The notes under the pieces were generated by a model that was not told where the DNA came from, did no database searches, and worked only from the letters and a program-made list of their open reading frames with translations. 64,000 bases of DNA, from NCBI GenBank assembly GCA_039555135.1, contig CP114179.1, forward strand, positions 2,418,001 through 2,482,000. Reading direction: 5' to 3'. The stretch comes from Phycisphaeraceae bacterium D3-23 (GTDB lineage: Bacteria; Planctomycetota; Phycisphaerae; Phycisphaerales; Phycisphaeraceae). Shown in pieces: positions 1 through 64,000 of this stretch. Made by a program: the position numbers and the translations under genes. Position 1 is the stretch's first letter. Each line of letters begins with the position of its first letter.

Positions 1-2
1 CG

Positions 3-1160
3 CCCAGCTCCAGCCGAGGCCTCAACCCCGACGAGATCACCATCGCTGAGCTTCTGCAGGATGTGGACTACGACACCGCGATGGTCGGCAAATGGCACCT
101 GGGCCACCCCGACTCGCTGATGCCCTACAACCAGGGCTTCGAGCGCTTCTACGGCATCCCCGTCTCGCACGACTATAAGAGTGTGCCGGGGTTCAACAAC
201 CGCGTCCCGCTCTACGAGAAACTCCCGGGCCAGCCCGTCACGGTCCTCGACACGATCGCGTGGAACGACACGGGCCCCAACGGCGAGGTGCAGTTCTATA
301 CCGAGCGATTCACCGATGAGGCCGTGGATTTTATCGAGACCAACCGCAAAGCGCCGTTCTTCCTGTACGTGGCGTACTGCATGCCGCACGTCGCGCTCGC
401 GGTGACACCGCCGTTCGACGGCGTCTCGCAGCGCGGGCTCTACGGCGACGTGATGGCGGAGATCGACGCGGGCATCGGTGATATCCTGCAGGCCCTCGAA
501 GATGAGGGCATCGACGGCGACACCGTCGTGGTCTTCGCCTCGGACAACGGCCCCTGGCTGAGCTTTGGCAACCACGCGGGTTCGCCCGGGCCGCTGCGCG
601 AGGGCAAGCGCACCGTGTTTGATGGCGGCATCCGCACGCCGTGCATCGTGTACTGGCCGGGGCAGGTGCCCGCCATGCCGTGCGATGCGCCCGTGGCGGT
701 GATGGATTTCTACGCGACCTTCGCCGCCTGGGCCGGGGCAACGGTCCCCACCGACCGCACGGTCGACGCGGTCGATCTGTCCCCGTTGCTCCTGCGCGAC
801 ACCTCGGCCGAGGACTACGACGACGAGCGCCCGATCGCGCTCTACGACTACCGCAGCCGGACGCTGCACGCGCTGCGCATGGGCAAGTGGAAACTCGTGT
901 TCCCGCACAACTATGAGACCGTCAACAACGCGGGCAACAACGGCAGTAACGGCAGCTACAGCTTTGTGCCCACGCCGCTTGCGCTGTTCGACATGGAGAA
1001 CGACCCGGGCGAGACGACCAACCGTGCCGCGCAAAACCCGGCGATCGTGCAGCAGCTTACCGCCGCAGCCAATATCATCCGCGCGGACCTGGGCGACAAC
1101 GCCACGGGCACCCCGGCGAGCAACCAGGTCCGCCCGATCGGGCAGGACGCGGGGCAGTAG
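3..1160 (+). CDS. Sulfatase, C-terminal part (5' end outside window)
   Basis: Hydrolyses sulfate esters, probably on sulfated polysaccharides, outside the cytoplasm. The reading frame is open from base 3, so the gene starts before the window; the GTG at 63 is internal. Visible sulfatase blocks are KWHLGH near the start, the metal-site stretch FASDNGPW, and GPLREGKRTVFDGGIRTP, the usual second half of a type I sulfatase, followed by the C-terminal domain with LFDMENDPGE. The N-terminal CxPSR formylglycine site lies outside the window, so activity cannot be confirmed. It is followed by a palindromic repeat and then by a convergent CotH-like gene. Two further sulfatases lie within 5 kb, which suggests a sulfated-glycan region. 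The family call is firm; the substrate is unknown. Confidence 0.9.
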   Translation, partial: PSSSRGLNPDEITIAELLQDVDYDTAMVGKWHLGHPDSLMPYNQGFERFYGIPVSHDYKSVPGFNNRVPLYEKLPGQPVTVLDTIAWNDTGPNGEVQFYTERFTDEAVDFIETNRKAPFFLYVAYCMPHVALAVTPPFDGVSQRGLYGDVMAEIDAGIGDILQALEDEGIDGDTVVVFASDNGPWLSFGNHAGSPGPLREGKRTVFDGGIRTPCIVYWPGQVPAMPCDAPVAVMDFYATFAAWAGATVPTDRTVDAVDLSPLLLRDTSAEDYDDERPIALYDYRSRTLHALRMGKWKLVFPHNYETVNNAGNNGSNGSYSFVPTPLALFDMENDPGETTNRAAQNPAIVQQLTAAANIIRADLGDNATGTPASNQVRPIGQDAGQ

Positions 1161-1169
1161 GGCGCGGTG

Positions 1170-1273
1170 GGGTGCCACACAACTGCCCGTAGGGCTGCTG
1201 TGTGCGACAACACCAAACCGCTTGAAGCCGCCGCACACAGCAGGCCTGCGGACAGGCCAGTTGTGTGGCACCC
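1170..1273. repeat. Inverted-repeat element, family A (copy 1)
   Basis: About 104 bp with ends GGGTGCCACACAACTG and its reverse complement, and inner arms around CTGCTGTGTG / CACACAGCAG. It lies between two convergent genes. A second copy of the same family lies at 41470-41571, again between convergent genes. The structure suggests a REP/MITE-like non-coding element able to fold into a long hairpin. Confidence 0.75.
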
Positions 1274-1298
1274 ATGCATGGGTCGTTATCGATAAGCG

Positions 1299-2935
1299 CT
1301 AGCGCGCGTCCTTGTCGACCGCCTCGAGCGCGGGGTGTTCCGCGAGGTATTCGTGGCGGGCGTCGAAGAAGCCACGTAGCGAGCTGAGCCCCACACCGCC
1401 CTCGATCGCACGGTCAAACCCCGCGGTGCCCGGCCCCAGCGGGTCCTGCGCCACGGCGTCTTCGATCAGGATGCGGTAGCCCTCGATGACCGGGCCGATG
1501 CGCTGCCAGTCCATCCACTCGCGGTTGATTTGCGCAACATGTGCGAGGTACGTGTCACGCCACTCGGGCACGGATAAGAGCGCGTGGATCAGCGGCCGAC
1601 CGTCGTTGTCCGCGTGCTCCAACGGGTCACGCATCGACTGCCACCCGCCGCCGCGCCCGGCCGCTCCGGGCCGCCCACATCCGGCGGCCCGCCAGGCCCA
1701 GCGGGTCCGCCGCGCCCGCCCCGCCCGCCCCGGCCCCCGGGCCCGCCGCGCCCACCCGGCCCGCCGCGCCCGGCCATGAACCCCTCGTTGTTGTCGTACG
1801 TCAGCAGGTGGAACCGGCCCGACGGGTCTTTGTAAAGCCCGTAGTCGCTGCCCCGGCTGTAGTAGCCGTCCTGGTCCATCAGCACGTTGTCCAGCGCCAA
1901 AAACCACAGCGCCTCTTCAACATCCAACACTGCGGGGAGCACCTCGGGCAAGTCCTCGGAGGATGTCTCTTCAAGCAATCGACAAAGCGCTTCGAGGTCG
2001 CGCCAGTCGCCGTCCGTCGCCGAGCCGGTCTTCAACTCGTAGGCCGCTTGGTAGGGCTCAAGGTCTTCGCCCAGCCAGACCAGCCCGCCGCGTCCGCTGA
2101 AGTCGGCGGGGACTTTCCATCGCACGCCAGCGCGCGTGTCGTAGTGGTGTTCGACGTAGTCCTTGTTGATCTGCTCGACGTTGACATATGTGCCCCAGTA
2201 TCGGCCGTTGATCACGACGCGAACAAAGTTGGCGCGGGGGGCGGGCATGTACTGGTTGCTGATAAAGGCGTAGAGCGCCTCGCGCATCATCGAGTCGTCG
2301 CCGTTGGCGTTGAGCAGGTTGAGCGTCTTGAACCCGTCGAGCCGCTGGCCGTTGGCGAACGCATCGATGGAGATGTTCATCGACTTCTTCGCCGCGCGGA
2401 AGGACGAGTTGCCGCGGAAGCGGATACCGACCTCACCGACGTCCCGGCCGTCGACGGTCATCCGCGCAGGCACCTCGACGTCGGTGTGGTAGAACGCGAC
2501 GAGCTGGTCGTACCAGTGCTCATCCTCGAACTCGAAGAACAGCGTGCGCACCACGCCCGCGTCGTACAGGGCGGCGTCGGGGAAGTGCGGCACGTCGTCG
2601 TGGCCGAGCTCCAGCGCATCGTCCGCGAGGTGCGGCAGCGGCCCGGTGGGCTGGTTACGCCCCGGGCCGCGCGGCCCACGCCGACGCTCATTGCCCCGGC
2701 CGGCGTCCTGCTCGTTGACCCAGGCCCGCGCGGCTTCGCGCTCGACACCGTCCAGCCGGCCGTTGTGATCGACATCAAACTCGGCGAGGATCTCGCGGTC
2801 GGGCTGCTGCCCCGGCCCGCCAGGTCCCCCGCCCGGCCCGCCTCCGGGCCCGCCCGGCCCGCCGGGCTGGGCCAGCGCTAGCGTCGCACTCAGAAGGCAA
2901 ATCGAAAACGAACCCGCGTCTCTCAGGAAAGCCAT
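1299..2935 (-). pseudogene. CotH-like kinase-family secreted protein, frameshifted
   Basis: Resembles CotH family proteins (atypical protein kinase fold), which are secreted in planctomycetes. Start ATG at 2935 gives a signal peptide (MAFLRDAGSFSICLLSATLA), then a Gly/Pro-rich linker, an EF-hand-like calcium loop (DVDHNGRLDGVE) and the CotH body with FRGNSS, KKSMNI, LNLLNANGDDSMMREAL and the late LTYDNNEGF block. Reading then enters a Gly/Arg/Pro-rich stretch near 1640-1780. After it the matching C-terminus (SMRDPLEHADNDGRPL, then VPEWRDTYLAHV) continues in another frame to the stop at 1299. Total length is one base short of a multiple of three, so one base appears lost in the GC-rich tract near 1655. 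This may be a true mutation or an assembly error. It sits between sulfatases. Confidence 0.8.
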
Positions 2936-3033
2936 GCACCCTGCCTTTATGTAAAAACTCGATCGCACGTGGGCGGCTAAACGCACGACACGGCGGTCTA
3001 TTGCCTCGCCGGCACCCGCAGAATGGCCCCCGC

Positions 3034-4491
3034 CTATCGCACCGCGTTGTACTCGGGGTTCACGCAGCGGTCTTTCCACTGCCGCAGCACCGCGCGCAGG
3101 CCCGCCTCCGATTCCGGGTACTGGCCCTGGTCGTCGGTCGCTTCGATCCATGCCGAGAGGATGTCGCGGTGCGCTCCGAGCGCCTGGGCATAGTCTGCAT
3201 CCCCGGCCAGGTTCACGAGCTGCAGCGGGTCGCGTTCCATGTCGTAGAGCTCTTCCGCCGGCCGAGGCACAGCAAACATCCGCGCGGCGGCATCGGGGAC
3301 ATCGCCCGCCTCGTAGGCCTCCCGCAAGACCTCAAAGTAGTCGGCGCCATCGCGGTACTGCGGCTGCAGCATCGCGCGGTCGGTCAAGTAGTGGCGGATG
3401 TATCTGTAGCGTTCGGTCCGCACCGTCCGCGTCCGATCGATCGTGTAGTCGCAACGGTCCCGCGCGGAGATCACGAATGAACGCGGGGAATGGTCCTGGG
3501 CGAACAGGTCGCTGCCCTCGAAGTAGGCGGGGGCCTCGAGGCCGGCCAGGGCAAACGTCGTCGCGCTGATGTCCAATCCACTGACCAGCTCGTCGCGCCG
3601 GTCGCCCGCCGCGATGCGGTCTTCATGCCCCATCCACATGATGACGAGCGGGACATGGACACCCTCCTCGTAGCAGAACTGCTTGGCCCGCATCGAGTTG
3701 TTCATGCCGTGGTCGGTGAAGAAGAAGACCACGGTGTTGTCCAGCAGCCCGTCCTGCGCCAGGCGGTCCAGGATCACGCCGACCTCATGGTCCGTCACGC
3801 GGGCGGTGTCGTGGTGCAGGGCGAAGTGCTCTTGCAAGATAGGCAGGTCGGGGAAGTAGGCGGGGACCTCGACCGCGTCGCGGTCCGTCGGTGATTCAAG
3901 ATTGCGTCGGCCGTTGCGGATCGCCCCCCAGTGCTTGCCGCCCGTGAGCTGTATCTGGCCGAAGAAGGGCTGGCCGTCGTCGCGCCCGCGCCAGGGGTGA
4001 GAGGCGTCGGGGCTGCCCCGCCGGACGTTCGCGCTGTACAGGTCGGGCATGCGAAACGTGAAGTTGTAGTCTTCCTTGCCGTGGTTGAAGGTGTAGTACC
4101 CGGCCTCTTGCATCAGCTGCGGGATCGGCTTGACGCCTTCGGGCAATGCGATCTGCGCGGACGCATGCCGGGAACTTCGGTGGTTGTGGAGGCCCAGCGT
4201 CGTCTGCATCGCGCCGGTGATCAGTGCCGACCGGCAGGGCGAACACACCGGCGCGGGCATGTAGCAGCGCTCGAACAACGTCCCGCGCTGGGCTATCGCG
4301 TCGACGTTCGGCGTGTGCCCGGCGTTGACGGCGTTGCCGTAGCACCCGAAGTACGGCGACTGGTCCTCGACGTAGATCCAGAGGATGTTTGGCGGGTCGG
4401 CTGCGGGCTCTTGCTCGGTCTGCGCGTAGGCCGCGGCCGTGGCGCAGAGATAGAGGAGCAAGGCCCCCCAGGTTTTCAGGTCCGTGTACAT
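3034..4491 (-). CDS. Sulfatase with CSPCR active-site motif
   Basis: A secreted type I sulfatase of 485 aa. The start at 4491 gives a signal peptide ending near AAAYAQ. The domain opens with NILWIYVEDQ (metal-binding Asp43) and carries Cys83 in CSPCR, the residue that the family converts to formylglycine; the fourth position is Cys rather than the more usual Ser. Later blocks include FFFTDHGMNNS (metal site) and a C-terminal LYDMERDPLQ motif. An anaerobic or FGE-type maturase is needed but is not in the window. It is transcribed away from the next sulfatase at 4873, with a 381-bp shared upstream region. Family assignment is strong; substrate unknown. Confidence 0.93.
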   Translation of the reverse strand: MYTDLKTWGALLLYLCATAAAYAQTEQEPAADPPNILWIYVEDQSPYFGCYGNAVNAGHTPNVDAIAQRGTLFERCYMPAPVCSPCRSALITGAMQTTLGLHNHRSSRHASAQIALPEGVKPIPQLMQEAGYYTFNHGKEDYNFTFRMPDLYSANVRRGSPDASHPWRGRDDGQPFFGQIQLTGGKHWGAIRNGRRNLESPTDRDAVEVPAYFPDLPILQEHFALHHDTARVTDHEVGVILDRLAQDGLLDNTVVFFFTDHGMNNSMRAKQFCYEEGVHVPLVIMWMGHEDRIAAGDRRDELVSGLDISATTFALAGLEAPAYFEGSDLFAQDHSPRSFVISARDRCDYTIDRTRTVRTERYRYIRHYLTDRAMLQPQYRDGADYFEVLREAYEAGDVPDAAARMFAVPRPAEELYDMERDPLQLVNLAGDADYAQALGAHRDILSAWIEATDDQGQYPESEAGLRAVLRQWKDRCVNPEYNAVR

Positions 4492-4661
4492 CGCGGAGGC
4501 ATCCCTTGTGTTGGTTTGATCGGCTGAAGGAAAAGTCGGGTACTTGCCCGTCTGGCCAGTCTGCCTCGCCTGCTCCAGTCGACGACGCGATCAGGTCGCT
4601 CGGATCGCTGGACCGTGAGGGGTTGAAATCACAAAATCCACTTATTACTACGAGATAATAT

Positions 4662-4690
4662 TTGACACACCCGAGGTTTGCAAGCACAAT
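4662..4690 (+). promoter_or_regulatory. Candidate promoter of the sulfatase at 4873
   Basis: The divergent spacer 4492-4872 has no gene. Its AT-rich part (about 4625-4670) contains TTGACA at 4662-4667 and CACAAT at 4685-4690, spaced 17 bp, pointing to the rightward sulfatase. An imperfect ATTA...TAAT dyad lies just upstream at about 4643-4660. The -10 match is only fair. Confidence 0.35.
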
Positions 4691-4872
4691 CAGGGCGAGG
4701 GGCCGCCGGACCCGGCTGTCGTGGTGCGCCGCCCTCAACCCCTGCCCCGAATTGGTATCGGTTCGGCCTTGTAGGCCTCGTTGTTGTTCATCATCAATCG
4801 CGTCTGGTCATCGCACGCAGGAACATGTGAAACCGCCCCGCTTGCGGTGCCCCATCAACCCGAAGGATCGAG

Positions 4873-6207
4873 ATGATTTCTAAGCTCCCGATGTTTGTCT
4901 TGGTTCTGGCGATGGCGTTCGTGTGCAGCAGCCCAGCCGAAGCGCAAGACGCTTCACCGCCCAACATCATCTGGATCGTCTCCGACGACTGCGGGTACAA
5001 CGACTTCTCCATGCACGGCTCGGACACACCGACGCCGCGCATCGACTCGATCGCCACCAACGGCGTGCGATTCACCGACGGCTATGTCTCGGGCTGTGTC
5101 TGCAGCCCGTCACGCGCCGGCCTGCTCACCGGGCGATACCAGCAGACGTTCGGCCACGAGTTCAATATCCCGCCCCGCTATAGCGAGACCAACGGGCTCC
5201 CGCTGACCGAGACGCTCATGCCCGCTGTGCTCCAGGACGCCGGGTACCGCACGATCGCGATGGGCAAGTGGCACCTGGGCTACGCACCCAAGTTCCACCC
5301 GATGGAACGCGGGTTCACCGACTACTACGGCTTCCTCCAGGGACAGCGCAGCTACTTCCCGATCGAAAGCCCCACTCGGCTCAACCGCATCCTGCGCGAC
5401 CGCGAGGTCGTGTTGCCCGAAGACTTCGAGTATATGACCGACCACCTCGGCGACGAGGCGGCACGGTACATCGAAGACAGCAAAGACGGCCCGTTCTTTA
5501 TCTACCTCGCGTTCAACGCGACGCACGGCCCGTTCCATACCACCGATGAAGACCTCGCCGCAGCCAACGGCGACAAGGTCGCCGCGATGACGATCGCCCT
5601 GGACCGCGCGGTGGGCAAGGTCCTCGACGCGCTTAGCGAACACGGCCTCACCGACAACACGATGGTCGTCTTCATCAACGACAACGGCGGCACGCCGCGG
5701 CACGACAACCGCCCGCTCAACGGCAACAAGGGCTCGTGCTGGGAGGGCGGGATGCGTGTGCCGTTCGTCATGCAGTGGCCGGCCGTCATGCCTGCGGGGC
5801 AGGTGAGCGATGCGCCAGTCATCGCGCTCGACCTCTTCCCCACCGCGATGGCTGCGGCGGGCATCGGCGAATCAACAGGCGAGGCGCTGCACGGCGTCGA
5901 CCTCGTGCCATTCCTCACCGGCGATGCCGAGGGCCGACCGCGTCAGACGCTGTACTGGAAGAACGGCGACGCCTGGGCCGTGCGCGATGGCGACCTCAAG
6001 CTGTGTGTGCCCAATCCCCGACAAGAAGGCGGCGACACCATGATGCTCTTCGACCTGTCGCAGGACATCGCGGAGCAGAACAACCTGGCCGACCAACGCC
6101 CGGACGATGTCGCCCGGCTACAGGCGCTCTACGAGGCGTGGCTTGCGGAGCACCAGCCCACGCCCTGGGGCCGGGGCAACCGCAGGCGTCAAAACGACCG
6201 TGGCTAG
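4873..6207 (+). CDS. Sulfatase with CSPSR active-site motif
   Basis: A secreted type I sulfatase of 444 aa. The ATG at 4873 follows AAGGA at a good distance and gives a signal peptide ending ...SSPAEAQ. NIIWIVSDDCGYND supplies metal ligands (Asp38/Asp39), and Cys77 in CSPSRAGLLTGRY is the expected formylglycine precursor. GKWHLGY, INDNGG and LNGNKGSCWEGGMRVPF are the usual later blocks. The C-terminus is basic and short of extra domains. The stop codon TAG overlaps the first base of a MITE-like element (6207-6397). With the two neighbouring sulfatases it suggests breakdown of a sulfated glycan; the exact substrate cannot be told from sequence alone. Confidence 0.95.
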   Translation: MISKLPMFVLVLAMAFVCSSPAEAQDASPPNIIWIVSDDCGYNDFSMHGSDTPTPRIDSIATNGVRFTDGYVSGCVCSPSRAGLLTGRYQQTFGHEFNIPPRYSETNGLPLTETLMPAVLQDAGYRTIAMGKWHLGYAPKFHPMERGFTDYYGFLQGQRSYFPIESPTRLNRILRDREVVLPEDFEYMTDHLGDEAARYIEDSKDGPFFIYLAFNATHGPFHTTDEDLAAANGDKVAAMTIALDRAVGKVLDALSEHGLTDNTMVVFINDNGGTPRHDNRPLNGNKGSCWEGGMRVPFVMQWPAVMPAGQVSDAPVIALDLFPTAMAAAGIGESTGEALHGVDLVPFLTGDAEGRPRQTLYWKNGDAWAVRDGDLKLCVPNPRQEGGDTMMLFDLSQDIAEQNNLADQRPDDVARLQALYEAWLAEHQPTPWGRGNRRRQNDRG

Positions 6208-6397
6208 AGCAACTTGCACGATTATTGTCCGCTTCCGGCTCCCCCTCCCTGCCGGGAGGGAGGGGGCTGGGGAGGGTCGGGCGCTGCCGCTTGCGTGTCA
6301 TAGGATGTCGGGTCAGTCTGCCGACCCCCACCCCAGCCCTCCCCCTAAGAGGGGGAGGGAGCTAAGACAAGGCGGACAACAATGTTGCAAGTTGCTC
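6207..6397. mobile_element. MITE-like inverted-repeat element, family D
   Basis: About 191 bp with 26-bp terminal inverted repeats (6207-6232 and 6372-6397) that agree at 23 of 26 positions; ends read GAGCAACTTGC and GCAAGTTGCTC. Inside are long imperfect arms rich in CCCTCCC / GGGAGGG. No ORF and no clear target duplication. The remainder of the gene-free stretch, 6398-6635, shows nothing recognisable. Confidence 0.65.
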
Positions 6398-6635
6398 CAG
6401 GGCAACTGGCGTCATTCCTGTGTGTACCCGCTCGCCTTGCAGTCGTGGGCCTATGGGTAGCGAGATGGAAAGGCAATCGCGCCGATCATTCGTAATGCGT
6501 AATGCATCAATGATTGATCGGCGGCATCCGGCCCGGCTCGGGTGGGGCAGGCGCAGGGATTCACACCTTGCGATGTTCCGGAGGGCCTGGCGTCGTGCCG
6601 ATCGCAGCAGTGCCCGGGTCGCGGGTTGGCTCGGC

Positions 6636-7487
6636 TCAGCGGTTCCAGTTGCCCCAGAACCCTTCGTTGGCGTTAAAGCCCGAGCCGACGAGGTAGGCCC
6701 AGCCGTCGTAGTCGCCCCCCGAGACGCGGGGCACGGAGCTGCCGATCCCCGGGATGGGTTTGCCGACCCAGTCGACCGCGGCGATGCCGGGGTCGGCGCC
6801 GACTGCGAGGGATCGCACGGAGTGGGCGCTGCCGTCGACCGAGGAGAACTGGCCTCGGCCGCCGGAGTGCCAGGACCCCATCAGGTCGTTGGCCGCGTGT
6901 CCGCTGTCGGGCGAGCTGCCGTTGAGGTTGACCGCCGGGTCTTCCTCTAGAAAGATCGGTGTGGGCAGATTGCCGATATCCGAATTCAGCGCGGTGGATT
7001 CGAGGGGGACGGTCTCGGACTTGGCACCGCACATGCCGATCATGATGGTGTAGTCGTAGAAGCCGTTGCTCCCTTCGCTCGATTGGAAATCCCCCTCGGG
7101 CAGGCTGGGGCAGCGGTAGGTATCCGGCGCTTGGTTGTAGGGGAACAGAGTGCCACTTTCGGGGGCATGCTCCTCCATGTCGGCGACGGTGAGGTAGGCC
7201 CCGGAGTTGGGGGTCCAGTAGGACCAGCTACGTTTGAAAGACTCGGACCCGTTGTTGTTCCATGTGCCATCGAACCCTTCGTTGCTGGGCAGGCCGTCTT
7301 TGTGATCGATCGCGAACGTGGCGGCGCCCTGGGCATGGGACCGTACGTTGGCGAGGCACTGCGATGCGCGAGCGGACTCTCGGGCGGCCCCGAGTGCGGG
7401 CAGGAGGATGCCGATCAGCAGCGCGATGATGGAGATCACCACGAGCAATTCGATGAGGGTAAAGGCGCGGCGGGACGGGCTGGGCAT
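6636..7487 (-). CDS. Prepilin-type N-terminal cleavage/methylation protein
   Basis: A pseudopilin-like secreted protein of 283 aa typical of planctomycetes. I choose ATG 7487 because the leader [17 protein letters not shown] then sits directly at the N-terminus, with the Glu5-type residue and the hydrophobic helix [20 protein letters not shown]-like pattern expected of type IV pilin precursors. The body is a Cys-poor globular region with [12 protein letters not shown]. Near the C-terminus [13 protein letters not shown] resembles the H-X9-DG motif of the planctomycete prepilin family, but has ten residues between His and Asp. A strong promoter overlapped by a palindromic operator lies 50-75 bp upstream. 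The function is unknown; likely a structural or secretion-associated surface protein. Confidence 0.85.
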
Positions 7488-7531
7488 GGCAAAACTCCGT
7501 GCGGGGCGTTGAAATGAAGGGCAGCTCATTT

Positions 7532-7563
7532 GTTCACTTTAGCGAACAAAAATCCATTGTCAA
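7532..7563 (-). promoter_or_regulatory. Promoter with GTTC-N8-GAAC operator over the -10
   Basis: On the minus strand TTGACA (7563-7558) and TAAAGT (7541-7536) are 16 bp apart. The palindrome GTTCGCTAAAGTGAAC (7547-7532) covers the -10 box, extended to TTTGTTC/GAACAAA. A near-identical palindrome occurs at 9084-9099. The position suits a repressor; the XRE-cupin regulator lying between the two sites is the obvious candidate (inference). Confidence 0.6.
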
Positions 7564-7655
7564 CACCTCTCCGGCTATTGCGCAAGAAAACATAGGCATC
7601 CCCCCAGAGACGGAAGGGGGGATGGCTTGGGACCCGGGGTAGTGAGAACAAGGCG

Positions 7656-8279
7656 TCAGGACAACGAGGTGTAGCTGACGACCAGCAGGACATTGGCCTC
7701 GCCCCGACCGACGTTTCGCAGGTAGTGCTCGGCGTCGGCGGAGTAGGTCGCAGAGTCGCCGACCAGCAGCTTGATGACGCGGCTGCCGGAGCGGAGCTCG
7801 ATCTCGCCCTTCATCACGGTCACCAGTTCGATGGTGCCGGCGGCGTGCGGCTTTGAGACCAGCTCCCCGCCTTTGGGGAAGCTCAGGTCGAAAAACTCAA
7901 GCGATTTCTCCATCCACAGCGGCGAGAGGGATCGGCCCGAGCAGGCCTGGTGCGACGTCCAGACGTGGTGGGGGTCGCCGGACCGGATGACCTCAAACAG
8001 CGGCTCGGGGTCGGGCTGGTCGATGAGGTCGCCGACGGTGGTGTTCAGCGCGGTGGCGATCTTGTGGAGGACGGCGACGGTGGGGTTGGCCTTGTTCTGC
8101 TCGACCTGGGAGAGCATGGCCTTGGAGACACCCGAGGCCCGTGAGAGGACGGCCAGCGTCATGCCGGCCTCCTTGCGGGCGTGGCGGGTCCGCTCGCCGA
8201 TGCCCAGGTTGTTGGAATCGACCGGCTCGGTGGCGGGCTGACGACTAGTTTGGGTGTTCCGTCGCTGTGGGGTGGGCAT
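7656..8279 (-). CDS. XRE-family transcriptional regulator with C-terminal cupin domain
   Basis: A 207-aa DNA-binding regulator. Residues about 25-85 form an HTH_3 domain (LAVLSRASGVSKAMLSQVEQ, then NPTVAVLHKIATAL), the arrangement seen in PuuR/SutR-like XRE-cupin regulators. Residues about 130-205 form a small cupin barrel (FPKGGELVSKPHAAGTIE, VMKGEIEL, GDSATYSADAEHYLRN) that probably senses a small ligand. I prefer ATG 8279 over the upstream extension, because a TATAAT box lies only 6 bp before it. It sits between a prepilin-like gene and a PEP-CTERM gene whose promoters share a palindrome, so it probably controls both. The ligand is unknown. Confidence 0.9.
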   Translation of the reverse strand: MPTPQRRNTQTSRQPATEPVDSNNLGIGERTRHARKEAGMTLAVLSRASGVSKAMLSQVEQNKANPTVAVLHKIATALNTTVGDLIDQPDPEPLFEVIRSGDPHHVWTSHQACSGRSLSPLWMEKSLEFFDLSFPKGGELVSKPHAAGTIELVTVMKGEIELRSGSRVIKLLVGDSATYSADAEHYLRNVGRGEANVLLVVSYTSLS

Positions 8280-8280
8280 C

Positions 8281-8297
8281 GTGGGATTATAACCCAC
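8281..8297 (-). promoter_or_regulatory. Palindrome with -10 box at the XRE gene start
   Basis: GTGGG-N7-CCCAC dyad. Read on the minus strand it contains TATAAT (8291-8286), whose end is 6 bp from the A of the chosen ATG at 8279. This would place transcription start at or next to the start codon, as in a leaderless mRNA. No convincing -35 box is visible. The dyad could be an autoregulatory site. Confidence 0.4.
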
Positions 8298-8314
8298 TCG
8301 GGGGCGCACTAAAA

Positions 8315-8347
8315 CGCCGCGGCACCTTCGGGACAGGTGCCGCGGCG
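8315..8347 (-). terminator. Rho-independent terminator after the PEP-CTERM gene
   Basis: A 12-bp GC-rich stem (CGCCGCGGCACC / GGTGCCGCGGCG) followed on the minus strand by TTTTAG. It lies 28 bp past the stop of the gene ending at 8376, and before the XRE gene, separating the two units. Confidence 0.75.
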
Positions 8348-8375
8348 GAAGGAGGAGGCGTAAACCGACGTCTGG

Positions 8376-9014
8376 CTAGCGACGTCGGCGAAGCAGTGCG
8401 AGACCGCCCAGGCCGACCAGCGCCAGCGAGCCGGGCTCGGGGACGGGGGTTGCGTCGGCGCTGAAGTTATCAAACCAGATGTCGTTATCACCGCCCTCGG
8501 TAGCTGAGCCGAGGCCGACAAGTAGTTCTTGGCCGATCGCGGCGCCGGATGCGGTCGAGGTGACGCCCGTTCCTGCAACCCAAGGGTCGCCGACGACTTG
8601 GGCTGCACTCGCGAAGACGGTGAACTCACCGATGTCGATGCCGTCGGACAGGTCCGCCCCGGCATTGACGTAGGCCAGCACATAAGCGACTGTGCCGGTG
8701 TCGTTGCCACCGCCGGTCACAGCACCGAGATTGACCGAGTAGTTTGTGCCGGCAGTGATCGTCACACCTGTTTCTTGGAGGACGTATTCGGTGCCCGCCG
8801 CGTAAAAGCCGAAGTTGTCGCCCATCGATGCGGTGTAGCCAGCATTTGCAAAGCCCGAATGCAGGCCCCATGCCCCGTTTGGGCTCCAGTCATCAAGAGA
8901 ACTGAATTGACCACCAGAGTTGGTTTCCAGCCCTGCGTTGGTCAGCGGGATAGCCGCACCAAACGTGGACGAGGCGGCGAACAGGGCGGCGGCGGTGGTG
9001 AGTGCAAGTTTCAT
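8376..9014 (-). CDS. PEP-CTERM sorted surface protein
   Basis: A secreted 212-aa protein. ATG 9014 has a strong ribosome site (GGAGG, 8 bp upstream) and starts a signal peptide MKLALTTAAALFAASSTFGA. The body begins IPLTNAGLETN and ends with DIWFDNFSADA, a pattern of carbohydrate-binding-like beta-sandwich proteins in planctomycetes. The C-terminus [22 protein letters not shown] is a full PEP-CTERM signal, expected to be processed by an exosortase (none in the window). It is divergent from an oxidoreductase gene, and the shared region holds a palindrome that matches one upstream of the prepilin-like gene. Its precise role is unknown; likely a surface or extracellular-matrix component. Confidence 0.88.
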   Translation of the reverse strand: MKLALTTAAALFAASSTFGAAIPLTNAGLETNSGGQFSSLDDWSPNGAWGLHSGFANAGYTASMGDNFGFYAAGTEYVLQETGVTITAGTNYSVNLGAVTGGGNDTGTVAYVLAYVNAGADLSDGIDIGEFTVFASAAQVVGDPWVAGTGVTSTASGAAIGQELLVGLGSATEGGDNDIWFDNFSADATPVPEPGSLALVGLGGLALLRRRR

Positions 9015-9083
9015 TTTCGATCCTCCAAAAGGAAAAGGTGAGAAAAAAGACAGGTTCCAGAAGTGCCTCACACCGAGGCAAAA

Positions 9084-9117
9084 GTTCACTATCGCGAACA
9101 ACAATGATTACTATAAT
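9084..9117 (+). promoter_or_regulatory. GTTC-N8-GAAC operator and promoter of the oxidoreductase
   Basis: The palindrome GTTCACTATCGCGAAC (9084-9099) lies between the divergent PEP-CTERM and oxidoreductase genes. A TATAAT box for rightward transcription is at 9112-9117; the -35 position 17 bp upstream (9089-9094) falls inside the palindrome, so a bound regulator should block polymerase. It is the second copy of the site at 7532-7547. Confidence 0.55.
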
Positions 9118-9223
9118 CGTCACCTGTGGCATGTCAACCCCGAGTGAACGAAAATTTATCAGTTTGCTTGTGACCCGCCCTCTTCGACCGAAAACCGCCG
9201 TCTACCACCCGGAAACCCCCATC

Positions 9224-10375
9224 ATGCCATCGCAGACCTCCCCTCTCGGCGTCGGCGTCCTGGGCCTCCACGAGGGCCGGACCCTCCTCGTCGGGCTCAA
9301 CACGCCCATCCCCGCGACGGTCGGCAAGGCCGGGGCGGCCCGCTACCGCTCGGCCCACGCCCGGGCCGTCGCCGGCTGCGACACCGACCCCGACAAGCGC
9401 GCCGCCGCCCAGCGCGACGCGCCGGGGCTGTACTACACCGCCGACTACGACGCGATGCTCGCCCGCGACGACGTCGCCATCGTCGCCATCTACACCCCCG
9501 ACCCGATGCACGGCGACCACATCGAGCGCGCCTTCCACGCGGGCAAGCACGTCATCTGCACCAAGCCGATCGTCAACTCGATCCACGACGCGCAGCGCAT
9601 CCTCGCCGCCGCGCGCGACACCGGCATGAAGCTGCAGGTCGGTCAGAGTACCCGGTTCTTCGAGCCCTTCCGCCGGCAACGTGCGGCGTTCGAGCGCGGC
9701 GAGGTCGGCACCGTCGAGCTTGCGGATGCGCACTACAACCACCGTATGGACTGGTTCTACGACAAGAGCCCCTGGGCGGTCACCGACTCGGACTGGGTCT
9801 ACATGGGGATGAGCCACCCCCTCGACCTGCTGCGCTGGTACTGCGGCCCGATCAACACGGTCCATGCGATCGGCACGCGCAGCAAGCTCGGCCGGGACTA
9901 CGGCATCGCCGCCAACGATCTCTACACCGTCAACGTCGTGGGCAAGGACGGGACGCTCGGCCGGGCCCTGGGCCACTACGGGCTCCACGAACTCCCGACA
10001 GCGCGCAACGCGATCGAGCTGATGCTCTATGGCAGCGCGGGCTCGTCCCTCGCGCAGTACCACGACATGCGCTACCTGCACACCGGCCCCGACGGCGCGG
10101 AAGTCACCGAGGACCACCTCTACGAGAAGCGCGGGTACTACTTCAACAACGAGGTGCACGGCATGCACTACGGCGAGTTTGCAAACTACGCCGACCACTT
10201 CGCGAAGTCGCTGGTTGAGGGCACGCCCAACGCCCCCGGGCTGGTCGAGGGGCTGGAGACGTTCGGTCTGATGGAGGCCGTCCGCCGATCGGCAGAGACC
10301 GGCGAAGTTGTGCGCGTCGATGACATGGTCGGCCTGATCGGGCTGACGGCGGAGGAACGCGCGTCGGTCGTATAG
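9224..10375 (+). CDS. Gfo/Idh/MocA family oxidoreductase
   Basis: An NAD(P)-dependent sugar or cyclitol dehydrogenase-like enzyme, 383 aa, cytosolic. ATG 9224 is chosen because the Rossmann strand GVGVLGLHEGRTLLVGL follows directly; upstream sequence is non-coding promoter. The nucleotide-binding half is residues about 8-130, with the family lysine motif in HVICTKPIVNS (normally EKP). The C-terminal beta-sheet domain includes GMSHPLDLLRWYCGPI, where the His is a likely catalytic-site residue. The first glycine loop is atypical (GLHEGR instead of GxGxxG). It has its own regulated promoter shared with a PEP-CTERM gene. Its place next to a carbohydrate locus suggests sugar oxidation, but the substrate is unknown. 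Confidence 0.88.
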   Translation: MPSQTSPLGVGVLGLHEGRTLLVGLNTPIPATVGKAGAARYRSAHARAVAGCDTDPDKRAAAQRDAPGLYYTADYDAMLARDDVAIVAIYTPDPMHGDHIERAFHAGKHVICTKPIVNSIHDAQRILAAARDTGMKLQVGQSTRFFEPFRRQRAAFERGEVGTVELADAHYNHRMDWFYDKSPWAVTDSDWVYMGMSHPLDLLRWYCGPINTVHAIGTRSKLGRDYGIAANDLYTVNVVGKDGTLGRALGHYGLHELPTARNAIELMLYGSAGSSLAQYHDMRYLHTGPDGAEVTEDHLYEKRGYYFNNEVHGMHYGEFANYADHFAKSLVEGTPNAPGLVEGLETFGLMEAVRRSAETGEVVRVDDMVGLIGLTAEERASVV

Positions 10376-10411
10376 ACGTGTGTGCTGGCGGGGGGACTGG
10401 AGTTCCTCCGC

Positions 10412-11506
10412 CTAGCGCGGCAGGCGTTGGTTGAGTGTCGGCAGGGGTGGCGCGGGCGTCGGTGTTTGCCCATACCAGTAGGCGGTGGAGGCGATATCGT
10501 CGGCCAGCGGCTGGTACTTGCTGTGGGCGTACCAGCCCAGGGCCTGGACCGTGACGCGGAGGTCGTGCTCGAAGCGGACCGGGTCGGGCAGGTGCCAGCG
10601 GTAGAGCGCGTGGGCCGGGACGCGCTGGCCTAGCTTGGGGTCGGCGTCGTAGACGGCCTGGGGGTAGCCGAGGTACGCCGTCGTGTAGGTCTCGGGGCGG
10701 ATGTCGTTGGGGTGGTGCTTGATGAATCCCCACGCCCCGCCGAAGTAGTCTTCCGTGCCCGTGCCGCAGATCGTCGGCGCGTCGTCGGCATCCCCGTCGA
10801 TAAAGAATTTTACCTCGCCCTCGCCCCACCAGCCGTTGCTGAGCTGATTCCACACCAGATAGGTCCCGGCGTAGTGGCCGGGGCCTTCGATGCGAGGCAG
10901 GATCGTGTGCTCGGGGTAGTCGCGCGTTGTCTGCGAGCGCTGCCAGAACGCGTGGAGGTAGCCCGCGTCTTCGGCGACGGGCTGGGCGCTATAGGTGATC
11001 TGATAGAAGAACTCGTCGACAGTGGTCGGCCCGTCGTTACGCACGGCGATCTTCAGGTGCTTGCGGAAGGGCATCGGCCAGTAGCTGTTCATCCCGCCCA
11101 TCGGGACCACGGCGATCGGTTGGGACGCGACGTGCGCGAGCCCGTCCAACCCGTTCGCGAAAAAATCACCCAGCGGCGTGCGGATGCTCGGCTCGTTCGC
11201 GCCGTCGTAGGTGACCTCCAGCGCCAGGTGCCGGTGCACACTGGTCAACACCGTGATCCAGATGTGCTGCACCACGCCCGGCCCCTCGACGTCCGCGAGG
11301 GTCACCGCGTCGCCGGGCTTCAGGTCGCGCAGGCACGGGCGGACCTTCCAGCCCTTGCCCATCTCAGAGGCGCCGGGCGCGGCGTCGGCGTCGGTCGGCA
11401 GGGCCTGCGCCCCGCCGCCCTTCCTGCCCGTCGGGTTCTCGGCGCAGAGGGAGTAGGTGCGCACGCCGGGGCGGACGGTGGTGATGTCGTTCATGTGGTT
11501 TTGCAT
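10412..11506 (-). CDS. DUF2961 (GH172-type) protein
   Basis: A 364-aa protein of the DUF2961 family, some members of which are glycoside hydrolases (GH172, acting on furanosides such as arabinofuranose or difructose anhydride). Family blocks visible are GPGVVQHIWIT, LGDFFANGL, PMGGMNSYWPMPFRK, WWGEGEVKFFIDGD and CGTGTEDYFGGAWGF; the Glu residues in the last two blocks are the probable catalytic or metal residues. No signal peptide is seen, so it may act in the cytoplasm on imported sugar. Start ATG 11506 is preferred; 11494 is possible. It is the last gene of the leftward transporter operon, 126 bp beyond the beta-helix gene. A furanosidase role is an inference. Confidence 0.85.
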   Translation of the reverse strand: MQNHMNDITTVRPGVRTYSLCAENPTGRKGGGAQALPTDADAAPGASEMGKGWKVRPCLRDLKPGDAVTLADVEGPGVVQHIWITVLTSVHRHLALEVTYDGANEPSIRTPLGDFFANGLDGLAHVASQPIAVVPMGGMNSYWPMPFRKHLKIAVRNDGPTTVDEFFYQITYSAQPVAEDAGYLHAFWQRSQTTRDYPEHTILPRIEGPGHYAGTYLVWNQLSNGWWGEGEVKFFIDGDADDAPTICGTGTEDYFGGAWGFIKHHPNDIRPETYTTAYLGYPQAVYDADPKLGQRVPAHALYRWHLPDPVRFEHDLRVTVQALGWYAHSKYQPLADDIASTAYWYGQTPTPAPPLPTLNQRLPR

Positions 11507-11525
11507 CGTTTGAAGAATCTCACTC

Positions 11526-11622
11526 GGTGGGGGAGGCGTCTCGCCCGTCGGTCTGGTGACCGGGGGGGGTGAGTCTCCAAACGCACGGCAAGCCGTGTGA
11601 CAGGCGAGACGCCCCCGCCACC
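11526..11622. repeat. Inverted-repeat element (family H) inside the sugar operon
   Basis: Arms GGCGTCTCGCC (about 11535-11545) and GGCGAGACGCC (about 11603-11613), extended by G/C runs on the outside, form a long hairpin between two operon genes. It could reduce downstream expression or stabilise the upstream mRNA. No copy was noticed elsewhere in the window. Confidence 0.5.
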
Positions 11623-11632
11623 GCAACGAGAC

Positions 11633-13927
11633 TTAGTCCTCCACGGGTTCGAGCTTGAAGTCAAGGGTCGCGCCGCCGTTGAGTTCGAAGTAGGCCAGGT
11701 CGATGGTGACGGTTTTTCCGCGGCGGAGGGTGAAGGTTGCAGTGTCGGTGACGGGTGCGTGCCAGGTCCAGTTATCGATGAGCATGTCGTCGTCCACGGC
11801 GATGCGGATGCCGTCGTCGGTGACGGTGGTGATGCGCCACGTGCCGGCGGTGAGCGGGACACGGGCCTGGGCGAGGACGCCGAAGTGGTCGGGGCCGAGG
11901 CGTGCGGCGGTGACTTCGTCGCTGATGCCCTGGTCGCTCATGCCGCCGCCGCCGAAGGGGTAGCTGATCGCGTCGGTGGCGAAGCGGACGGCCGAGTCGC
12001 CCTGGGCGTGCGCGAGCCAGGCCTGCTCGTGCTCGCGGGGGTCGTCGGCCGGGTCGTAGTTGAAGGCGACGCCCTCCCACTCGACATTAAGCAGCGTACC
12101 CGACGATGTGTAGGACCAGTCGCCGCTGGTGACGGTGAGCGCGTAGGCGTGGACGCCCGACGCGCCGCTGACCGTGACGCGCTTCGTGCCGGGGAGGATG
12201 TCGTCGTCCTCGACCGTGACGCTGACGCCGTCGCCCTCGACGTTGGCTTCGATGCTGCCCTCGAGCCCGAAGACCTGGAACACCCGCGACGCGGCCGACT
12301 CGGACACCGGGCGGACCAGGACACTCTCGTGGTCCCAGGGCCCCCACTCGCCCATGATGATGTTTTCGCGACCGCGCAGGTGGGCGCGGGCACCGACGGG
12401 TGAGGCCTCGCCGAGGACTTCGTACGCAGGCAGGTCGAGCCTTTCCAGAGAGACGCCCGAAGTGTCGTCGGTGACCTCGGTCTCGTTCCACAGCGCAAGC
12501 TCCTGCCCGACCGACTCGTCGATGGTGAACCCGTTCTCGGCAACAACGACGGGCGCGAGGTTGCCGGATGCGCCGTCGTCGCGGAGCAGGATCGCGATGC
12601 GTTTTTCGTCTTCGCCCAGGCGGAAGAAGGGCTGGGGCTCGTCGTTGACGATGAACTTGTTGTCGAGGATCACGTTGCCGGTCAGCGGGCCGTAGTTCGC
12701 CTGCCCCCAGGGGAGGGTGGCGATCTGGCCGGGGTCGTCGTACCAGAGCGCGACGGCGACGCGGTTGTTCTCGAAGCGGTTGTCGAGGATGACGTTGTCG
12801 ATGGAGTGCTCGATGTTGATGCCGCCGCGTTCCAGGCCGTAGGCCATGCCGCCGTTGCCGACGAACTCGTTGTCCTCGATCCAGGTCTCCTGGCTGAACC
12901 CGCCCCAGACGCCGCAGATGGCGTTCTGGACGAAGCGGTTGTCTTTGATGATGTTGCCGAAGCCGAAAGTCATCTCCAGGCCGTGGGCCGAGGCGTAGGA
13001 CAGGTCGTTGCCGATGAAGACGTTGTCGTTGCACCCGAGTCGTTCGTAGTCGCGTCCTTCTTCGTGGCGGTCGGGGAGGCCCAGCGACTCGAGCCCCGCA
13101 AAACCGAAGATGCCGTCGCCGCCGTGCGTCGCGGAGTTTTCGACAAAGATATTGCGGTTGCACTGCTCGAAGAGGACGACGCCCGAAGAGTCCTGGCCAC
13201 GGTTATAGACGCCCTCGCTGTGGCCGCGGATGCAGAAGTCGAAGGCGTTCTTGCTGACCATGTTCCCGCTGGAGCGCCACATCGCCAAGCCCCAGCCGGA
13301 GATGAAGGAGATGTCGTTGTCGTAGACGAACGAGTCATCGACCCGGTCGAAGAGCAGGCCGTGCTGGCCCTTGCGGATGGTGATGTTGCGGACGGTGACG
13401 CCGGTGGCGTCCTCGATGTAGATGGCGGCGGCGTAGTTGGTTAGCCATTCGTTGTTGTCGTTGTTGTGCGGGCTGAGCCAGTCGCCGCCGCCTTCGCGCT
13501 CGGCGGTGGAGGTGAGCTTGGGGTGGTACTGGTCGGAGAAGTCGCCGCCTTCGATCGTGAGGTTGTCGGTGGCGGTGGCGTAGACGCCGACGCGGTAGCC
13601 GTGGACGTGTGCGTTTCCGAGAGTCACGCCGGTGTGCCCGTCGATGCGGATGCCCAGCCCGGCGTAGGCGTTAGGCAGGGTGTCGGGGGTGTTGCCGCGC
13701 AGCACGCTGCCGTCGGCGAAGCGGACTGTGATGTCGTCGGCGTTCACGTGGATCACGCCGTTGCCGTCGGCGTCTTCGATCACAACGCCGTCGGGGATGA
13801 CGACCTCGCAGGACTCGGTGATCGCGATGTTGTCACGATCGACCGTGACCACGGGCAGCCCCGTGGCGGAGCAGCCGAGCGTGAGGGTCGAGAGGGCGGC
13901 GAGCAGGGCGGGGGTGGTGTAGCGCAT
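11633..13927 (-). CDS. Right-handed beta-helix lipoprotein with PA14-like C-terminus
   Basis: A 764-aa cell-envelope protein. The start at 13927 gives a lipoprotein signal (TLTLGC). Residues about 40-430 show NosD/parallel beta-helix turns with repeated N-x-I/F-x-N patterns (NITIRKGQHGLLFDR, NVFIGNDLSYASAHGLEM, NVILDNRFENNRVAVALW), the fold of many polysaccharide lyases and glycan-binding proteins. Residues about 590-764 resemble a PA14-type domain (GTWRITTVTDDGIRIAVDDDMLIDNWT, DLAYFELNGGATLDF), usually carbohydrate-binding. It is cotranscribed with sugar ABC permeases and a binding protein (53 bp after the latter), which suggests glycan capture or cleavage before import. No catalytic residue can be assigned. 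Confidence 0.85.
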   Translation of the reverse strand: MRYTTPALLAALSTLTLGCSATGLPVVTVDRDNIAITESCEVVIPDGVVIEDADGNGVIHVNADDITVRFADGSVLRGNTPDTLPNAYAGLGIRIDGHTGVTLGNAHVHGYRVGVYATATDNLTIEGGDFSDQYHPKLTSTAEREGGGDWLSPHNNDNNEWLTNYAAAIYIEDATGVTVRNITIRKGQHGLLFDRVDDSFVYDNDISFISGWGLAMWRSSGNMVSKNAFDFCIRGHSEGVYNRGQDSSGVVLFEQCNRNIFVENSATHGGDGIFGFAGLESLGLPDRHEEGRDYERLGCNDNVFIGNDLSYASAHGLEMTFGFGNIIKDNRFVQNAICGVWGGFSQETWIEDNEFVGNGGMAYGLERGGINIEHSIDNVILDNRFENNRVAVALWYDDPGQIATLPWGQANYGPLTGNVILDNKFIVNDEPQPFFRLGEDEKRIAILLRDDGASGNLAPVVVAENGFTIDESVGQELALWNETEVTDDTSGVSLERLDLPAYEVLGEASPVGARAHLRGRENIIMGEWGPWDHESVLVRPVSESAASRVFQVFGLEGSIEANVEGDGVSVTVEDDDILPGTKRVTVSGASGVHAYALTVTSGDWSYTSSGTLLNVEWEGVAFNYDPADDPREHEQAWLAHAQGDSAVRFATDAISYPFGGGGMSDQGISDEVTAARLGPDHFGVLAQARVPLTAGTWRITTVTDDGIRIAVDDDMLIDNWTWHAPVTDTATFTLRRGKTVTIDLAYFELNGGATLDFKLEPVED

Positions 13928-13980
13928 GGTTTTTCTCTTTCGATGGGCGGGTAGCCAGGTTGGTTTAGGGCGATGGGTTG

Positions 13981-15441
13981 TTACTCTCGGTCGACCCCAG
14001 GCAGCCCGCGGGCGGACCGTTCTCGGTCGATCTGTTCGTGGGTCCGCCGGGCGACACGGTCGAGCAGTTCTTGCGGGTCGGCATCTGCCGGGTCCGCGAG
14101 GAAGGTCTCGAGCGCGACCTGCAGCTCGGCCTGGAGCTGCTGCTGGTATCGGCCGGTGATGACGTACGCCGGCGGCTCGCCGGTCTGCGGATGCGGCTGC
14201 CAGGCGTGGGTCAGCCAGGCGGCGCGGTCGGCGTAGTCTTCTCTGCGCAGCGGGGTGACCTCCCACTGCCCGGGGATCGGCAGGCCGGCGTCGTCACGCT
14301 TCGCGATGCCGGCGGTTTCCTGGAAGCCGGGGGATGCGAGCACCGCGATGTTCGCCGGCGGCGCGACGCGGAGCGTGTCCCAGTACGCCGCCGCCTGCTC
14401 CTCCTCGACCAGCCAACGCAGCATCCGCCAGCCCTCCGTCGGGTGCCGGGCGTTCGTACTCATGCACCACACCACCATCCCGCACGGCACGGCGGGGACG
14501 CGCCCGCGCGGCAGGGCGCTGACCGCATAGTCAAGGTCGGGGCTGGCCTGGTCGAAGAACGGGACCCACCACGACCCGCCGAACATCATGGCCGTCTTCC
14601 CTGCGGCAAACAGCGCCGTCGGGCCCGAGCCCTGGTCCACGCCGAAAGACGGTTTCCAGCTCTGGTCCTCGACGATCAGCGTGCGGAGGAATTCAAGCGC
14701 CTCGACCCCTGCGGGGCTGTTGACGAGCGTCGTCGCGCCGCCGTCGTCCCACATCTCGCCGCCCGCCTGGCCGAAGAAATTGAAGAACACCCACACCCAG
14801 ACCGCCATGTCCAGCCCCGCGACCTCGACCTCGCCGCTGCCCGACCGCCGGGTCAGCTTCGCGGCGGCGTCGCGCAGCTCGTCCCATGTCCAGTCCGGCG
14901 AGGGGTAGGACAGCGGGTCGTCGGGGTGCTCGGCGTTGTAGGCGTCGAAGATCTCTTTGTTGTAGTAGAGCCCGTACTGCGAAGTGTCCTGGGGGAGGCC
15001 GTAGAGCTTGCCGTCGATGCGCAGGATGTCCAGCAGGCCGGGCGGGAACGCCGCGAGGTCGCTGTCGCTGAGCCCGTATGGCGCGGGGAGCGCCATGTAG
15101 TCGTCGAGTGGTGCGAGGATGCCGCGCTCGACGAACTGGTCGTAGTAGTCGATCCCGAGGCGCATGACCTCCGCGCCCTCGCCGTTGGCGTGCCAGGCGT
15201 TGTACTTCTGGTAGAGATCGGCGTGGCGCTGGTAGTCCACGGTCACCAGCGGGTTGAGGTCTTCGTGGCCGCGCGCATAGATGTCCTCGAACAGGCGGTC
15301 CTCGAAGGGCATGCCCCAGACGGCCATGCGGATGTCCGCGTGGCCGTCCCCTTCGCCGCCGCGCTGCCAGAAGTCTGGCAGAACCACCGCGACCGTCCCC
15401 GCGATCAGTGCAAAGAAAAAGAGGGTGGCCGACCTGAACAT
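13981..15441 (-). CDS. Sugar ABC transporter substrate-binding protein
   Basis: An extracellular solute-binding protein (family 1, MalE/UgpB-like) of 486 aa. The N-terminal hydrophobic segment MFRSATLFFFALIAGTVAVV may be a signal anchor, as no clear cleavage site or lipobox Cys follows. The family pattern includes GKLYGLPQDTSQYGLYYNKEIF (split here for brevity: IDGKLYGLPQDT, YYNKEIFDAYN), FAAGKTAMMFGGSWWVP and the aromatic-rich sugar-facing residues. It begins 3 bp after the stop of the MalG-like permease. There is no ATPase gene in the operon, so a shared MsmX-type ATPase is probably used. The sugar is unknown, but the neighbours suggest an oligosaccharide. Confidence 0.92.
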   Translation of the reverse strand: MFRSATLFFFALIAGTVAVVLPDFWQRGGEGDGHADIRMAVWGMPFEDRLFEDIYARGHEDLNPLVTVDYQRHADLYQKYNAWHANGEGAEVMRLGIDYYDQFVERGILAPLDDYMALPAPYGLSDSDLAAFPPGLLDILRIDGKLYGLPQDTSQYGLYYNKEIFDAYNAEHPDDPLSYPSPDWTWDELRDAAAKLTRRSGSGEVEVAGLDMAVWVWVFFNFFGQAGGEMWDDGGATTLVNSPAGVEALEFLRTLIVEDQSWKPSFGVDQGSGPTALFAAGKTAMMFGGSWWVPFFDQASPDLDYAVSALPRGRVPAVPCGMVVWCMSTNARHPTEGWRMLRWLVEEEQAAAYWDTLRVAPPANIAVLASPGFQETAGIAKRDDAGLPIPGQWEVTPLRREDYADRAAWLTHAWQPHPQTGEPPAYVITGRYQQQLQAELQVALETFLADPADADPQELLDRVARRTHEQIDRERSARGLPGVDRE

Positions 15442-15444
15442 GCG

Positions 15445-16293
15445 TTACTCCTTCATACCCGAGAGTGCGACGCCGCGGATAAACGCGCCCTGCGCCAGGA
15501 AAAACACAACGATCAAGGGCATCACGAGGATCGTCGCCGCCGCCATGATGATCGGCCAAGACTGCACGTACTTCCCGGCCGCCAACTCCGCGATCGCCAG
15601 GGGCAGGGTCTTGTTCTCGTTGCTGTCGATGATGACCAGCGGCCAGAAAAAGCTGTTCCACGAGTTCATGAACGTGAAGATCGCCAGCGCCGAGATCGCC
15701 GGCCAGATGATCGGCCGGATGATCACCCAGAAGATTTCGGTGTCCGCCATCCCGTCTAGACGCGCCGCCTCCAGCAGGGCATCGGGCACGGCCGCGACGG
15801 CCTGACGCATGTAGAACACCCCGAAGCCGCTCGCCAGGAACGGTACAACCAGCCCGCGGAAGTCGTCGATGTACCCCAGCCGGGAGCAGATGACGTAGGC
15901 GAAGAGGAAGAAGACCTGGGCCGGCAGCATCATCGTCGCCAGCGTCGCGACAAAGAGGATGCGCTTGCCCGCGAATCGCAGCTTGGCAAAGGCGTAGCCC
16001 GCCAGCGCGTTGTGCGCGACCGCCAACACCGTCGTCACCACCGCGACCCCGAGACTCATCTTGTAGAACTGCATCAGCCCGGCGGAGCGCATCGCCTCGG
16101 CGTAGTTGCCCCACTGCGGGTCGGATGGGAGAAGCGTCCCGAGGGTCGGCGACTGCGTGGCCTGGTCCGCCGTCTTGAGTGAGGTGAGCACCATCCACAG
16201 GAACGGCAGCAGCATCGTCAGCGCGGCGGCGTAGACGACCGCGTGGACCATGAGCCGGGTCGCCAGCCGGGGCTTGGTGGTCATGCCGCTCAT
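15445..16293 (-). CDS. Carbohydrate ABC permease, MalG type
   Basis: Inner-membrane permease of 282 aa with about six membrane helices. The EAA loop reads LLEAARLDGMADTEIFWVI, the contact with the ATPase typical of CUT1 sugar transporters. N-terminal helix LMVHAVVYAAALTMLLPFLW; the last loop and helix end at ALSGMKE, the usual MalG C-terminus. The ATG overlaps the stop of the upstream permease by 4 bases (ATGA at 16293-16290), which implies translational coupling. It works with the MalF-type partner and the binding protein that follows. Confidence 0.94.
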   Translation of the reverse strand: MSGMTTKPRLATRLMVHAVVYAAALTMLLPFLWMVLTSLKTADQATQSPTLGTLLPSDPQWGNYAEAMRSAGLMQFYKMSLGVAVVTTVLAVAHNALAGYAFAKLRFAGKRILFVATLATMMLPAQVFFLFAYVICSRLGYIDDFRGLVVPFLASGFGVFYMRQAVAAVPDALLEAARLDGMADTEIFWVIIRPIIWPAISALAIFTFMNSWNSFFWPLVIIDSNENKTLPLAIAELAAGKYVQSWPIIMAAATILVMPLIVVFFLAQGAFIRGVALSGMKE

Positions 16294-17162
16294 ACCGTTT
16301 GCCCCCGCAGCCGGACCCAGCCGAGCTGTCCCGCCGTGACGAGCAGTGTGATGCCGAAGATCACCACCCCGATCGCCGCCGCGTAGCCGAAGTTCGCGAA
16401 GTCTGAGAACTGCCGGTACAGGTACAGGTTCAGGACGGTGGTGTACTGGTTCTCTTTGCCGGGGGTCATGATGTAGACCAGGTCAAACACCTGCAGCGCC
16501 GCGATGACCGTGGTGATCGTCAGGAACAGCGTCATCGGGCGGACCGACGGCCAAGTGATGTACCGCAGGACCTGCGACCGGCTCGCGCCGTCGATGGCCG
16601 CGGCCTCGTACAGGTTCCGGTTCACCGACGCGAGCGCCGCCAAGTACAGGACCAGGCAGAACCCCACCCCGCGCCAGACCGACACCAAGATGATCCAGAG
16701 CATCGGCCAACGCCCATCGATGAGCCAGTTGGGCGGGTCGGCCACCCCGGCCGCGCGCAGGCCCGAACTGAGCAGCCCCGACTGGTCGTCCAGCACCCAA
16801 CGCCAGACAAAGCCAATCGCCACGATCGACACGATGGTCGGCATGAAGATCACCGCACGGACCACCGCGCGGCCGACAAACCAGTCCGCATCGACCGCAA
16901 CCGCCAGGAGGAAGGCCAGCACGATGGTCGGCGGGACCGACAGCGCGACATAGCCCAGCGTGTTCACGAGCGCAAACCCCATGGTTTCTTCGCTCGCCAT
17001 CGCCCGGAAGTGCGCGAGCCCCACATACCGGGGCATGTCGGAGCCGCCCGCCCAATCAAACAGACTCAGCCCCATCCCAAGCACCGTCGGGATCAGTGTG
17101 AAGACCATCAGGATCAGCATCGGGAAGGCGATCAAGCGGTATGTGTTGGCGGTCTGATTCAT
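16290..17162 (-). CDS. Carbohydrate ABC permease, MalF type
   Basis: First gene of the leftward sugar operon; a 290-aa permease with six predicted membrane helices. The N-terminal helix is YRLIAFPMLILMVFTLIPT and the EAA loop is LYEAAAIDGASRSQVLRYI, both typical of CUT1 MalF/UgpA proteins. It pairs with the MalG-type subunit by a 4-base overlap. The start ATG at 17162 lies 136 bp from a divergent glycosidase operon, so both operons probably share control from the spacer. Confidence 0.94.
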   Translation of the reverse strand: MNQTANTYRLIAFPMLILMVFTLIPTVLGMGLSLFDWAGGSDMPRYVGLAHFRAMASEETMGFALVNTLGYVALSVPPTIVLAFLLAVAVDADWFVGRAVVRAVIFMPTIVSIVAIGFVWRWVLDDQSGLLSSGLRAAGVADPPNWLIDGRWPMLWIILVSVWRGVGFCLVLYLAALASVNRNLYEAAAIDGASRSQVLRYITWPSVRPMTLFLTITTVIAALQVFDLVYIMTPGKENQYTTVLNLYLYRQFSDFANFGYAAAIGVVIFGITLLVTAGQLGWVRLRGQTV

Positions 17163-17209
17163 GCCTGGACTACATGGGGCTCGCTCGTGTACATCATAGT
17201 AGAATTATA

Positions 17210-17224
17210 TTTGCCATGAGCAAA
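17210..17224. promoter_or_regulatory. Palindrome in the divergent sugar-locus promoter region
   Basis: The spacer 17163-17298 between the permease operon and the glycosidase operon is AT-rich. TTTGC-N5-GCAAA at 17210-17224 is a perfect 5-bp dyad. On the minus strand TTTGCT within it stands 17 bp before TACTAT, a plausible -35/-10 pair for the permease operon. A LacI- or similar regulator site is possible; no regulator gene is adjacent. Confidence 0.35.
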
Positions 17225-17298
17225 CTTTTGCGATAAGCTCTAACGCCAAGTGTCCCACCTCATCCAAGACGATCAACACGTTTTTTGTTGGAGTTCGA

Positions 17299-19647
17299 TT
17301 GTCCATCCCGCCCTCCATCACGACTCCGACGGCTCGACGCCGGCTTGAAAATCTACGACGCCCCGACAAGTGGTATCTGGCCGACGGCCGAGGCGCGATC
17401 TGGGCACCGCCCTTCCCGGTCTGGCTTCGCGAGCCGGGCTTTTGGGACCACGCCAACCTTTACGAACTCTCCTTCGGACCGCTTTTTTCGGTCGCGCTAG
17501 TCACCCAGGCCGGCGCGGAGATCCCGATGGCCCAGGCCCGCCGAGACTGGCGGCCCGACCGCCTGGTCTGTATCTATCAGGCGCCGGATGGGGCGGAACT
17601 GATCGAGACGAAAGAGGTCCTGCCGACCGGACGGTTCCGTTCGTCTTGGAGGTGGCAGGGCCTCGCCCAGCCCGGCTTCCTCGTTGCCTATTCCGCCCAA
17701 GACCCGGGCCAGTCATCTGAATATGTCTGGGACGCCGACGCGTTGGGCTTTAGCTGGGCCGGGCAGGCCAAGTCATGGGGCGACCGCAGCCAAGCGTGCG
17801 ACCTTGGGCTCTCGCTCGTCGCATCCACCGATCAGGGAACGCGCATTACCGGCTCGATCCAGCGCTGCCAGAGCTCGACCAGCCAGCCGTCCTGGCGTCT
17901 TAGCCCGTTCCAGGAGGTTTGGGAACCCGGCGTTGGGTTCACATCGGCCGAGTTCTCGCCCGGCATCGACGACCGTGGCCTGGACTGGCTGGCGCTCGCG
18001 GTCCCGCTCCGTGACCCTTCCGGGGACCACGTCAGTTTTGAACTAGGGGCACGCGTAGCACAGTCGGCGACCCAGGAAGCCCCGGCCGCCCGCACAAACC
18101 ACTGGCACGAACACTTCGACAGCTACCCCAGCTTCGAGTGCGAAGACACCTTCTTGGAGCGCTACTTCGACTACCGCGTCTACGGCCTACACCTGTGCGA
18201 AGTCCGCGGCCCGGCCGGCCACCTCAAACATTCCGCGGTCGCCGAGGGGATCGAGTACTTCCATGCACCGATCACCTTCAGCGGGCAGTGCCACATGCTG
18301 GAGGCCCGCTGGTCGCATGGGCCACGCGTCGCGACCGGGACCCTGCTCAATTTCATCGACAACCAGAAGCCCGACGGCGCGTTCCACGGCCGGGTCTACT
18401 CCTCGGCGATGGTCAACACCGACTTCTACCACGCCAACTGGGGCGACGCCCTGCTCGCGGTGGACGCGGTCTACGGCGATGCGGCCTTCCTGCGTCGGGG
18501 CTACGAAGGGCTCGGCCGATACTTCCGCTGGCTGCTCGCCGACCGCGACCCGGAGGAGACCGGGACCGTTGAGGTGCACAACCATTTCGAGACCGGGCAG
18601 GAGTACATGTCGCGTTACCAGAAGGTCAACGCGACCGCCGACGCCGACGGCTGGGAAAGCCGGACCCGCCTCAAGGGGATCGATGCGACGGTGTACGGCT
18701 ATCAGTTGGCGAGCGCACTCGAGCAGGTGGCCGCCCGGCTGGGTGAGCCCGAAGCCGCCGCGGCGTATGCCCAAGACAAAGCCCGGATCGGCGACGCGAT
18801 CCTCGGCAAGATGTGGGACCCGGCCATCGGGATGTTCAGCGACCTGGAGCCAGACGGACTGGAGCGGACCGGCGCGAAGGCTGCGGTGTGCTTCTACCCG
18901 ATGCTGACCGACCTGCCGACGACGGAGCACGTCGAAGCCATGCTCGGCCATCTGCAGAACAAGGAAGAGTTCGGCACGCGCTGGCCGATCCCTTCCAGCA
19001 GTCTGGACGACCCGCACTTCGACGCGAACGCGCGATGGCAGGGCAAGCGGCATGTGTGCCCGTGGAACGGCCGGGTCTGGCCGATGACAACAAGCCACAT
19101 CATCGAAGGCCTGATCCGACAGTGGAAGCGCCGCCACGCCTTGCCCGAACAGACGCGCATCCGTTGCGGCAAGCTCGCCGGCGAGATGATCCAGAAGTTC
19201 ATCCGCATGATGTTCCACGACCAGGACTGCGGTCGGCCCAACTGCTTTGAGCACTACAACCCATTCACCGGGCAGCCCTCCGAGTACCGCGGCATCGACG
19301 ATTACCAGCACAGCTGGGTCATCGACTTGATGATGAGCGGGGTGCTGGGGATAAGTGTCGAAGTCTCAACGGACGGCTGCGCTGTCCTCACCATCGATCC
19401 GTTGCCGATGGGCCTCAAACGTGCGGCGGTTCACAACGTCATAGTCCGTGGTGAACCGCTCGCCGTGTCGCGCCTCGGCGAGCGGTACGAAGTCGAGTTC
19501 ATAGGGCAGCACCACGAAGCAATGATCGGCCAACCCGTCGTGATCGATCTCGCCGCCGCCTCGACCGAACCCGTGATTACCGACGCCGGCCGACTGAAGC
19601 CACGCCCCGCCAGGCCCGCGTTGACGCCCGCCCAGAAGGCCGAGTAA
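17299..19647 (+). CDS. Alpha/alpha-barrel glycoside hydrolase (GH63/MGH1-like)
   Basis: A 782-aa protein whose centre (about 280-680) looks like a six-hairpin glycosidase of the GH63 / mannosylglycerate-hydrolase type: AEGIEYFHAPITFSGQ, YHANWGDALLAVDAVYG, GIDATVYGYQLASALEQVA, GKMWDPAIGMFSDLEPDG, YPMLTDLPTTEHVE, CPWNGRVWPM and GIDDYQHSWVIDL. Acidic residues in these loops (for example the Asp in GIDATVYG) are candidate catalysts. The start is TTG 17299, set by GGAG 6 bp upstream; no ATG is available before the conserved region. No signal peptide, so a cytoplasmic enzyme. It heads the rightward operon (27 bp before GH2). The linkage cleaved is not known. Confidence 0.8.
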   Translation: MSIPPSITTPTARRRLENLRRPDKWYLADGRGAIWAPPFPVWLREPGFWDHANLYELSFGPLFSVALVTQAGAEIPMAQARRDWRPDRLVCIYQAPDGAELIETKEVLPTGRFRSSWRWQGLAQPGFLVAYSAQDPGQSSEYVWDADALGFSWAGQAKSWGDRSQACDLGLSLVASTDQGTRITGSIQRCQSSTSQPSWRLSPFQEVWEPGVGFTSAEFSPGIDDRGLDWLALAVPLRDPSGDHVSFELGARVAQSATQEAPAARTNHWHEHFDSYPSFECEDTFLERYFDYRVYGLHLCEVRGPAGHLKHSAVAEGIEYFHAPITFSGQCHMLEARWSHGPRVATGTLLNFIDNQKPDGAFHGRVYSSAMVNTDFYHANWGDALLAVDAVYGDAAFLRRGYEGLGRYFRWLLADRDPEETGTVEVHNHFETGQEYMSRYQKVNATADADGWESRTRLKGIDATVYGYQLASALEQVAARLGEPEAAAAYAQDKARIGDAILGKMWDPAIGMFSDLEPDGLERTGAKAAVCFYPMLTDLPTTEHVEAMLGHLQNKEEFGTRWPIPSSSLDDPHFDANARWQGKRHVCPWNGRVWPMTTSHIIEGLIRQWKRRHALPEQTRIRCGKLAGEMIQKFIRMMFHDQDCGRPNCFEHYNPFTGQPSEYRGIDDYQHSWVIDLMMSGVLGISVEVSTDGCAVLTIDPLPMGLKRAAVHNVIVRGEPLAVSRLGERYEVEFIGQHHEAMIGQPVVIDLAAASTEPVITDAGRLKPRPARPALTPAQKAE

Positions 19648-19674
19648 CCCCCCCGTTGCCAGAGCGACTCGCCC

Positions 19675-22446
19675 ATGCAGATCACCCACTGGCAGTTCTG
19701 CTTCGACCCCGACGACCGTGGGGTTCGGGATCTGTGGTACAGCCCGACCCACCCGCCGGATGAAAACGCCTGGCGCGACATCGCCGTCCCCTCCGCATGG
19801 AACGAGTCGTTCGGGGACGACACGCCAGATGTCGCCTGGTACCGCGCCGAGCTTCCGGGGTCGGCGCGGCCGGACGAGCGGGTCTGGCTTTCCTTTGGCG
19901 CGGTGTGCACCGAGATCACGGCCTGGTGCGACGGGCAACTGATCGGCGAACACCTGGGGAACTGGGAGCCGTTTGCGTTCGAGTTGCCCGCCTTCGACGG
20001 CGGGCACACCCCACACCGCATCGTGCTGCGCATCGATCGTCTCCGGCCTGCGCCGCAGACGACGATCGGCGACCGGGTGATCCAGCACGGCCACATCACC
20101 AAGGGGTTCCATGACGTCTTGAGCCGACAGCCCGCCGGGCTCTGGCAGCCGGTGGAGCTGGTGCGCACCGGGCCCCATGCGATCCGGCCGCTGGGCGTCA
20201 CCGTGCTCGCGGACCTGGACAGCGGGGAGGTCGCCGTGGACCTGCGCGTCGCTTCTCGGGCACCCGGTGCCGGCAAGGCCCGGGTGTGCATTCTCGGGCC
20301 GGAAGAAGACGAGCCGGCCTCCGATCCCTGCGTCTTCGCAGTCGTAGACGGGACGCAGACACTGCGTCTCAACGTGGGCACCCCAGCAGCCTGGTCGCCC
20401 GATCGCCCGGCGCTCTATACGCTGCGTGTCGAGTTGTTCGACGCGGCAGGCCGACTCAGCGACCGTCTGGCGGTGCGGTTCGGTTTCCGAAAAGCAGAGA
20501 CGCGCGGCCGGAAGCTGCTGCTCAACGGCGCTCCTCTCCACCTGAGCGCCATCCTGGACTGGGGGCACGAGCCGATGCAGACTGCGCCCGCGCCGTCGCG
20601 GGCCGAGCTGCGCCGCCGATTCGAGGCCCTGCGCGCGATGGGGTTTAACTGCCTGTGTGTGTGCCTGTGGTATCCGCCGCAGGACTACTACGACCTCGCC
20701 GACGAGATGGGCATGCTGGTCTGGCAGGAGCACCCACTCTGGAAGCCGGAGATGAATGCGGACAACCGGGCCGAGTTTAAGGAACACTTCGAACAGTTCT
20801 TCCGCCTGGACGCGAACCACCCGTCGGTGGTGATCGTCTCGGGCTCGTGCGAGCACGACGCGATGGACCCGGAGGTCGCGGCCTGGTGGTGGGATCGCGC
20901 CAACGCGTTGTTGCCCGACCGGCTGCTGCAGGTGCAGACCGCGTTCTTCCGCCTCGTCCCGCCCGAGCAGACCGACCTCTACGACGAGCACACCTACGAA
21001 AACAGCGGGCGCTGGCCCGAGTTCCTCGCGGACATGGACGACACGCTGGCGCCGCTTGTCGATAAACCCTTTGTGATGGGTGAATCGGTGCTTTACAACG
21101 ACTGGCCCGATGTCGCGAGCATGTTGTCGGTGGTGGGAGACGACCGCCCGTGGTGGGTTAGCAAAATCCTGGACAATGTCGTCGAGATCGAGCAGCAGAT
21201 CGCCGACCGCTACGGCCAGGCCACACGCGAACGATTCCGCCGCGATGCGCGCCGCTGGAACATCCGTGGCCGCAAGTGGCAGACCGAGGTTTTTCGATAC
21301 AACCCAGACCACGCCGGGCTCGTGCACAACGGCCTACGCGATGTCGCGCAGTGCCCGCTGGGATTCATGGACGACCTTGACCGTTGGCGGCTGACCCCCG
21401 AACACACGCGGCCTTGGCTCGCCCCAAACGCCCTGCTCCTGCGTACACCCAACCACATGAGCGCCTTCCGATCCGGCAGCTTGCTCGGGCTGGAGGTCGG
21501 CGGCTCCTCGTTCGATCAGCACCCCATCGGCAGCGCACTGGGCCTGCGCCTCGAGGCCGAAGCCATCGACTGGAGCCGACAGGAATCCCTCGCCTGGAAG
21601 CCCGTCGTCGGGGACGTGGCATGGGCCAAGGTTGAGATTGACCTACCCGAAACGGATCGGCCCATACGGATGGATATCGAGGCGCATGCTTCTGGGGCAC
21701 CCTCAAACCATTGGCGGCTTTGGGTCTTGCCCGCGCTCGATCCGTTGCCCGATGCACTCGCGGTGATCCCACCTGAGCGCGGCGAGTCGGTGACCGAGTT
21801 TGAGGAAGCGCGTTATAGCTCGGGCTGGGGGCTGGACGTGCGGCGTTGGGAAAAGGTCGTCCCGGACGCCGCCCGGCTTCTGTCCAAAACGCCCCGCATC
21901 GAAGGGGCAGCCTTGGACGATGCAGAGGTGTTGGTCGCGCATGTACTGACGGCCGAGCTGATCCAGTGGATCGAACACGGCGGACGGCTGCTGCTGCTGC
22001 CCGACCGCTCTCCCAACTCGATACCGATGTGTATCCCCACCCTTTGGGGACAGGCGCCATTGATCCTCGACCAGGGCCCGCTTGCCGGGATCAACCGAGA
22101 ATTCGTCATGGACACGCTGGACCGTGACTTGCACCACCGGTGGGTCCGGTCGGTCCCGACCGGGGAACTGGGCATCGCCGATGAGGTGACGCCGTATATC
22201 CGCCTGCACCAGACCCACGACGCGGTCGGGAAGGTCCACATCCTCGACGACCTGTTCGCGTTCCGTGTCGGCAGGGGGCTGGTCACCGTCAGCGCACTCG
22301 ACCACACCACCGAGGCGGGCGGCTGGCTCCTCCGCCGCGTACTCACTTGGCTCGCCGGGGCGGACCACGGGGTCGAGACCGAGGTCAGCGCGGACGCGCT
22401 CGCCAAACTGGTACAACCTGCGGAAGCACATGCCCCCTCCACATAA
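19675..22446 (+). CDS. Glycoside hydrolase family 2 protein
   Basis: A 923-aa exo-glycosidase of the beta-galactosidase / beta-mannosidase / beta-glucuronidase family. Order: sugar-binding jelly roll (about 1-160, PSAWNESFGDD, VAWYRAEL), immunoglobulin-like domain (about 165-285), TIM barrel (about 290-560). Glu393 in VSGSCEHDAMD stands where the acid/base Glu of the family NE motif sits, with Cys before it instead of Asn; Glu470 in FVMGESVLYNDWPD is the likely nucleophile. No signal peptide. It follows the alpha/alpha-barrel gene by 27 bp and precedes a sugar kinase by 10 bp. The preceding-residue change may mean altered substrate preference. Confidence 0.88.
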   Translation: MQITHWQFCFDPDDRGVRDLWYSPTHPPDENAWRDIAVPSAWNESFGDDTPDVAWYRAELPGSARPDERVWLSFGAVCTEITAWCDGQLIGEHLGNWEPFAFELPAFDGGHTPHRIVLRIDRLRPAPQTTIGDRVIQHGHITKGFHDVLSRQPAGLWQPVELVRTGPHAIRPLGVTVLADLDSGEVAVDLRVASRAPGAGKARVCILGPEEDEPASDPCVFAVVDGTQTLRLNVGTPAAWSPDRPALYTLRVELFDAAGRLSDRLAVRFGFRKAETRGRKLLLNGAPLHLSAILDWGHEPMQTAPAPSRAELRRRFEALRAMGFNCLCVCLWYPPQDYYDLADEMGMLVWQEHPLWKPEMNADNRAEFKEHFEQFFRLDANHPSVVIVSGSCEHDAMDPEVAAWWWDRANALLPDRLLQVQTAFFRLVPPEQTDLYDEHTYENSGRWPEFLADMDDTLAPLVDKPFVMGESVLYNDWPDVASMLSVVGDDRPWWVSKILDNVVEIEQQIADRYGQATRERFRRDARRWNIRGRKWQTEVFRYNPDHAGLVHNGLRDVAQCPLGFMDDLDRWRLTPEHTRPWLAPNALLLRTPNHMSAFRSGSLLGLEVGGSSFDQHPIGSALGLRLEAEAIDWSRQESLAWKPVVGDVAWAKVEIDLPETDRPIRMDIEAHASGAPSNHWRLWVLPALDPLPDALAVIPPERGESVTEFEEARYSSGWGLDVRRWEKVVPDAARLLSKTPRIEGAALDDAEVLVAHVLTAELIQWIEHGGRLLLLPDRSPNSIPMCIPTLWGQAPLILDQGPLAGINREFVMDTLDRDLHHRWVRSVPTGELGIADEVTPYIRLHQTHDAVGKVHILDDLFAFRVGRGLVTVSALDHTTEAGGWLLRRVLTWLAGADHGVETEVSADALAKLVQPAEAHAPST

Positions 22447-22456
22447 CCGGCCTGCT

Positions 22457-23389
22457 ATGAATCGTGTCGTCGTCATCGGAAGCTCGAACATCGACCTGAT
22501 CTGCCGGGTGCCCCACCTGCCCGCCCCCGGCGAGACGGTGGCGGGCGGCGATCTCGTCACCGTCTGTGGTGGGAAGGGCGCGAACCAGGCGGTCGCCGCC
22601 GCACGCTCGGGCGCCGAAGTCCACTTGATCACCCGGGTGGGCGACGACGCCCACGGCCACCTGATGCGCGACACGCTCGAACGCGAAGGCGTCACCGTCC
22701 TCCCGGCCGAACCCGATCCGGTCACTCCGACCGGCACCGCCCTCATCCTGGTCGATGCGCAAGGCGAAAACACGATTGCCGTCGCGCCAGGCGCGAACCA
22801 TCAACTCCTGCCCGACGCACTTGATGTGTATGAGGATGTCATCGCGTCGTCGGCGGTCGTGCTGTGCCAGATGGAAGTCTTGCCCAAGACCGTTGCCGCC
22901 GCGTTGGCTCTCGCGGATCGACACGACGTGTTCTCGGTGCTGAACTACGCCCCCACCGCAGGCGAGCCAGAACGTGTGATCGGTGCCGGCGTGTCGCTGC
23001 TGGTGGTCAACGAGGTGGAGGCCGGCTGGATCACCGGGGCCGACCCCTCGGACGAGCGCGCGTTATCGAGGGGGGTCGACACACTGCTCGGCAATCGTGT
23101 CCGTGCCGTAGCGGTAACACTCGGGAAGCGTGGCGCGATACTGGCAAGCGGTGAAGGCCGGCGCACGATCGATGGTTTTTCGGTCAACCCGGTCGATACG
23201 ACCGGTGCGGGAGATACCTTCTGCGGCGCGCTATGCGCCCAGCTCGCGCGCGGCGCGTCGCTGCCCGAGGCCGTCCGCTACGGCTGCGCGGCCGGTGCCT
23301 TGGCGACGACCGCGCTGGGGGCACAGTCCGCTATCCCAGGCCGATCACAGATCGAGGCGTTGCTTACTTCGCACCAGCACGCCACATAG
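22457..23389 (+). CDS. Ribokinase-type carbohydrate kinase (PfkB family)
   Basis: A 310-aa cytosolic kinase. MNRVVVIGSSNIDLICRV at the N-terminus and GGKGANQAVAAAR match the ribokinase signature (ribokinase itself has GGKGANQAVAAARLG), and DTTGAGDTFCGALCAQL is the PfkB signature 2 with the catalytic Asp. The ATG at 22457 is chosen because the conserved strand starts immediately. It is 10 bp behind the GH2 gene and 38 bp ahead of the galactokinase-like gene, so it probably phosphorylates a sugar released by them. Ribose is the closest family substrate, but the operon leaves this open. Confidence 0.88.
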   Translation: MNRVVVIGSSNIDLICRVPHLPAPGETVAGGDLVTVCGGKGANQAVAAARSGAEVHLITRVGDDAHGHLMRDTLEREGVTVLPAEPDPVTPTGTALILVDAQGENTIAVAPGANHQLLPDALDVYEDVIASSAVVLCQMEVLPKTVAAALALADRHDVFSVLNYAPTAGEPERVIGAGVSLLVVNEVEAGWITGADPSDERALSRGVDTLLGNRVRAVAVTLGKRGAILASGEGRRTIDGFSVNPVDTTGAGDTFCGALCAQLARGASLPEAVRYGCAAGALATTALGAQSAIPGRSQIEALLTSHQHAT

Positions 23390-23427
23390 TCCGCGTTTAC
23401 AACACCTGGTGGGCCGCGACCCGCACG

Positions 23428-24606
23428 ATGCTTTGCTCCGATCGCAAACGACATACACCATTGCACACCTCGACGATCTCATCCCTGTTCGCTCAGACGT
23501 TCGGCCGACCACCGACGGCCATCGCGTCCGCGCCGGGGCGTCTTGAGGTCTTGGGGAACCACACCGATTACAACGACGGGCTGACGCTGTCATGCGCGGT
23601 CGGCTTCCGGTGTACCGCCGGGCTGGCCCCGCTCGACCAACCGACTATTCAACTCAAGAGCACGGCCTTCGACGGGCCCCCGGAATCGTTCGCCCTGTCG
23701 TCTCCGATCGCGTTGCCCGCGCCCGGCCACTGGGCCCGCTACATCCTCGGCCTCATTGGCGGCCTGCAGGAACTGGGGCACACGGTCCCGGGCTTCGCGA
23801 TGCTGATCGACTCGCGGGTCCCGAGGTCGGCCGGGGTCTCGAGCTCCGCGGCGCTCGAGATGGCGGCGCTCACGACGCTCGCCGCGCAGATGAGTCTGGC
23901 CCTGCCGCCGGCCGAACTGGCCCGCATCGGGCAGTGGGCCGAGTCGCGGGCCGTCGGGGCTCAGACGGGCCTGCTCGACCAGTTGACGTCGCTGTGTGGC
24001 GAGCGCGACCACTTACTTCACATCGATTTCCAGTCGCTAGAACACCGCGCGATCATCATGCCGCCGGGCTGGGTGTTTGTCGCGGTGGATTCGGGTGTCA
24101 AGCACGACCTCACCGCCGACTACAACGACCGGCGGGCCTCCTGCGAGGCCGCGGCCGCCGCGTTGGGCGTCACGACGCTGCGCGACGCAAGCCGGGAACA
24201 ACTTGACGCCGTGCGCGATGCGATAGACACCTCGGCGTACCACTGCGCCCGGCATGTCCTCGACGAGAATCAACGCGTCCGCGAAGCGACGCGGGCACTC
24301 GCACAAAGCGACATCGGCCGGTTCGGCCAGTTGCTCTTCGATTCGCACCGCAGCAGCACAGAACACTTCCGCAATAGCTGCCCCGAGTTGGACGTGCTCG
24401 TCGAACACGCCAGGCAAGACCCGCGCTGTGTCGGGGCCCGTCTCTCCGGCGGCGGCTTCGGGGGGATCAGCATCCACCTCGTCCGAGCCGAGGATGCAGA
24501 CGCCTACCGCAACAACCTGATCGGCCATCTTGACTCGGAAGAACAGCCCAGGCGATGGGCGGCGGTCTGCGAGATCGATGGCGGTGCGCAGGGGGTAATG
24601 TTGTAA
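23428..24606 (+). CDS. Galactokinase-like GHMP kinase
   Basis: A 392-aa GHMP-superfamily kinase. The galactokinase signature near residues 36-52 reads APGRLEVLGNHTDYNDG, with Asn44 where GalK normally has Glu (GEHTDYNGG). The ATP loop is SAGVSSSAALEMAAL, and LLDQLTSLCG carries the catalytic-base Asp region; the third motif is GARLSGGGFGG near the C-terminus. Start ATG 23428 leaves a short N-terminal tail; the upstream reading frame is noise from the kinase gene before it. It is last in the glycosidase operon. The altered sugar-site motif suggests a galactose-related rather than strictly galactose substrate (inference). Confidence 0.87.
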   Translation: MLCSDRKRHTPLHTSTISSLFAQTFGRPPTAIASAPGRLEVLGNHTDYNDGLTLSCAVGFRCTAGLAPLDQPTIQLKSTAFDGPPESFALSSPIALPAPGHWARYILGLIGGLQELGHTVPGFAMLIDSRVPRSAGVSSSAALEMAALTTLAAQMSLALPPAELARIGQWAESRAVGAQTGLLDQLTSLCGERDHLLHIDFQSLEHRAIIMPPGWVFVAVDSGVKHDLTADYNDRRASCEAAAAALGVTTLRDASREQLDAVRDAIDTSAYHCARHVLDENQRVREATRALAQSDIGRFGQLLFDSHRSSTEHFRNSCPELDVLVEHARQDPRCVGARLSGGGFGGISIHLVRAEDADAYRNNLIGHLDSEEQPRRWAAVCEIDGGAQGVML

Positions 24607-24658
24607 AACGCCGCTTAGGCGGCATACCGTGGTAGGAACCGCTGGAAGACCCGAGTCC

Positions 24659-26110
24659 CTACCAAGGCATTGAGAATGTTTTGATGTTTGTCATGAATTT
24701 GATGGCTTCGATGACGCCTTCTTTGATGCCGAGTCCTGAGTCTTTGGTTCCGCCGAAGGGGGAGCATTCGATGCGGTAGCCGGGGACCTGGTTGATGTTG
24801 GTGGTGCCCGAGTCGATCTCTTTGACGCAGCGCAGGGCGGCGGCCATGTCGTTGGTGACGACGGCGCTGGACAGGCCGAAGTCGCTGGCGTTGGCGTAGG
24901 CGATCGCGTCGTCGAGGTCGTCGACGGGGATGACCGGGGCGAGGGGGCCGAAGCTCTCGGTCGCGACCATCTCGGTATCCCGCGGCACGTCGCGCAGGAC
25001 GGTGGGCTCGATCTGAGCGCCGTTGCGGTTGCCGCCGAGCAGGACGGTCGCGCCGTCGGATACTGCTTGTTTCACGCGGTTTTCGAGGACGGTGGCGGCG
25101 GCTTCGTCGATCACCGTGCCGACGACGGTGGTGTCGTCCGCCGGGTCGCCGCAGGTGTAGGTCTTGGCGAGGTCGACGAAGCGGGTGAGGAAGTCTTCGT
25201 AGATGTCTTTGTGGACGAGCGTTCGTTTCACGGCCGTGCAGCGTTGGCCCGAGTTTCTAAAGTTGCCTTCGCAGGCGAGTTTCACGGCCAGGTCCAGATC
25301 CGCGTCCGGCAGGATGATGAGCGGCGCGTTGCCGCCGAGCTCGAGGCAGAGTTTTTTGTAACCCGCGATCGAGGCGATGTGCTTGCCAACCCGCGTGCCG
25401 CCGGTGAAGGTCACGAGCGGGATGCGTTCGTCCTTGATCAGCGGCTCGACGACATCGTCGATCCCGCCGACGAAGACGCTGAGCATCCACTCGGGCAGGC
25501 CGGCCTCGTAGAACAACTCGCACAGGCGGATCGCGGAGAGCGGCGTCTTCTCGCTGGGCTTGAGCATCATGGGCACACCCGCCGCGACCGCAGGGGCGAT
25601 CTTGTGCGCCACCTGGTTGAGCGGGTGGTTGAACGGCGTGATCGCGAACGCGACCGGCAGCGGCTTCCTGAATGTAAAGATCTTCCGGGCCTTGCCCTGG
25701 GGCGAGATGTCGCAGCTATAGATCTCGCCGTCGTCTTTCAAGGCCTCCATCGCGGCGAACTGGAGCACGTCCTTGGCCCGGCCCGCCTCGTAGCGCGTCT
25801 CCTTCATGCACAGCCCGGTCTCGCTGCGGATCAGGTGCGCGAAGGCGTCCTCGTGCTTCTCGACCAGGCCCCGGACCTTCAAGAGGATCTCGTGGCGTTC
25901 GTAGCGGGTCAGCGGGGCCTCGGTTCGCTGTTTTTCCAGCGTCTCTTCAAGGCAAGCGAAGGCCTGCCGCCGCGAGACCCGCGAGAGCGTGCCCGCGACC
26001 GAGCCGTCCCAGGGGTAGTGGACCTCGAGCGGCGGGCCATCGGTGACGGCCTCGCCGCAGAGGTAGCTGGGCAGGGCGAGGGGCTGAGTCGCGGCGGGGG
26101 TGGGTGGCAT
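24659..26110 (-). CDS. phnY: Phosphonoacetaldehyde dehydrogenase (probable)
   Basis: An NAD(P)-dependent aldehyde dehydrogenase of 483 aa. It probably oxidises phosphonoacetaldehyde, made from 2-aminoethylphosphonate, to phosphonoacetate. Catalytic Cys291 lies in NSGQRCTAVKRTLV, general base Glu257 in LCLELGGNAP, and TFRKPLPVAFAITPFNHPLN is the cofactor region; C-terminal SPFGGTKDSGLGIKEGV is typical of the phosphonate-linked ALDH clade. Start ATG 26110 is used; the reading frame extends upstream into the neighbouring gene. It lies 46 bp after the phosphonoacetate hydrolase gene on the same strand, which is the strongest support for the substrate. No phnW transaminase is in the window. Confidence 0.85.
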   Translation of the reverse strand: MPPTPAATQPLALPSYLCGEAVTDGPPLEVHYPWDGSVAGTLSRVSRRQAFACLEETLEKQRTEAPLTRYERHEILLKVRGLVEKHEDAFAHLIRSETGLCMKETRYEAGRAKDVLQFAAMEALKDDGEIYSCDISPQGKARKIFTFRKPLPVAFAITPFNHPLNQVAHKIAPAVAAGVPMMLKPSEKTPLSAIRLCELFYEAGLPEWMLSVFVGGIDDVVEPLIKDERIPLVTFTGGTRVGKHIASIAGYKKLCLELGGNAPLIILPDADLDLAVKLACEGNFRNSGQRCTAVKRTLVHKDIYEDFLTRFVDLAKTYTCGDPADDTTVVGTVIDEAAATVLENRVKQAVSDGATVLLGGNRNGAQIEPTVLRDVPRDTEMVATESFGPLAPVIPVDDLDDAIAYANASDFGLSSAVVTNDMAAALRCVKEIDSGTTNINQVPGYRIECSPFGGTKDSGLGIKEGVIEAIKFMTNIKTFSMPW

Positions 26111-26156
26111 CTTGCTTCTCCATGACGCGGGAGTTATTCGTCCGTTCTGAGCTTGT

Positions 26157-27419
26157 CTATGAGTTCGCTGAATTGCACGCGAAGTCAAAAACATCAAAGT
26201 TCCGGGGGTCGCCCTGGGCCTTGCGCAGGTAGGCGGGCGACAGGGGCCTGGACACGAGCAGCGGGACCATTTCTTCGTAGCGTCCGCCGTGGCTGCGCAG
26301 CGTCTTCTTGAGCGCGGAGATGTCGTGGTACTCGGGCCGTCGGCCGATCACGACGTCGCGGGCGCTGAAGACGTACAGGTCGCCGATCCGGTCTGCCGCG
26401 AGCTGGACCTTCTTCACGGCGATGGCCTTATCGACGACCTCGGTAATCCCCGGGCGTTCGAGGACCCATTGCTGGACACGCCTCAGACCCCCTGGTTCCG
26501 CGAGGATCTTCTCGGGCAGGTGGACCGTCACCGCCGAGCCCAGCGCGCCGTGGTGGACGACGTACGGGTCGGTGATCGGGCAGATGACCTTGACCCCTTC
26601 GCCGAACTCCGCTTCGAGCAGGTCTTCGAGGTAGATCACCTGCGGGGCCCCGTCGCCGTCGCACTTGGCGTTCATGCCGTGGTCGGCCGTGGCCGCGACG
26701 ACGGCCCCCAGCCCGAGCATCCTGCCGACCTGCCCGTCCAGCGCCGCGTAGAACGCCAGCGACTCGGGCTCCTCCGGGGCGTAGGCGTGCTGCATATAGT
26801 CCGTCAGCGAGAGGTAGAGGAAGTCGGCGTGGCCTTCTTCGATCAATCGCACACCGGCCTTGAGGGTGTAGACACTCGCGTCGCCCGAGTAGATGTCGGG
26901 CCTGGGGCCGACGAGTGCCTCGATGTCGATGCCGCAGCGTTGCTTCGCCTCGTCCGCTTTTTCTGCGGAAAAGTGCAGGCCATCGGGCCGCATCCCCTTC
27001 GCGTAGAGCTCACGGAGCTTGTCCTTGGCGGTCACAAACGCGACCTTCCGCCCCGCCTGCTCCGCCGCCGCGAGGATCGTGTCGTTGCGCAAAAACTTTG
27101 AATCGTTCATCATGACCTCTTCGCCCGTCTCGGGGTCGAGGAAGAAGTTGCCGCAGATGCCGGTCGCGCTGGGCGGTGTGCCCGTGACGATCGCGCCGTT
27201 GTTGACATTCGTAAACGTCGGCAGACACGCCCGCGCCATCCCGCGATAACCCACCGCCGCAAGCTTGGCGATGTGGGGGGCCTTGCCCCGCGCGATCGAG
27301 ACACTCAGGTACTCGTCCGCACAGCCATCAATACAGATGACAACCACCGGGCACGCCGGAGGAGAGTAGCTCCGGCCATTCACAGAAAACGATCGCGTGC
27401 TTGGGGTGGGCATGGGCAT
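26157..27419 (-). CDS. phnA: Phosphonoacetate hydrolase
   Basis: Cleaves the C-P bond of phosphonoacetate to acetate and phosphate; alkaline-phosphatase superfamily with two metal ions. From ATG 27419 (420 aa) the motifs fall at Asp31 (VICIDGCADEY), Thr68 (CLPTFTNVNN, the expected nucleophile), Asp207/His211 (LTDYMQHAYAPEE) and Asp246/His247 (ATADHGMN), all in the order known for PhnA. A second ATG at 27413 is possible. No signal peptide, so cytosolic. Together with the aldehyde dehydrogenase downstream it makes a phnA-phnY operon giving phosphate and acetate. Its upstream region carries a GGATA-N3-TATCC palindrome shared with the phosphonate-associated dehydrogenase at 32556. Confidence 0.92.
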   Translation of the reverse strand: MPMPTPSTRSFSVNGRSYSPPACPVVVICIDGCADEYLSVSIARGKAPHIAKLAAVGYRGMARACLPTFTNVNNGAIVTGTPPSATGICGNFFLDPETGEEVMMNDSKFLRNDTILAAAEQAGRKVAFVTAKDKLRELYAKGMRPDGLHFSAEKADEAKQRCGIDIEALVGPRPDIYSGDASVYTLKAGVRLIEEGHADFLYLSLTDYMQHAYAPEEPESLAFYAALDGQVGRMLGLGAVVAATADHGMNAKCDGDGAPQVIYLEDLLEAEFGEGVKVICPITDPYVVHHGALGSAVTVHLPEKILAEPGGLRRVQQWVLERPGITEVVDKAIAVKKVQLAADRIGDLYVFSARDVVIGRRPEYHDISALKKTLRSHGGRYEEMVPLLVSRPLSPAYLRKAQGDPRNFDVFDFACNSANS

Positions 27420-27521
27420 GTTGTGGGGTCGGGTGCTGGGGGTGTCGTCCGGGCGTATCGGGGCCGGGCGTTGGCCCGCCGGCGGCAGATCACAATAATA
27501 TTCTTGACTGCATCCAGAACA

Positions 27522-27534
27522 GGATACAATATCC
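27522..27534. promoter_or_regulatory. GGATA-N3-TATCC palindrome upstream of phnA
   Basis: Perfect 5-bp arms around CAA, preceded by GAACA. It is 103 bp before the phnA start, in an AT-rich patch (27490-27535) with possible -10 sequences on both strands. The same palindrome, preceded by AAACA, occurs 60 bp before the HpnZ-like gene. Candidate operator for a phosphonate regulator. Confidence 0.5.
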
Positions 27535-27567
27535 GTACTCGACAAGGAAGGGGTGCCCCGCCGCATA

Positions 27568-27698
27568 GTGGTTCACATCGAGCTAGGTGGGGCGGGCATC
27601 TTGCCCGCCATCACGGCGCAGCCGTGAAACACGTGTGTACTCAGGCCTACGGCCTGATGGCGGGCTGGAAGCCCGCCCCACCTGTCAGAGTGAACCAC
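27568..27698. repeat. Inverted-repeat element, family E
   Basis: 131 bp bounded by GTGGTTCAC (27568-27576) and GTGAACCAC (27690-27698), with strong inner arms AGGTGGGGCGGGC / GCCCGCCCCACCT and smaller hairpins inside. It occupies the spacer between the divergent phnA and metallophosphoesterase genes. No ORF. Confidence 0.7.
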
Positions 27699-27742
27699 GA
27701 CCCCCCGCCGCCCGGTGACTTTAGCAGCAGCGAGCAAGAAGA

Positions 27743-29905
27743 ATGCCTAGCCCTAGCCCTAGCCGAATCGCCCGTGTGTCTGAATCCTTTATCCGGCTCG
27801 GCCTATGGGCCGTGATGGCCAGCCCGTTGCCGGCGCTGGCGTGCGACGGGTGTGGCTGCTGCGGGCCCGGTGCGGCCGGCGGAGACGCGGCGGGGCACGG
27901 GCACTCCCACGGCCCCGGGGCGTCGATCCTCCATGCCTTCTCGACTCCTGGAATGCCGGTCACGGCGGCGGGCCGGTCGGGCTCGGCCCCACCGCTCCGG
28001 TTCGTGATGGTGGGGGATACACAGGGCGGGGCCGTCGTCCCGCAGATCGTCGCCGACATCGCATGGGTCAATCCCGACTACGTCTTGTTCCCCGGCGACC
28101 TGGTCTCGCCCGGGTCGGCCACGACGTTCAACGACTGGGACAATCTCACCGCGCAGTTCGGCGACAACCGCTTCATGGTCCCGGGCAACCACGACCTGCC
28201 GGGCCGGCCCGCGACCAACGGCGACTGGCAGGCGGTGTTCAACTGGCTCCCCGACAGCCAGGTGGTCCCCAACATCATGACCGCCGACCCCCACGACACG
28301 GTCAGCGGCGTGGACCAGATGGACTACTACGTCGATTTGGCACCCAACGTCCGGCTGATCTCCGTGACCTCCGACCGTGACCTGCTGCCGGGCGAGAGCC
28401 CGACCTACACCGGCTACGAGATCGTGGGCGGTGAGCCCCAGGCGCTCGAGTGGTTCCAGAGCGTCATGGCATTGGAATCGACCCAACAGATGGACCACGT
28501 CTTTGTGATGACCCACCACCCGGTCACGACCATGATGAGCCAGGTCAACTCGTCGATTGATGGCCTGACCGAGGGTGTCGGGACTGAGTGGTGGCAGTCG
28601 ATCGCCGGGACCAGCGACGCGTTCGACGGCGCGACCGCCGCCGCGCTCCTGGCCGGCCACAACCACAGCTACCTCCCCAACCACCCCGACCCGCACTCCC
28701 CCACCGCCGAGATCATCGCGGGGACCGGCGGCGGGTCGCTGGCGTACGGCGGTGTCCCCCACCGCAAGGTCCACGGCTTCGTCGAGATCGTCATCGAGGG
28801 TGGGCTCATCTCCTCGACGTTCTACGGCGACAGCAACGGGGAGGTCGGCGGTTGGTCGTTTACCGAGGTGCTCGACACCTTCACGATCTCCGAGAACGGC
28901 GCGATCCCGCGCGGCGAGCTGGCGCGGTACCGCTTTGAGGCCAACGGCCCGGGGGTCGACACCTCCCTCTCGCCGCTGTCCAAAGGGATCGACCTGAACC
29001 TGCGCGACGGGGTCCAGCACATCTTCGACCACGACCTGGGTAGCAACGTGGTCCAACTGGATGGCACGGCTTTTATGGACTCCAAGAGCTTGGCGGACCA
29101 CAACTTCCAGGTGCTCGGCGACCTGCGGTTGGACCTGTGGGTCAGGGCCGAGGGGGCGCTTGGCAGCGACGAGGTGGACAACACCCTGGTCGCGTTTGGC
29201 GACGCCGACGGGTCGCGGGCGTTCCCTTGGCAGGACACGATCAACGACGAGATCGCCAACTACGCCTACATCCTGTCGTATACAGAAGGCGGCCACCTGC
29301 GCATGGCCTGGGAGTACCACGCGAGCACCGATGTGGACGCTCGCCCGACCCTCGTCGAGCTGGTCTCGACCCAGGCCGTCGCCGACCCCAACACGTGGCA
29401 CAACATCGAGGTGCTGCGCGACGCCGAGACGATGTCGCTGCGCTTCCTGGTGGACGGCATGCCGCTGGGCGAGGACCTTTCGTTCGAGCACCTGCCCACC
29501 GGTGCGGGGACGGGCTCGCTGTACATCGGCGCGCTGCCGGACATTACCGAAGGTGAAGAAGGCGGCATCGCGACGTTCCGCGGCCGACTGGACGACCTGA
29601 TCATCTCCAGCGAGCTGGTCACCCTGTTCTCCCTGGGCGATGCCAACCACGACGGGTTTGTCGGAGTCCAGGACCTGGACATCCTGCTCGCCAACTGGGG
29701 CGCTCGCGTCAACCCCGGCAGTCACTACCTGGGCGACCTGGACGGCGATGGCGAGGTGGGGGCCGGCGACCTCGCGTTGGTGCAGCTCCACTGGGGCGAA
29801 GGGACGCCGACCGACGCGGTGCCCGAGCCCGGGACCCTTGGCCTCTTCGCCGCGTCCCTCCTGCTCGGCAAAGCACGACGCCGACCGACGCCAACGGACG
29901 ATTGA
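27743..29905 (+). CDS. Surface metallophosphoesterase with LamG-like, dockerin-like and PEP-CTERM parts
   Basis: A 720-aa secreted calcineurin-like phosphoesterase. After a signal segment (about 1-33) comes a Cys/His-rich stretch (Cys34, 37, 39, 40; His52, 54, 56). The phosphoesterase domain (about 78-370) shows FVMVGDTQGG, LFPGDLVSPG, VPGNHDLPG, MTHHPV and LAGHNHSY, the five metal-binding motifs. A LamG-like sandwich (about 390-620) follows, then two dockerin-like repeats (GDANHDGFVGVQDLDILLANWG region and GDLDGDGEVGAGDLAL) and VPEPGTLGLFAASLLLGKARRR. It probably releases phosphate from extracellular esters at the cell surface. It lies next to phosphonate genes and 78 bp before a second phosphoesterase with the domains in a different order. 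Confidence 0.88.
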   Translation: MPSPSPSRIARVSESFIRLGLWAVMASPLPALACDGCGCCGPGAAGGDAAGHGHSHGPGASILHAFSTPGMPVTAAGRSGSAPPLRFVMVGDTQGGAVVPQIVADIAWVNPDYVLFPGDLVSPGSATTFNDWDNLTAQFGDNRFMVPGNHDLPGRPATNGDWQAVFNWLPDSQVVPNIMTADPHDTVSGVDQMDYYVDLAPNVRLISVTSDRDLLPGESPTYTGYEIVGGEPQALEWFQSVMALESTQQMDHVFVMTHHPVTTMMSQVNSSIDGLTEGVGTEWWQSIAGTSDAFDGATAAALLAGHNHSYLPNHPDPHSPTAEIIAGTGGGSLAYGGVPHRKVHGFVEIVIEGGLISSTFYGDSNGEVGGWSFTEVLDTFTISENGAIPRGELARYRFEANGPGVDTSLSPLSKGIDLNLRDGVQHIFDHDLGSNVVQLDGTAFMDSKSLADHNFQVLGDLRLDLWVRAEGALGSDEVDNTLVAFGDADGSRAFPWQDTINDEIANYAYILSYTEGGHLRMAWEYHASTDVDARPTLVELVSTQAVADPNTWHNIEVLRDAETMSLRFLVDGMPLGEDLSFEHLPTGAGTGSLYIGALPDITEGEEGGIATFRGRLDDLIISSELVTLFSLGDANHDGFVGVQDLDILLANWGARVNPGSHYLGDLDGDGEVGAGDLALVQLHWGEGTPTDAVPEPGTLGLFAASLLLGKARRRPTPTDD

Positions 29906-29983
29906 ACCCAGCCGGTCAACACCGACTCGTGCACACGGACCGACTTTTGATTTTGAAACAACCCCCGGACCTGGAGTACTTCG

Positions 29984-32125
29984 ATGCCGACCACCCGACA
30001 CCTACTTTCCGCCGCCTCGTTGGCTGCACTGAGTCTGGCCACCGAGCCCTGCCTCGCCCAGGCCTCGCTCACCGCGTGGTGGGCGTTCGACGGCGACTAC
30101 ACCAGCCAAGTGAACAACGCCGTGTTCAGCGGCACGGCGGTCGGGGCCGGCACATCGATCACCAACACCGCAGGCCAGTTCGTCAACGGCACCGGCGGGC
30201 TGGCGATCGACGACTCGCTGGCCACCGCGAATTTCGTCTCGGTCGGCACCAGCCCGATCATTGATACCAACGCCTCAATCACGGTTTCCGGCTGGTATCA
30301 GCTCAACGACCTCGCCGGCGACGGGATGGACACCCGCAACTTCGTTTGGGAGACCGCGCCGAGCAACTACACGCTGTCGTACGCCCTCCGAAGCGACACC
30401 GATGACGGGCAGAAACGCGGGCAGTGGTACACGCAGAGCCCTGCCTTTTCTGGCAACGCCGACACCGGCCCGGTCATCAACCAGGGCACCTGGTACCACG
30501 CGGCGGTGGTCATCAATCAGAGCAACAGCTCGCTCCAGTACTACCACAACGGCGTGCTGACCGACGACGTCTCATTGCCCGGCGGGTACGCGGTCCCCAG
30601 TGGTATCGACGGGTTCAACATCGGCAACCACCGCGCGGGCGACGGCAGCCGAAACTGGGACGGCTACATCGACGACGTGGCCGTGTTCCAGGGCGCGTTG
30701 ACCGGCTCGGATGTCGCGTCGCTCTACAACGGGTCGGACACCCCGCTGTCCCTCGTGAACTGGGCCATCACCGCCCCGCCCCTGCCGGACCCGGACCCGC
30801 TGGCCTTCGTGCCCGGGTCCTGGACGATGGTCGTGATCCCGGACACGCAGAACTACAGCACCAACCACCCCGAGATCTTCAGCGAAGTGACGCAGTGGAT
30901 CGCCGACAACGACGACCGCAACATCGCGCTGACGCTGCATGTCGGCGACATCACCAACCGCAACAACACCACCGAGTGGGACCGGGCCTACGACGCGATC
31001 TCTCGACTCGACGGCGAGGTGCCCTACATCCTTGCGACCGGCAACCACGACTACGGCCCCGGGGGCGGGGCGGGCGACCGATCCACCCTGTTCAACGACT
31101 ACTTCGACGAAGGCATCTACTACGAGACCAGCGGCGCGGGCAGCTTGGTCTACGACAACATCGAGATCGCCGAGCAGTTTGTGGACACCGCGCGTTTCGG
31201 CGCGGGGCCTGACAACGAGACGCTCGAGAACGTCGCCTACGACTTCACCGCGCCCGACGGCCGGGAGATGCTGATCTTCTCGCTGGAGTGGGGTGTGCGG
31301 CAGGAGGTGGTCGACTGGGCCAACGCGGTCGCCGCTCGGGAAGAATACGAAGGACACACAGCGATCCTCCTCACCCATGCTTACATGTACAGCGACGACG
31401 AGCGCTACGACTGGACCAACCAGAACACCGCGAATGATGAGCCGGGCAATACCCACTCGGGCTCGTCGCAGGGCGCGAACCCGCACGTCTACAACACGGC
31501 CGATACGGATGACGGCAACCCCGCCAACGACACCAACGACGGCGAAGAGCTCTGGCGTGAACTCGTCAGCCAGCACGGCAATTTCGAGATGACGTTCAAC
31601 GGCCACGTGATCATCGGCGGGCAGCTCGGCTACCGCCAGGACGCGGGGTCCATCGGCCAGCAGGTCCACCAGATGCTTTACAACGCGCAGGCGGATGCGA
31701 ACGGCGGAGATGGCTGGATACGTCTGCTCGAATTCCTGCCCGACGGGGAGACGGTACAAGTCAAGACCTATTCGCCCTACCGCGACCGGCTCGGGCTCGA
31801 CCCGTGGCGGACCGACGCGGACAACCAGTTCACCATCTCGCTGACAGGCATCGACTCGCTCGTCGGCGACCTCGACGGGGACGGCTTCGTCGGCGTCGGG
31901 GACCTGGACGTCCTTCTGGCGAACTGGGGCGAGTCGACGGCGTTCTTCGATGTGACACTTGGCGATGTGAGCGGCGACGGTGTCGTCGGTCAGGCCGACC
32001 TGGACCTGGTGCTCTTGAACTGGGGCCACGGCACGCCGCCAAGCGGCAACGTCCCCGAGCCCGGCACCCTGGCGTCGTTGGCCTTCCTCTTGGCCGGCCT
32101 GCACCGCCGGCGTCGTTGCCGGTAG
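29984..32125 (+). CDS. LamG-metallophosphoesterase with dockerin-like and PEP-CTERM parts
   Basis: A 713-aa secreted protein. Signal peptide MPTTRHLLSAASLAALSLA...CLAQ; LamG-like domain about 26-250 (LTAWWAFDGDY at its start, WDGYIDDVAVFQGALTG near its end); calcineurin-like phosphoesterase about 275-610 with VVIPDTQNYS, LHVGDITNRN, LATGNHDYG, LLTHAYMY and NGHVIIGG. Two dockerin-like repeats follow (GDLDGDGFVGVGDLDVLLANWG-type, GDVSGDGVVGQADLDLVLLNWG-type), then a VPEPGTLASLAFLLAGLHRRRR tail. Compared with the preceding gene the LamG and phosphoesterase domains are swapped. Probably a surface phosphatase or nucleotidase acting on external organophosphates; likely cotranscribed with the gene before it. 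Confidence 0.9.
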   Translation: MPTTRHLLSAASLAALSLATEPCLAQASLTAWWAFDGDYTSQVNNAVFSGTAVGAGTSITNTAGQFVNGTGGLAIDDSLATANFVSVGTSPIIDTNASITVSGWYQLNDLAGDGMDTRNFVWETAPSNYTLSYALRSDTDDGQKRGQWYTQSPAFSGNADTGPVINQGTWYHAAVVINQSNSSLQYYHNGVLTDDVSLPGGYAVPSGIDGFNIGNHRAGDGSRNWDGYIDDVAVFQGALTGSDVASLYNGSDTPLSLVNWAITAPPLPDPDPLAFVPGSWTMVVIPDTQNYSTNHPEIFSEVTQWIADNDDRNIALTLHVGDITNRNNTTEWDRAYDAISRLDGEVPYILATGNHDYGPGGGAGDRSTLFNDYFDEGIYYETSGAGSLVYDNIEIAEQFVDTARFGAGPDNETLENVAYDFTAPDGREMLIFSLEWGVRQEVVDWANAVAAREEYEGHTAILLTHAYMYSDDERYDWTNQNTANDEPGNTHSGSSQGANPHVYNTADTDDGNPANDTNDGEELWRELVSQHGNFEMTFNGHVIIGGQLGYRQDAGSIGQQVHQMLYNAQADANGGDGWIRLLEFLPDGETVQVKTYSPYRDRLGLDPWRTDADNQFTISLTGIDSLVGDLDGDGFVGVGDLDVLLANWGESTAFFDVTLGDVSGDGVVGQADLDLVLLNWGHGTPPSGNVPEPGTLASLAFLLAGLHRRRRCR

Positions 32126-32482
32126 AGGCCGATTCCGTGACGTCGATCGTGGCCCGTGGCGCTTGTCATATCAACCGCGTGCGTGGCCCCCGCGGCTGTC
32201 AGGGCCCAGCACCGATATCGGTGCCGCAGGCGCTAAGGCCCTGGCCAGCGGATGATCTGGTCAGCTTCTTGAGCCGATCCTGCAGGCGCCCGGATCAAAT
32301 GTACGTGCCATGCACTGGGGCCAAGGCCTCGTCAGGTTGTAGTGGGCCCACGTCCCGAATTGTATGAAATGCATGAGTTTTGCTAAAAAACAGTGTAGTT
32401 GGCCGCCTATTGCGTTCTACGGGGGTGCCCGGCACTGATGGGGGCTAAAAGCCAGAAATCCCCTTGCACTCAAGCCGAAACA

Positions 32483-32495
32483 GGATATCATATCC
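32483..32495 (+). promoter_or_regulatory. GGATA-N3-TATCC palindrome and promoter before the HpnZ-like gene
   Basis: Perfect arms around TCA. For rightward transcription TTGCAC (32464-32469) and TATCAT (32486-32491) are 16 bp apart, so the -10 lies inside the palindrome. It repeats the site at 27522-27534. The rest of the gene-free stretch 32126-32555 shows no ORF or RNA I can support. Confidence 0.5.
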
Positions 32496-32555
32496 AATGG
32501 ATAAACAATCCACCCGCGCATCTATCTACCTTCCGATTATCCAGGCGGCCTCATC

Positions 32556-33800
32556 TTGGCGAAACCTCAGCCCCACCACGCTTCCGAAGACACGCACGCC
32601 AAGGCGTCGGTCTTTGTGCAGACGGGCCAGCCGATCGAGACACGATCGTTCCCGCTGCCGGGCTCGCTAGCGCCCGGCGCTGCGCTATGCAAGGTCGAGC
32701 TGAGCACGATCTGCGGGTCCGACCTGCACACCATTGAGGGTCGGCGGCAAGAGCCCGCCCCGCTGATCCTGGGCCACGAGATCGTCGGCCGTGTCGCCGC
32801 GCTGGGGCGCGGCCTGGAGGAGGACTGGCTGGGCAACCCGCTGAAGGTCGGCGACCGGATCACCTGGTCCATCGTCGTGGCGTGCGGCGACTGCTTCTAC
32901 TGCCACAAACAGCTCCCGCAAAAATGTGAAGACCTGATCAAGTACGGCCACTGCTGCTGCGAGGGAGAGCACCCCCTGACCGGGGGGTTCAGCGAGTACA
33001 TCTACCTCCACCCACGGACGTGCATCATCAAGCTGCCCGACTCGGTCAGCAGCCAGGCGGCGGCCCCGGCCAACTGTGTGTTGGCGACGGCGTGCAACGC
33101 GCTGGACTCGGTCGGCTGCGTCCGGGGCGAGTCGGTCCTGATCCAGGGGGCCGGGCTGCTGGGCGTGTACCTCTCGGCCTTGTGCAAGGAGGCCGGCGCC
33201 GAGCGCATCTTCGTGACGGATATGCAGCCGGCCCGTTTGGAAATGGCGACGCGTTTTGGCGCGGATGTCGGGATCGACCTGTCGCATATCTCGCCCGAGG
33301 GGGCCGAGGCGTTGGTCAAGGCCGAGACTTTCGGCCGGGGCGTGGATGTGGTGTTCGAGGCCTGCGGCGTGAGCACGGTGGTCCCGCACGGGCTGGACCT
33401 CCTGTGCAAGGGCGGGCGCTACCTCGTCGCCGGGCTCGTCTCGCCCAACAGCCCGATCAACATCCCCGGCGAGGTGCTGACGCGCAACTGCCTGTCGCTG
33501 ATCGGCATCCACAACTACCGCCCCGAACACCTGGCGTCTGCGATCCGCTTCCTCGAAGAGGCGGGCGACCGTTACCCGCTCGACGAGATCGTCGGCGCGA
33601 CGTACGCGCTGTCGCGGTTTGAGGACGCGGTCGAGGACGCCAAGTCGCAAAAGCACCTGCGTGTCGCGGTCCGCCCGGGTCCGGGGGCGGCACGCGGAGG
33701 CGCTGCGGCGGAAAACCGACTGCGGGTCGTGATCCCGGACGGTGTGGCCCCGGTCTCGCTCCCGCCACGCAAAACCGCATCCTCAGAACCCAATACGTGA
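32556..33800 (+). CDS. Phosphonate-catabolism-associated zinc alcohol dehydrogenase (HpnZ-like)
   Basis: A 414-aa zinc-dependent medium-chain dehydrogenase. Cys53 (TICGSDLHTIEGRR), His74 and Glu75 (ILGHEIVG) are the catalytic zinc ligands. CGDCFYC with a further Cys downstream is the structural zinc lobe, and LIQGAGLLGVYLSALCKEAGA is the nucleotide-binding loop. The sequence pattern matches the dehydrogenase clade repeatedly found next to phosphonate genes (TIGR03366, recalled not searched); its exact substrate in that clade is unproven. The start is TTG 32556, the first start in frame, as no ATG precedes the conserved core. The C-terminal 40 residues are extra and Pro/Arg-rich. It shares an upstream palindrome with phnA. 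Confidence 0.85.
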   Translation: MAKPQPHHASEDTHAKASVFVQTGQPIETRSFPLPGSLAPGAALCKVELSTICGSDLHTIEGRRQEPAPLILGHEIVGRVAALGRGLEEDWLGNPLKVGDRITWSIVVACGDCFYCHKQLPQKCEDLIKYGHCCCEGEHPLTGGFSEYIYLHPRTCIIKLPDSVSSQAAAPANCVLATACNALDSVGCVRGESVLIQGAGLLGVYLSALCKEAGAERIFVTDMQPARLEMATRFGADVGIDLSHISPEGAEALVKAETFGRGVDVVFEACGVSTVVPHGLDLLCKGGRYLVAGLVSPNSPINIPGEVLTRNCLSLIGIHNYRPEHLASAIRFLEEAGDRYPLDEIVGATYALSRFEDAVEDAKSQKHLRVAVRPGPGAARGGAAAENRLRVVIPDGVAPVSLPPRKTASSEPNT

Positions 33801-33987
33801 GCGCGTCCAGGCGCATGAACGAAACCGCATGGGGCCGCAGACCGTCGGCCTCGGCACTCGGAAGGAGGGAGTTTGCAGAAAGAACCGCGCGGACGTTTTC
33901 TCACGCACGACTTTGGACTCACGGATCACCGATACGAGCCCGCGTGTTGCCGGCCCAACAACCCTGTTTACTCAGAGGAGTATGACC

Positions 33988-34782
33988 ATGGATTCGACTA
34001 AGTTTTTGACCGCCTCTCTGCTCACCGCCGGCCTGATGGCGGTCGGCACCTCCGCCAGCGCCGCGCTGGTGGCCCACTGGAGCTTCGACTCCGACTTCAC
34101 CGCCGACACCGGCGGGTCGGCGTTCGATCTCACCGCCGTCAACGGCGCGACCGCCGGCGACGCGGGCGGGCAGTTCGGCAACGCCGCCACCTTCGAGCGC
34201 GCCAACAGCGAACACGCCTTCACCGGCGGCAACGTGCTGGCGGCTAACTCGGACTTCAGCTATTCGGCGTGGTACAACTTTGGCGTCTCGGACATCACCG
34301 GAGGCGACCGCTACTTCGTCCTCGAAACCTCGGCCGCCGACACGCCGGACAATGGCCAGGCATGGACCGCTTCCATCGGCCTGCGCGACCTCGCCGGGAC
34401 CGACTCGGTACAGATCTTTACCACCACCCCCAGCAACGATGTCGGCTCGACCGGTTCGACGGCGAGCACCTGGCAGAACGTCGTCGTGACGTATGACGCG
34501 TCGAGCGGCACGATCAACGCCTACCTCGATGGCAACCTGTTCGCCACCGACACCCAGGGCACGACGGCCGCCGTCGAAGGCCTGGTCATCGGCGGGCACC
34601 GCGATGGCACCGGACGCAACTTCGACGGCCAGGTCGATGATGTCGCGTTCTTCGACACCGTCCTGACCAGCCAGGGAATCGCCTTCCTGCAGAACAACTC
34701 CGCGTCACTGGTGCCCGAGCCCGGCTCCCTCGCGCTGCTCGGCCTGGGCGGCCTGATGATCGCCCGGCGTCGTCGCGGCTAA
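33988..34782 (+). CDS. LamG-domain PEP-CTERM protein (tandem copy 1)
   Basis: A secreted 264-aa protein. GAGGAG lies 7 bp before ATG 33988, so this start is chosen over the ATG at 33982. Signal peptide [20 protein letters not shown] ending TSASAA; then one LamG/concanavalin-like sandwich (HWSFDSDFTAD start, FDGQVDDVAFFDTVLTS end) and the tail [22 protein letters not shown]. The following gene has nearly the same ribosome site, signal peptide and tail. Likely a glycan-binding or structural surface protein; partner unknown. Confidence 0.88.
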   Translation: MDSTKFLTASLLTAGLMAVGTSASAALVAHWSFDSDFTADTGGSAFDLTAVNGATAGDAGGQFGNAATFERANSEHAFTGGNVLAANSDFSYSAWYNFGVSDITGGDRYFVLETSAADTPDNGQAWTASIGLRDLAGTDSVQIFTTTPSNDVGSTGSTASTWQNVVVTYDASSGTINAYLDGNLFATDTQGTTAAVEGLVIGGHRDGTGRNFDGQVDDVAFFDTVLTSQGIAFLQNNSASLVPEPGSLALLGLGGLMIARRRRG

Positions 34783-34920
34783 TCAGCTCACCGATTCACC
34801 GGGAGCCGTCCGATGGCGGCCCCCGGCTTTCACGAACCCGTGCCCATTGGGCACAAAACCCTGGGAAGTCCGGCGCTGTTGCCGGCTCCACTCAAAACAC
34901 TCATCTCGAGGAGTATGACC

Positions 34921-35778
34921 ATGGAATCGACCAAACTGTTGACCGCCTCACTGCTCACCGCCGGCCTGATGGTTGTCGGCACCTCCGCCAGCGCGGCCCT
35001 GACGGATAATCTTGTCGGCTACTACGAGTACGACAGCGACTTCACCACCTCGGCCGGCACGGTGGACGGTGTGGCCAACGGCGGCGCAACCGCGGGCGTC
35101 GCCGGCGGCATCGTCGGCAACGCGATGTCGGTGACCCCCACCGGCGGCGGCGCGGGCAGCCAGTTTATGTCCACCGCGCTGGGCTACGGCGGCGCGGCCC
35201 CCCTGGGCGACAACTTCTCCGTCAGCGCCTGGTACAACCTGCAGAACCCCGGCTCGTCGCAGTCCGCCCGGCACTTCGTGTTCGAGGGGGCCGACTCCTT
35301 CGACGTGTCCTACGGCATCCGCGAACTCGACGCCGACGGCATCGACGACGGCCAGGTCTTCACTCAGAACGGCGCGACCGGCGGGCTCGGCGCCCCCAAC
35401 CGTGTCGACGTGATCGACGCCGGCACCCCCGGCTGGCACCACGTACTCCAGACCTACAGCTCCGACGGCACGAACACCACGATCACCACCTATGTGGACG
35501 GTGTCGAGCTGGCCAACGCGCTCACGCTGACGACCACCGAGATCGTGGACACCGGCCTGCACTTCGGTGCCGCCCGCAGCAGCGCGGCCAACCGCGGTTT
35601 CGATGGCCTGATCGACGAGGTCGCCCTCTGGGACCGCGCCCTGACGGACCAGGAAGCCGCCAACGTCTACGCCACCGGCCTCGCCGGCAACGACCTGCGC
35701 AACGAAGTCCCCGAGCCCGGCTCGCTGGCGCTGCTGGGCCTGGGTGGCCTGCTGATCGCCCGCCGTCGCCGCGCGTAA
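34921..35778 (+). CDS. LamG-domain PEP-CTERM protein (tandem copy 2)
   Basis: A 285-aa paralogue of the preceding gene. ATG 34921 has the same GAGGAG and the same leader bases before it. Signal peptide [20 protein letters not shown]...SASAA is almost identical to copy 1, while the LamG body ([43 protein letters not shown]) has diverged. The tail [22 protein letters not shown] is again almost the same. This pattern fits duplication followed by change in the exposed domain. A terminator follows at 35795. Confidence 0.9.
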
Positions 35779-35794
35779 TCCCGATCCTCCTTCG

Positions 35795-35827
35795 CCGTGG
35801 CCCGCCTCACCGCGGGCCGCGGTTTTT
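35795..35827 (+). terminator. Rho-independent terminator after the LamG pair
   Basis: An 11-bp stem (CCGTGGCCCGC / GCGGGCCGCGG, one G-T pair) with a 6-base loop CTCACC, followed by TTTTT. It lies 17 bp after the stop codon at 35778. Confidence 0.85.
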
Positions 35828-35869
35828 GACGTGCGTAACCCAACACCCCCCTTTCCGATCGGACACACC

Positions 35870-36622
35870 ATGAAAACGCGTGGATTCACCCTCATCGAAC
35901 TGCTGGTCGTCATCTCCATCATCGCCCTGCTCATCGCGATCCTCCTGCCCGCCTTGGGCGCGGCCCGTGGCGCCGCCCGCGCGACACAGTGCGGCAGCAA
36001 CCTCCGGCAGATCGGCATCTCCGTCGTCGCCTACCAGACTGAGAACGACGGCCACATCTACGACCGTCGCAACTGGGGCCGATGGCTGATCAACCCGGCC
36101 CTCCCGTACGACGAGGCTAACCAGCTCGACCACACGGACGCCCAGGCCTTCTGGGGGGTGGCCTACGAGCAGTACACCGACACCGGCCGGGTCATCTACC
36201 AGTGCCCCGAGGCGCGCGAGACCGACCCCGTCCAGGCCGATGGCACTTTCGAGCAGGGCCACACCTTCAACACCTACGGGCTCAACGGGTACGGCTGGTC
36301 CTTCAGCCCCGCCTGGCGCAATATCTACTTCGACGACCCGAACACCACCGCCTTGTTCCAAGAAATCAACGGCGTCTGGCGCGGACGCAGCGTGGACAAA
36401 GTCGAGAACGCGAGCGGCACCGTCATGGCACACGACGCCTACGAGGCCGTGCTCGACGGCAACGGCGACACCCTCGACAACTTCTTCCAGTGGCCGGGCC
36501 TCGAACACGAGTACCTCCGCCACAACGGCGCCGCGACCACGATGTGGATGGACGGCCACGTCTCCAACGAGAAGGAGGCCGACTGGTCTTTCGAGATGTA
36601 TATCGGCCAGCCCCGCCCATGA
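35870..36622 (+). CDS. Prepilin-type protein with H-X9-DG motif
   Basis: A 250-aa pseudopilin-like protein. ATG 35870 places the class III leader [17 protein letters not shown] at the N-terminus, followed by the hydrophobic helix ending [14 protein letters not shown]. Near the C-terminus [15 protein letters not shown] matches the H-X9-DG domain common in planctomycete pseudopilins. The middle contains [13 protein letters not shown], a typical Cys-containing segment of this family. It lies between the LamG PEP-CTERM pair and an esterase gene (65 bp downstream), perhaps in one unit with the latter. Role unknown; a link to secretion or surface display is a guess. Confidence 0.88.
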
Positions 36623-36687
36623 CCCCGGCCTTTAGCCGATGCGCCCCTTGCCCCGACCCGTACGTCATTGATCGGAACCCCTCCACC

Positions 36688-37911
36688 ATGCGTACCGCAG
36701 CGCCATCAGCCGGCGCCCGGCTTGACCCGCCTGCTCACCCGCAGCGCCGGGGCCTCCCGCTTGCCGGGCTTTACTGCGCCCTTGTCGCGGCCTGTGTATG
36801 GGCTGGGCCCGCCTCGGCGCAGCCGGATGTCATCGATGTCTACCTGATGGGTGGGCAGTCCAACATGGAAGGCGTCGGCCGAACCTCGCGCATCCCCACC
36901 GGGTACCTGCCTCAGGACAGCGTCCAGCTCTATCACTCCACCGGCACGTCCAGCGTCGGCGGGGCGAACCACTGGATCCCCAACCAGGCCAACGGCTACA
37001 CCGGCGGCCACTTCGGCCCGGAGATCGGGATGGGGCATGAGCTGATTGAACTCCAGCCCGACGCCGGCGTCGCCCTCATCAAGCACGCCAACGGCGGCAC
37101 CGACCTCGCCGAGGACTGGGACCCCGGCACGTTCGGCCAAACCCAGACCTACGGCCCGGAGTATCTCGCCTTTGTCAACACCGTCGCCGCCGGCCTCGCC
37201 GCCCTCGCCATCGAGAACCCCGACGCCGAGATACGCCTCGCCGGCATGGTCTGGCAGCAGGGCGAAGAAGACTCCAAGTTCGATCGCTTCTCGGCCGACT
37301 ACGGCCAAAACCTCGCGAACCTGGTCGCCAGGGTCCGTGAGGAGTTCGCCACGCCCGACCTGCTGTTTGTCCTCGGCACGGTCCACGACGTTGTCGGCAA
37401 CGAGGTCCCTGTCTACGTCTACAACGACCGCGTCATCGACGCGCAGCAGAACATCGACCAGTACTCGGGCCACGCGCTGTCGGTCAGCGGTGTACACGTC
37501 GTCGAGTCCTCGGGCTACGCGACCCACGGCGACGTCATCGACGGCTTCCGCGATAATGACTTCGCACATTTTACCGGCGACGCGCTGGTCGATCTGGGCG
37601 AGGCCTACGCCTGGGCCTTCACCGAGGCCGAATCCCTACGCGGCGATGTCAGCGGTGACCGGAGCGTTGGGGTCGAGGACCTCGACATCCTCCTGACGAA
37701 CTGGGGGCAGGCCGTCACACCCGGTGACTTCTCGGCGGGCGACGCGGACTTCAGCGGTGCCGTCGGGCAGGGCGACCTGGACCTGGTTTTGCTGAACTGG
37801 TCCAACGGCGCACCACCCGCCGTCGAGATCCCCGAGCCACAGTCTGGGTTGATCCTGGGCTCGGCGCTGTGGGCGTTGTGCGTTTCGCGTGGACAGAGGG
37901 CTGTGCATTGA
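36688..37911 (+). CDS. SASA-type carbohydrate esterase with dockerin-like repeats and PEP-CTERM-like tail
   Basis: A 407-aa secreted SGNH esterase of the sialate O-acetylesterase type. After a long N-region and signal segment (CALVAACVWAGPASAQ) the nucleophile motif is VYLMGGQSNMEG. Further blocks are KHANGGTDLAEDW, MVWQQGEEDSKF and a late ESSGYATHGDVIDGF / DNDFAHFTGDA carrying the likely catalytic Asp-His. Two dockerin-like repeats (GDVSGDRSVGVEDLDILLTNWG-type and GDADFSGAVGQGDLDLVLLNWS-type) precede an IPEPQSGLILGSALWALC tail ending without the usual Arg cluster (CVSRGQRAVH). It probably removes acetyl groups from extracellular glycans. Its stop overlaps the TTG start of the transporter gene. 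Confidence 0.85.
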   Translation: MRTAAPSAGARLDPPAHPQRRGLPLAGLYCALVAACVWAGPASAQPDVIDVYLMGGQSNMEGVGRTSRIPTGYLPQDSVQLYHSTGTSSVGGANHWIPNQANGYTGGHFGPEIGMGHELIELQPDAGVALIKHANGGTDLAEDWDPGTFGQTQTYGPEYLAFVNTVAAGLAALAIENPDAEIRLAGMVWQQGEEDSKFDRFSADYGQNLANLVARVREEFATPDLLFVLGTVHDVVGNEVPVYVYNDRVIDAQQNIDQYSGHALSVSGVHVVESSGYATHGDVIDGFRDNDFAHFTGDALVDLGEAYAWAFTEAESLRGDVSGDRSVGVEDLDILLTNWGQAVTPGDFSAGDADFSGAVGQGDLDLVLLNWSNGAPPAVEIPEPQSGLILGSALWALCVSRGQRAVH

Positions 37912-39326
37912 ATTCCGTCAGCACCATCCCAGCGTCCCAGCCCGGCTTCCGCACCGCGCAGTGGCGCATCCTGCTGGCGACGATGTTCTGCTACCTGTTC
38001 TTTTATACGGGCCGGCAGACCTTCGGCTTCGCGATCCCGGGGATGCAGGAAGACCTCGGGCTGAGTAAGGCGCAGCTCGGGCTCGCCAGCGCGGTGCTGC
38101 TCTGGTCCTACGCCCTGGGCCAGGCGGTCAACGGGAACCTGGGCGACAAGTTCGGTGGGCGGCGCATGATGAGCGCCGGGGCGATCGCGTCGTGCGGGCT
38201 CAACTGGGTGGTGAGCTTTGGCACGAATCTCTGGTCGCTGATGGTCCCTTGGGGCGCGAACGGTCTGGCGCAGTCGATGGGCTGGGCGCCGGGCAGCCGG
38301 GTCCTCTCCAACTGGTGGGGCCACCACGAGCGGGGGAAGGTCTACGGGTTCTATGTCTTCGCGGCGGGGATGTCGTCGGTGCTGTCGTTCGTGACGTCGC
38401 TGCTCATCATCCAGACGTTCGCGATGGACTGGCGGTGGATCTTCCGCCTGCCGGTGTTGTTGCTATTGGTCGGTGGGGTGACGTACTTCCTGGTGTCGCG
38501 CGACCGGCCGGAGGACCTGGGGTATGAAGGCCTCGCCGACGAGGGCGCGGGCGAGGATGACGACGCGGGGGTGGAGGGGACGGATTTCGAACGCAGTGTG
38601 TGCGCTCGGTGCGGCTACTCGGTGCTGCCGGATTACAAAGACGGCTGCCCGGAGTGCGGCGTGGACCTGTCGATGAGCGGGGCAGTCGTCGCGCCCGACG
38701 CCTTCGAGGACACGTCATTCAAGCGGTACATGCACGTCCTGAAGAACTGGCGTTTCCTGATCGCGAGTCTGGCGATCGGGTTCCAGAGCATTGCGCGCTA
38801 CGGGCTCCTGATCTGGGTGCCCGTGCATTTCCTCGGCGCAACGTGGAAGAAAGACCCCGGCGGGCAGTGGATCTCGCTCGCGCTGGCGGTCGGCATGGCG
38901 GCCGGGGCGCTGTCCAGCGGATACATCTCGGACAAGCTGTTCCATGCTCGGCGTTGGCCGTTGATCTGCCTGTTCATGACGCTCGCGGCGGTCGCGTCGC
39001 TGTCGATGTTCCTCATCCCGCACGGCGGGTCGTACCGCTGGCTGGCGGTCGGGATGCTCTTCCTCTGCGGGTTTTTTGTGTACGGCCCGCAGTCGGCGTT
39101 CTGGGCGCTGTGCCCGGACCTCTTGGGCCACCGACGCGCGGGCACCGGCACGGGCGTCATGAACACGTTCGCCTACGTCTTCGCGGGCATCGGCGAGCCG
39201 ATCATCGGGCACGTGTTGGAGAGCTACCAGACCGCCGAGGGCGACGACTTTACGAAACTCATCTTCCCGATCGTCGCCGGGGCGTGCCTGGTCAGCGCGG
39301 CGATCTCGCTATTCATCCGGCGGTAA
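37908..39326 (+). CDS. MFS transporter (organophosphate/GlpT type) with inserted zinc ribbon
   Basis: A 472-aa membrane transporter with about 12 helices. The N-terminal FFYTGRQTFGFAIPGMQEDL and GLSKAQLGLASAVLLWSYAL resemble the organophosphate:phosphate antiporter family (GlpT/UhpT). The central loop between helices 6 and 7 holds CARCGYSVLPDYKDGCPECG (Cys232, 235, 247, 250; CxxC-x11-CxxC), a zinc ribbon not expected in MFS proteins. I take TTG 37908 as the start: AGAGGG stands 8 bp before it and it overlaps the esterase stop (TTGA), which implies coupling. The gene lies between an esterase and a PhoD phosphatase, so import of a phosphorylated organic compound is plausible. Confidence 0.85.
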   Translation: MNSVSTIPASQPGFRTAQWRILLATMFCYLFFYTGRQTFGFAIPGMQEDLGLSKAQLGLASAVLLWSYALGQAVNGNLGDKFGGRRMMSAGAIASCGLNWVVSFGTNLWSLMVPWGANGLAQSMGWAPGSRVLSNWWGHHERGKVYGFYVFAAGMSSVLSFVTSLLIIQTFAMDWRWIFRLPVLLLLVGGVTYFLVSRDRPEDLGYEGLADEGAGEDDDAGVEGTDFERSVCARCGYSVLPDYKDGCPECGVDLSMSGAVVAPDAFEDTSFKRYMHVLKNWRFLIASLAIGFQSIARYGLLIWVPVHFLGATWKKDPGGQWISLALAVGMAAGALSSGYISDKLFHARRWPLICLFMTLAAVASLSMFLIPHGGSYRWLAVGMLFLCGFFVYGPQSAFWALCPDLLGHRRAGTGTGVMNTFAYVFAGIGEPIIGHVLESYQTAEGDDFTKLIFPIVAGACLVSAAISLFIRR

Positions 39327-39356
39327 AAGAATGCACCGCAAGTCAAGGACATAGAT

Positions 39357-41456
39357 ATGACAAAGGGTATCAATCGGCGTACGTTCGTGACCGGTGCCGC
39401 CGGTGCGGTCTCGGCCGCCATCGCAGGCGGTACTCATGCACAGACCCCCCAAAGCAAATCAGCGACGCAGGACGGCGGCTTGCCCGGTCGCGGGCTGCGC
39501 GCCGCGGTACTGGAGTACCGCGACCGCTGGACGGATGAGTCCACGGGGCTCGGCCCGTTGCTGGAGCGGGCCGGGGTCGAGGTCGTCGAGCTGGACCTTA
39601 GCCGGCCCGCCGACCGGCAGCGTGGGGGGGTGGACCTGATCGTGTTCGGGTCGTTTGTGAACAACGGCGAGGACTACGCCCGCTACATCGAGCGCCACGG
39701 CGACGCGCTGCGCACCTTTGCGGCGCGCGGCGGGGTCGTGCTGGAGATGACCCAGTCCGACCAGTTCGGCAACACGGTCACGTATCTCCCGCGGGGCGTC
39801 GAGGCCGTGCGCGGCGACCGGGACCTGAATGTCGTCTTCCCGATCGCGGCCGACCACCCGATCGTCGCCGGCTGGTTTGCCGAGGGCGAGGACCGGCTGG
39901 ATCACGGGGCCCTGGACCGCAACAACGTGAACTGGGAGAGCGTGGACCGCTGGGCGGGGATGCGCGTGCTGCTCGCCTCGGAAGAAGGTGGCGGGTCGCC
40001 CGCGCTGCTCGAAGCGGCGCACGGCGACGGCCGGCTGCTCGTCTGCGGGCTCTGGCTGGATAAGTGCTACAACGCGGACGGCGAACCGACGCAGTCGGCC
40101 CGCGCGATCCAGCGCAGCGAAGCGTTCTTCGCTGCCATCGCGGGCTACGTCGCGCTCGTCAAGCAGGGCGAAGCGCCCGACGTTGAGCCCACGCCGATGC
40201 CCACGCAGCCCCCCACCGGGCCCATGGTCGGCCACGTCGATACCGAGCGTGCGCGCGTCTGGTTCCGCCCCGGCCAGGACCACCACCGCCAGCAACGCTG
40301 GGTCTGCACCCTCGAAACAGATGACGCCCGGCCCGCACGCTTCGACGCACGCATCGACCCCGACCACGACTTCACCGGCATCGTCGAGATCACCGGGCTC
40401 CAGGCCACGACCGACTACCACTTCGCCATCCGCCCGCGCGGCGACGAAGACTACAACGCACTGCAAGGCACCTTCACCACCCCCCCGGCGAACGACACGC
40501 CGACGAAGATCACGCTGGGCATGGGCTCGTGTGCACCCTCCGACCCCAGCCACATCTGGACCCGTGTCGTCGAAGAGGGCTGTACCGGCTTCATCTTCCT
40601 CGGCGACACGCCCTACGTCGACACCTCCGACCTCGGCCAGGCCCGCGCCAAGCACCGCCGCTTCCTCGCACAGCCCGAGATCAGCGAGATGGTCCGGCAG
40701 ATGCCTTGCTGGGGCACGTGGGACGACCACGACTTCGGCCGAAACGACGGCCACGGCGACTTCCCCGGCAAACACGCCTGCCGCGCCGCCTTCACCGAGT
40801 ACCGCGCCAACGCGACCTTCGGCCACGACGAACGCGGCAACCTCCAGGCCGAACGCTTCGGCGAGGGACGAGGCATCTACACCTCCTTCCGCTACGGCCC
40901 GCTGGAGATGTTCCTGATCGACCCGCGATGGTTCAGCCGAACCGAGCCCAGCTGGGCCAACCCCGACGAGCACACCTGTATGGGCGAGACGCAGTGGGAA
41001 TGGTTCCGTGAGGCGCTCAAAGCCAGCGACGCGACCTTCAAGTGCATCGCCACCGGGATGATTTGGGACGACAAGGAAAACTCCGAGAAGGACGACTGGG
41101 GGACCTACCACTACGAACGCGACGCGATCTTCGACCTGATCAAAGACGAAGCCATCCCCGGCTGCTTCCTGCTCGGCGGCGACATCCACGTCTCCCGCGC
41201 ACTCAACTACGGGCCCCGCGTCGGCTATGACCTCTGGCAGTTCATCGTCAGCCCGATGCACGGCCGCACGATCGCCTCGCTGAACGTCCCGCACCCCAAC
41301 CTCGTGCACGACGCGGTCGAGCCCTATGTCTTTTTGAAGATGGAGATCGACACCACGGCTTCGCCGGCGACACTCGACGCGATGTGGATCAACCGCGACG
41401 GCCGACGCATCTTCGCGGTGAACACGACGGCGGATGAGCTCAGCCCGGGTGGGTAG
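39357..41456 (+). CDS. PhoD-type alkaline phosphatase with extra N-terminal domain
   Basis: A 699-aa Tat-exported phosphatase/phosphodiesterase. ATG 39357 follows AAGGA; the signal is INRRTFVTGAAGAVSAA. Residues about 35-265 form an alpha/beta domain resembling class I amidotransferase/ThuA-like folds (LRAAVLEYRDRW, VDLIVFGSFVNNGEDY, GDGRLLVCGLWLD). Then comes a PhoD-type Ig-like part (about 290-380) and the catalytic region with MGSCAPSDPSH, FIFLGDTPYVD, WGTWDDHDFGRND, FLIDPRWFSR and LLGGDIHVSRA, whose Asp and His residues bind the metals. It probably releases phosphate outside the cell, beside an organophosphate-type transporter. The N-terminal domain is not part of standard PhoD. Confidence 0.9.
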   Translation: MTKGINRRTFVTGAAGAVSAAIAGGTHAQTPQSKSATQDGGLPGRGLRAAVLEYRDRWTDESTGLGPLLERAGVEVVELDLSRPADRQRGGVDLIVFGSFVNNGEDYARYIERHGDALRTFAARGGVVLEMTQSDQFGNTVTYLPRGVEAVRGDRDLNVVFPIAADHPIVAGWFAEGEDRLDHGALDRNNVNWESVDRWAGMRVLLASEEGGGSPALLEAAHGDGRLLVCGLWLDKCYNADGEPTQSARAIQRSEAFFAAIAGYVALVKQGEAPDVEPTPMPTQPPTGPMVGHVDTERARVWFRPGQDHHRQQRWVCTLETDDARPARFDARIDPDHDFTGIVEITGLQATTDYHFAIRPRGDEDYNALQGTFTTPPANDTPTKITLGMGSCAPSDPSHIWTRVVEEGCTGFIFLGDTPYVDTSDLGQARAKHRRFLAQPEISEMVRQMPCWGTWDDHDFGRNDGHGDFPGKHACRAAFTEYRANATFGHDERGNLQAERFGEGRGIYTSFRYGPLEMFLIDPRWFSRTEPSWANPDEHTCMGETQWEWFREALKASDATFKCIATGMIWDDKENSEKDDWGTYHYERDAIFDLIKDEAIPGCFLLGGDIHVSRALNYGPRVGYDLWQFIVSPMHGRTIASLNVPHPNLVHDAVEPYVFLKMEIDTTASPATLDAMWINRDGRRIFAVNTTADELSPGG

Positions 41457-41469
41457 GACCACCCTGCAC

Positions 41470-41571
41470 GGGTGCCACACAACTGGCCGCAGGCCTGCTG
41501 TGTGCCAGAATGAAACAACGCAGTTCGTCAGCCGCACACAGCACAGCCCGCCGGGCAGTTGTATGGCACCC
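41470..41571. repeat. Inverted-repeat element, family A (copy 2)
   Basis: 102 bp with the same ends as the element at 1170-1273 (GGGTGCCACACAACTGGCC and its partner) and inner CTGCTGTGTG / CACACAGCA arms. It lies between the convergent phoD and rpiR-like genes and may double as a terminator for both. Confidence 0.75.
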
Positions 41572-41604
41572 CCGGCTGAGTGCGTGCATCAACTGGCCCA
41601 CCCC

Positions 41605-42480
41605 TCACACGCGCCGGTCCGAGATCGCGTTGTAGGTCTGCTCGACCACCTTATCCGCATCGGGCCGCAGCGAGAACAGCTTGTCAAAGACGATGTCGAG
41701 AGCGAAGTTGCTCGCGACGTTCGAGAAAACCTCGCAGGCCAGCGGGTCGCGGTCGGTCGCGCTGTAGAGCTGGTGGTCGGCGATCTTCGCGAGCGGGGCC
41801 TTCACGAAGTTGGTGAGCGAGACGACGGTCGCCTTCTGTTTTTTGGCGATCTCGGCGGCGGAGAGGATGTCCTTGGTCGCGCCCGAGAAGCTGATGGCGA
41901 AGAAGACGTCGCCTTTGTGGAGGAGCGCGGCTTGGATCGCCATCACGTACCCCTCGGTCATCGGCTGGGACGGGATGCCGATCCGCGACAGCCGGTAGTT
42001 GAACCCGACCGCGAGCGGGGCCGACCCCGCGACCCCCGCAATCAGCACGCGGTTGGCCCGGTCCAAGACCTTGGCGATCCGGGCGACCTCCTTCTCGTCG
42101 ATCAGTTCCGCAGTACTGGCGATCTCCCCCTGGATCTTTTCGACATGGGCGCGGAGCGGCGACGCGTTGATATCCGTGTTCGGCAAGGACACGCCCGCCA
42201 GTTCCCGGCCCAAGAGTACCTTGAAGTCTTGGAACCCCCGGCACCCGATCTTCCGGCAGAATCGGATAATCGTGCCATACCCCAGCCCCCCCTTGTCTAC
42301 CACCTCGGTGATCGACCAGAGCGCCGACTCTGGGTGGGCCAGAAAAAAGTCCCCCACCCGAAGCTCTGCTGCAGTGAGCTGCCCCTTGATTGCTGAAAAG
42401 CGCAGCGGGAATCCGCCTTCCAGCACGGGGGGGGCGTCGGATCGTTGTGGTACGGCTGAACGCTGCTTTGAGTCACTCAT
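41605..42480 (-). CDS. MurR/RpiR-family transcriptional regulator
   Basis: A 291-aa regulator. The N-terminal RpiR HTH (about 30-100) shows LTAAELRVGDFFLAHPE, ALWSITEVVDKGGLGYGTIIRF-type sequence (GYGTIIRFCRKIGCRGFQDFK), and the C-terminal SIS sugar-phosphate domain (about 145-270) has ANRVLIAGVAGSAPLAVGFNYRL and VFFAISFSGATKDILSAAEIA. ATG 42480 begins MSDSKQR; the upstream frame is not conserved-looking. Such regulators sense phosphosugars, for example MurNAc-6-P; anmK and murQ lie 9-10 kb away, so control of them is possible but not shown. It is convergent with phoD. Confidence 0.92.
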   Translation of the reverse strand: MSDSKQRSAVPQRSDAPPVLEGGFPLRFSAIKGQLTAAELRVGDFFLAHPESALWSITEVVDKGGLGYGTIIRFCRKIGCRGFQDFKVLLGRELAGVSLPNTDINASPLRAHVEKIQGEIASTAELIDEKEVARIAKVLDRANRVLIAGVAGSAPLAVGFNYRLSRIGIPSQPMTEGYVMAIQAALLHKGDVFFAISFSGATKDILSAAEIAKKQKATVVSLTNFVKAPLAKIADHQLYSATDRDPLACEVFSNVASNFALDIVFDKLFSLRPDADKVVEQTYNAISDRRV

Positions 42481-42994
42481 TACTGACGATCGGAGGTAAG
42501 GGGGACGCATTTTACTGTCTCGGGCACAGGGCACATCAGGATTGCTTGAAGTTCCTCGCATGAGCCATGACGCGGTGGTCAGCCGGGCGATCGCGCGCCT
42601 GTTTGACTGTCTGGACGATCCACGTGTCAGCCGCACCCAGCGTATGCCGCGACGTTGGATGATTCGAAGATCGACACGTTCTGGGTCGCCTCGGATGCCG
42701 ATGCTCCGGTCGGGGCTGCGCCCTCCCCCGGCTCGGCATCGGGTCACACCACCCCCGACTCTCTCAAGACGAGTAGACCCAAGAACCCGCGGGGGTCTGC
42801 CTCAAACGCAAAGCCCGCCAGCTCCAGAGCGGCGTCATCGCGTTCAACCACACACTTTTTGAACAGGAACCCGGTCGCGGCGGTGAACGCTACGGCCGGG
42901 ACGAATCTGAGCGGGGCCGTTCAGAAAAGACGTCGATGCCGGCGTCGCGGCCCACCAACAAAACCCGTGAGGGCGTTTCGTACACCAGGGGTAA
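42481..42994. other. Gene-free stretch between the regulator and tRNA-Pro
   Basis: About 514 bp. Reading frames here are short or run into the tRNA and have no recognisable motif or ribosome site. The first part must hold the promoter of the leftward RpiR-type gene, but no clear -35/-10 pair is visible. I see no RNA structure or repeat that I can support. Confidence 0.4.
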
Positions 42995-43069
<75 letters not shown>

Positions 43070-43098
43070 TGCGTGCGGGCAGTATAGCGGGCCTTGGG

Positions 43099-43593
43099 TC
43101 AGAGCATATTGTTCATTTCTAAATGTTTGAAGAACAGCCCGCCGACGAGCCCGGCGGGCAGGGAGGCGACCATCCCCGGGAACGACGCGGTCAGCGACAT
43201 CGCAAACGCACCCGCACAGCCCAGGACCAGGCAGCCCAGCAGGCCGAGTTCCCCACGGGGCGAGATCAGCGCCAGCATCGCGACGACACACGCGGTCAGC
43301 CACAGCGGGTACACCAGCACCGCCCCGCAGCAGGTCCAGTCGAGGAACGGGATGACCCCGCTCCAGAACCCCGCGACGATAAGCTGGCCCACGGCCACGA
43401 GCGCGATGAAACTTAGCAGCCGTCGGCCGCGGATCTGCCACTGCCCGACCCAGAAGCCCGGCTCGTCGGCCGTGCGATACGTCGTCCGCTTGTTCCAATT
43501 GAATTCGCGCCCGCACTCCGGGCATTCGCCGCTGGGGATCCCCCGCAGCGCGTAGCCGCAGTCGCGGCAGGTCGGGTTGCGGTCGTCGGGCAT
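43099..43593 (-). CDS. Zinc-ribbon membrane protein of unknown function
   Basis: A 164-aa protein. The N-terminus has a CxxC-x11-CxxC ribbon (Cys9, Cys12, Cys24, Cys27; CRDCGYALRGIP...CPECGREF), then about four hydrophobic segments (LLSFIALVAVGQLIVAGFW, CCGAVLVYPLWLTACVVAML, LGLLGCLVLGCAGAFAMSL and the C-terminal GLVGGLFF). This cytosolic ribbon plus membrane bundle is common in planctomycetes and has no known function. ATG 43593 lies 17 bp after the phosphofructokinase stop, so the two are probably cotranscribed. The same ribbon spacing appears inside the MFS transporter at 37908. Confidence 0.8.
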   Translation of the reverse strand: MPDDRNPTCRDCGYALRGIPSGECPECGREFNWNKRTTYRTADEPGFWVGQWQIRGRRLLSFIALVAVGQLIVAGFWSGVIPFLDWTCCGAVLVYPLWLTACVVAMLALISPRGELGLLGCLVLGCAGAFAMSLTASFPGMVASLPAGLVGGLFFKHLEMNNML

Positions 43594-43610
43594 GATCCTC
43601 CCCGAAGTGC

Positions 43611-44834
43611 CTAAACGCGCTCGACCACGGGCAGCTCGCCGACCAGCGGGAGGGCGTAGTCGACAAAGCCCTGGGCGATGTCGTTGCCATCGACGATCCA
43701 CTCGTCGGGCATGTGCTTGGTCTTCGCCGCGACGTCGGTGAGCTCGATGCGGTTGTACTCGACGGCGTAGTCCTTGCCGGGCACGCGCTGGATCGCGATC
43801 GAGCCGTGCATCACACCGCTCGTTGCGAGTTCGGCGGCCTTGCGCCCGGCGAGGCGGGCCTCGTCCTGGTCGACCTTGCTGGCGATGCCGGCGAAGCTGC
43901 GCTGGAGATAACCAAACGTGTCGGCGCGGACGCGCGTCTTGTGGCCGAGGTAGTCCTTGACGGCCTGCGATAGGAAGTCGCCCAGCGCGCCGCTGCCCGA
44001 GAGCTGCACGTTGCCGTGCGCATCCTTCTCGACGTGGTGGCCCTGCATCTCGGCGAGCTTCGCGGCCATGGGTGTGCCGTCGGCGTCGTGGATGCCTTCG
44101 CTGACGGCGATGAGGCATCGGCCGTGGGTGTCCATCATGCGCTCGACGTCGGCGGTGAACTTCGCGATGTCGAACGCGGCCTCGGGGACGTAGACCAGGT
44201 GCGGCCCGTCGTCGCTGTTGATGCGCCGTCCCAGCACGGACGCGGCGGTGAGGAACCCGGCGTGCCGGCCCATGATGACGTCGATCTTGACGCCCTTGAG
44301 CGAGCGGTTATCGAGGTCGTCGCCCATGAAGGCCTGCGCGACGAACTTCGCGGCGCTGCCGTAGCCCGGCGTGTGGTCGTTGAGCACGAGGTCGTTATCG
44401 ACCGTCTTGGGCACGTGGAACGCGTGCATCTCGTAGCCGTCTTGCTGCGCGGTCTCGGCGACGATGCGGCAGGTGTCCGAGCTGTCGTTGCCGCCGATGT
44501 AGAAGAAGTAGCGGACGTCGTGTTCTTCGAAGTACTTCGTGATCGCTTTGACATCGTCAACGCTGGGCTTGTGGCGTGACGAGCCCAGGCCGGACGACGG
44601 CGTGCCCGCGAGGCGGTCGAGCTTGTCCTGGGGCCAGTCGGTGAGGTCGAGGAAATCGCCCGACATCATGCCGTCGACGGCGTGGCGTGCGCCGAGGATC
44701 TTGCCCTTGAAGCCCGGCGCGGCGTGGAGCCCTTCGACGACGCCGACGAGGGACTGGTTGATGACGGCGGTGGGCCCGCCCGACTGTCCGATGACGGCGT
44801 TGCCCTGGAGGGGGGTGTTCTTAGCGTTGCTCAT
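43611..44834 (-). CDS. 6-phosphofructokinase, probably pyrophosphate-dependent
   Basis: A 407-aa phosphofructokinase. The N-terminal loop is NAVIGQSGGPTAVINQSL. The phosphoryl-donor motif reads YFFYIGGNDSSDT, with Asp where ATP-dependent enzymes have Gly (GGDGS), and the catalytic motif is PKTVDNDL with Lys instead of Gly; both changes mark the PPi-using group. IMGRHAGFLTAAS is the fructose-6-phosphate region, and ISEG appears as AVSEGIHD. It catalyses the reversible F6P to F1,6BP step of glycolysis in the cytosol. It is followed closely by a zinc-ribbon membrane protein gene. Confidence 0.9.
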   Translation of the reverse strand: MSNAKNTPLQGNAVIGQSGGPTAVINQSLVGVVEGLHAAPGFKGKILGARHAVDGMMSGDFLDLTDWPQDKLDRLAGTPSSGLGSSRHKPSVDDVKAITKYFEEHDVRYFFYIGGNDSSDTCRIVAETAQQDGYEMHAFHVPKTVDNDLVLNDHTPGYGSAAKFVAQAFMGDDLDNRSLKGVKIDVIMGRHAGFLTAASVLGRRINSDDGPHLVYVPEAAFDIAKFTADVERMMDTHGRCLIAVSEGIHDADGTPMAAKLAEMQGHHVEKDAHGNVQLSGSGALGDFLSQAVKDYLGHKTRVRADTFGYLQRSFAGIASKVDQDEARLAGRKAAELATSGVMHGSIAIQRVPGKDYAVEYNRIELTDVAAKTKHMPDEWIVDGNDIAQGFVDYALPLVGELPVVERV

Positions 44835-45075
44835 GGTGGTCTGGTCGAGACGGGTTTACGTCGGAAGCGACAGCACGCGGCGTCTGCCGAATCGGGCATT
44901 GTATTGGACCCGGGCTGGCACGACAAAGCGAGGCGTCGGATGACGCTGTGACAGCGGTGCAAACCGACCCAGACGCGCCCCGGTGAGACGTTGAGCAAAC
45001 CGACGTGCCACGGTCGATCCGCTGCTCGGAGCGGTCGGCCGTGCTTGCTTCACACGACCTACGGCCAATGTCAAC

Positions 45076-47490
45076 TTAGTTCGTCCCGACCTGCGACTGG
45101 CGCATGAACGCTTCGAGCGTCACGGTCTGTGGCGGGTCGTCGTCGCCTTCGATCACGCCGATCGCCCGGTCGTACTGCTCGGTGAGTTGTTCATTGTCCA
45201 ACGTTTCCGCGCGGGCCTCGCGGAGCTGGGGCAGGCAGTCGGCCGCGGCGCTGCCGTAGGTCGCGAGCTGGGTGAGTGCTTTCAGGGCGAAGCGTGGGTG
45301 GCCCCAGCCGCCGAGCGTCGCGATGTCGGCCAGCGGCGCGATGGCCTCGTGGATACGTTGCCCGCTGGCGATCTCCAAACACGACAGCCGGGCGTCCATC
45401 ATGAACATGATGTTGCTGGGCGTGTCGTGCGAGCCCGCCGCGACGATCGCGGGCATGAGTGCTGCACGCTCTTGCGCGGGCAGTTGGCCCAGCACGCGGA
45501 CGATGCGCTGGATCACCCAGGGGTCTTCGTGCTCCAGCATCTGCCGCATCGCGCCAAGCACGAGCTCGCGGTCGTCGATGTTCTGAAGCAGGCGCTGGAC
45601 CTTGCCGGGGTTGTCGGAGAGCAGCGTGAAGACGATCTGCTGGCTGAGCATCGGGTCGGCCCCGCGCTCGTAGCTGGCGAGGTAGGGCAGCAAGACCTCG
45701 GCCGCGCCGCGCGGGTTGAGCGCGACCAGCGTACGCACCGCCTGGTGGCGAAGCTCCTCCGAGCCGTCACGCACGAGGATCGCCGCGGCGTCAAACACCA
45801 GCTCGGCCTGCGGCGTCTCGCCGGGCGAACGCGACGCCTCGACCCGCGCCATCGCGGCGAGCTGGTCTTGCTCGTGCTCGGACTGCACCATGTGCGCGAT
45901 GTCTTCGCCGAGCGCGACATCGCGCGAGCGAAGCTCCTTCGCCGCCTCGAACCGCACGACGGGCGACCAGCTCGATAGCGCCTCGATCAGCGCCGCGTCG
46001 GTCATCGTCGGGTAGTCGTTGCGGCCGGCGGCCAGTGCCGTTTCCACTTCTTCCGGGGTCATCGGGTCGAGCGTCATCGGCCCCTTGCCGGTGATGCGCA
46101 GTTCGCCGCGCGCGATGGCGAGGTGCAGGAGGTAGGCGCCCGGGCAGTCCCAGCCGTGGTAGTTTTCGCGTCGGGCCTCGGGGTTGCCCTGGTAGGGGTA
46201 GCCGTGTTGCCAGTCGCGGGCGAGGTCGTAGTACCAGCCGAACTCGCCGAGGTAGCCGCCGGTGGCGAGCGGCCCGCCGCGCGCGACGCCGGGCAGGGAC
46301 CAGAGGATGTTGAAGAAGTTGCCGGTGTGGCCCTGCTCGCGGTCGGCGTTGAACGCGGCGACGGCGGTGCGGCGGTAGTAGGCGGTGGCGTCTTCATCGC
46401 CGAGCAGGTCGAAGAACACGGCGGCGTTGGAGTTCTTGCCGTTGTCGTCGTGGCCATACTGCCGGTTGGGCTCGTGGTCGCCGTAGGGGATCGCGCCCAG
46501 CCCGACGTATCGGCGGAAGAACGCGGCGCTGCGATCGATGGCTTCGTCGACGACGGGCACATCGACGCCGCACTCCCGGGCGAGCACCATGGATGTCGCC
46601 AGCGGGATGCTCACACAATTGATCGCGCCGTACCCGCCGAGCCGACCCAGCTCGGGCCAGACAAAACGGTGGCCCCAGTTGCCCATGACACTCTGGCCCT
46701 GGGCGATCTCGACGGCCTGCTTGCGCACGGCGTCATACACCGCCGGGTCCCGCGTTGCGAGGTAGTACTCGGCCAAGAGCAGCGTCGAGTACGCATACTC
46801 CCACGAGTGCAGCCCGCGGTGCTGCGACATGTCGCGCTCGGCCACCCTGTGCGCGTACTCACGCACCATCGGCAGGTACGCTTCTTCCCCTGTCGCGAGC
46901 AGCGCGAGCGCGTTGATGTGCGTCGGCAGGTCGATCCGCCCCAGCCCCTTTTCCGACAGCGCCCGCGCCCCGGCCTCAAGCAAACGGTCGGACTTCTCGC
47001 AGTCGTACGGCGCCGTCGCGCTGAAGGCGGGCATCGCTTCGAGCTGGATCGTCACGATTTCGGCTTGACCCGCGCGCCAGCGCAGTAGCTGCAACCGACC
47101 GCCCTGCTCCGACTCACTCAACTGAATCGCACGGGCCAGCGCCAGCCGCGCGTCGCTCTCGAACGGCTCGCTACCGATCCCGAGGATGACATCCCCCGCC
47201 TGCAACACGCCCTCCGCCGGCGACCCCTCGGCCACCTCGGCGATGTACGCCTGCCGCGCATAAAACGTCGCGCGCTTACGGTCCACAAAGAAATACCCCC
47301 GCGCCCCCGTGGGCCCGAGCGTCCAGTCGTGCGGACCATCGGCCGGCGGCGTGTCGCCCGCGGTGTAGTCGGGGACGTCGGGCTGGGCCGCCGCCATCGG
47401 CGCGGGGCAAACCGTCAGCAAGGCGGCGACTGTCACCGCCATCACGATTGCGACCCGGTGATCGAGTCGATGAGGAAGTCGAAGGGGCAT
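45076..47490 (-). CDS. Large secreted PDZ / DUF6288-like / HEAT-repeat protein
   Basis: An 804-aa exported protein. ATG 47490 follows GGAGATTC and starts a signal peptide (VAIVMAVTVAALLTVCPAPMAAAQ). Residues about 50-150 include a PDZ fold (AYIAEVAEGSPAEGVLQAGDVILGI, split: VAEGSPAEGVLQAGDVILGI). Residues about 155-480 resemble the DUF6288 region (WEYAYSTLLLAEYYLATRD, GHRFVWPELGRLGGYGAINC, PYGDHEPNRQYGHDDNGKNS), an alpha-barrel. Residues about 510-780 carry HEAT-like repeats (VVRFEAAKELRSRD, LRHQAVRTLVALNPRGAAEV). The function is unknown; the PDZ and barrel suggest binding of peptides or glycans in the periplasm. It is divergent from typA. Confidence 0.8.
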   Translation of the reverse strand: MPLRLPHRLDHRVAIVMAVTVAALLTVCPAPMAAAQPDVPDYTAGDTPPADGPHDWTLGPTGARGYFFVDRKRATFYARQAYIAEVAEGSPAEGVLQAGDVILGIGSEPFESDARLALARAIQLSESEQGGRLQLLRWRAGQAEIVTIQLEAMPAFSATAPYDCEKSDRLLEAGARALSEKGLGRIDLPTHINALALLATGEEAYLPMVREYAHRVAERDMSQHRGLHSWEYAYSTLLLAEYYLATRDPAVYDAVRKQAVEIAQGQSVMGNWGHRFVWPELGRLGGYGAINCVSIPLATSMVLARECGVDVPVVDEAIDRSAAFFRRYVGLGAIPYGDHEPNRQYGHDDNGKNSNAAVFFDLLGDEDATAYYRRTAVAAFNADREQGHTGNFFNILWSLPGVARGGPLATGGYLGEFGWYYDLARDWQHGYPYQGNPEARRENYHGWDCPGAYLLHLAIARGELRITGKGPMTLDPMTPEEVETALAAGRNDYPTMTDAALIEALSSWSPVVRFEAAKELRSRDVALGEDIAHMVQSEHEQDQLAAMARVEASRSPGETPQAELVFDAAAILVRDGSEELRHQAVRTLVALNPRGAAEVLLPYLASYERGADPMLSQQIVFTLLSDNPGKVQRLLQNIDDRELVLGAMRQMLEHEDPWVIQRIVRVLGQLPAQERAALMPAIVAAGSHDTPSNIMFMMDARLSCLEIASGQRIHEAIAPLADIATLGGWGHPRFALKALTQLATYGSAAADCLPQLREARAETLDNEQLTEQYDRAIGVIEGDDDPPQTVTLEAFMRQSQVGTN

Positions 47491-47705
47491 CTGAATCTCC
47501 TGAGATGGGCCGGGACGCAGTCCCCGGTTTCCCGAGGGACTCCGGGCCGGGGGCTCGATTACTCCGGCATGCGAGTTTAGCGTGAGGCCGATTTCTACTT
47601 GGGAGGCTGGACTCTCGTACAATACCCCGCTTGGCCTCTCGGGCTCGTCCGGGCTCGGCCACATCCCCGCGCAACGCCTCCCACCCCACCGCCGCAGCCC
47701 ACCCC

Positions 47706-49641
47706 ATGCCCACCTCCCCCATCCGCAACGTCGCCGTCATCGCCCACGTCGACCACGGCAAGACGACACTCACCGACCAGCTCCTCTACCAGTCGGGCAT
47801 GTTCCGCACCGAGGACCTCAACAAGCTCGCCGGCGGTCAGCACAACCTGGTCATGGACACCGGCGACCTCGAACGCGAGCGTGGCATCACCATCACCGCC
47901 AAGAACTGCGCCATCACCTACCGCCACACCGACGGCGCGGACTACAAGATCAACCTCATCGACACCCCGGGCCACGCGGACTTCGGCGGCGAAGTCGAAC
48001 GCGTCCTCAACATGGCCGACGGCTGCCTGCTCGTGGTCGACTCCTTCGAGGGGCCCATGCCCCAGACCCGCTTCGTCCTCGAAAAGGCGCTTCGCGCTCG
48101 GGCTCAAGCCCGTCGTCGTCGTTAACAAGATCGACAAGCCCAACGCAAGGCCGGACGATGTTGTCAATGAGGTCTTCGATCTGCTCAGCTCGCTCGACGC
48201 GCCCGACGACGCGATGGACTTCCCCGTCGTCTACGCCAGCGCCAAAGAGGGCTGGGCGACCAAAGACGACACGAAGCTCGGCGACGACCACCCCGAAAAT
48301 ATGTTCGACGTGTACGACACGATCTTGAACCACGTGCCCGCGCCCTATGCGAAGGGCTCCGGGCGGGGGCAGACCGCGGGCTTCGAGTCGCGCACTGCGG
48401 CGCTGGCCGCGCCGCTGCAGCTGATGGTCACGTCGATCGTGTACAGCGAGTACGTCGGCCGCATCGCCGTGGGCCGGGTCACCGCCGGCCGCATCACCGC
48501 GGGCCAGAAAGTCACCGTCATCAACCGGGCGGGCGAGGGCTCCATGCAGCGCGTCGTCAAGCTCGAAGGGTTCGACGGGCTCAGCCGAACCGAGGTCAAC
48601 CAGGTCACGGCCGGCGACATCTGCGCCGTCACCGGGCTCGACCCGATCGACATCGGCGACACCATCGCCTGCCCCGATCGGCCCAGCGCGCTGGCATCCG
48701 TCAGCATCGATGCGCCCACGCTCACCATGACCTTCCGCGTCAACGATTCGCCGTTCTGCGGCCGCGAGGGCGAGTTCGTCACCTCACGCCAGGTCTGGGA
48801 CCGCCTCCAACGCGAGCTGCAATCCAACGTCGCGCTCCGCGTCGAGCGCGACGACAGTGGCGAGCACTTCAAAGTCTCGGGGCGCGGGCTCATGCACCTG
48901 GGCGTCCTGCTCGAAACGATGCGCCGCGAGGGCTACGAGGTCCAGGTCGGCAAGCCCGAGGTCATCCTCACCCGACCCGAGGACGGCGAACACAAGGGCA
49001 AGCTCTGCGAACCCATCGAGCAGCTCGTCGTCGACTGCCCGAGCGAGTGCCAGAACGATGTCATGGCGCTGGTCATGAACCGCAAGGCCGAGATCGTGAG
49101 CATGGACCCCAAGGCCGGGGCCGGCGACTACATGCACATGGAGTTTACGATCCCCGCGCGGGGGCTGATCGGCCTGCGGACGCGGATGCTGACGGCGACC
49201 CAGGGCCGGGCCGTGATGCACCACAACCTGCTGCGCTACGAGCCGATGCGCGGCGAGGTGCCCAAACGCCCCGCCGGCGTGATGATCGCGTCGGATGCCG
49301 GCACGGTCTCGCCCTACTCGCTCGACCGCCTCTACGACCGCGGGTTCTTCTTTAGCAAGCCCGGCGACCCGATCTACGAAGGCCAGATCGTCGGCGAGCA
49401 CTGCAAAGAAAACGACATCACCGTCAACGCCGCCATCAGCAAAAAACACAGCAACGTCCGCGCCTCGGGCAGCGACGACGCCACCCGCGTCAAGCCCGCC
49501 CGGGAGCTGTCGCTCGAAGCGATGCTCGAATACATCGAGGAAGACGAGCTGGTCGAAGTGACGCCGCAGTCGTTGCGGATGCGCAAGAAAGAACTCCGCG
49601 AGTCGATGCGCCGCCGCGAGACCCGCGCGGCGAAGGGGTAA
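47706..49641 (+). pseudogene. typA: GTPase TypA/BipA, interrupted by one-base frameshift
   Basis: Ribosome-binding translational GTPase. From ATG 47706 the G1 motif [26 protein letters not shown] and [16 protein letters not shown] are in one frame, up to [13 protein letters not shown]. The next block, [16 protein letters not shown] (G4 NKID), and everything to the stop at 49641, including the TypA C-terminal domain (AVMHHNLLRYEPMRGE, GTVSPYSLDRLYDRG), is in another frame. Removing one base near 48093 (the C in GCGCTTCGCGCTC) restores EKALALGLKP and an intact 644-aa protein. This could be a sequencing or assembly error, or a real loss. No slippery sequence supports programmed shifting. Confidence 0.9.
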
Positions 49642-49652
49642 GGCGCTCGGAT

Positions 49653-49810
49653 TGAACCACAGAGGCACGGAGATCAAGGCAAAACGCCAAGAAGCCAAGG
49701 ATGGCCAAGTCAGCCAAGGCGTCGCAGGTAGTGCCACCGTGACCCGCTCCGCATTCTTGGCACACCTTGGCTTCTTGGTGTTAGATTCTTCTCCGTGCCT
49801 CTGTGGTTCA
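49653..49810. repeat. Inverted-repeat element, family F, with perfect 20-bp ends
   Basis: 158 bp between convergent typA and the PPK2 gene. The terminal 20 bp (49653-49672, TGAACCACAGAGGCACGGAG) and 49791-49810 are perfect inverted copies, and inner CCAAGAAGCCAAGG / CCTTGGCTTCTTGG arms add to the hairpin. No ORF. It resembles MITE/REP-type elements found in many copies in related genomes (from memory). Confidence 0.75.
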
Positions 49811-49815
49811 CCCCC

Positions 49816-50667
49816 CTACTCAATCACAATCGACGCTGGGTCAAAATCCGGCTCGGGCGGCTGCGGGTCCATCTTCTCTAACAAATCAACCAGCACCTTG
49901 CACACCAGCAAGTTGCGGTACCAGCGGCGCTCGGCCGGGATGACGTACCACGGCGCATCCTTGGGCGAGGTCTGCGCAAACACCTCCGCGTAGCGGTCCT
50001 GGTACTTCTCCCAGCGAGCCCGTTCGTCGAGGTCGGCCGGGTTGAACTTCCAGTGCTTGTCAGGGCGATCCAGCCGACGCTGCAGGCGTTCTTTCTGGTA
50101 GTCCTTGCTGATGTGCAGGAAGAACTTGACGACGCGCGTGCCCTCGGTGTGCAGCAGGTGCTCGAAGTGGTTGATGTGATCGACGCGGTGCTTCCAGACA
50201 TCCTTGGGCGCGAGCTTCTTCACCGCGACGGTCACGGCGTCTTCGTAGTGGCTGCGGTTGAAGACGCCGATGTAGCCCTTCTTCGGGACGTTCTGGTGGA
50301 CCCGCCAGAGGAAGTCGTGGCCAAGCTCCTCGCTGGTCGGGGCCTTGAAGCTCTTGACCCGGCAGCCGGCGGGGTCGACCGGGCCGAAGACGGCCTTGGT
50401 CGTCGAGTCCTTGCCGCCCGCGTCCATCGCCTGGAACACGACGAGCAGGGAGCGCTTCGACTCGGCGTAGAGGTTCTCCTGGAGGTCGACCAGCCGACGA
50501 CGCAGCGCGTGGAAGCAGGCCTTGGCGTCTTCCTTCTCGAACCCGCCATCATCCCGCGTCGCGCGGTCGGCCAGGTCGAACGGCTTACCATCAGGCACGC
50601 GGTAGGGCTTGGTGTCCAGCTCGAAATCCTCGAGCACATCCGCTTCGGTGTCGGCTTGGGTGTTCAT
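49816..50667 (-). CDS. Polyphosphate kinase 2 family protein (PPK2-related)
   Basis: A 283-aa polyphosphate:nucleotide phosphotransferase. The Walker A region reads FQAMDAGGKDSTTKAVF (PPK2 proteins normally have DAxGKxG), followed by GCRVKSFKAPTSEELGHDFLWR, the lid region, and FNRSHYEDAVT (Walker B). FKA/SEE and the C-terminal KFNPADLDERARWEKYQDRY-type block (RWEKYQDRYAEVF) match the PPK2 subgroup that phosphorylates nucleotides from polyphosphate. ATG 50667 is chosen; the upstream frame lacks features. It probably links stored polyphosphate to nucleotide pools. The Ser/Thr in the P-loop rather than Gly is a small deviation. Confidence 0.9.
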   Translation of the reverse strand: MNTQADTEADVLEDFELDTKPYRVPDGKPFDLADRATRDDGGFEKEDAKACFHALRRRLVDLQENLYAESKRSLLVVFQAMDAGGKDSTTKAVFGPVDPAGCRVKSFKAPTSEELGHDFLWRVHQNVPKKGYIGVFNRSHYEDAVTVAVKKLAPKDVWKHRVDHINHFEHLLHTEGTRVVKFFLHISKDYQKERLQRRLDRPDKHWKFNPADLDERARWEKYQDRYAEVFAQTSPKDAPWYVIPAERRWYRNLLVCKVLVDLLEKMDPQPPEPDFDPASIVIE

Positions 50668-50779
50668 ACGGCGGATTGTACGGCCCATTGCATCGGAGTA
50701 CGAAGCGAAAACAGGAGGGCGACGGGCCCAAATGCGGATGCGGGCCTGGGGCGGCTTGCCGTCCGTGAGGCCCGGCATT

Positions 50780-50875
50780 GCTTAGCCGTCGCCCAACGGG
50801 CGGCGCGTTTCGGGTTACGAGTTTCCGGTTGCGCGAGCGCCGCAGGCACCGGCCCCGTTGGGGCCCGGGCTAAAC
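50780..50875. repeat. Inverted-repeat element, family B (copy 1)
   Basis: Ends TTAGCCGTCGCCCAACGGGC and, at 50851-50875, GGCCCCGTTGGGGCCCGGGCTAAAC form imperfect arms. It lies in the divergent spacer between the PPK2 and anmK genes. Other copies lie at 52163, 54908 and 59258. Confidence 0.6.
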
Positions 50876-50918
50876 AACGATGTACGAATAACGCGCCGCG
50901 AAAGGGTATCCTGCGGGC

Positions 50919-52115
50919 ATGACCCCACCACGTGAACGCATCGTCGCGGGCTGTATGACGGGCACGTCGCTGGACGGACTCGACGCAGCGCTCGTGCGCA
51001 TCGTCGGGACCGGGCTGGACATGACGGCCCAGTACCTGGGCTGGGTGTCGCACGACATGCCCCCGGAATTGAGGGAGACGCTGATGCACCTCGCTTCCGG
51101 GGGTGCGGCCGAGCCGTTGACGTACCTGCGTGCCGCGCGCGGCGTGGGCGAACTGTATGCCGACAGCGTGCAGCGCCTGCTCGACGAGACCCAAGGCCCG
51201 CGTCCTGAGTTTGTCGTCGCCCACGGCCAAACGATCTGGCACGCGCCCAAAGACGATGGCGGCCCCAAGAGTTGGCAGCTCTTCGACCCCTGGCCGGTGG
51301 TCAAGCGCATCGGCGTCCCGGTGTGCTACGACCTGCGCCAGGCCGACCTGATCGCGGGGGGTGAGGGTGCGCCACTCACACCGTTGGCGGATTGGGTGAT
51401 GTATCGGGAGAAGGCAGACGTTGTTCTAAATCTGGGTGGTATCGTGAATCACACCACGCTGTTCGACGATGATTTTGAGTACCTCCCCGCATGTGACATC
51501 GGCCCCTGCAACATTTTGCTCGACGGGCTCAACCAACGGCTGCTTGGCACCCCTTATGACGAAGACGGAGCAACGGCCGCAAAAGGCAAGCGTGTCCAGC
51601 CGGTGCTGCATGCAATTGGCAAAGCGATACGAAGCAAACATCGCGAGCACGGCCACCCCGCTTCACTCGGCCGTGAGTTGTACAACACGGCCTGGCTGGA
51701 TGAGTTAGCCGAATCGATTCGACCACTGGCCTCCATCGAAGACATCCTGCACACCGCCGTCATCCATACCGCAATTGATGCATGTACTGCGGTTGATGAG
51801 TACGACGAGGCCGACTTCGGAGAAACTCGACGCCACACCGTTGTACTCGCGGGGGGCGGCACAAAAAACAGGGCACTTGTCGATCAGATCCGTGCCAACC
51901 TGGGTTCACAAGATGTAGACCTGAAGATGGATTATGACTACGACGTCCTCCTCTCCGACGACCTCGGCATCCCCTGCGAAGCCCGTGAGGCGATGGGGTT
52001 TGCGGTATTGGGGGCGTTGTCGCGGGACGGGGTGCCTTGTTCGCTGCCGCAGGTGACGGGGGCGAAAGACCCGGGGGTCGCGGGGGTGTGGGCGGGGGTC
52101 GGGCAGGGGGATTGA
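50919..52115 (+). CDS. anmK: Anhydro-N-acetylmuramic acid kinase
   Basis: A 398-aa cytosolic kinase of the ASKHA fold. It opens and phosphorylates 1,6-anhydro-MurNAc, giving MurNAc-6-phosphate in peptidoglycan recycling. The N-terminal AGCMTGTSLDGLDAALV is the AnmK phosphate-1 motif; VVAHGQTIWH, VVLNLGGIVNHT and CDIGPCNILLDGLNQ are later conserved blocks, and VVLAGGGTKNRALVDQI is the adenosine motif. ATG 50919 gives a normal-length protein. murQ follows on the same strand 197 bp later and takes the product, so the two genes form a functional pair, though a repeat lies between them. Confidence 0.93.
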   Translation: MTPPRERIVAGCMTGTSLDGLDAALVRIVGTGLDMTAQYLGWVSHDMPPELRETLMHLASGGAAEPLTYLRAARGVGELYADSVQRLLDETQGPRPEFVVAHGQTIWHAPKDDGGPKSWQLFDPWPVVKRIGVPVCYDLRQADLIAGGEGAPLTPLADWVMYREKADVVLNLGGIVNHTTLFDDDFEYLPACDIGPCNILLDGLNQRLLGTPYDEDGATAAKGKRVQPVLHAIGKAIRSKHREHGHPASLGRELYNTAWLDELAESIRPLASIEDILHTAVIHTAIDACTAVDEYDEADFGETRRHTVVLAGGGTKNRALVDQIRANLGSQDVDLKMDYDYDVLLSDDLGIPCEAREAMGFAVLGALSRDGVPCSLPQVTGAKDPGVAGVWAGVGQGD

Positions 52116-52162
52116 GGGAGCGGTGGAGTAGTGACCCATGCGGAGGTTGTACGGAAGAATAA

Positions 52163-52265
52163 CGTTAGCCGTCGCTGCGGCAGCGACGCGCAGTCGCGTT
52201 GAAGGGTCGTGTCGTGTGTGTCTTTCAAACGCGGCTGCGCGTCGCCGCGGCGGCGACGGCTAACG
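52163..52265. repeat. Inverted-repeat element, family B (copy 2)
   Basis: Ends CGTTAGCCGTCGCTGCGGC and GCGGCGACGGCTAACG; 103 bp, with inner GCGACGCGCAGTCGCGTT / AACGCGGCTGCGCGTCGC arms. It separates anmK from murQ. Confidence 0.65.
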
Positions 52266-52312
52266 ATACATTGTTCAATCTCTGGGCGGATGCCCGCTAC
52301 ACTGTCCGGTCT

Positions 52313-53317
52313 ATGACGACACCCGACTCCACGACGAACACGACCGCGGCCTCGCGCGGGCACCTGGCGACCGAGCAGCGGCTCGCGGCGGCGGCGGCGG
52401 TCGATGCCCAGCCGATCGAAGCAACCCTCCGGCTGATGAACACGCAGGACATGCAGGTGCCCCAGGCGGTGCGCAATGCGATCCCCGCGATGACGAAGCT
52501 GGTCGAGGACATCGTCGCCGGCTTCAACGCCGGCGGGCGTCTGCTCTACTGCGGCGCGGGGACGTCGGGCCGGCTCGGTGTGCTCGACGCCAGCGAGTGC
52601 CCGCCGACGTTCTGCTCGGACCCGGGCCAGGTGGTCGGCTTCATCGCCGGCGGCGACGGCGCGCTGCGCGTCGCGGTTGAAGGGGCAGAAGACGACTTCG
52701 AGGGCGCACACGCAAAGATCGACGAGCTCAATCTTGGCGAACACGACACACTTATCGGTATCGCGGCGGGCGGGACGACGCCCTACGTCTGGGGCGCGAT
52801 CCAGCACGCCGGACAACGCGGCGCGACAACGGCGCTGATGACCTGCGTCCCGGTCAAGTCCCTCCAAACCCGGCCGCGCGCCGCAGTCGTCAAGGGCAAC
52901 CAGCCGTTGAGTCTGCCCCCCCCGCCCAAGCTGCCCGCCGAGGTCGACCACCGCATCGAGTTGCTCGTGGGCCCGGAAGTCCTGACCGGCTCGACCCGGC
53001 TCAAGGCGGGGACGGCCACGAAGCTCGCGCTCAATATGATCAGCACGGCCGCGATGCTCCAGATGGGCAAGGCCTGGGGCAACCTGATGATCGACCTCAA
53101 CGCGAGCAACGCCAAGCTCGTCGACCGATCGATCCGCATCGTCACGGGCCAGACCAACCTGTCGCGCGAAGACGCCGCCGACGCGATCGACAAGGCCGGC
53201 GGCAGCGTCAAGCTCGCGCTCATCATGGTGCTGCGCGACGTCGATCTTGAAACGGCGCAGGCCCTGCTCGACGAACACGGGCAGAAGCTGCGGCCGATCC
53301 TGGGCCCGCCGAAGTAG
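52313..53317 (+). CDS. murQ: N-acetylmuramic acid 6-phosphate etherase
   Basis: A 334-aa lyase that splits MurNAc-6-phosphate into GlcNAc-6-phosphate and D-lactate. The SIS-domain signature reads GAGTSGRLGVLDASECPPTF, where the Glu is the expected acid-base residue. IGIAAGGTTPYVWGAI and LKAGTATKLALNMISTAAM are later blocks of the family. ATG 52313 lies after a long spacer; the N-terminal 10-20 residues are variable. It works directly after AnmK. An RpiR-type regulator lies about 10 kb upstream, but any link is an inference. A bidirectional terminator follows at 53351. Confidence 0.93.
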   Translation: MTTPDSTTNTTAASRGHLATEQRLAAAAAVDAQPIEATLRLMNTQDMQVPQAVRNAIPAMTKLVEDIVAGFNAGGRLLYCGAGTSGRLGVLDASECPPTFCSDPGQVVGFIAGGDGALRVAVEGAEDDFEGAHAKIDELNLGEHDTLIGIAAGGTTPYVWGAIQHAGQRGATTALMTCVPVKSLQTRPRAAVVKGNQPLSLPPPPKLPAEVDHRIELLVGPEVLTGSTRLKAGTATKLALNMISTAAMLQMGKAWGNLMIDLNASNAKLVDRSIRIVTGQTNLSREDAADAIDKAGGSVKLALIMVLRDVDLETAQALLDEHGQKLRPILGPPK

Positions 53318-53350
53318 CGGGCTGCTAAACAGTCGAATTCCCCCGCGAAA

Positions 53351-53377
53351 AAGCCCACGCTCGCTGAGCGTGGGCTT
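53351..53377. terminator. Bidirectional terminator between murQ and atpD
   Basis: A 12-bp perfect stem (AAGCCCACGCTC / GAGCGTGGGCTT), loop GCT, with TTCGTGTTTTTGTTTT on the plus side and GCTTTTTCGC on the minus side. It serves both convergent genes. Confidence 0.9.
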
Positions 53378-53409
53378 CGTGTTTTTGTTTTGTATCGTCT
53401 GCGTTCCGC

Positions 53410-55543
<2,134 letters not shown>

Positions 55544-55604
55544 TCAGGCAGTCGCCTGGCTTGCGAAACCCGAAACCCGAAACCCCCGACCCGAAACCCG
55601 ACGC

Positions 55605-56744
55605 ATGTCCGAACACGACTTCGAGCTCTACCTGACCCTGCTGGCCAAGACGCTTCGGCTGAGCGACACGCAGCGCGACGCGATCTCGAGTGAACTGCGT
55701 GACCACCTCGAAGCGCGCCTCGAGGAGCTGACCGCCCAGGGGCTTGATAAACACGACGCGATCCAGACCGCGCTGGCCGAGTTCGGCGACGCCAGCGCGC
55801 TGGCCAACGACTTTACTTCGATCAGGAAACCCCGCACCCGGAGACACCTCATGCAGACCGCCTTTGGAACGATCGCCGCCGCCGCCGCCGTCGCGTTTGC
55901 CGTGATGACGCTGACCCCGAGCAACTACCAGGGCCACCCCAACCAACAGGGCGTCGTGGCGCAGGACGCCAGCCCTGGCGCGGCGCAGGACCCGTCTGCG
56001 CTGGGCGGTGCCGGCGCTATTGAAGACCCGGCAGCCGCCGGGGGCGCAGCACCGAATAACGACCAGGCCTTTGGGGTAAGCAGAGGACGCGGCGGCGCGG
56101 TGGCACCTGCAGCGCGCGGCAGCGGGCGCGGCGGGAACTCTTTGGGTGGCTTGCGCGGCTCGGTCGACCCACAGGCCGACGCCCGGTCCGCCCAGCCTGC
56201 GCCCGAGCTGAAGATCCACGTCGTCGACTGCACCGCGATCCTCTCGCCGCGTGACGACGGGCTCGACCTGCTCGCGCGTACCGAAGCCCTCGCCAGCGCC
56301 GTCGAACAAACCGTCGGCGCGATCCGCCCGCAGGGACCGTCCGAGATCCAGGTCCGCGCGTTCGAGGAGTTCCTCATCATCACCGCGACCGACGCCGCCT
56401 ACAGCCAGGCCGAGTCCCTGCTCGAAAACATCAGCAGCCATGTCCAGCGGCGCGACGCGATCCAGCATGAGCGCGATCTGCTCGAACAGCGCGATGCGCT
56501 CCACCGCGTCCAGCGAGAGATCGAGCGCAACGCCGCCGAACTCGACGAGCTGCAAGCTGCGGCCGTCAATACCCGGGCCCAGCGCGATGCCTTGGAAGCA
56601 GAGGGGGTCGCCATCGAACATGCCGACTATCGCCGACTCACGATGGAGTACGACAACATCCAAGCCATCATCGAGACCCTCCGCGCCAACCGCGCCGAGC
56701 TTGAGCATCAGTACCGACAACTGCGTAACCTCGGGGGACGCTAA
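55605..56744 (+). CDS. HAAS-type (PadR-linked) membrane protein with C-terminal coiled coil
   Basis: A 379-aa protein. Residues about 1-75 (MSEHDFELYLTLLAKTL, ISSELRDHLEARLEELTAQGL, DAIQTALAEFGDA) form the helical N-terminal domain found in genes next to PadR regulators. One membrane helix follows (FGTIAAAAAVAFAVMTL), then a Gly/Ala/Pro-rich low-complexity stretch (about 115-205), a small globular part with IHVVDCTAILSPRDDG, and a C-terminal coiled coil (about 285-375; HERDLLEQRDALHRVQREIE). It is probably bound in the membrane with most of the chain outside. It is controlled with padR. Function unknown; the coiled coil suggests oligomerisation. Confidence 0.75.
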   Translation: MSEHDFELYLTLLAKTLRLSDTQRDAISSELRDHLEARLEELTAQGLDKHDAIQTALAEFGDASALANDFTSIRKPRTRRHLMQTAFGTIAAAAAVAFAVMTLTPSNYQGHPNQQGVVAQDASPGAAQDPSALGGAGAIEDPAAAGGAAPNNDQAFGVSRGRGGAVAPAARGSGRGGNSLGGLRGSVDPQADARSAQPAPELKIHVVDCTAILSPRDDGLDLLARTEALASAVEQTVGAIRPQGPSEIQVRAFEEFLIITATDAAYSQAESLLENISSHVQRRDAIQHERDLLEQRDALHRVQREIERNAAELDELQAAAVNTRAQRDALEAEGVAIEHADYRRLTMEYDNIQAIIETLRANRAELEHQYRQLRNLGGR

Positions 56745-56965
56745 GCCGTGCCATGGCTCAACGACACCCAACAACCGCCGTCAGCCCCCGACTCGGGGCC
56801 GTCGGCTTTTAGCGGCCAACCCGCCCCGCCGCCTGCCGTGTCCGCCGCATCACTCCCCAGCCCGCAGGCCGATACCGCTTGCCCACACCCATCCGCCGGC
56901 CCGACGATTGAACCTGCACCGCCGCCGCGCGTCTGTATCCTTGAGACACCTCCAGGAACCGACCC

Positions 56966-57919
56966 ATGCGCACCGCCCTGTCCACCACCCTCCTCCTGAC
57001 CCTGACCCTCGCCCTGGCCGCCGTGCCCGGCTGCGGGGAGTCGTCGTATGACACGATGGAAGCGGCCTCCGAGGCCGACTACTACGCCTACGCCGAGGAC
57101 GAGGCGGCGATGTCGCCCGCGGCCCCGCCGGGCGCGGAAAGCAGCCAGGACGCTGATGCCAATCCCGGCTCGCTGCCCATCGAGCTGCCCGACGAGCAGA
57201 CCGAGCGCAAGATCATCTACAACGCCGACATCGACCTGGTCGTCGATGATTTCGAAGGCGTGCCCGACCGCGTCGCCGCGCTTGCCAAGGCGCACAACGG
57301 GTTTGTCGCGCAGTCCGCGATCCATGGCTCGGCCGGCGAGCCCCGCGACGGTCGCTGGACCCTGCGCATCCCGTCCGCCCACTACGACGACGTCATGCAG
57401 GACGCCGAGTCGATCGGCCAACTGCGCTCCGTGCAGAGCAGCAGCCGGGAGGTCACCGCCGAGTTTGTCGATCTGCAGTCGCGCTTGCGCAACAAACTCG
57501 CGGAGGAAGCGCGATTGGCCGAGCACCTGGACCAGTCGACGGGCGACCTCAAAGACATCCTCGAAGTCGAGCGTGAGTTGTCGCGCGTGCGCGGCGAGGT
57601 CGAGGTGTATCAGGGTCGCCTCAATATGCTCTCCGACCTGACGTCGATGTCGACGGTGGTGGTGCGGGTCGAGGAGATCCGCGACTACACGCCCGAGCCG
57701 ACGCAGGAGCCGGGCTTTGGCGCGCAGGCGAGCCGGGCGTGGTCCGGGTCGCTGTCGGCGCTGGGCGATATGGGGCGCGGGCTGGCGATCGGCGCGGTCG
57801 CGCTTGCGCCTTGGTTGGTTGTGATCGTCCCGATCGTCCTCATTGGCTGGTTCCTGCTCAAACGGCTTGTCCGCTGTGTGCTGGGCCGTCCCGCGCCTCA
57901 TACGGCGACCACACCCTAA
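56966..57919 (+). CDS. DUF4349-type lipoprotein with C-terminal membrane helix
   Basis: A 317-aa envelope protein. Signal MRTALSTTLLLTLTLALAAV and lipobox VPGC; then an acidic linker, and the DUF4349 core from about 80 to 235: RKIIYNADIDLVVDDFEG, GRWTLRIPSAHYDDVM, SSSREVTAEFVDLQSRLRNK with a coiled-coil turn (DILEVERELSRVRGEVE), ending MSTVVVRVEE. The C-terminus has one or two membrane helices (GAVALAPWLVVIVPIVLIGWF). Both an N-terminal lipid anchor and a membrane helix are thus present, unless the signal is only an anchor. Function unknown; members are envelope proteins of many phyla. Confidence 0.85.
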   Translation: MRTALSTTLLLTLTLALAAVPGCGESSYDTMEAASEADYYAYAEDEAAMSPAAPPGAESSQDADANPGSLPIELPDEQTERKIIYNADIDLVVDDFEGVPDRVAALAKAHNGFVAQSAIHGSAGEPRDGRWTLRIPSAHYDDVMQDAESIGQLRSVQSSSREVTAEFVDLQSRLRNKLAEEARLAEHLDQSTGDLKDILEVERELSRVRGEVEVYQGRLNMLSDLTSMSTVVVRVEEIRDYTPEPTQEPGFGAQASRAWSGSLSALGDMGRGLAIGAVALAPWLVVIVPIVLIGWFLLKRLVRCVLGRPAPHTATTP

Positions 57920-57946
57920 CCGCGTCTCTAAAACAACCGCCCGAGG

Positions 57947-57967
57947 CCCACAGTTTCCATCTGTGGG
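57947..57967. repeat. Small hairpin element, family G (copy 1)
   Basis: CCCACAG-TTTCCAT-CTGTGGG, followed by TGCCCC. A matching hairpin (CCCACGG-ATTCCAG-CCGTGGGTGC) lies at 60017-60037. No U-run follows, so not a clear terminator. Confidence 0.5.
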
Positions 57968-58058
57968 TGCCCCACCCTGAACTCTTTTCGCGCGGTGCCC
58001 GCCGCGCGATATACTGTCCACGCAGGAGCACCTTTCCCCCGACGCATGGAGGCGTCCC

Positions 58059-59210
58059 GTGAACGAACACGAACACACCCCGACCGCTGTTGATGTGACC
58101 GAGCCGGCGGACTCCCAGCCGGCTTCCCAGCCGGCGGCGGTGTCGGTTGAAAAAGACACGGTGGTTGAGACGCTCCGGGCCGCGGAAGCGGACTCGGCCG
58201 ATCACGCCGATCACACCGACGAGCCCCAGCCGCAGTGGGACAACACGCCCGAGGTTGTGTCCGTGCAAGAAGTCGATGCCGACCCTGCCCAGGAGCCCGG
58301 CACACCTCCCCCCGGCGAAGCCGTGCTCGGAGCCGAGCCCGACCTCGACCCCGGCCCCCCGACCCTCCCCAAACTCGACCGCCTCCCGCGCCCGCAAGAG
58401 CCCCGGCTCATCGCGCTCATCAACCAGAAGGGCGGCGTCGGCAAAACGACCACCACCGTCAACCTCGGCGCCGCGCTCGCCGCGTCCGGGCTCCGCGTCC
58501 TGATGATCGACCTCGACCCCCAGGCCCACCTCACCCTCTCGGTCGGCATCGACCCCGAGTCGCTCGATTCCTCCATCTATGACCTGCTCACCGACCCCGC
58601 CGTCACCGCGAGCGAGGTCGTCCGCATGGTCGAGGGGTCGCCCAACCTCGGCGTGCTCCCGGCCGAGACGAACCTCGCCGGCGTCGAGAGCGAGATGTCT
58701 GAAATGGTCGCCACCGGCCTCGCGCAGACCGTGCTGCGCAACAAGACCGCCGACCTCATCAAGCAGTTCGACTACGTCCTGCTCGACTGCCCGCCGTCGC
58801 TGGGGCTGCTCACGATCAACGGGCTCACCGCCGCGAAAGAAATCATCGTCCCGATGCAGGCCCACTTCCTCGCGCTCCAGGGCATGGGCAAGCTCTTCGA
58901 GACCATCAACATGATCCGCCAGGGCATCAACCCGTCGCTCACCGTCGCGGGCGTCGTGCTGTGCATGCACGAGGCCAACACGATCCTTGCGAGCGATGTC
59001 GTGTCGGATGTTGAAGGGTTCTTCGAAGAAGCGCGCGGCACCGCCTTGCCGTGGGCCAACGCCGAGGTCTACGACCCGCCGATCCGCCGGAACATCAAGC
59101 TCGCCGAGGCCCCGAGCTTTGGGCAGTCCGTCCTGACCTACGCCGGCGACAGCAACGGCGCGAAGGACTACGCCAAGCTCGCGCGCAGCGTCGCGCGGGC
59201 GGCGGTGTAG
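58059..59210 (+). CDS. ParA-family ATPase with long disordered N-terminus
   Basis: A 383-aa ParA/Soj-type ATPase. The GTG start at 58059 is fixed by GGAGG 8 bp upstream. Residues about 1-115 are acidic and Pro/Ala-rich, without fold. The ATPase begins RLIALINQKGGVGKTTTTVNLG with deviant Walker A (Lys124), then MIDLDPQAHLTLSVGI (Walker A'), DYVLLDCPPSLGLLTING (Walker B) and PMQAHFLALQGMGKL. C-terminal NIKLAEAPSFGQSVL is the chromosomal ParA-type end. No parB or parS-like site is adjacent, so it is an orphan that may position a cell component rather than the chromosome. Confidence 0.92.
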   Translation: MNEHEHTPTAVDVTEPADSQPASQPAAVSVEKDTVVETLRAAEADSADHADHTDEPQPQWDNTPEVVSVQEVDADPAQEPGTPPPGEAVLGAEPDLDPGPPTLPKLDRLPRPQEPRLIALINQKGGVGKTTTTVNLGAALAASGLRVLMIDLDPQAHLTLSVGIDPESLDSSIYDLLTDPAVTASEVVRMVEGSPNLGVLPAETNLAGVESEMSEMVATGLAQTVLRNKTADLIKQFDYVLLDCPPSLGLLTINGLTAAKEIIVPMQAHFLALQGMGKLFETINMIRQGINPSLTVAGVVLCMHEANTILASDVVSDVEGFFEEARGTALPWANAEVYDPPIRRNIKLAEAPSFGQSVLTYAGDSNGAKDYAKLARSVARAAV

Positions 59211-59257
59211 CTGACTGCGCACAGCCCAACCGAAACGGATTGCAAAACGAATCACAC

Positions 59258-59338
59258 GTTTAGCCGTCGCCCAACGGGCGGCGCGTCGGAGTGGCGGCTG
59301 GGTTACGCACGCGCCGCCCGTTGGGCGGTCGGCTAAAC
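59258..59338. repeat. Inverted-repeat element, family B (copy 4)
   Basis: 81 bp; arms GTTTAGCCGTCGCCCAACGG / CCGTTGGGCGGTCGGCTAAAC, nearly perfect. It lies between the convergent ParA and hypothetical genes. Confidence 0.75.
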
Positions 59339-59400
59339 AGATGGCCCGCTATCCGAATCGGTGTCTCTCGCAGAATCTGTGGATGCCTCAGCATCCCTCA

Positions 59401-59922
59401 TCAATTCTCCGTACACCACTCGAACAGCGCCTTCCACTCGTGGTGCTGCAGCGCAACGAGGTCGGGCGAGTCGGGCTCGTGCCTTGCATCCGCCCGGGCG
59501 ACGCGGTCGACGAACTCGAGCGCGTCGTACTCCGCCATATCCGAGCCCGCGGCCGTGCCGCCCGCGAGGTCGATCTTGTTCATCGCCGGATGCGCGCCCG
59601 CCTTGCGGTACCAGTACTTCGCGTTGGAGAAGTCGCCCTCGCGCCGGTGCATGATCGCGTGCCAGTAGCAGCCCGTGGGCCCGGGCAACGCCTGGCTGCA
59701 TTCATGGCTCTTATCAAGCTCGTCCACGTAGAGCCACAGCCCCGCCTGCACGCCCAGGTGCGGCGCGAGCGCGGGGTCGCCGACGACCGACTGCACCAGC
59801 GACAGCAACTCGGCCGGGGCCGGGTCTGCCGGGAGCAGCGACGGCATCGCGCGGTTTAATGGCAGCGCCGCAAACACCGGCGCAATCACCGGGTCCAGTT
59901 CCTCGGGCAAGATCAATGGCAT
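59401..59922 (-). CDS. Conserved-looking hypothetical protein
   Basis: A 173-aa soluble protein without signal or membrane helix. The middle has GLWLYVDELDKSHECSQAL, GCYWHAIMHRREGDFSNAKYW-type sequence (YWHAIMHRREGDFSNAKYWY) and the C-terminal LQHHEWKALFEWCTEN. The HxIMHRREGDFxNAKYWYR pattern suggests a helical, TPR-like family that I cannot name with certainty. It stands alone, convergent with parA and divergent from the APS kinase gene. Codon use is like its neighbours and the frame is intact over its whole length. No function can be assigned. Confidence 0.75.
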   Translation of the reverse strand: MPLILPEELDPVIAPVFAALPLNRAMPSLLPADPAPAELLSLVQSVVGDPALAPHLGVQAGLWLYVDELDKSHECSQALPGPTGCYWHAIMHRREGDFSNAKYWYRKAGAHPAMNKIDLAGGTAAGSDMAEYDALEFVDRVARADARHEPDSPDLVALQHHEWKALFEWCTEN

Positions 59923-60016
59923 CGGTCTTCCTCACAAACGCGCGGGTCACGTCTCAAGCACTATGGTAAGTTCATCGGACACGGCACGCCCAAGGATTGA
60001 CTCACGACCAAAGAAG

Positions 60017-60037
60017 CCCACGGATTCCAGCCGTGGG
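60017..60037. repeat. Small hairpin element, family G (copy 2), in the cysC leader
   Basis: CCCACGG-ATTCCAG-CCGTGGG followed by TGCTCC, 35 bp before the APS kinase start. If transcribed it would fold in the 5' leader. It matches the hairpin at 57947. Confidence 0.5.
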
Positions 60038-60072
60038 TGCTCCCCCCAAGCAACGCACCCGAGCCCCCACCC

Positions 60073-60684
60073 ATGCCCAAAGCCGACCACCTCACCTGGC
60101 ACGAAGGCGACGTCTCGCGCGACGACCGCAGCAAACTGCTCGGCCAGCGCGGCGCGACCCTCTGGTTCACCGGCATGTCCGGCAGCGGCAAGTCCACCGT
60201 CGCCGTCGCGCTCGAACAACACCTCCACGCCCAGGGCCGGCTCTGCTACCGGCTCGACGGCGACAACATCCGTCACGGGCTGTGCTCCAACCTCGGCTTC
60301 TCCCCCGAAGACCGCGACGAAAACATCCGACGCATCGGCGAAGTCGCCAAGCTCTTCGCCGACGCCGGCTGCATCACGCTGTGCTCCTTCGTCTCCCCCT
60401 ACCGCGCCGCCCGCGCCCAGGTCCGCGCGATGCACGACGACGCCAAGCTCCCCTTCTACGAAGTCTTCGTCGACTGCCCGATTCATATCCTCGAACAACG
60501 CGACCCCAAAGGGCTCTACAAAAAAGCCCGGGCCGGCGAGATCACCAACATGACCGGCCTCAGCGACGAACACCCCTTCGAACAGCCCGAACAGCCCGAC
60601 CTGCATCTGCGCACGGATGAAAATACGATCGCGCAGAGCGTCGAGAAGCTCGCGACGCTGCTCAAACAACATACGATCGTGTAG
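60073..60684 (+). CDS. cysC: Adenylyl-sulfate (APS) kinase
   Basis: A 203-aa kinase that makes PAPS from APS and ATP, in the cytosol. The P-loop is WFTGMSGSGKSTVAVAL; RLDGDNIRHGLCSNLGFSPEDR is the nucleotide and APS-binding block, CSFVSPYRAARAQVR carries the phosphoryl-acceptor Ser motif, and DPKGLYKKARAGEI is the lid. ATG 60073 starts MPKADHL. It is a stand-alone enzyme with no ATP sulfurylase or PAPS reductase near it, so it may serve sulfation rather than reduction of sulfate; that is an inference. A perfect hairpin element follows 12 bp after the stop. Confidence 0.93.
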   Translation: MPKADHLTWHEGDVSRDDRSKLLGQRGATLWFTGMSGSGKSTVAVALEQHLHAQGRLCYRLDGDNIRHGLCSNLGFSPEDRDENIRRIGEVAKLFADAGCITLCSFVSPYRAARAQVRAMHDDAKLPFYEVFVDCPIHILEQRDPKGLYKKARAGEITNMTGLSDEHPFEQPEQPDLHLRTDENTIAQSVEKLATLLKQHTIV

Positions 60685-60695
60685 CCCGCCCCCCA

Positions 60696-60774
60696 ATAGC
60701 CCGCAGCTAACAGCTGCGCGGGGTTTTGGTTTTCGATTGGGGTAGGCACCGCGCAGCTGTTAGCTGCGGGCTAT
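60696..60774. repeat. Inverted-repeat element, family C (copy 1), perfect 26-bp arms
   Basis: Arms 60696-60721 and 60749-60774 (ATAGCCCGCAGCTAACAGCT...) are perfect inverted copies around a 27-base loop. It lies between convergent cysC and the ankyrin gene and could act as a bidirectional terminator. A related copy is at 62159. Confidence 0.8.
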
Positions 60775-60799
60775 CGCGCTTGCGAACTCGTTCCCCCCC

Positions 60800-62053
60800 C
60801 TACTCCGCACCCGCGGCGCGCAGCCGGTCGGCGATATCGTCAAACCCACCATCGACTGCGGCCGACAACGCGGTATCCCCCGCTTCGCCTTCCGCATGCA
60901 CATCCGCCCCGGCCTCCAACAACCGCTCAACGACCTCCAACTGGTTGGTTCCCGCAGCGACCATGAGAGGCGTGATGCCTGCCTTGATCCGGCCATCGAC
61001 ATCCGCGCCTTCCTCAAGAAGCAAATCGATCACATCGAGGTAGCCATGGATACACGCCGCCGCCAGGGGCGTCCAGCCACCGGACTCGGGCGGGTCCATC
61101 GACGCATCGGCCTCCAGAAGAAACTCGACGGCTTCGACGTGCCCTTCGCGAGCCGCCATGCCGACCGCGGTCTGCCCGGTCCGGTCCGCCGACTCGATCT
61201 CCACACCCGCCTCCACCAGCACTTCGATGACCGTGACATGTCCGCCATGCGCGGCCGCGATGAGTGGGGTCCAGCCGTTGTTGTTCGGCTCATCCGGCTT
61301 GCAGCCGTGCTCGATCAGCAACCCGACGGTAGAGGCGTGGCCGTGCGCCGCCGCACTAAAGACAGGCGTTTCCTCATTGACATCTATCGCATCGACGTCC
61401 GCCCCGGCTTCGATGAACAGTACAACCATCTCGTCTTGCCCTTTCCCCGCAGCGATATGCAGCACCGTCGCACCGCGCACTGAGGCCAGGTTTACATCAG
61501 CACCCGCATCGAGCAGTTGTGTCACGCAGCCAACAGGGGCACGCACCGTCGCGAGCATCAACGCATGCGCCCCCTGGTCATTCACATGGTTAACATCCGC
61601 CCCCGACTCAAGCAGCAGTGTCATCATCTCGGACAGGCCGAGCGCAGTGGTACGCATCAGCGCATTCAAGCCGTCTTCATCGAGCGTGTCCACCTCTGCG
61701 CCGGCGTCGATCAGCGCGGCTGCGGCCTCGATCTGGTTTCCCGCGCTCGCGACCATCAACGGCGTCCTGCCGTTGGATTCGATCGCCAAGTCAATGTCTG
61801 CCCCCGCTTCGAGCAGCAAAGCGATCACTTCGACGTGCCCCCGACCTGCCGCCACATAGAGGGCCGTCGCACGACGCAACTCCAAGTTTACATCTGCCCC
61901 GCGCAGGATCAGGTCTTCGACGGCCTGCCGGTTTCCCTCTCCTGCGGCGAGGATAAGCCGGACCTCCAACTCGTTCTCGGGTTGGGCGAATGCCAGATGC
62001 GGCTGCAAAGCCATCACAGTGATCAAGGCAGTCAACACCAGAAACTTGAGCAT
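60800..62053 (-). CDS. Exported ankyrin-repeat protein
   Basis: A 417-aa protein made almost wholly of about 12 ankyrin repeats of 33 residues (for example RTPLMVASAGNQIEAAAALI, GWTPLIAAAHGGHVTVIEVL, GITPLMVAAGTNQLEVVERL). I choose ATG 62053, which gives a signal peptide MLKFLVLTALITVMALQPHL ending AFAQ; an upstream ATG at 62098 would mask it. It is probably periplasmic or secreted and used for protein binding. It stands alone between two family C repeat elements. Partner unknown. Confidence 0.9.
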   Translation of the reverse strand: MLKFLVLTALITVMALQPHLAFAQPENELEVRLILAAGEGNRQAVEDLILRGADVNLELRRATALYVAAGRGHVEVIALLLEAGADIDLAIESNGRTPLMVASAGNQIEAAAALIDAGAEVDTLDEDGLNALMRTTALGLSEMMTLLLESGADVNHVNDQGAHALMLATVRAPVGCVTQLLDAGADVNLASVRGATVLHIAAGKGQDEMVVLFIEAGADVDAIDVNEETPVFSAAAHGHASTVGLLIEHGCKPDEPNNNGWTPLIAAAHGGHVTVIEVLVEAGVEIESADRTGQTAVGMAAREGHVEAVEFLLEADASMDPPESGGWTPLAAACIHGYLDVIDLLLEEGADVDGRIKAGITPLMVAAGTNQLEVVERLLEAGADVHAEGEAGDTALSAAVDGGFDDIADRLRAAGAE

Positions 62054-62158
62054 CCCAGGACCCTTTCCGCCGCGTGTGATGAGGTTCGACGAACTCATCG
62101 TAGCAGTCGCCTGTCCGTAAAGGAAAGACTGAAACGGAAGGGTATGGGCAATCCGTCA

Positions 62159-62233
62159 TTAGCCCGCGGCTAACTGGCGCGTGGGGGTTGCGCGGGGAGG
62201 CCTCGGACCGCGCGGCTGTTAGCCGCGGGCTAT
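62159..62233. repeat. Inverted-repeat element, family C (copy 2)
   Basis: Imperfect arms TTAGCCCGCGGCTAACTGGCGCG and CGCGCGGCTGTTAGCCGCGGGCTAT; related to 60696-60774 with GCGGCTAAC for GCAGCTAAC. It lies between the divergent ankyrin and PHP genes. Confidence 0.7.
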
Positions 62234-62270
62234 TGTGGGTTGAATGCCTGCACCCGCTATCATCCGCGTC

Positions 62271-63197
62271 ATGCCGTATGACCTGCACATGCACTCGACC
62301 GCGTCCGACGGGACCGATGCGCCGGGGGACCTTGCGCGGCTGGTGAAGGACGCGGGGCTTGCGGGGTTTGCGTTGACGGACCACGACACGACGAGCGGGC
62401 TCGCGGACGCGGCGGCGGCGGCGAAGCGGCTTCGGCTGAAGTTTGTGCCCGGCATCGAGCTGTCGGCCGACCCGGGGTCGATCGCGCCCCCGGAAGCGGG
62501 TGGCGTCGCGAGCGACACGCCGGGCGTCGGCACGCTGCATATCCTGGGCTACCACGTGCGCCACGACGACGCGGGGCTCGCGCGGCTCGGCGAGCGGCTG
62601 CGCGCGACGCGCGCGAAGCGCAACCCCGAGGTCGTCGAAAAGCTCCAGCAGCTCGGGGTCAAGATCGAATACGACGAGGTCCTCGCGGCGGCGGGTGTGC
62701 CCGAATCGGCCTGGGGCGATGCGGCGGCGATCGACGCGACGGGGGTTATCGTCGGCCGGCCTCACATCGCGCAGGTGCTGATCGCCAAGGGGTATGTCAG
62801 GTCCATCCACGAGGCGTTCGCGAAGTACATCGGCTTCGGCGGCGCGGCGCACACGCGCAAGGACCGGCTGAGCGCCGCCGAGGCGATCGCCGCGATCCAC
62901 GCGGCCGGGGGCGCGGCGGTGCTCGCGCACCCGGTGCAGCTGCGGTTGGCCGAGGACTTGCTGGAGCACGCGGTCGCGCGTTTGGCCGACCTCGGGCTTG
63001 ATGGGATCGAGACCCGGCACAGCGACCACGGCCCGGGCGACACCGAGCAATTCACTGACTACGCGGAGCGTTTCGGTCTGGTCACGACGGGCGGGAGCGA
63101 CTACCACGGCTCACGCAAACACGTCGCGCTGGGGTCGGTAACGGTGACGGGCGAGGACGCGGAGCGGCTTGAGGCGGCGGCGGCGCGGCATGGGTGA
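62271..63197 (+). CDS. PHP-domain phosphoesterase (RNase AM / YciV-like)
   Basis: A 308-aa metal-dependent phosphoesterase. DLHMHSTASDGTDAP at the N-terminus carries the HxH and SDG motif; ALTDHDTTSG, FVPGIELSAD, HILGYHV, GRPHIAQVLIAKGY, VLAHPVQL and GGSDYHGS follow in the order of the 3',5'-nucleoside bisphosphate phosphatase / 5'-3' exoribonuclease group (YciV, TrpH). ATG 62271 is preferred to 62244 since the beta-strand with the metal ligands starts at once. It likely degrades short RNAs or pAp in the cytosol. pAp is a by-product of PAPS use, and an APS kinase gene lies 1.6 kb away; a link is speculative. Confidence 0.9.
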   Translation: MPYDLHMHSTASDGTDAPGDLARLVKDAGLAGFALTDHDTTSGLADAAAAAKRLRLKFVPGIELSADPGSIAPPEAGGVASDTPGVGTLHILGYHVRHDDAGLARLGERLRATRAKRNPEVVEKLQQLGVKIEYDEVLAAAGVPESAWGDAAAIDATGVIVGRPHIAQVLIAKGYVRSIHEAFAKYIGFGGAAHTRKDRLSAAEAIAAIHAAGGAAVLAHPVQLRLAEDLLEHAVARLADLGLDGIETRHSDHGPGDTEQFTDYAERFGLVTTGGSDYHGSRKHVALGSVTVTGEDAERLEAAAARHG

Positions 63198-63207
63198 GGT
63201 GAGAAAG

Positions 63208-63234
63208 AAGCCCACGCTCGGTGAGCGTGGGCTT
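63208..63234. terminator. Terminator between the PHP gene and the PEP-CTERM gene
   Basis: AAGCCCACGCTC-GGT-GAGCGTGGGCTT, the same 12-bp stem as at 53351. On the minus strand TTCTTTCTC follows; on the plus side a T-run occurs only later (GTTTTTG at 63249). Confidence 0.8.
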
Positions 63235-63263
63235 CGGGGGTGTCGCGTTTTTGTGTCTGGTCT

Positions 63264-64000
63264 TTAGCGTCGTCGGCGACGCAGGAACAGGCCGGAGATG
63301 GCGAAGGCGGCGAGCGCGGTGGGCTCGGGGACCGCCGCGCCGGGGAAGCCGGGCAGGGTGTCGCCCCAGTTGGCTTCAATGATGTCCAGGTCGAGCTGGT
63401 CGATGACGCCGTCGTTGTTCGTATCGCCTCGGCTGTGGTTGCCGGCCGCGACGGTGTCGCCCCAGTTGGCGAGCAGGAGGTCGAGGTCTTCGACGCCGAC
63501 GAGCCCGTCTTCGGTCAGGTCGCCGGGGTTCACGGCATCGAAGAAGCGTGAGATTGCGCTGGCGCTGACGTGGCTGCCTTGGAGGTACTCGAGCATGAGC
63601 AGCGCGTCTTCGTCGTTGACCGAGCCGTCCTGGTTGGTGTCGCCCGCGTCGTAGTCGGCGTCGGGGTTGGCGTTGTTGAAGTCGGTTTCGGACATCGTGA
63701 TGGCCTGGCCGAAGAGGTCGACGTCGCCGACGTTGACGGCGTCGTTGCCGCTCAGGTCGCCGAGGATGCGGTCGGTCACGAGGCGGTAGATGTTGCCGCC
63801 GAGTGTGAGGAAGTAGAGGTTGCCGTCGGCGTCCTCGGCGAACGAGGAGATGCCGCTGATGCTGCTGACACCGTTGTTGCCGTCGAGCAGGTCGGCGTTG
63901 ACGCGTTCGAGCGAGCCGTTGACCATGGTGCCGGAGTCGCGGTCGACTTCGAGGGTCCAGATGTTGTTGGTGACGAAGTCGGCGAAGTAGTACTCGCCGC
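63264..64000 (-). CDS. Dockerin-like PEP-CTERM protein, C-terminal part (glucose/sorbosone dehydrogenase-like)
   Basis: The 5' part lies beyond the window; about 245 codons are visible. The start of the visible part (GEYYFADFVTNNIWTLEVDR, then SSFAEDADGNLYFLTLGGNI) is the last blade of a glucose/sorbosone dehydrogenase beta-propeller. Dockerin-like repeats follow: GDLSGNDAVNVGDVDLFGQA, GDTNQDGSVNDEDALLMLEY, GDLTEDGLVGVEDLDLLLANWG-type and GDTNNDGVIDQLDLDIIEANWG-type. It ends with VPEPTALAAFAISGLFLRRRRR. It is thus a surface-sorted protein with four calcium-loop repeats, perhaps an extracellular sugar oxidase. Confidence 0.85.
   Translation of the reverse strand, partial: GEYYFADFVTNNIWTLEVDRDSGTMVNGSLERVNADLLDGNNGVSSISGISSFAEDADGNLYFLTLGGNIYRLVTDRILGDLSGNDAVNVGDVDLFGQAITMSETDFNNANPDADYDAGDTNQDGSVNDEDALLMLEYLQGSHVSASAISRFFDAVNPGDLTEDGLVGVEDLDLLLANWGDTVAAGNHSRGDTNNDGVIDQLDLDIIEANWGDTLPGFPGAAVPEPTALAAFAISGLFLRRRRR

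Follow-up and report, generated by a model that had tools for sequence, protein, structure and literature searches.

A probable phosphorus-scavenging island in Phycisphaeraceae bacterium D3-23 and the probable promoter nature of its paired palindromes

The stretch of DNA analyzed here, a 64,000-nucleotide window of the genome of Phycisphaeraceae bacterium D3-23 with a G+C content of 66%, contains what is probably a phosphorus-scavenging island of known protein families, in which phosphonate genes lie on both sides of two metallophosphoesterases. On the left, on the reverse strand, are phnY (24659–26110; start ATG at 26110), coding for phosphonoacetaldehyde dehydrogenase, and phnA (26157–27413), coding for phosphonoacetate hydrolase. 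PhnA matches TIGR02335 at 487.4 bits, above the curated cut-off of 407.55. PhnY scores 579 bits against TIGR03250, below the cut-off of 635.65; this is by far its best family and its gene adjoins phnA. On the right, on the forward strand, is an hpnZ-like gene for a zinc alcohol dehydrogenase (32556–33800; PF08240, PF00107), whose product matches TIGR03366 over its full length at 322.8 bits, just below the curated cut-off of 328.1. The two intervening forward-strand genes (27743–29905 and 29984–32125) both code for proteins with Metallophos (PF00149), Laminin_G_3 (PF13385) and PEP-CTERM (PF07589) domains, the first with an additional dockerin-like stretch whose match to chain 2y3n_B is weak (E 0.0007). 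These profile matches confirm the arrangement described in an earlier note, which had placed one palindrome beside phnA-phnY, another beside an HpnZ-like dehydrogenase, and two PEP-CTERM metallophosphoesterases between them. A PhoD-like phosphatase (39357–41456, forward strand; PF09423, 86.4 bits) perhaps belongs to the same phosphorus-scavenging theme, and we infer its membership of the island. A riboswitch or other RNA element was rejected, as the only Rfam match at gathering score in the window is a tRNA (42995–43068; called tRNA-Pro by ARAGORN).

The sequence GGATA-N3-TATCC, reported in the same note to occur twice with RAACA before each copy, is indeed found as GGATACAATATCC (palindrome 1, 27522–27534) and GGATATCATATCC (palindrome 2, 32483–32495), with RAACA preceding both, and these unstranded sites are its only exact occurrences in the window. 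They contain the -10-like hexamers TACAAT and TATCAT, respectively, and both lie within one and the same 17-mer, AACAGGATA-N3-TATCC (27518–27534 and 32479–32495). An imperfect tandem copy, GGATAAACAATCC (32499–32511), with one mismatch follows 16 bp on from palindrome 2. The listed phnA open reading frame, which begins at 27566, takes in palindrome 1; however, the ATG at 27413 (an ATG at 27419 is also possible) is the start common to both phnA copies of this genome, and palindrome 1 is for this reason probably intergenic, 109–121 bp upstream of phnA. Between it and the first metallophosphoesterase gene lies an interspersed, self-inverted repeat (27568–27703, unstranded), which we label MITE/REP-like, with 67 matches in the genome, many of which are both strands of one place.

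How unusual such a pair is depends on the freedom allowed in choosing it. The mean number of exact GGATA-N3-TATCC sites in 100 shuffles was 0.01, a value that ignores the freedom of picking any palindrome. When any palindrome with a 5-bp arm, at least 3 A/T in the arm and a spacer of 0–10 was counted if it occurred twice within 5 kb, the window contained one pair, and at least one was present in 44 of 300 whole-window shuffles and 36 of 300 block shuffles. If a matching 4-bp flank was added, such pairs remained in 2 of 300 and 1 of 300 shuffles, respectively (3 of 600 together). Dropping the A/T condition gave 76 pairs in the window, against a mean of 48.1 and a maximum of 73 in 20 shuffles. 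The local pair with its flanks is unusual, though the flank criterion was chosen after the sites had been seen.

The whole 4.62 Mb genome has three exact palindromes, whereas the reversed control has none. The third, outside the window, precedes a sulfatase gene, its end lying 15 bases from a possible ATG. With up to two mismatches allowed, the palindrome is found 414 times per strand as against 357 for the control. The 17-mer is exact only at its two sites in the island, absent with one mismatch and present twice with two, for a total of 4 genomic matches versus 3 for the reversed control. Across 51 genomes of the family the palindrome occurs 30 times and its reversed control 23 times (27 versus 23 when the genome under study is left out). 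The frequency comparison bearing on the earlier note's proposal of one regulon with the palindrome as operator is thus split, being near background in the family and above the control in this genome.

A second phn cluster of the same genome (L094) has the order DUF5690 transporter-phnA-phnY-phnW, with an adjacent AraC/XylR-type regulator that combines Peripla_BP_3 and AraC HTH domains. Its phnA is near-identical to the window copy, and 424 of 425 PhnY residues are identical outside an N-terminal tract. Because the identity ends at 27416, we rejected the idea that palindrome 1 belongs to an upstream region duplicated with the phn genes. Gene conversion appears more likely than a plain recent duplication of phnA-phnY, since two near-identical tracts are separated by a diverged one of about 200–300 bp. 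Comparison of the PhnY N-terminal tract with the phnA-phnY-hpnZ set of the same genus (26 versus 23 of 46) does not decide which of the two copies is the orthologue of that set. A metallophosphoesterase of the 27743–29905 type stands beside phnA-phnY at both phn loci, and no full-length match to it was found in other genomes among 201 of the order, a search scoring at most five candidates per genome and hence liable to misses.

Most likely, the two palindromes belong to ordinary sigma-70-type promoters, one serving the first metallophosphoesterase gene and the other hpnZ, rather than being operators of a phosphonate regulon. By its form, GGATA-N3-TATCC always includes a -10 element of the type TANNNT (GGA-TANNNT-ATCC), and judged by consensus hexamers and spacing both sites resemble promoters on the forward strand: TTGACT-15-TACAAT (27504–27530), directed at the metallophosphoesterase, and TTGCAC-16-TATCAT (32464–32491), directed at hpnZ. 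Of the window's 173 TANNNT places, 18 have a TTG at 15–18 spacing, and on the reverse strand no such TTG accompanies either palindrome; with the TTG hexamer on the forward strand, palindrome 1 would point at the phosphoesterase and not at phnA. Before the hpnZ of a same-genus genome (G262), a one-mismatch palindrome that keeps 9 of the 10 bases contains the TATATT of TTGTGC-16-TATATT, a hexamer that ends seven bases before the likely ATG. In G262, which is 70% complete, the sequence upstream of phnA is lost at the contig end. Sigma-70 promoters usually have a spacing of 17, which the two palindrome sites fall below. Moreover, a generic promoter scan (spacers 16–18, 9 of 12 matches) listed neither site, though it gave one promoter-like match in each region, and the third genomic palindrome has no TTG at 15–18 spacing on either strand. 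A terminator scan of both palindrome regions found none.

An alternative reading is a genuine local operator, on which a dimeric repressor or activator would bind AACAGGATA-N3-TATCC over the -10 boxes and co-regulate the metallophosphoesterase, perhaps with the divergent phnA-phnY, and hpnZ. The rarity of comparable pairs in shuffles and the tandem copy both suit an operator more than a -10 element by itself. Also in its favour are the two exact 17-mers, separated by only 5 kb and each upstream of an island gene, and the three exact palindromes against no control match in this genome, with two of the three less than 5 kb from each other; the bases kept in the same genus could equally be a conserved operator. 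Nevertheless, we consider it unlikely: at up to one mismatch the palindrome is absent from the 18 kb surrounding the second phn cluster, where two two-mismatch sites lie within other genes, and from the regions upstream of hpnZ at 80 loci and of phnA at 13, the exception being the one-mismatch palindrome before the hpnZ of G262. Its family-wide frequency is near the control, and a DNA-binding regulator domain was found in none of 33 window proteins scanned, a subset of the window's open reading frames. The palindrome was rejected as a general regulon signal, and of the earlier proposal the functional link between the phosphonate genes of both sides is supported while the operator role is not. 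If real, such an operator would add a new element to the control of phosphonate utilization, its support being confined to the local pair; in the literature searched, the terms phosphonate, operator, palindrome, PhnA and regulator never occurred together. A chance likeness, in which two promoter stretches that are AT-rich within otherwise G+C-rich DNA happen to share a palindrome, is likewise improbable. Some AT-rich pair within 5 kb did arise in 80 of 600 shuffles, and the genomic counts at two mismatches and those of the 50 other family genomes exceed their controls only modestly, but chance accommodates poorly the matching flanks and the three exact sites against none.

Compatible with any of these readings, and possible if short of an even chance, is control of the phn genes by the AraC/XylR-type regulator through a different site, with the window copy outside that control. 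This regulator adjoins the complete DUF5690-phnA-phnY-phnW set, and a 44% identical counterpart with the same domains lies beside the same set in another family member (G276). The divergent intergenic region of the second cluster contains an exact TTGCGCA-N14-TTGCGCA, and exact matches to GCGCWAWTCGTCRA number one at the L094 locus and two at locus L254, with no match at up to one mismatch in the window. Both motifs were, however, read off these very sequences, and TTGCGCA-N14-TTGCGCA at up to one mismatch occurs 13 times on both strands of the genome (two being the cluster's own site) against 7 for the control. The PHO box offers a further point of comparison. The PhoB box consensus is CTGTCAT-N4-CTGTCAT, and what it has in common with the island is the phosphorus theme of the genes; three window matches at three mismatches were found versus 2.29 expected, none upstream of island genes, and PHO box control was rejected as at chance level.

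We rate as rather probable the overall explanation that combines a scavenging island of known families with sigma-70-type promoter palindromes, against which count the sub-cut-off scores of HpnZ and PhnY. The island is based on gene identities by profile, the same-genus gene order and the related phosphoesterase recurring at both phn loci, whereas location, substrates and flow are parts that we infer. Outside the inner membrane, esters of phosphate or phosphonate would probably be cleaved by the surface-anchored PEP-CTERM phosphoesterases; HpnZ would probably oxidize a phosphonate alcohol to phosphonoacetaldehyde, PhnY would oxidize this to phosphonoacetate, and PhnA would cleave the latter to acetate and phosphate. 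A functional link between the phosphonate genes that flank the phosphoesterases is probable, because phnA, phnY and hpnZ are consecutive on one strand in a same-genus genome (L253; a same-genus HpnZ scores 295.6 bits against TIGR03366) and PhnA or PhnY (at least 300 bits) lies near hpnZ in 15 of 80 loci from named genome records. At 10 of these 15 phnW was not detected, and so HpnZ may produce phosphonoacetaldehyde by oxidizing an alcohol, which might be 2-hydroxyethylphosphonate.

The PhnWYA pathway of 2-aminoethylphosphonate breakdown, as outlined in PMC12366243, shares phnY and phnA with the window and the phnA-phnY-phnW set with the second cluster; in contrast, the window has no PhnW match at E<=1e-6 and an HpnZ-like dehydrogenase in its place. 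The same paper notes that oxidation of 2-hydroxyethylphosphonate (HEP) would directly yield phosphonoacetaldehyde, and describes PbfF, first weighed as a HEP dehydrogenase, as an NAD-dependent racemase of S-HAEP breakdown. Like hpnZ, its gene is of dehydrogenase type and clusters with phnY-phnA, but PbfF is assigned there to pfam02826 whereas HpnZ has ADH_N and ADH_zinc_N domains. TIGR03366 itself is named by NCBIfam a putative phosphonate catabolism associated alcohol dehydrogenase, in keeping with the phosphonate neighbours of hpnZ in relatives. Among solved structures at E<=1e-20, HpnZ matches only general alcohol, threonine and polyol dehydrogenases; the literature searched did not mention TIGR03366, gave HpnZ in unrelated contexts only and did not contain 'hydroxyethylphosphonate dehydrogenase'. 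We tentatively propose that HpnZ, as a putative 2-hydroxyethylphosphonate dehydrogenase, might form with PhnY and PhnA a route that converts 2-hydroxyethylphosphonate to acetate and phosphate without PhnW, fed by surface-anchored phosphoesterases releasing phosphonate from polysaccharide esters. According to PMC9381506, marine organic matter contains 2-HEP and methylphosphonate esterified to polysaccharides, and such a route, if HpnZ acts in this way, would be a hydrolytic exit for this phosphonate of marine organic phosphorus. The gene order itself indicates that the HpnZ family, which owes its name to its gene neighbours alone, is associated with PhnY and PhnA, often where no aminotransferase was detected. 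At two loci (L097 and L258) HpnZ adjoins PhnCDE-type transporter genes.

The phosphonate genes on both sides of the surface phosphoesterases do appear to form a functional group, as an earlier note had proposed, and gene order and neighbourhoods provide better evidence for this coupling than the palindrome from which a regulon had been predicted. PhnA (26157-27413) scores over its curated cut-off; PhnY (start at ATG 26110, minus strand) falls 57 bits short of its own, and the HpnZ-like protein (32556-33800, plus strand) 5 bits. Between these genes, on the plus strand, lie two metallophosphoesterases (27743-29905 and 29984-32125), which the same note had read as PEP-CTERM proteins and which carry LamG as well as PEP-CTERM parts. 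The genes that follow downstream encode two LamG/PEP-CTERM proteins, a pseudopilin-like protein, a SASA esterase, an MFS transporter and a PhoD-like phosphatase. In a same-genus genome that is 70% complete (G262), phnA (truncated where the contig stops; 70% identity), phnY (73%) and hpnZ (54%) stand in a row on one strand. PhnA or PhnY at 300 bits or more was encountered near hpnZ in 15 of the best 80 loci among the matches listed, leaving out three loci with weaker PhnA (142-164 bits) and two with PhnW and neither PhnA nor PhnY. PhnW, the aminotransferase of the PhnWYA 2-aminoethylphosphonate pathway, reaches at least 150 bits in five of these 15 loci and is absent at that score from the other ten, which are 6.0-17.1 kb long; both thresholds are our own choice. 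A PbfA query, itself at 703.5 bits with the PbfA model, found no match in these ten loci, and matches to a DAO-type FAD oxidase were weak (47-50 bits) and confined to two of the ten.

The main interest of the island is the question of what HpnZ does. We envisage that the surface phosphoesterases would release phosphate or phosphonate esters, that HpnZ would oxidize a phosphonate alcohol, its presumed substrate, and that PhnY and PhnA would carry out the final steps, roles attributed to both because of their family assignment. Oxidation of 2-hydroxyethylphosphonate would give phosphonoacetaldehyde directly; one report states this and describes the activity as considered for PbfF, an enzyme distinct from HpnZ that proved to be a racemase (PMC12366243). 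The same compound, together with methylphosphonate, is described in another study as present in marine organic matter as polysaccharide esters (PMC9381506). Association with transport is also seen: at one locus (L097) hpnZ adjoins phosphonate-type ABC transporter genes, with PhnE above its cut-off, PhnC marginally below (264.3 against 266.1) and a binding protein over the TIGR01098 cut-off and under that of PhnD, and at another (L258) it lies near relatives of all three such genes. The distribution of both genes is patchy: of 51 family genomes, four carry phnA (E<=1e-30), this one among them, and five an hpnZ relative (E<=1e-40), and among 248 genomes of the class PhnA exceeds its cut-off in two, own included, and HpnZ in four, own not among them.

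The palindrome GGATA-N3-TATCC is present at 27522-27534 (phnA side) and 32483-32495 (hpnZ side), in both cases preceded by RAACA as claimed; the window has no third exact site, and a one-mismatch version (32499-32511) directly follows the second. Against a reversed control pattern, the frequency check suggested by the note gave 3 exact sites against 0 in its own genome (4.62 Mb, one contig) and counts near background in the 51 family genomes (30 against 23 with this genome, 27 against 23 minus it). The third genomic site lies in front of a sulfatase gene (PF00884, 169.6 bits), its end being 15 bases from a possible ATG of that gene. Genome-wide, up to two mismatches yield 414 places per strand against 357, and the 17-mer that includes the RAACA-type flank is matched exactly at two places and with two mismatches at two more, no place having just one mismatch, which makes a total of four against three. 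As the note-maker had free choice of motif, our chance test allowed any palindrome with 5-bp arms, at least three A/T and a spacer of 0-10, found twice within 5 kb. The window holds one such pair; at least one arose in 44 whole-window and 36 block-wise shuffles, out of 300 each, and a separate run of 20 shuffles averaged 0.2. Once the A/T condition is lifted, the window holds 76 pairs, where 20 shuffles averaged 48.1 and reached at most 73. The local pair with its flanks is unusual, since a pair with a 4-bp matching flank appeared in only 2 of 300 whole-window and 1 of 300 block-wise shuffles, a criterion set after the sites were seen.

A single regulon defined by the palindrome is unsupported. 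The second phn cluster of this genome (L094) lacks the palindrome at up to one mismatch, and its two two-mismatch versions are intragenic, one in an AraC-type regulator gene and the other in a TPR/sulfotransferase gene. For the best 80 loci among the matches listed, the 250 bases preceding hpnZ gave 0 against 1 in the control at up to one mismatch and 12 against 12 at up to two, although many of these hpnZ genes may be internal to operons, a position at which an operator would not be expected; upstream stretches of 300 bases at 13 phnA genes gave none at up to two. The signal is thus not borne out beyond the local pair and possibly hpnZ of the same-genus genome. A promoter-like form also bears on these sites: any GGATA-N3-TATCC necessarily contains TANNNT, and on the plus strand site 1 reads TTGACT-15-TACAAT, directed toward the metallophosphoesterase and away from phnA, and site 2 reads TTGCAC-16-TATCAT. 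A TTG at 15-18 spacing accompanies 18 of the 173 TANNNT places in the window; it is missing from the minus strand at both sites and from either strand at the third genomic palindrome, and a promoter scan (16-18 spacing, 9/12 matches) lists neither site. In G262, hpnZ is preceded by TTGTGC-16-TATATT within a palindrome that has one mismatch, and this hexamer stops seven bases short of the likely ATG; the sequence would suit a promoter and, no less well, a conserved operator.

L094 comprises a metallophosphoesterase (38% identity to that at 27743), phosphodiesterase-like and PEP-CTERM ORFs, and an AraC-type regulator with Peripla_BP_3, with a DUF5690 transporter-like protein, phnA, phnY and phnW divergent from these. 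The phosphodiesterase-like and PEP-CTERM ORFs overlap in different frames (L094:3460-5396), and are possibly one gene with a frameshift. AraC/Peripla_BP_3 regulators beside DUF5690-phnA-phnY-phnW lie at L094:5453-6622 and L254:12787-13938, and the L094 regulator recurs with these genes in G276, a member of the family, at 44% identity and with the same domain set; they are candidate phn regulators, as leads only. Two motifs are likewise no more than leads: TTGCGCA-N14-TTGCGCA, an exact direct repeat in the L094 intergenic region (13 against 7 in the control at up to one mismatch, genome-wide), and GCGCWAWTCGTCRA, exact once in L094 and twice in L254, the very sequences from which it was derived, and absent from the window at up to one mismatch. 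DUF5690 proteins (L094:7009-8325, L254:4749-6080; also L095, L201, L204, L205, L208, L212 and L217) share loci with hpnZ or phnA across records from several groups, and may be phosphonate transporters.

The two phnA-phnY copies (window 24659-27413; L094:8403-11169) are 97.65% identical over 2768 bp, but the differences are unevenly spread: phnA has a single one over about 1.2 kb, the 25900-26199 bins (phnA end, spacer and phnY start) hold 64, and the remaining 1.25 kb or so of phnY has three. Between the two PhnY proteins, the N-terminal tract is identical at 32 of 46 positions and the remainder at 424 of 425. Near-identical tracts split by a diverged one are what would be expected if gene conversion had acted between two older copies. 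Full-length metallophosphoesterases of the 27743 type were recovered from no other genome among 201 of the order (up to five candidates scored per genome, so that misses are possible), and its own genome has one at each phn locus. Elsewhere in the window, 45076-47664 encodes a DUF6288 protein (416 bits), a domain of unknown function. The segment 27568-27703, which lies in what is probably the metallophosphoesterase leader, is a self-complementary interspersed repeat with 67 genomic matches, many being both strands of one place; its best other copies are 94-96% identical. Near another copy of this repeat, a 205-bp stretch (6198-6400) is 97.6% identical to L103:10557-10761.
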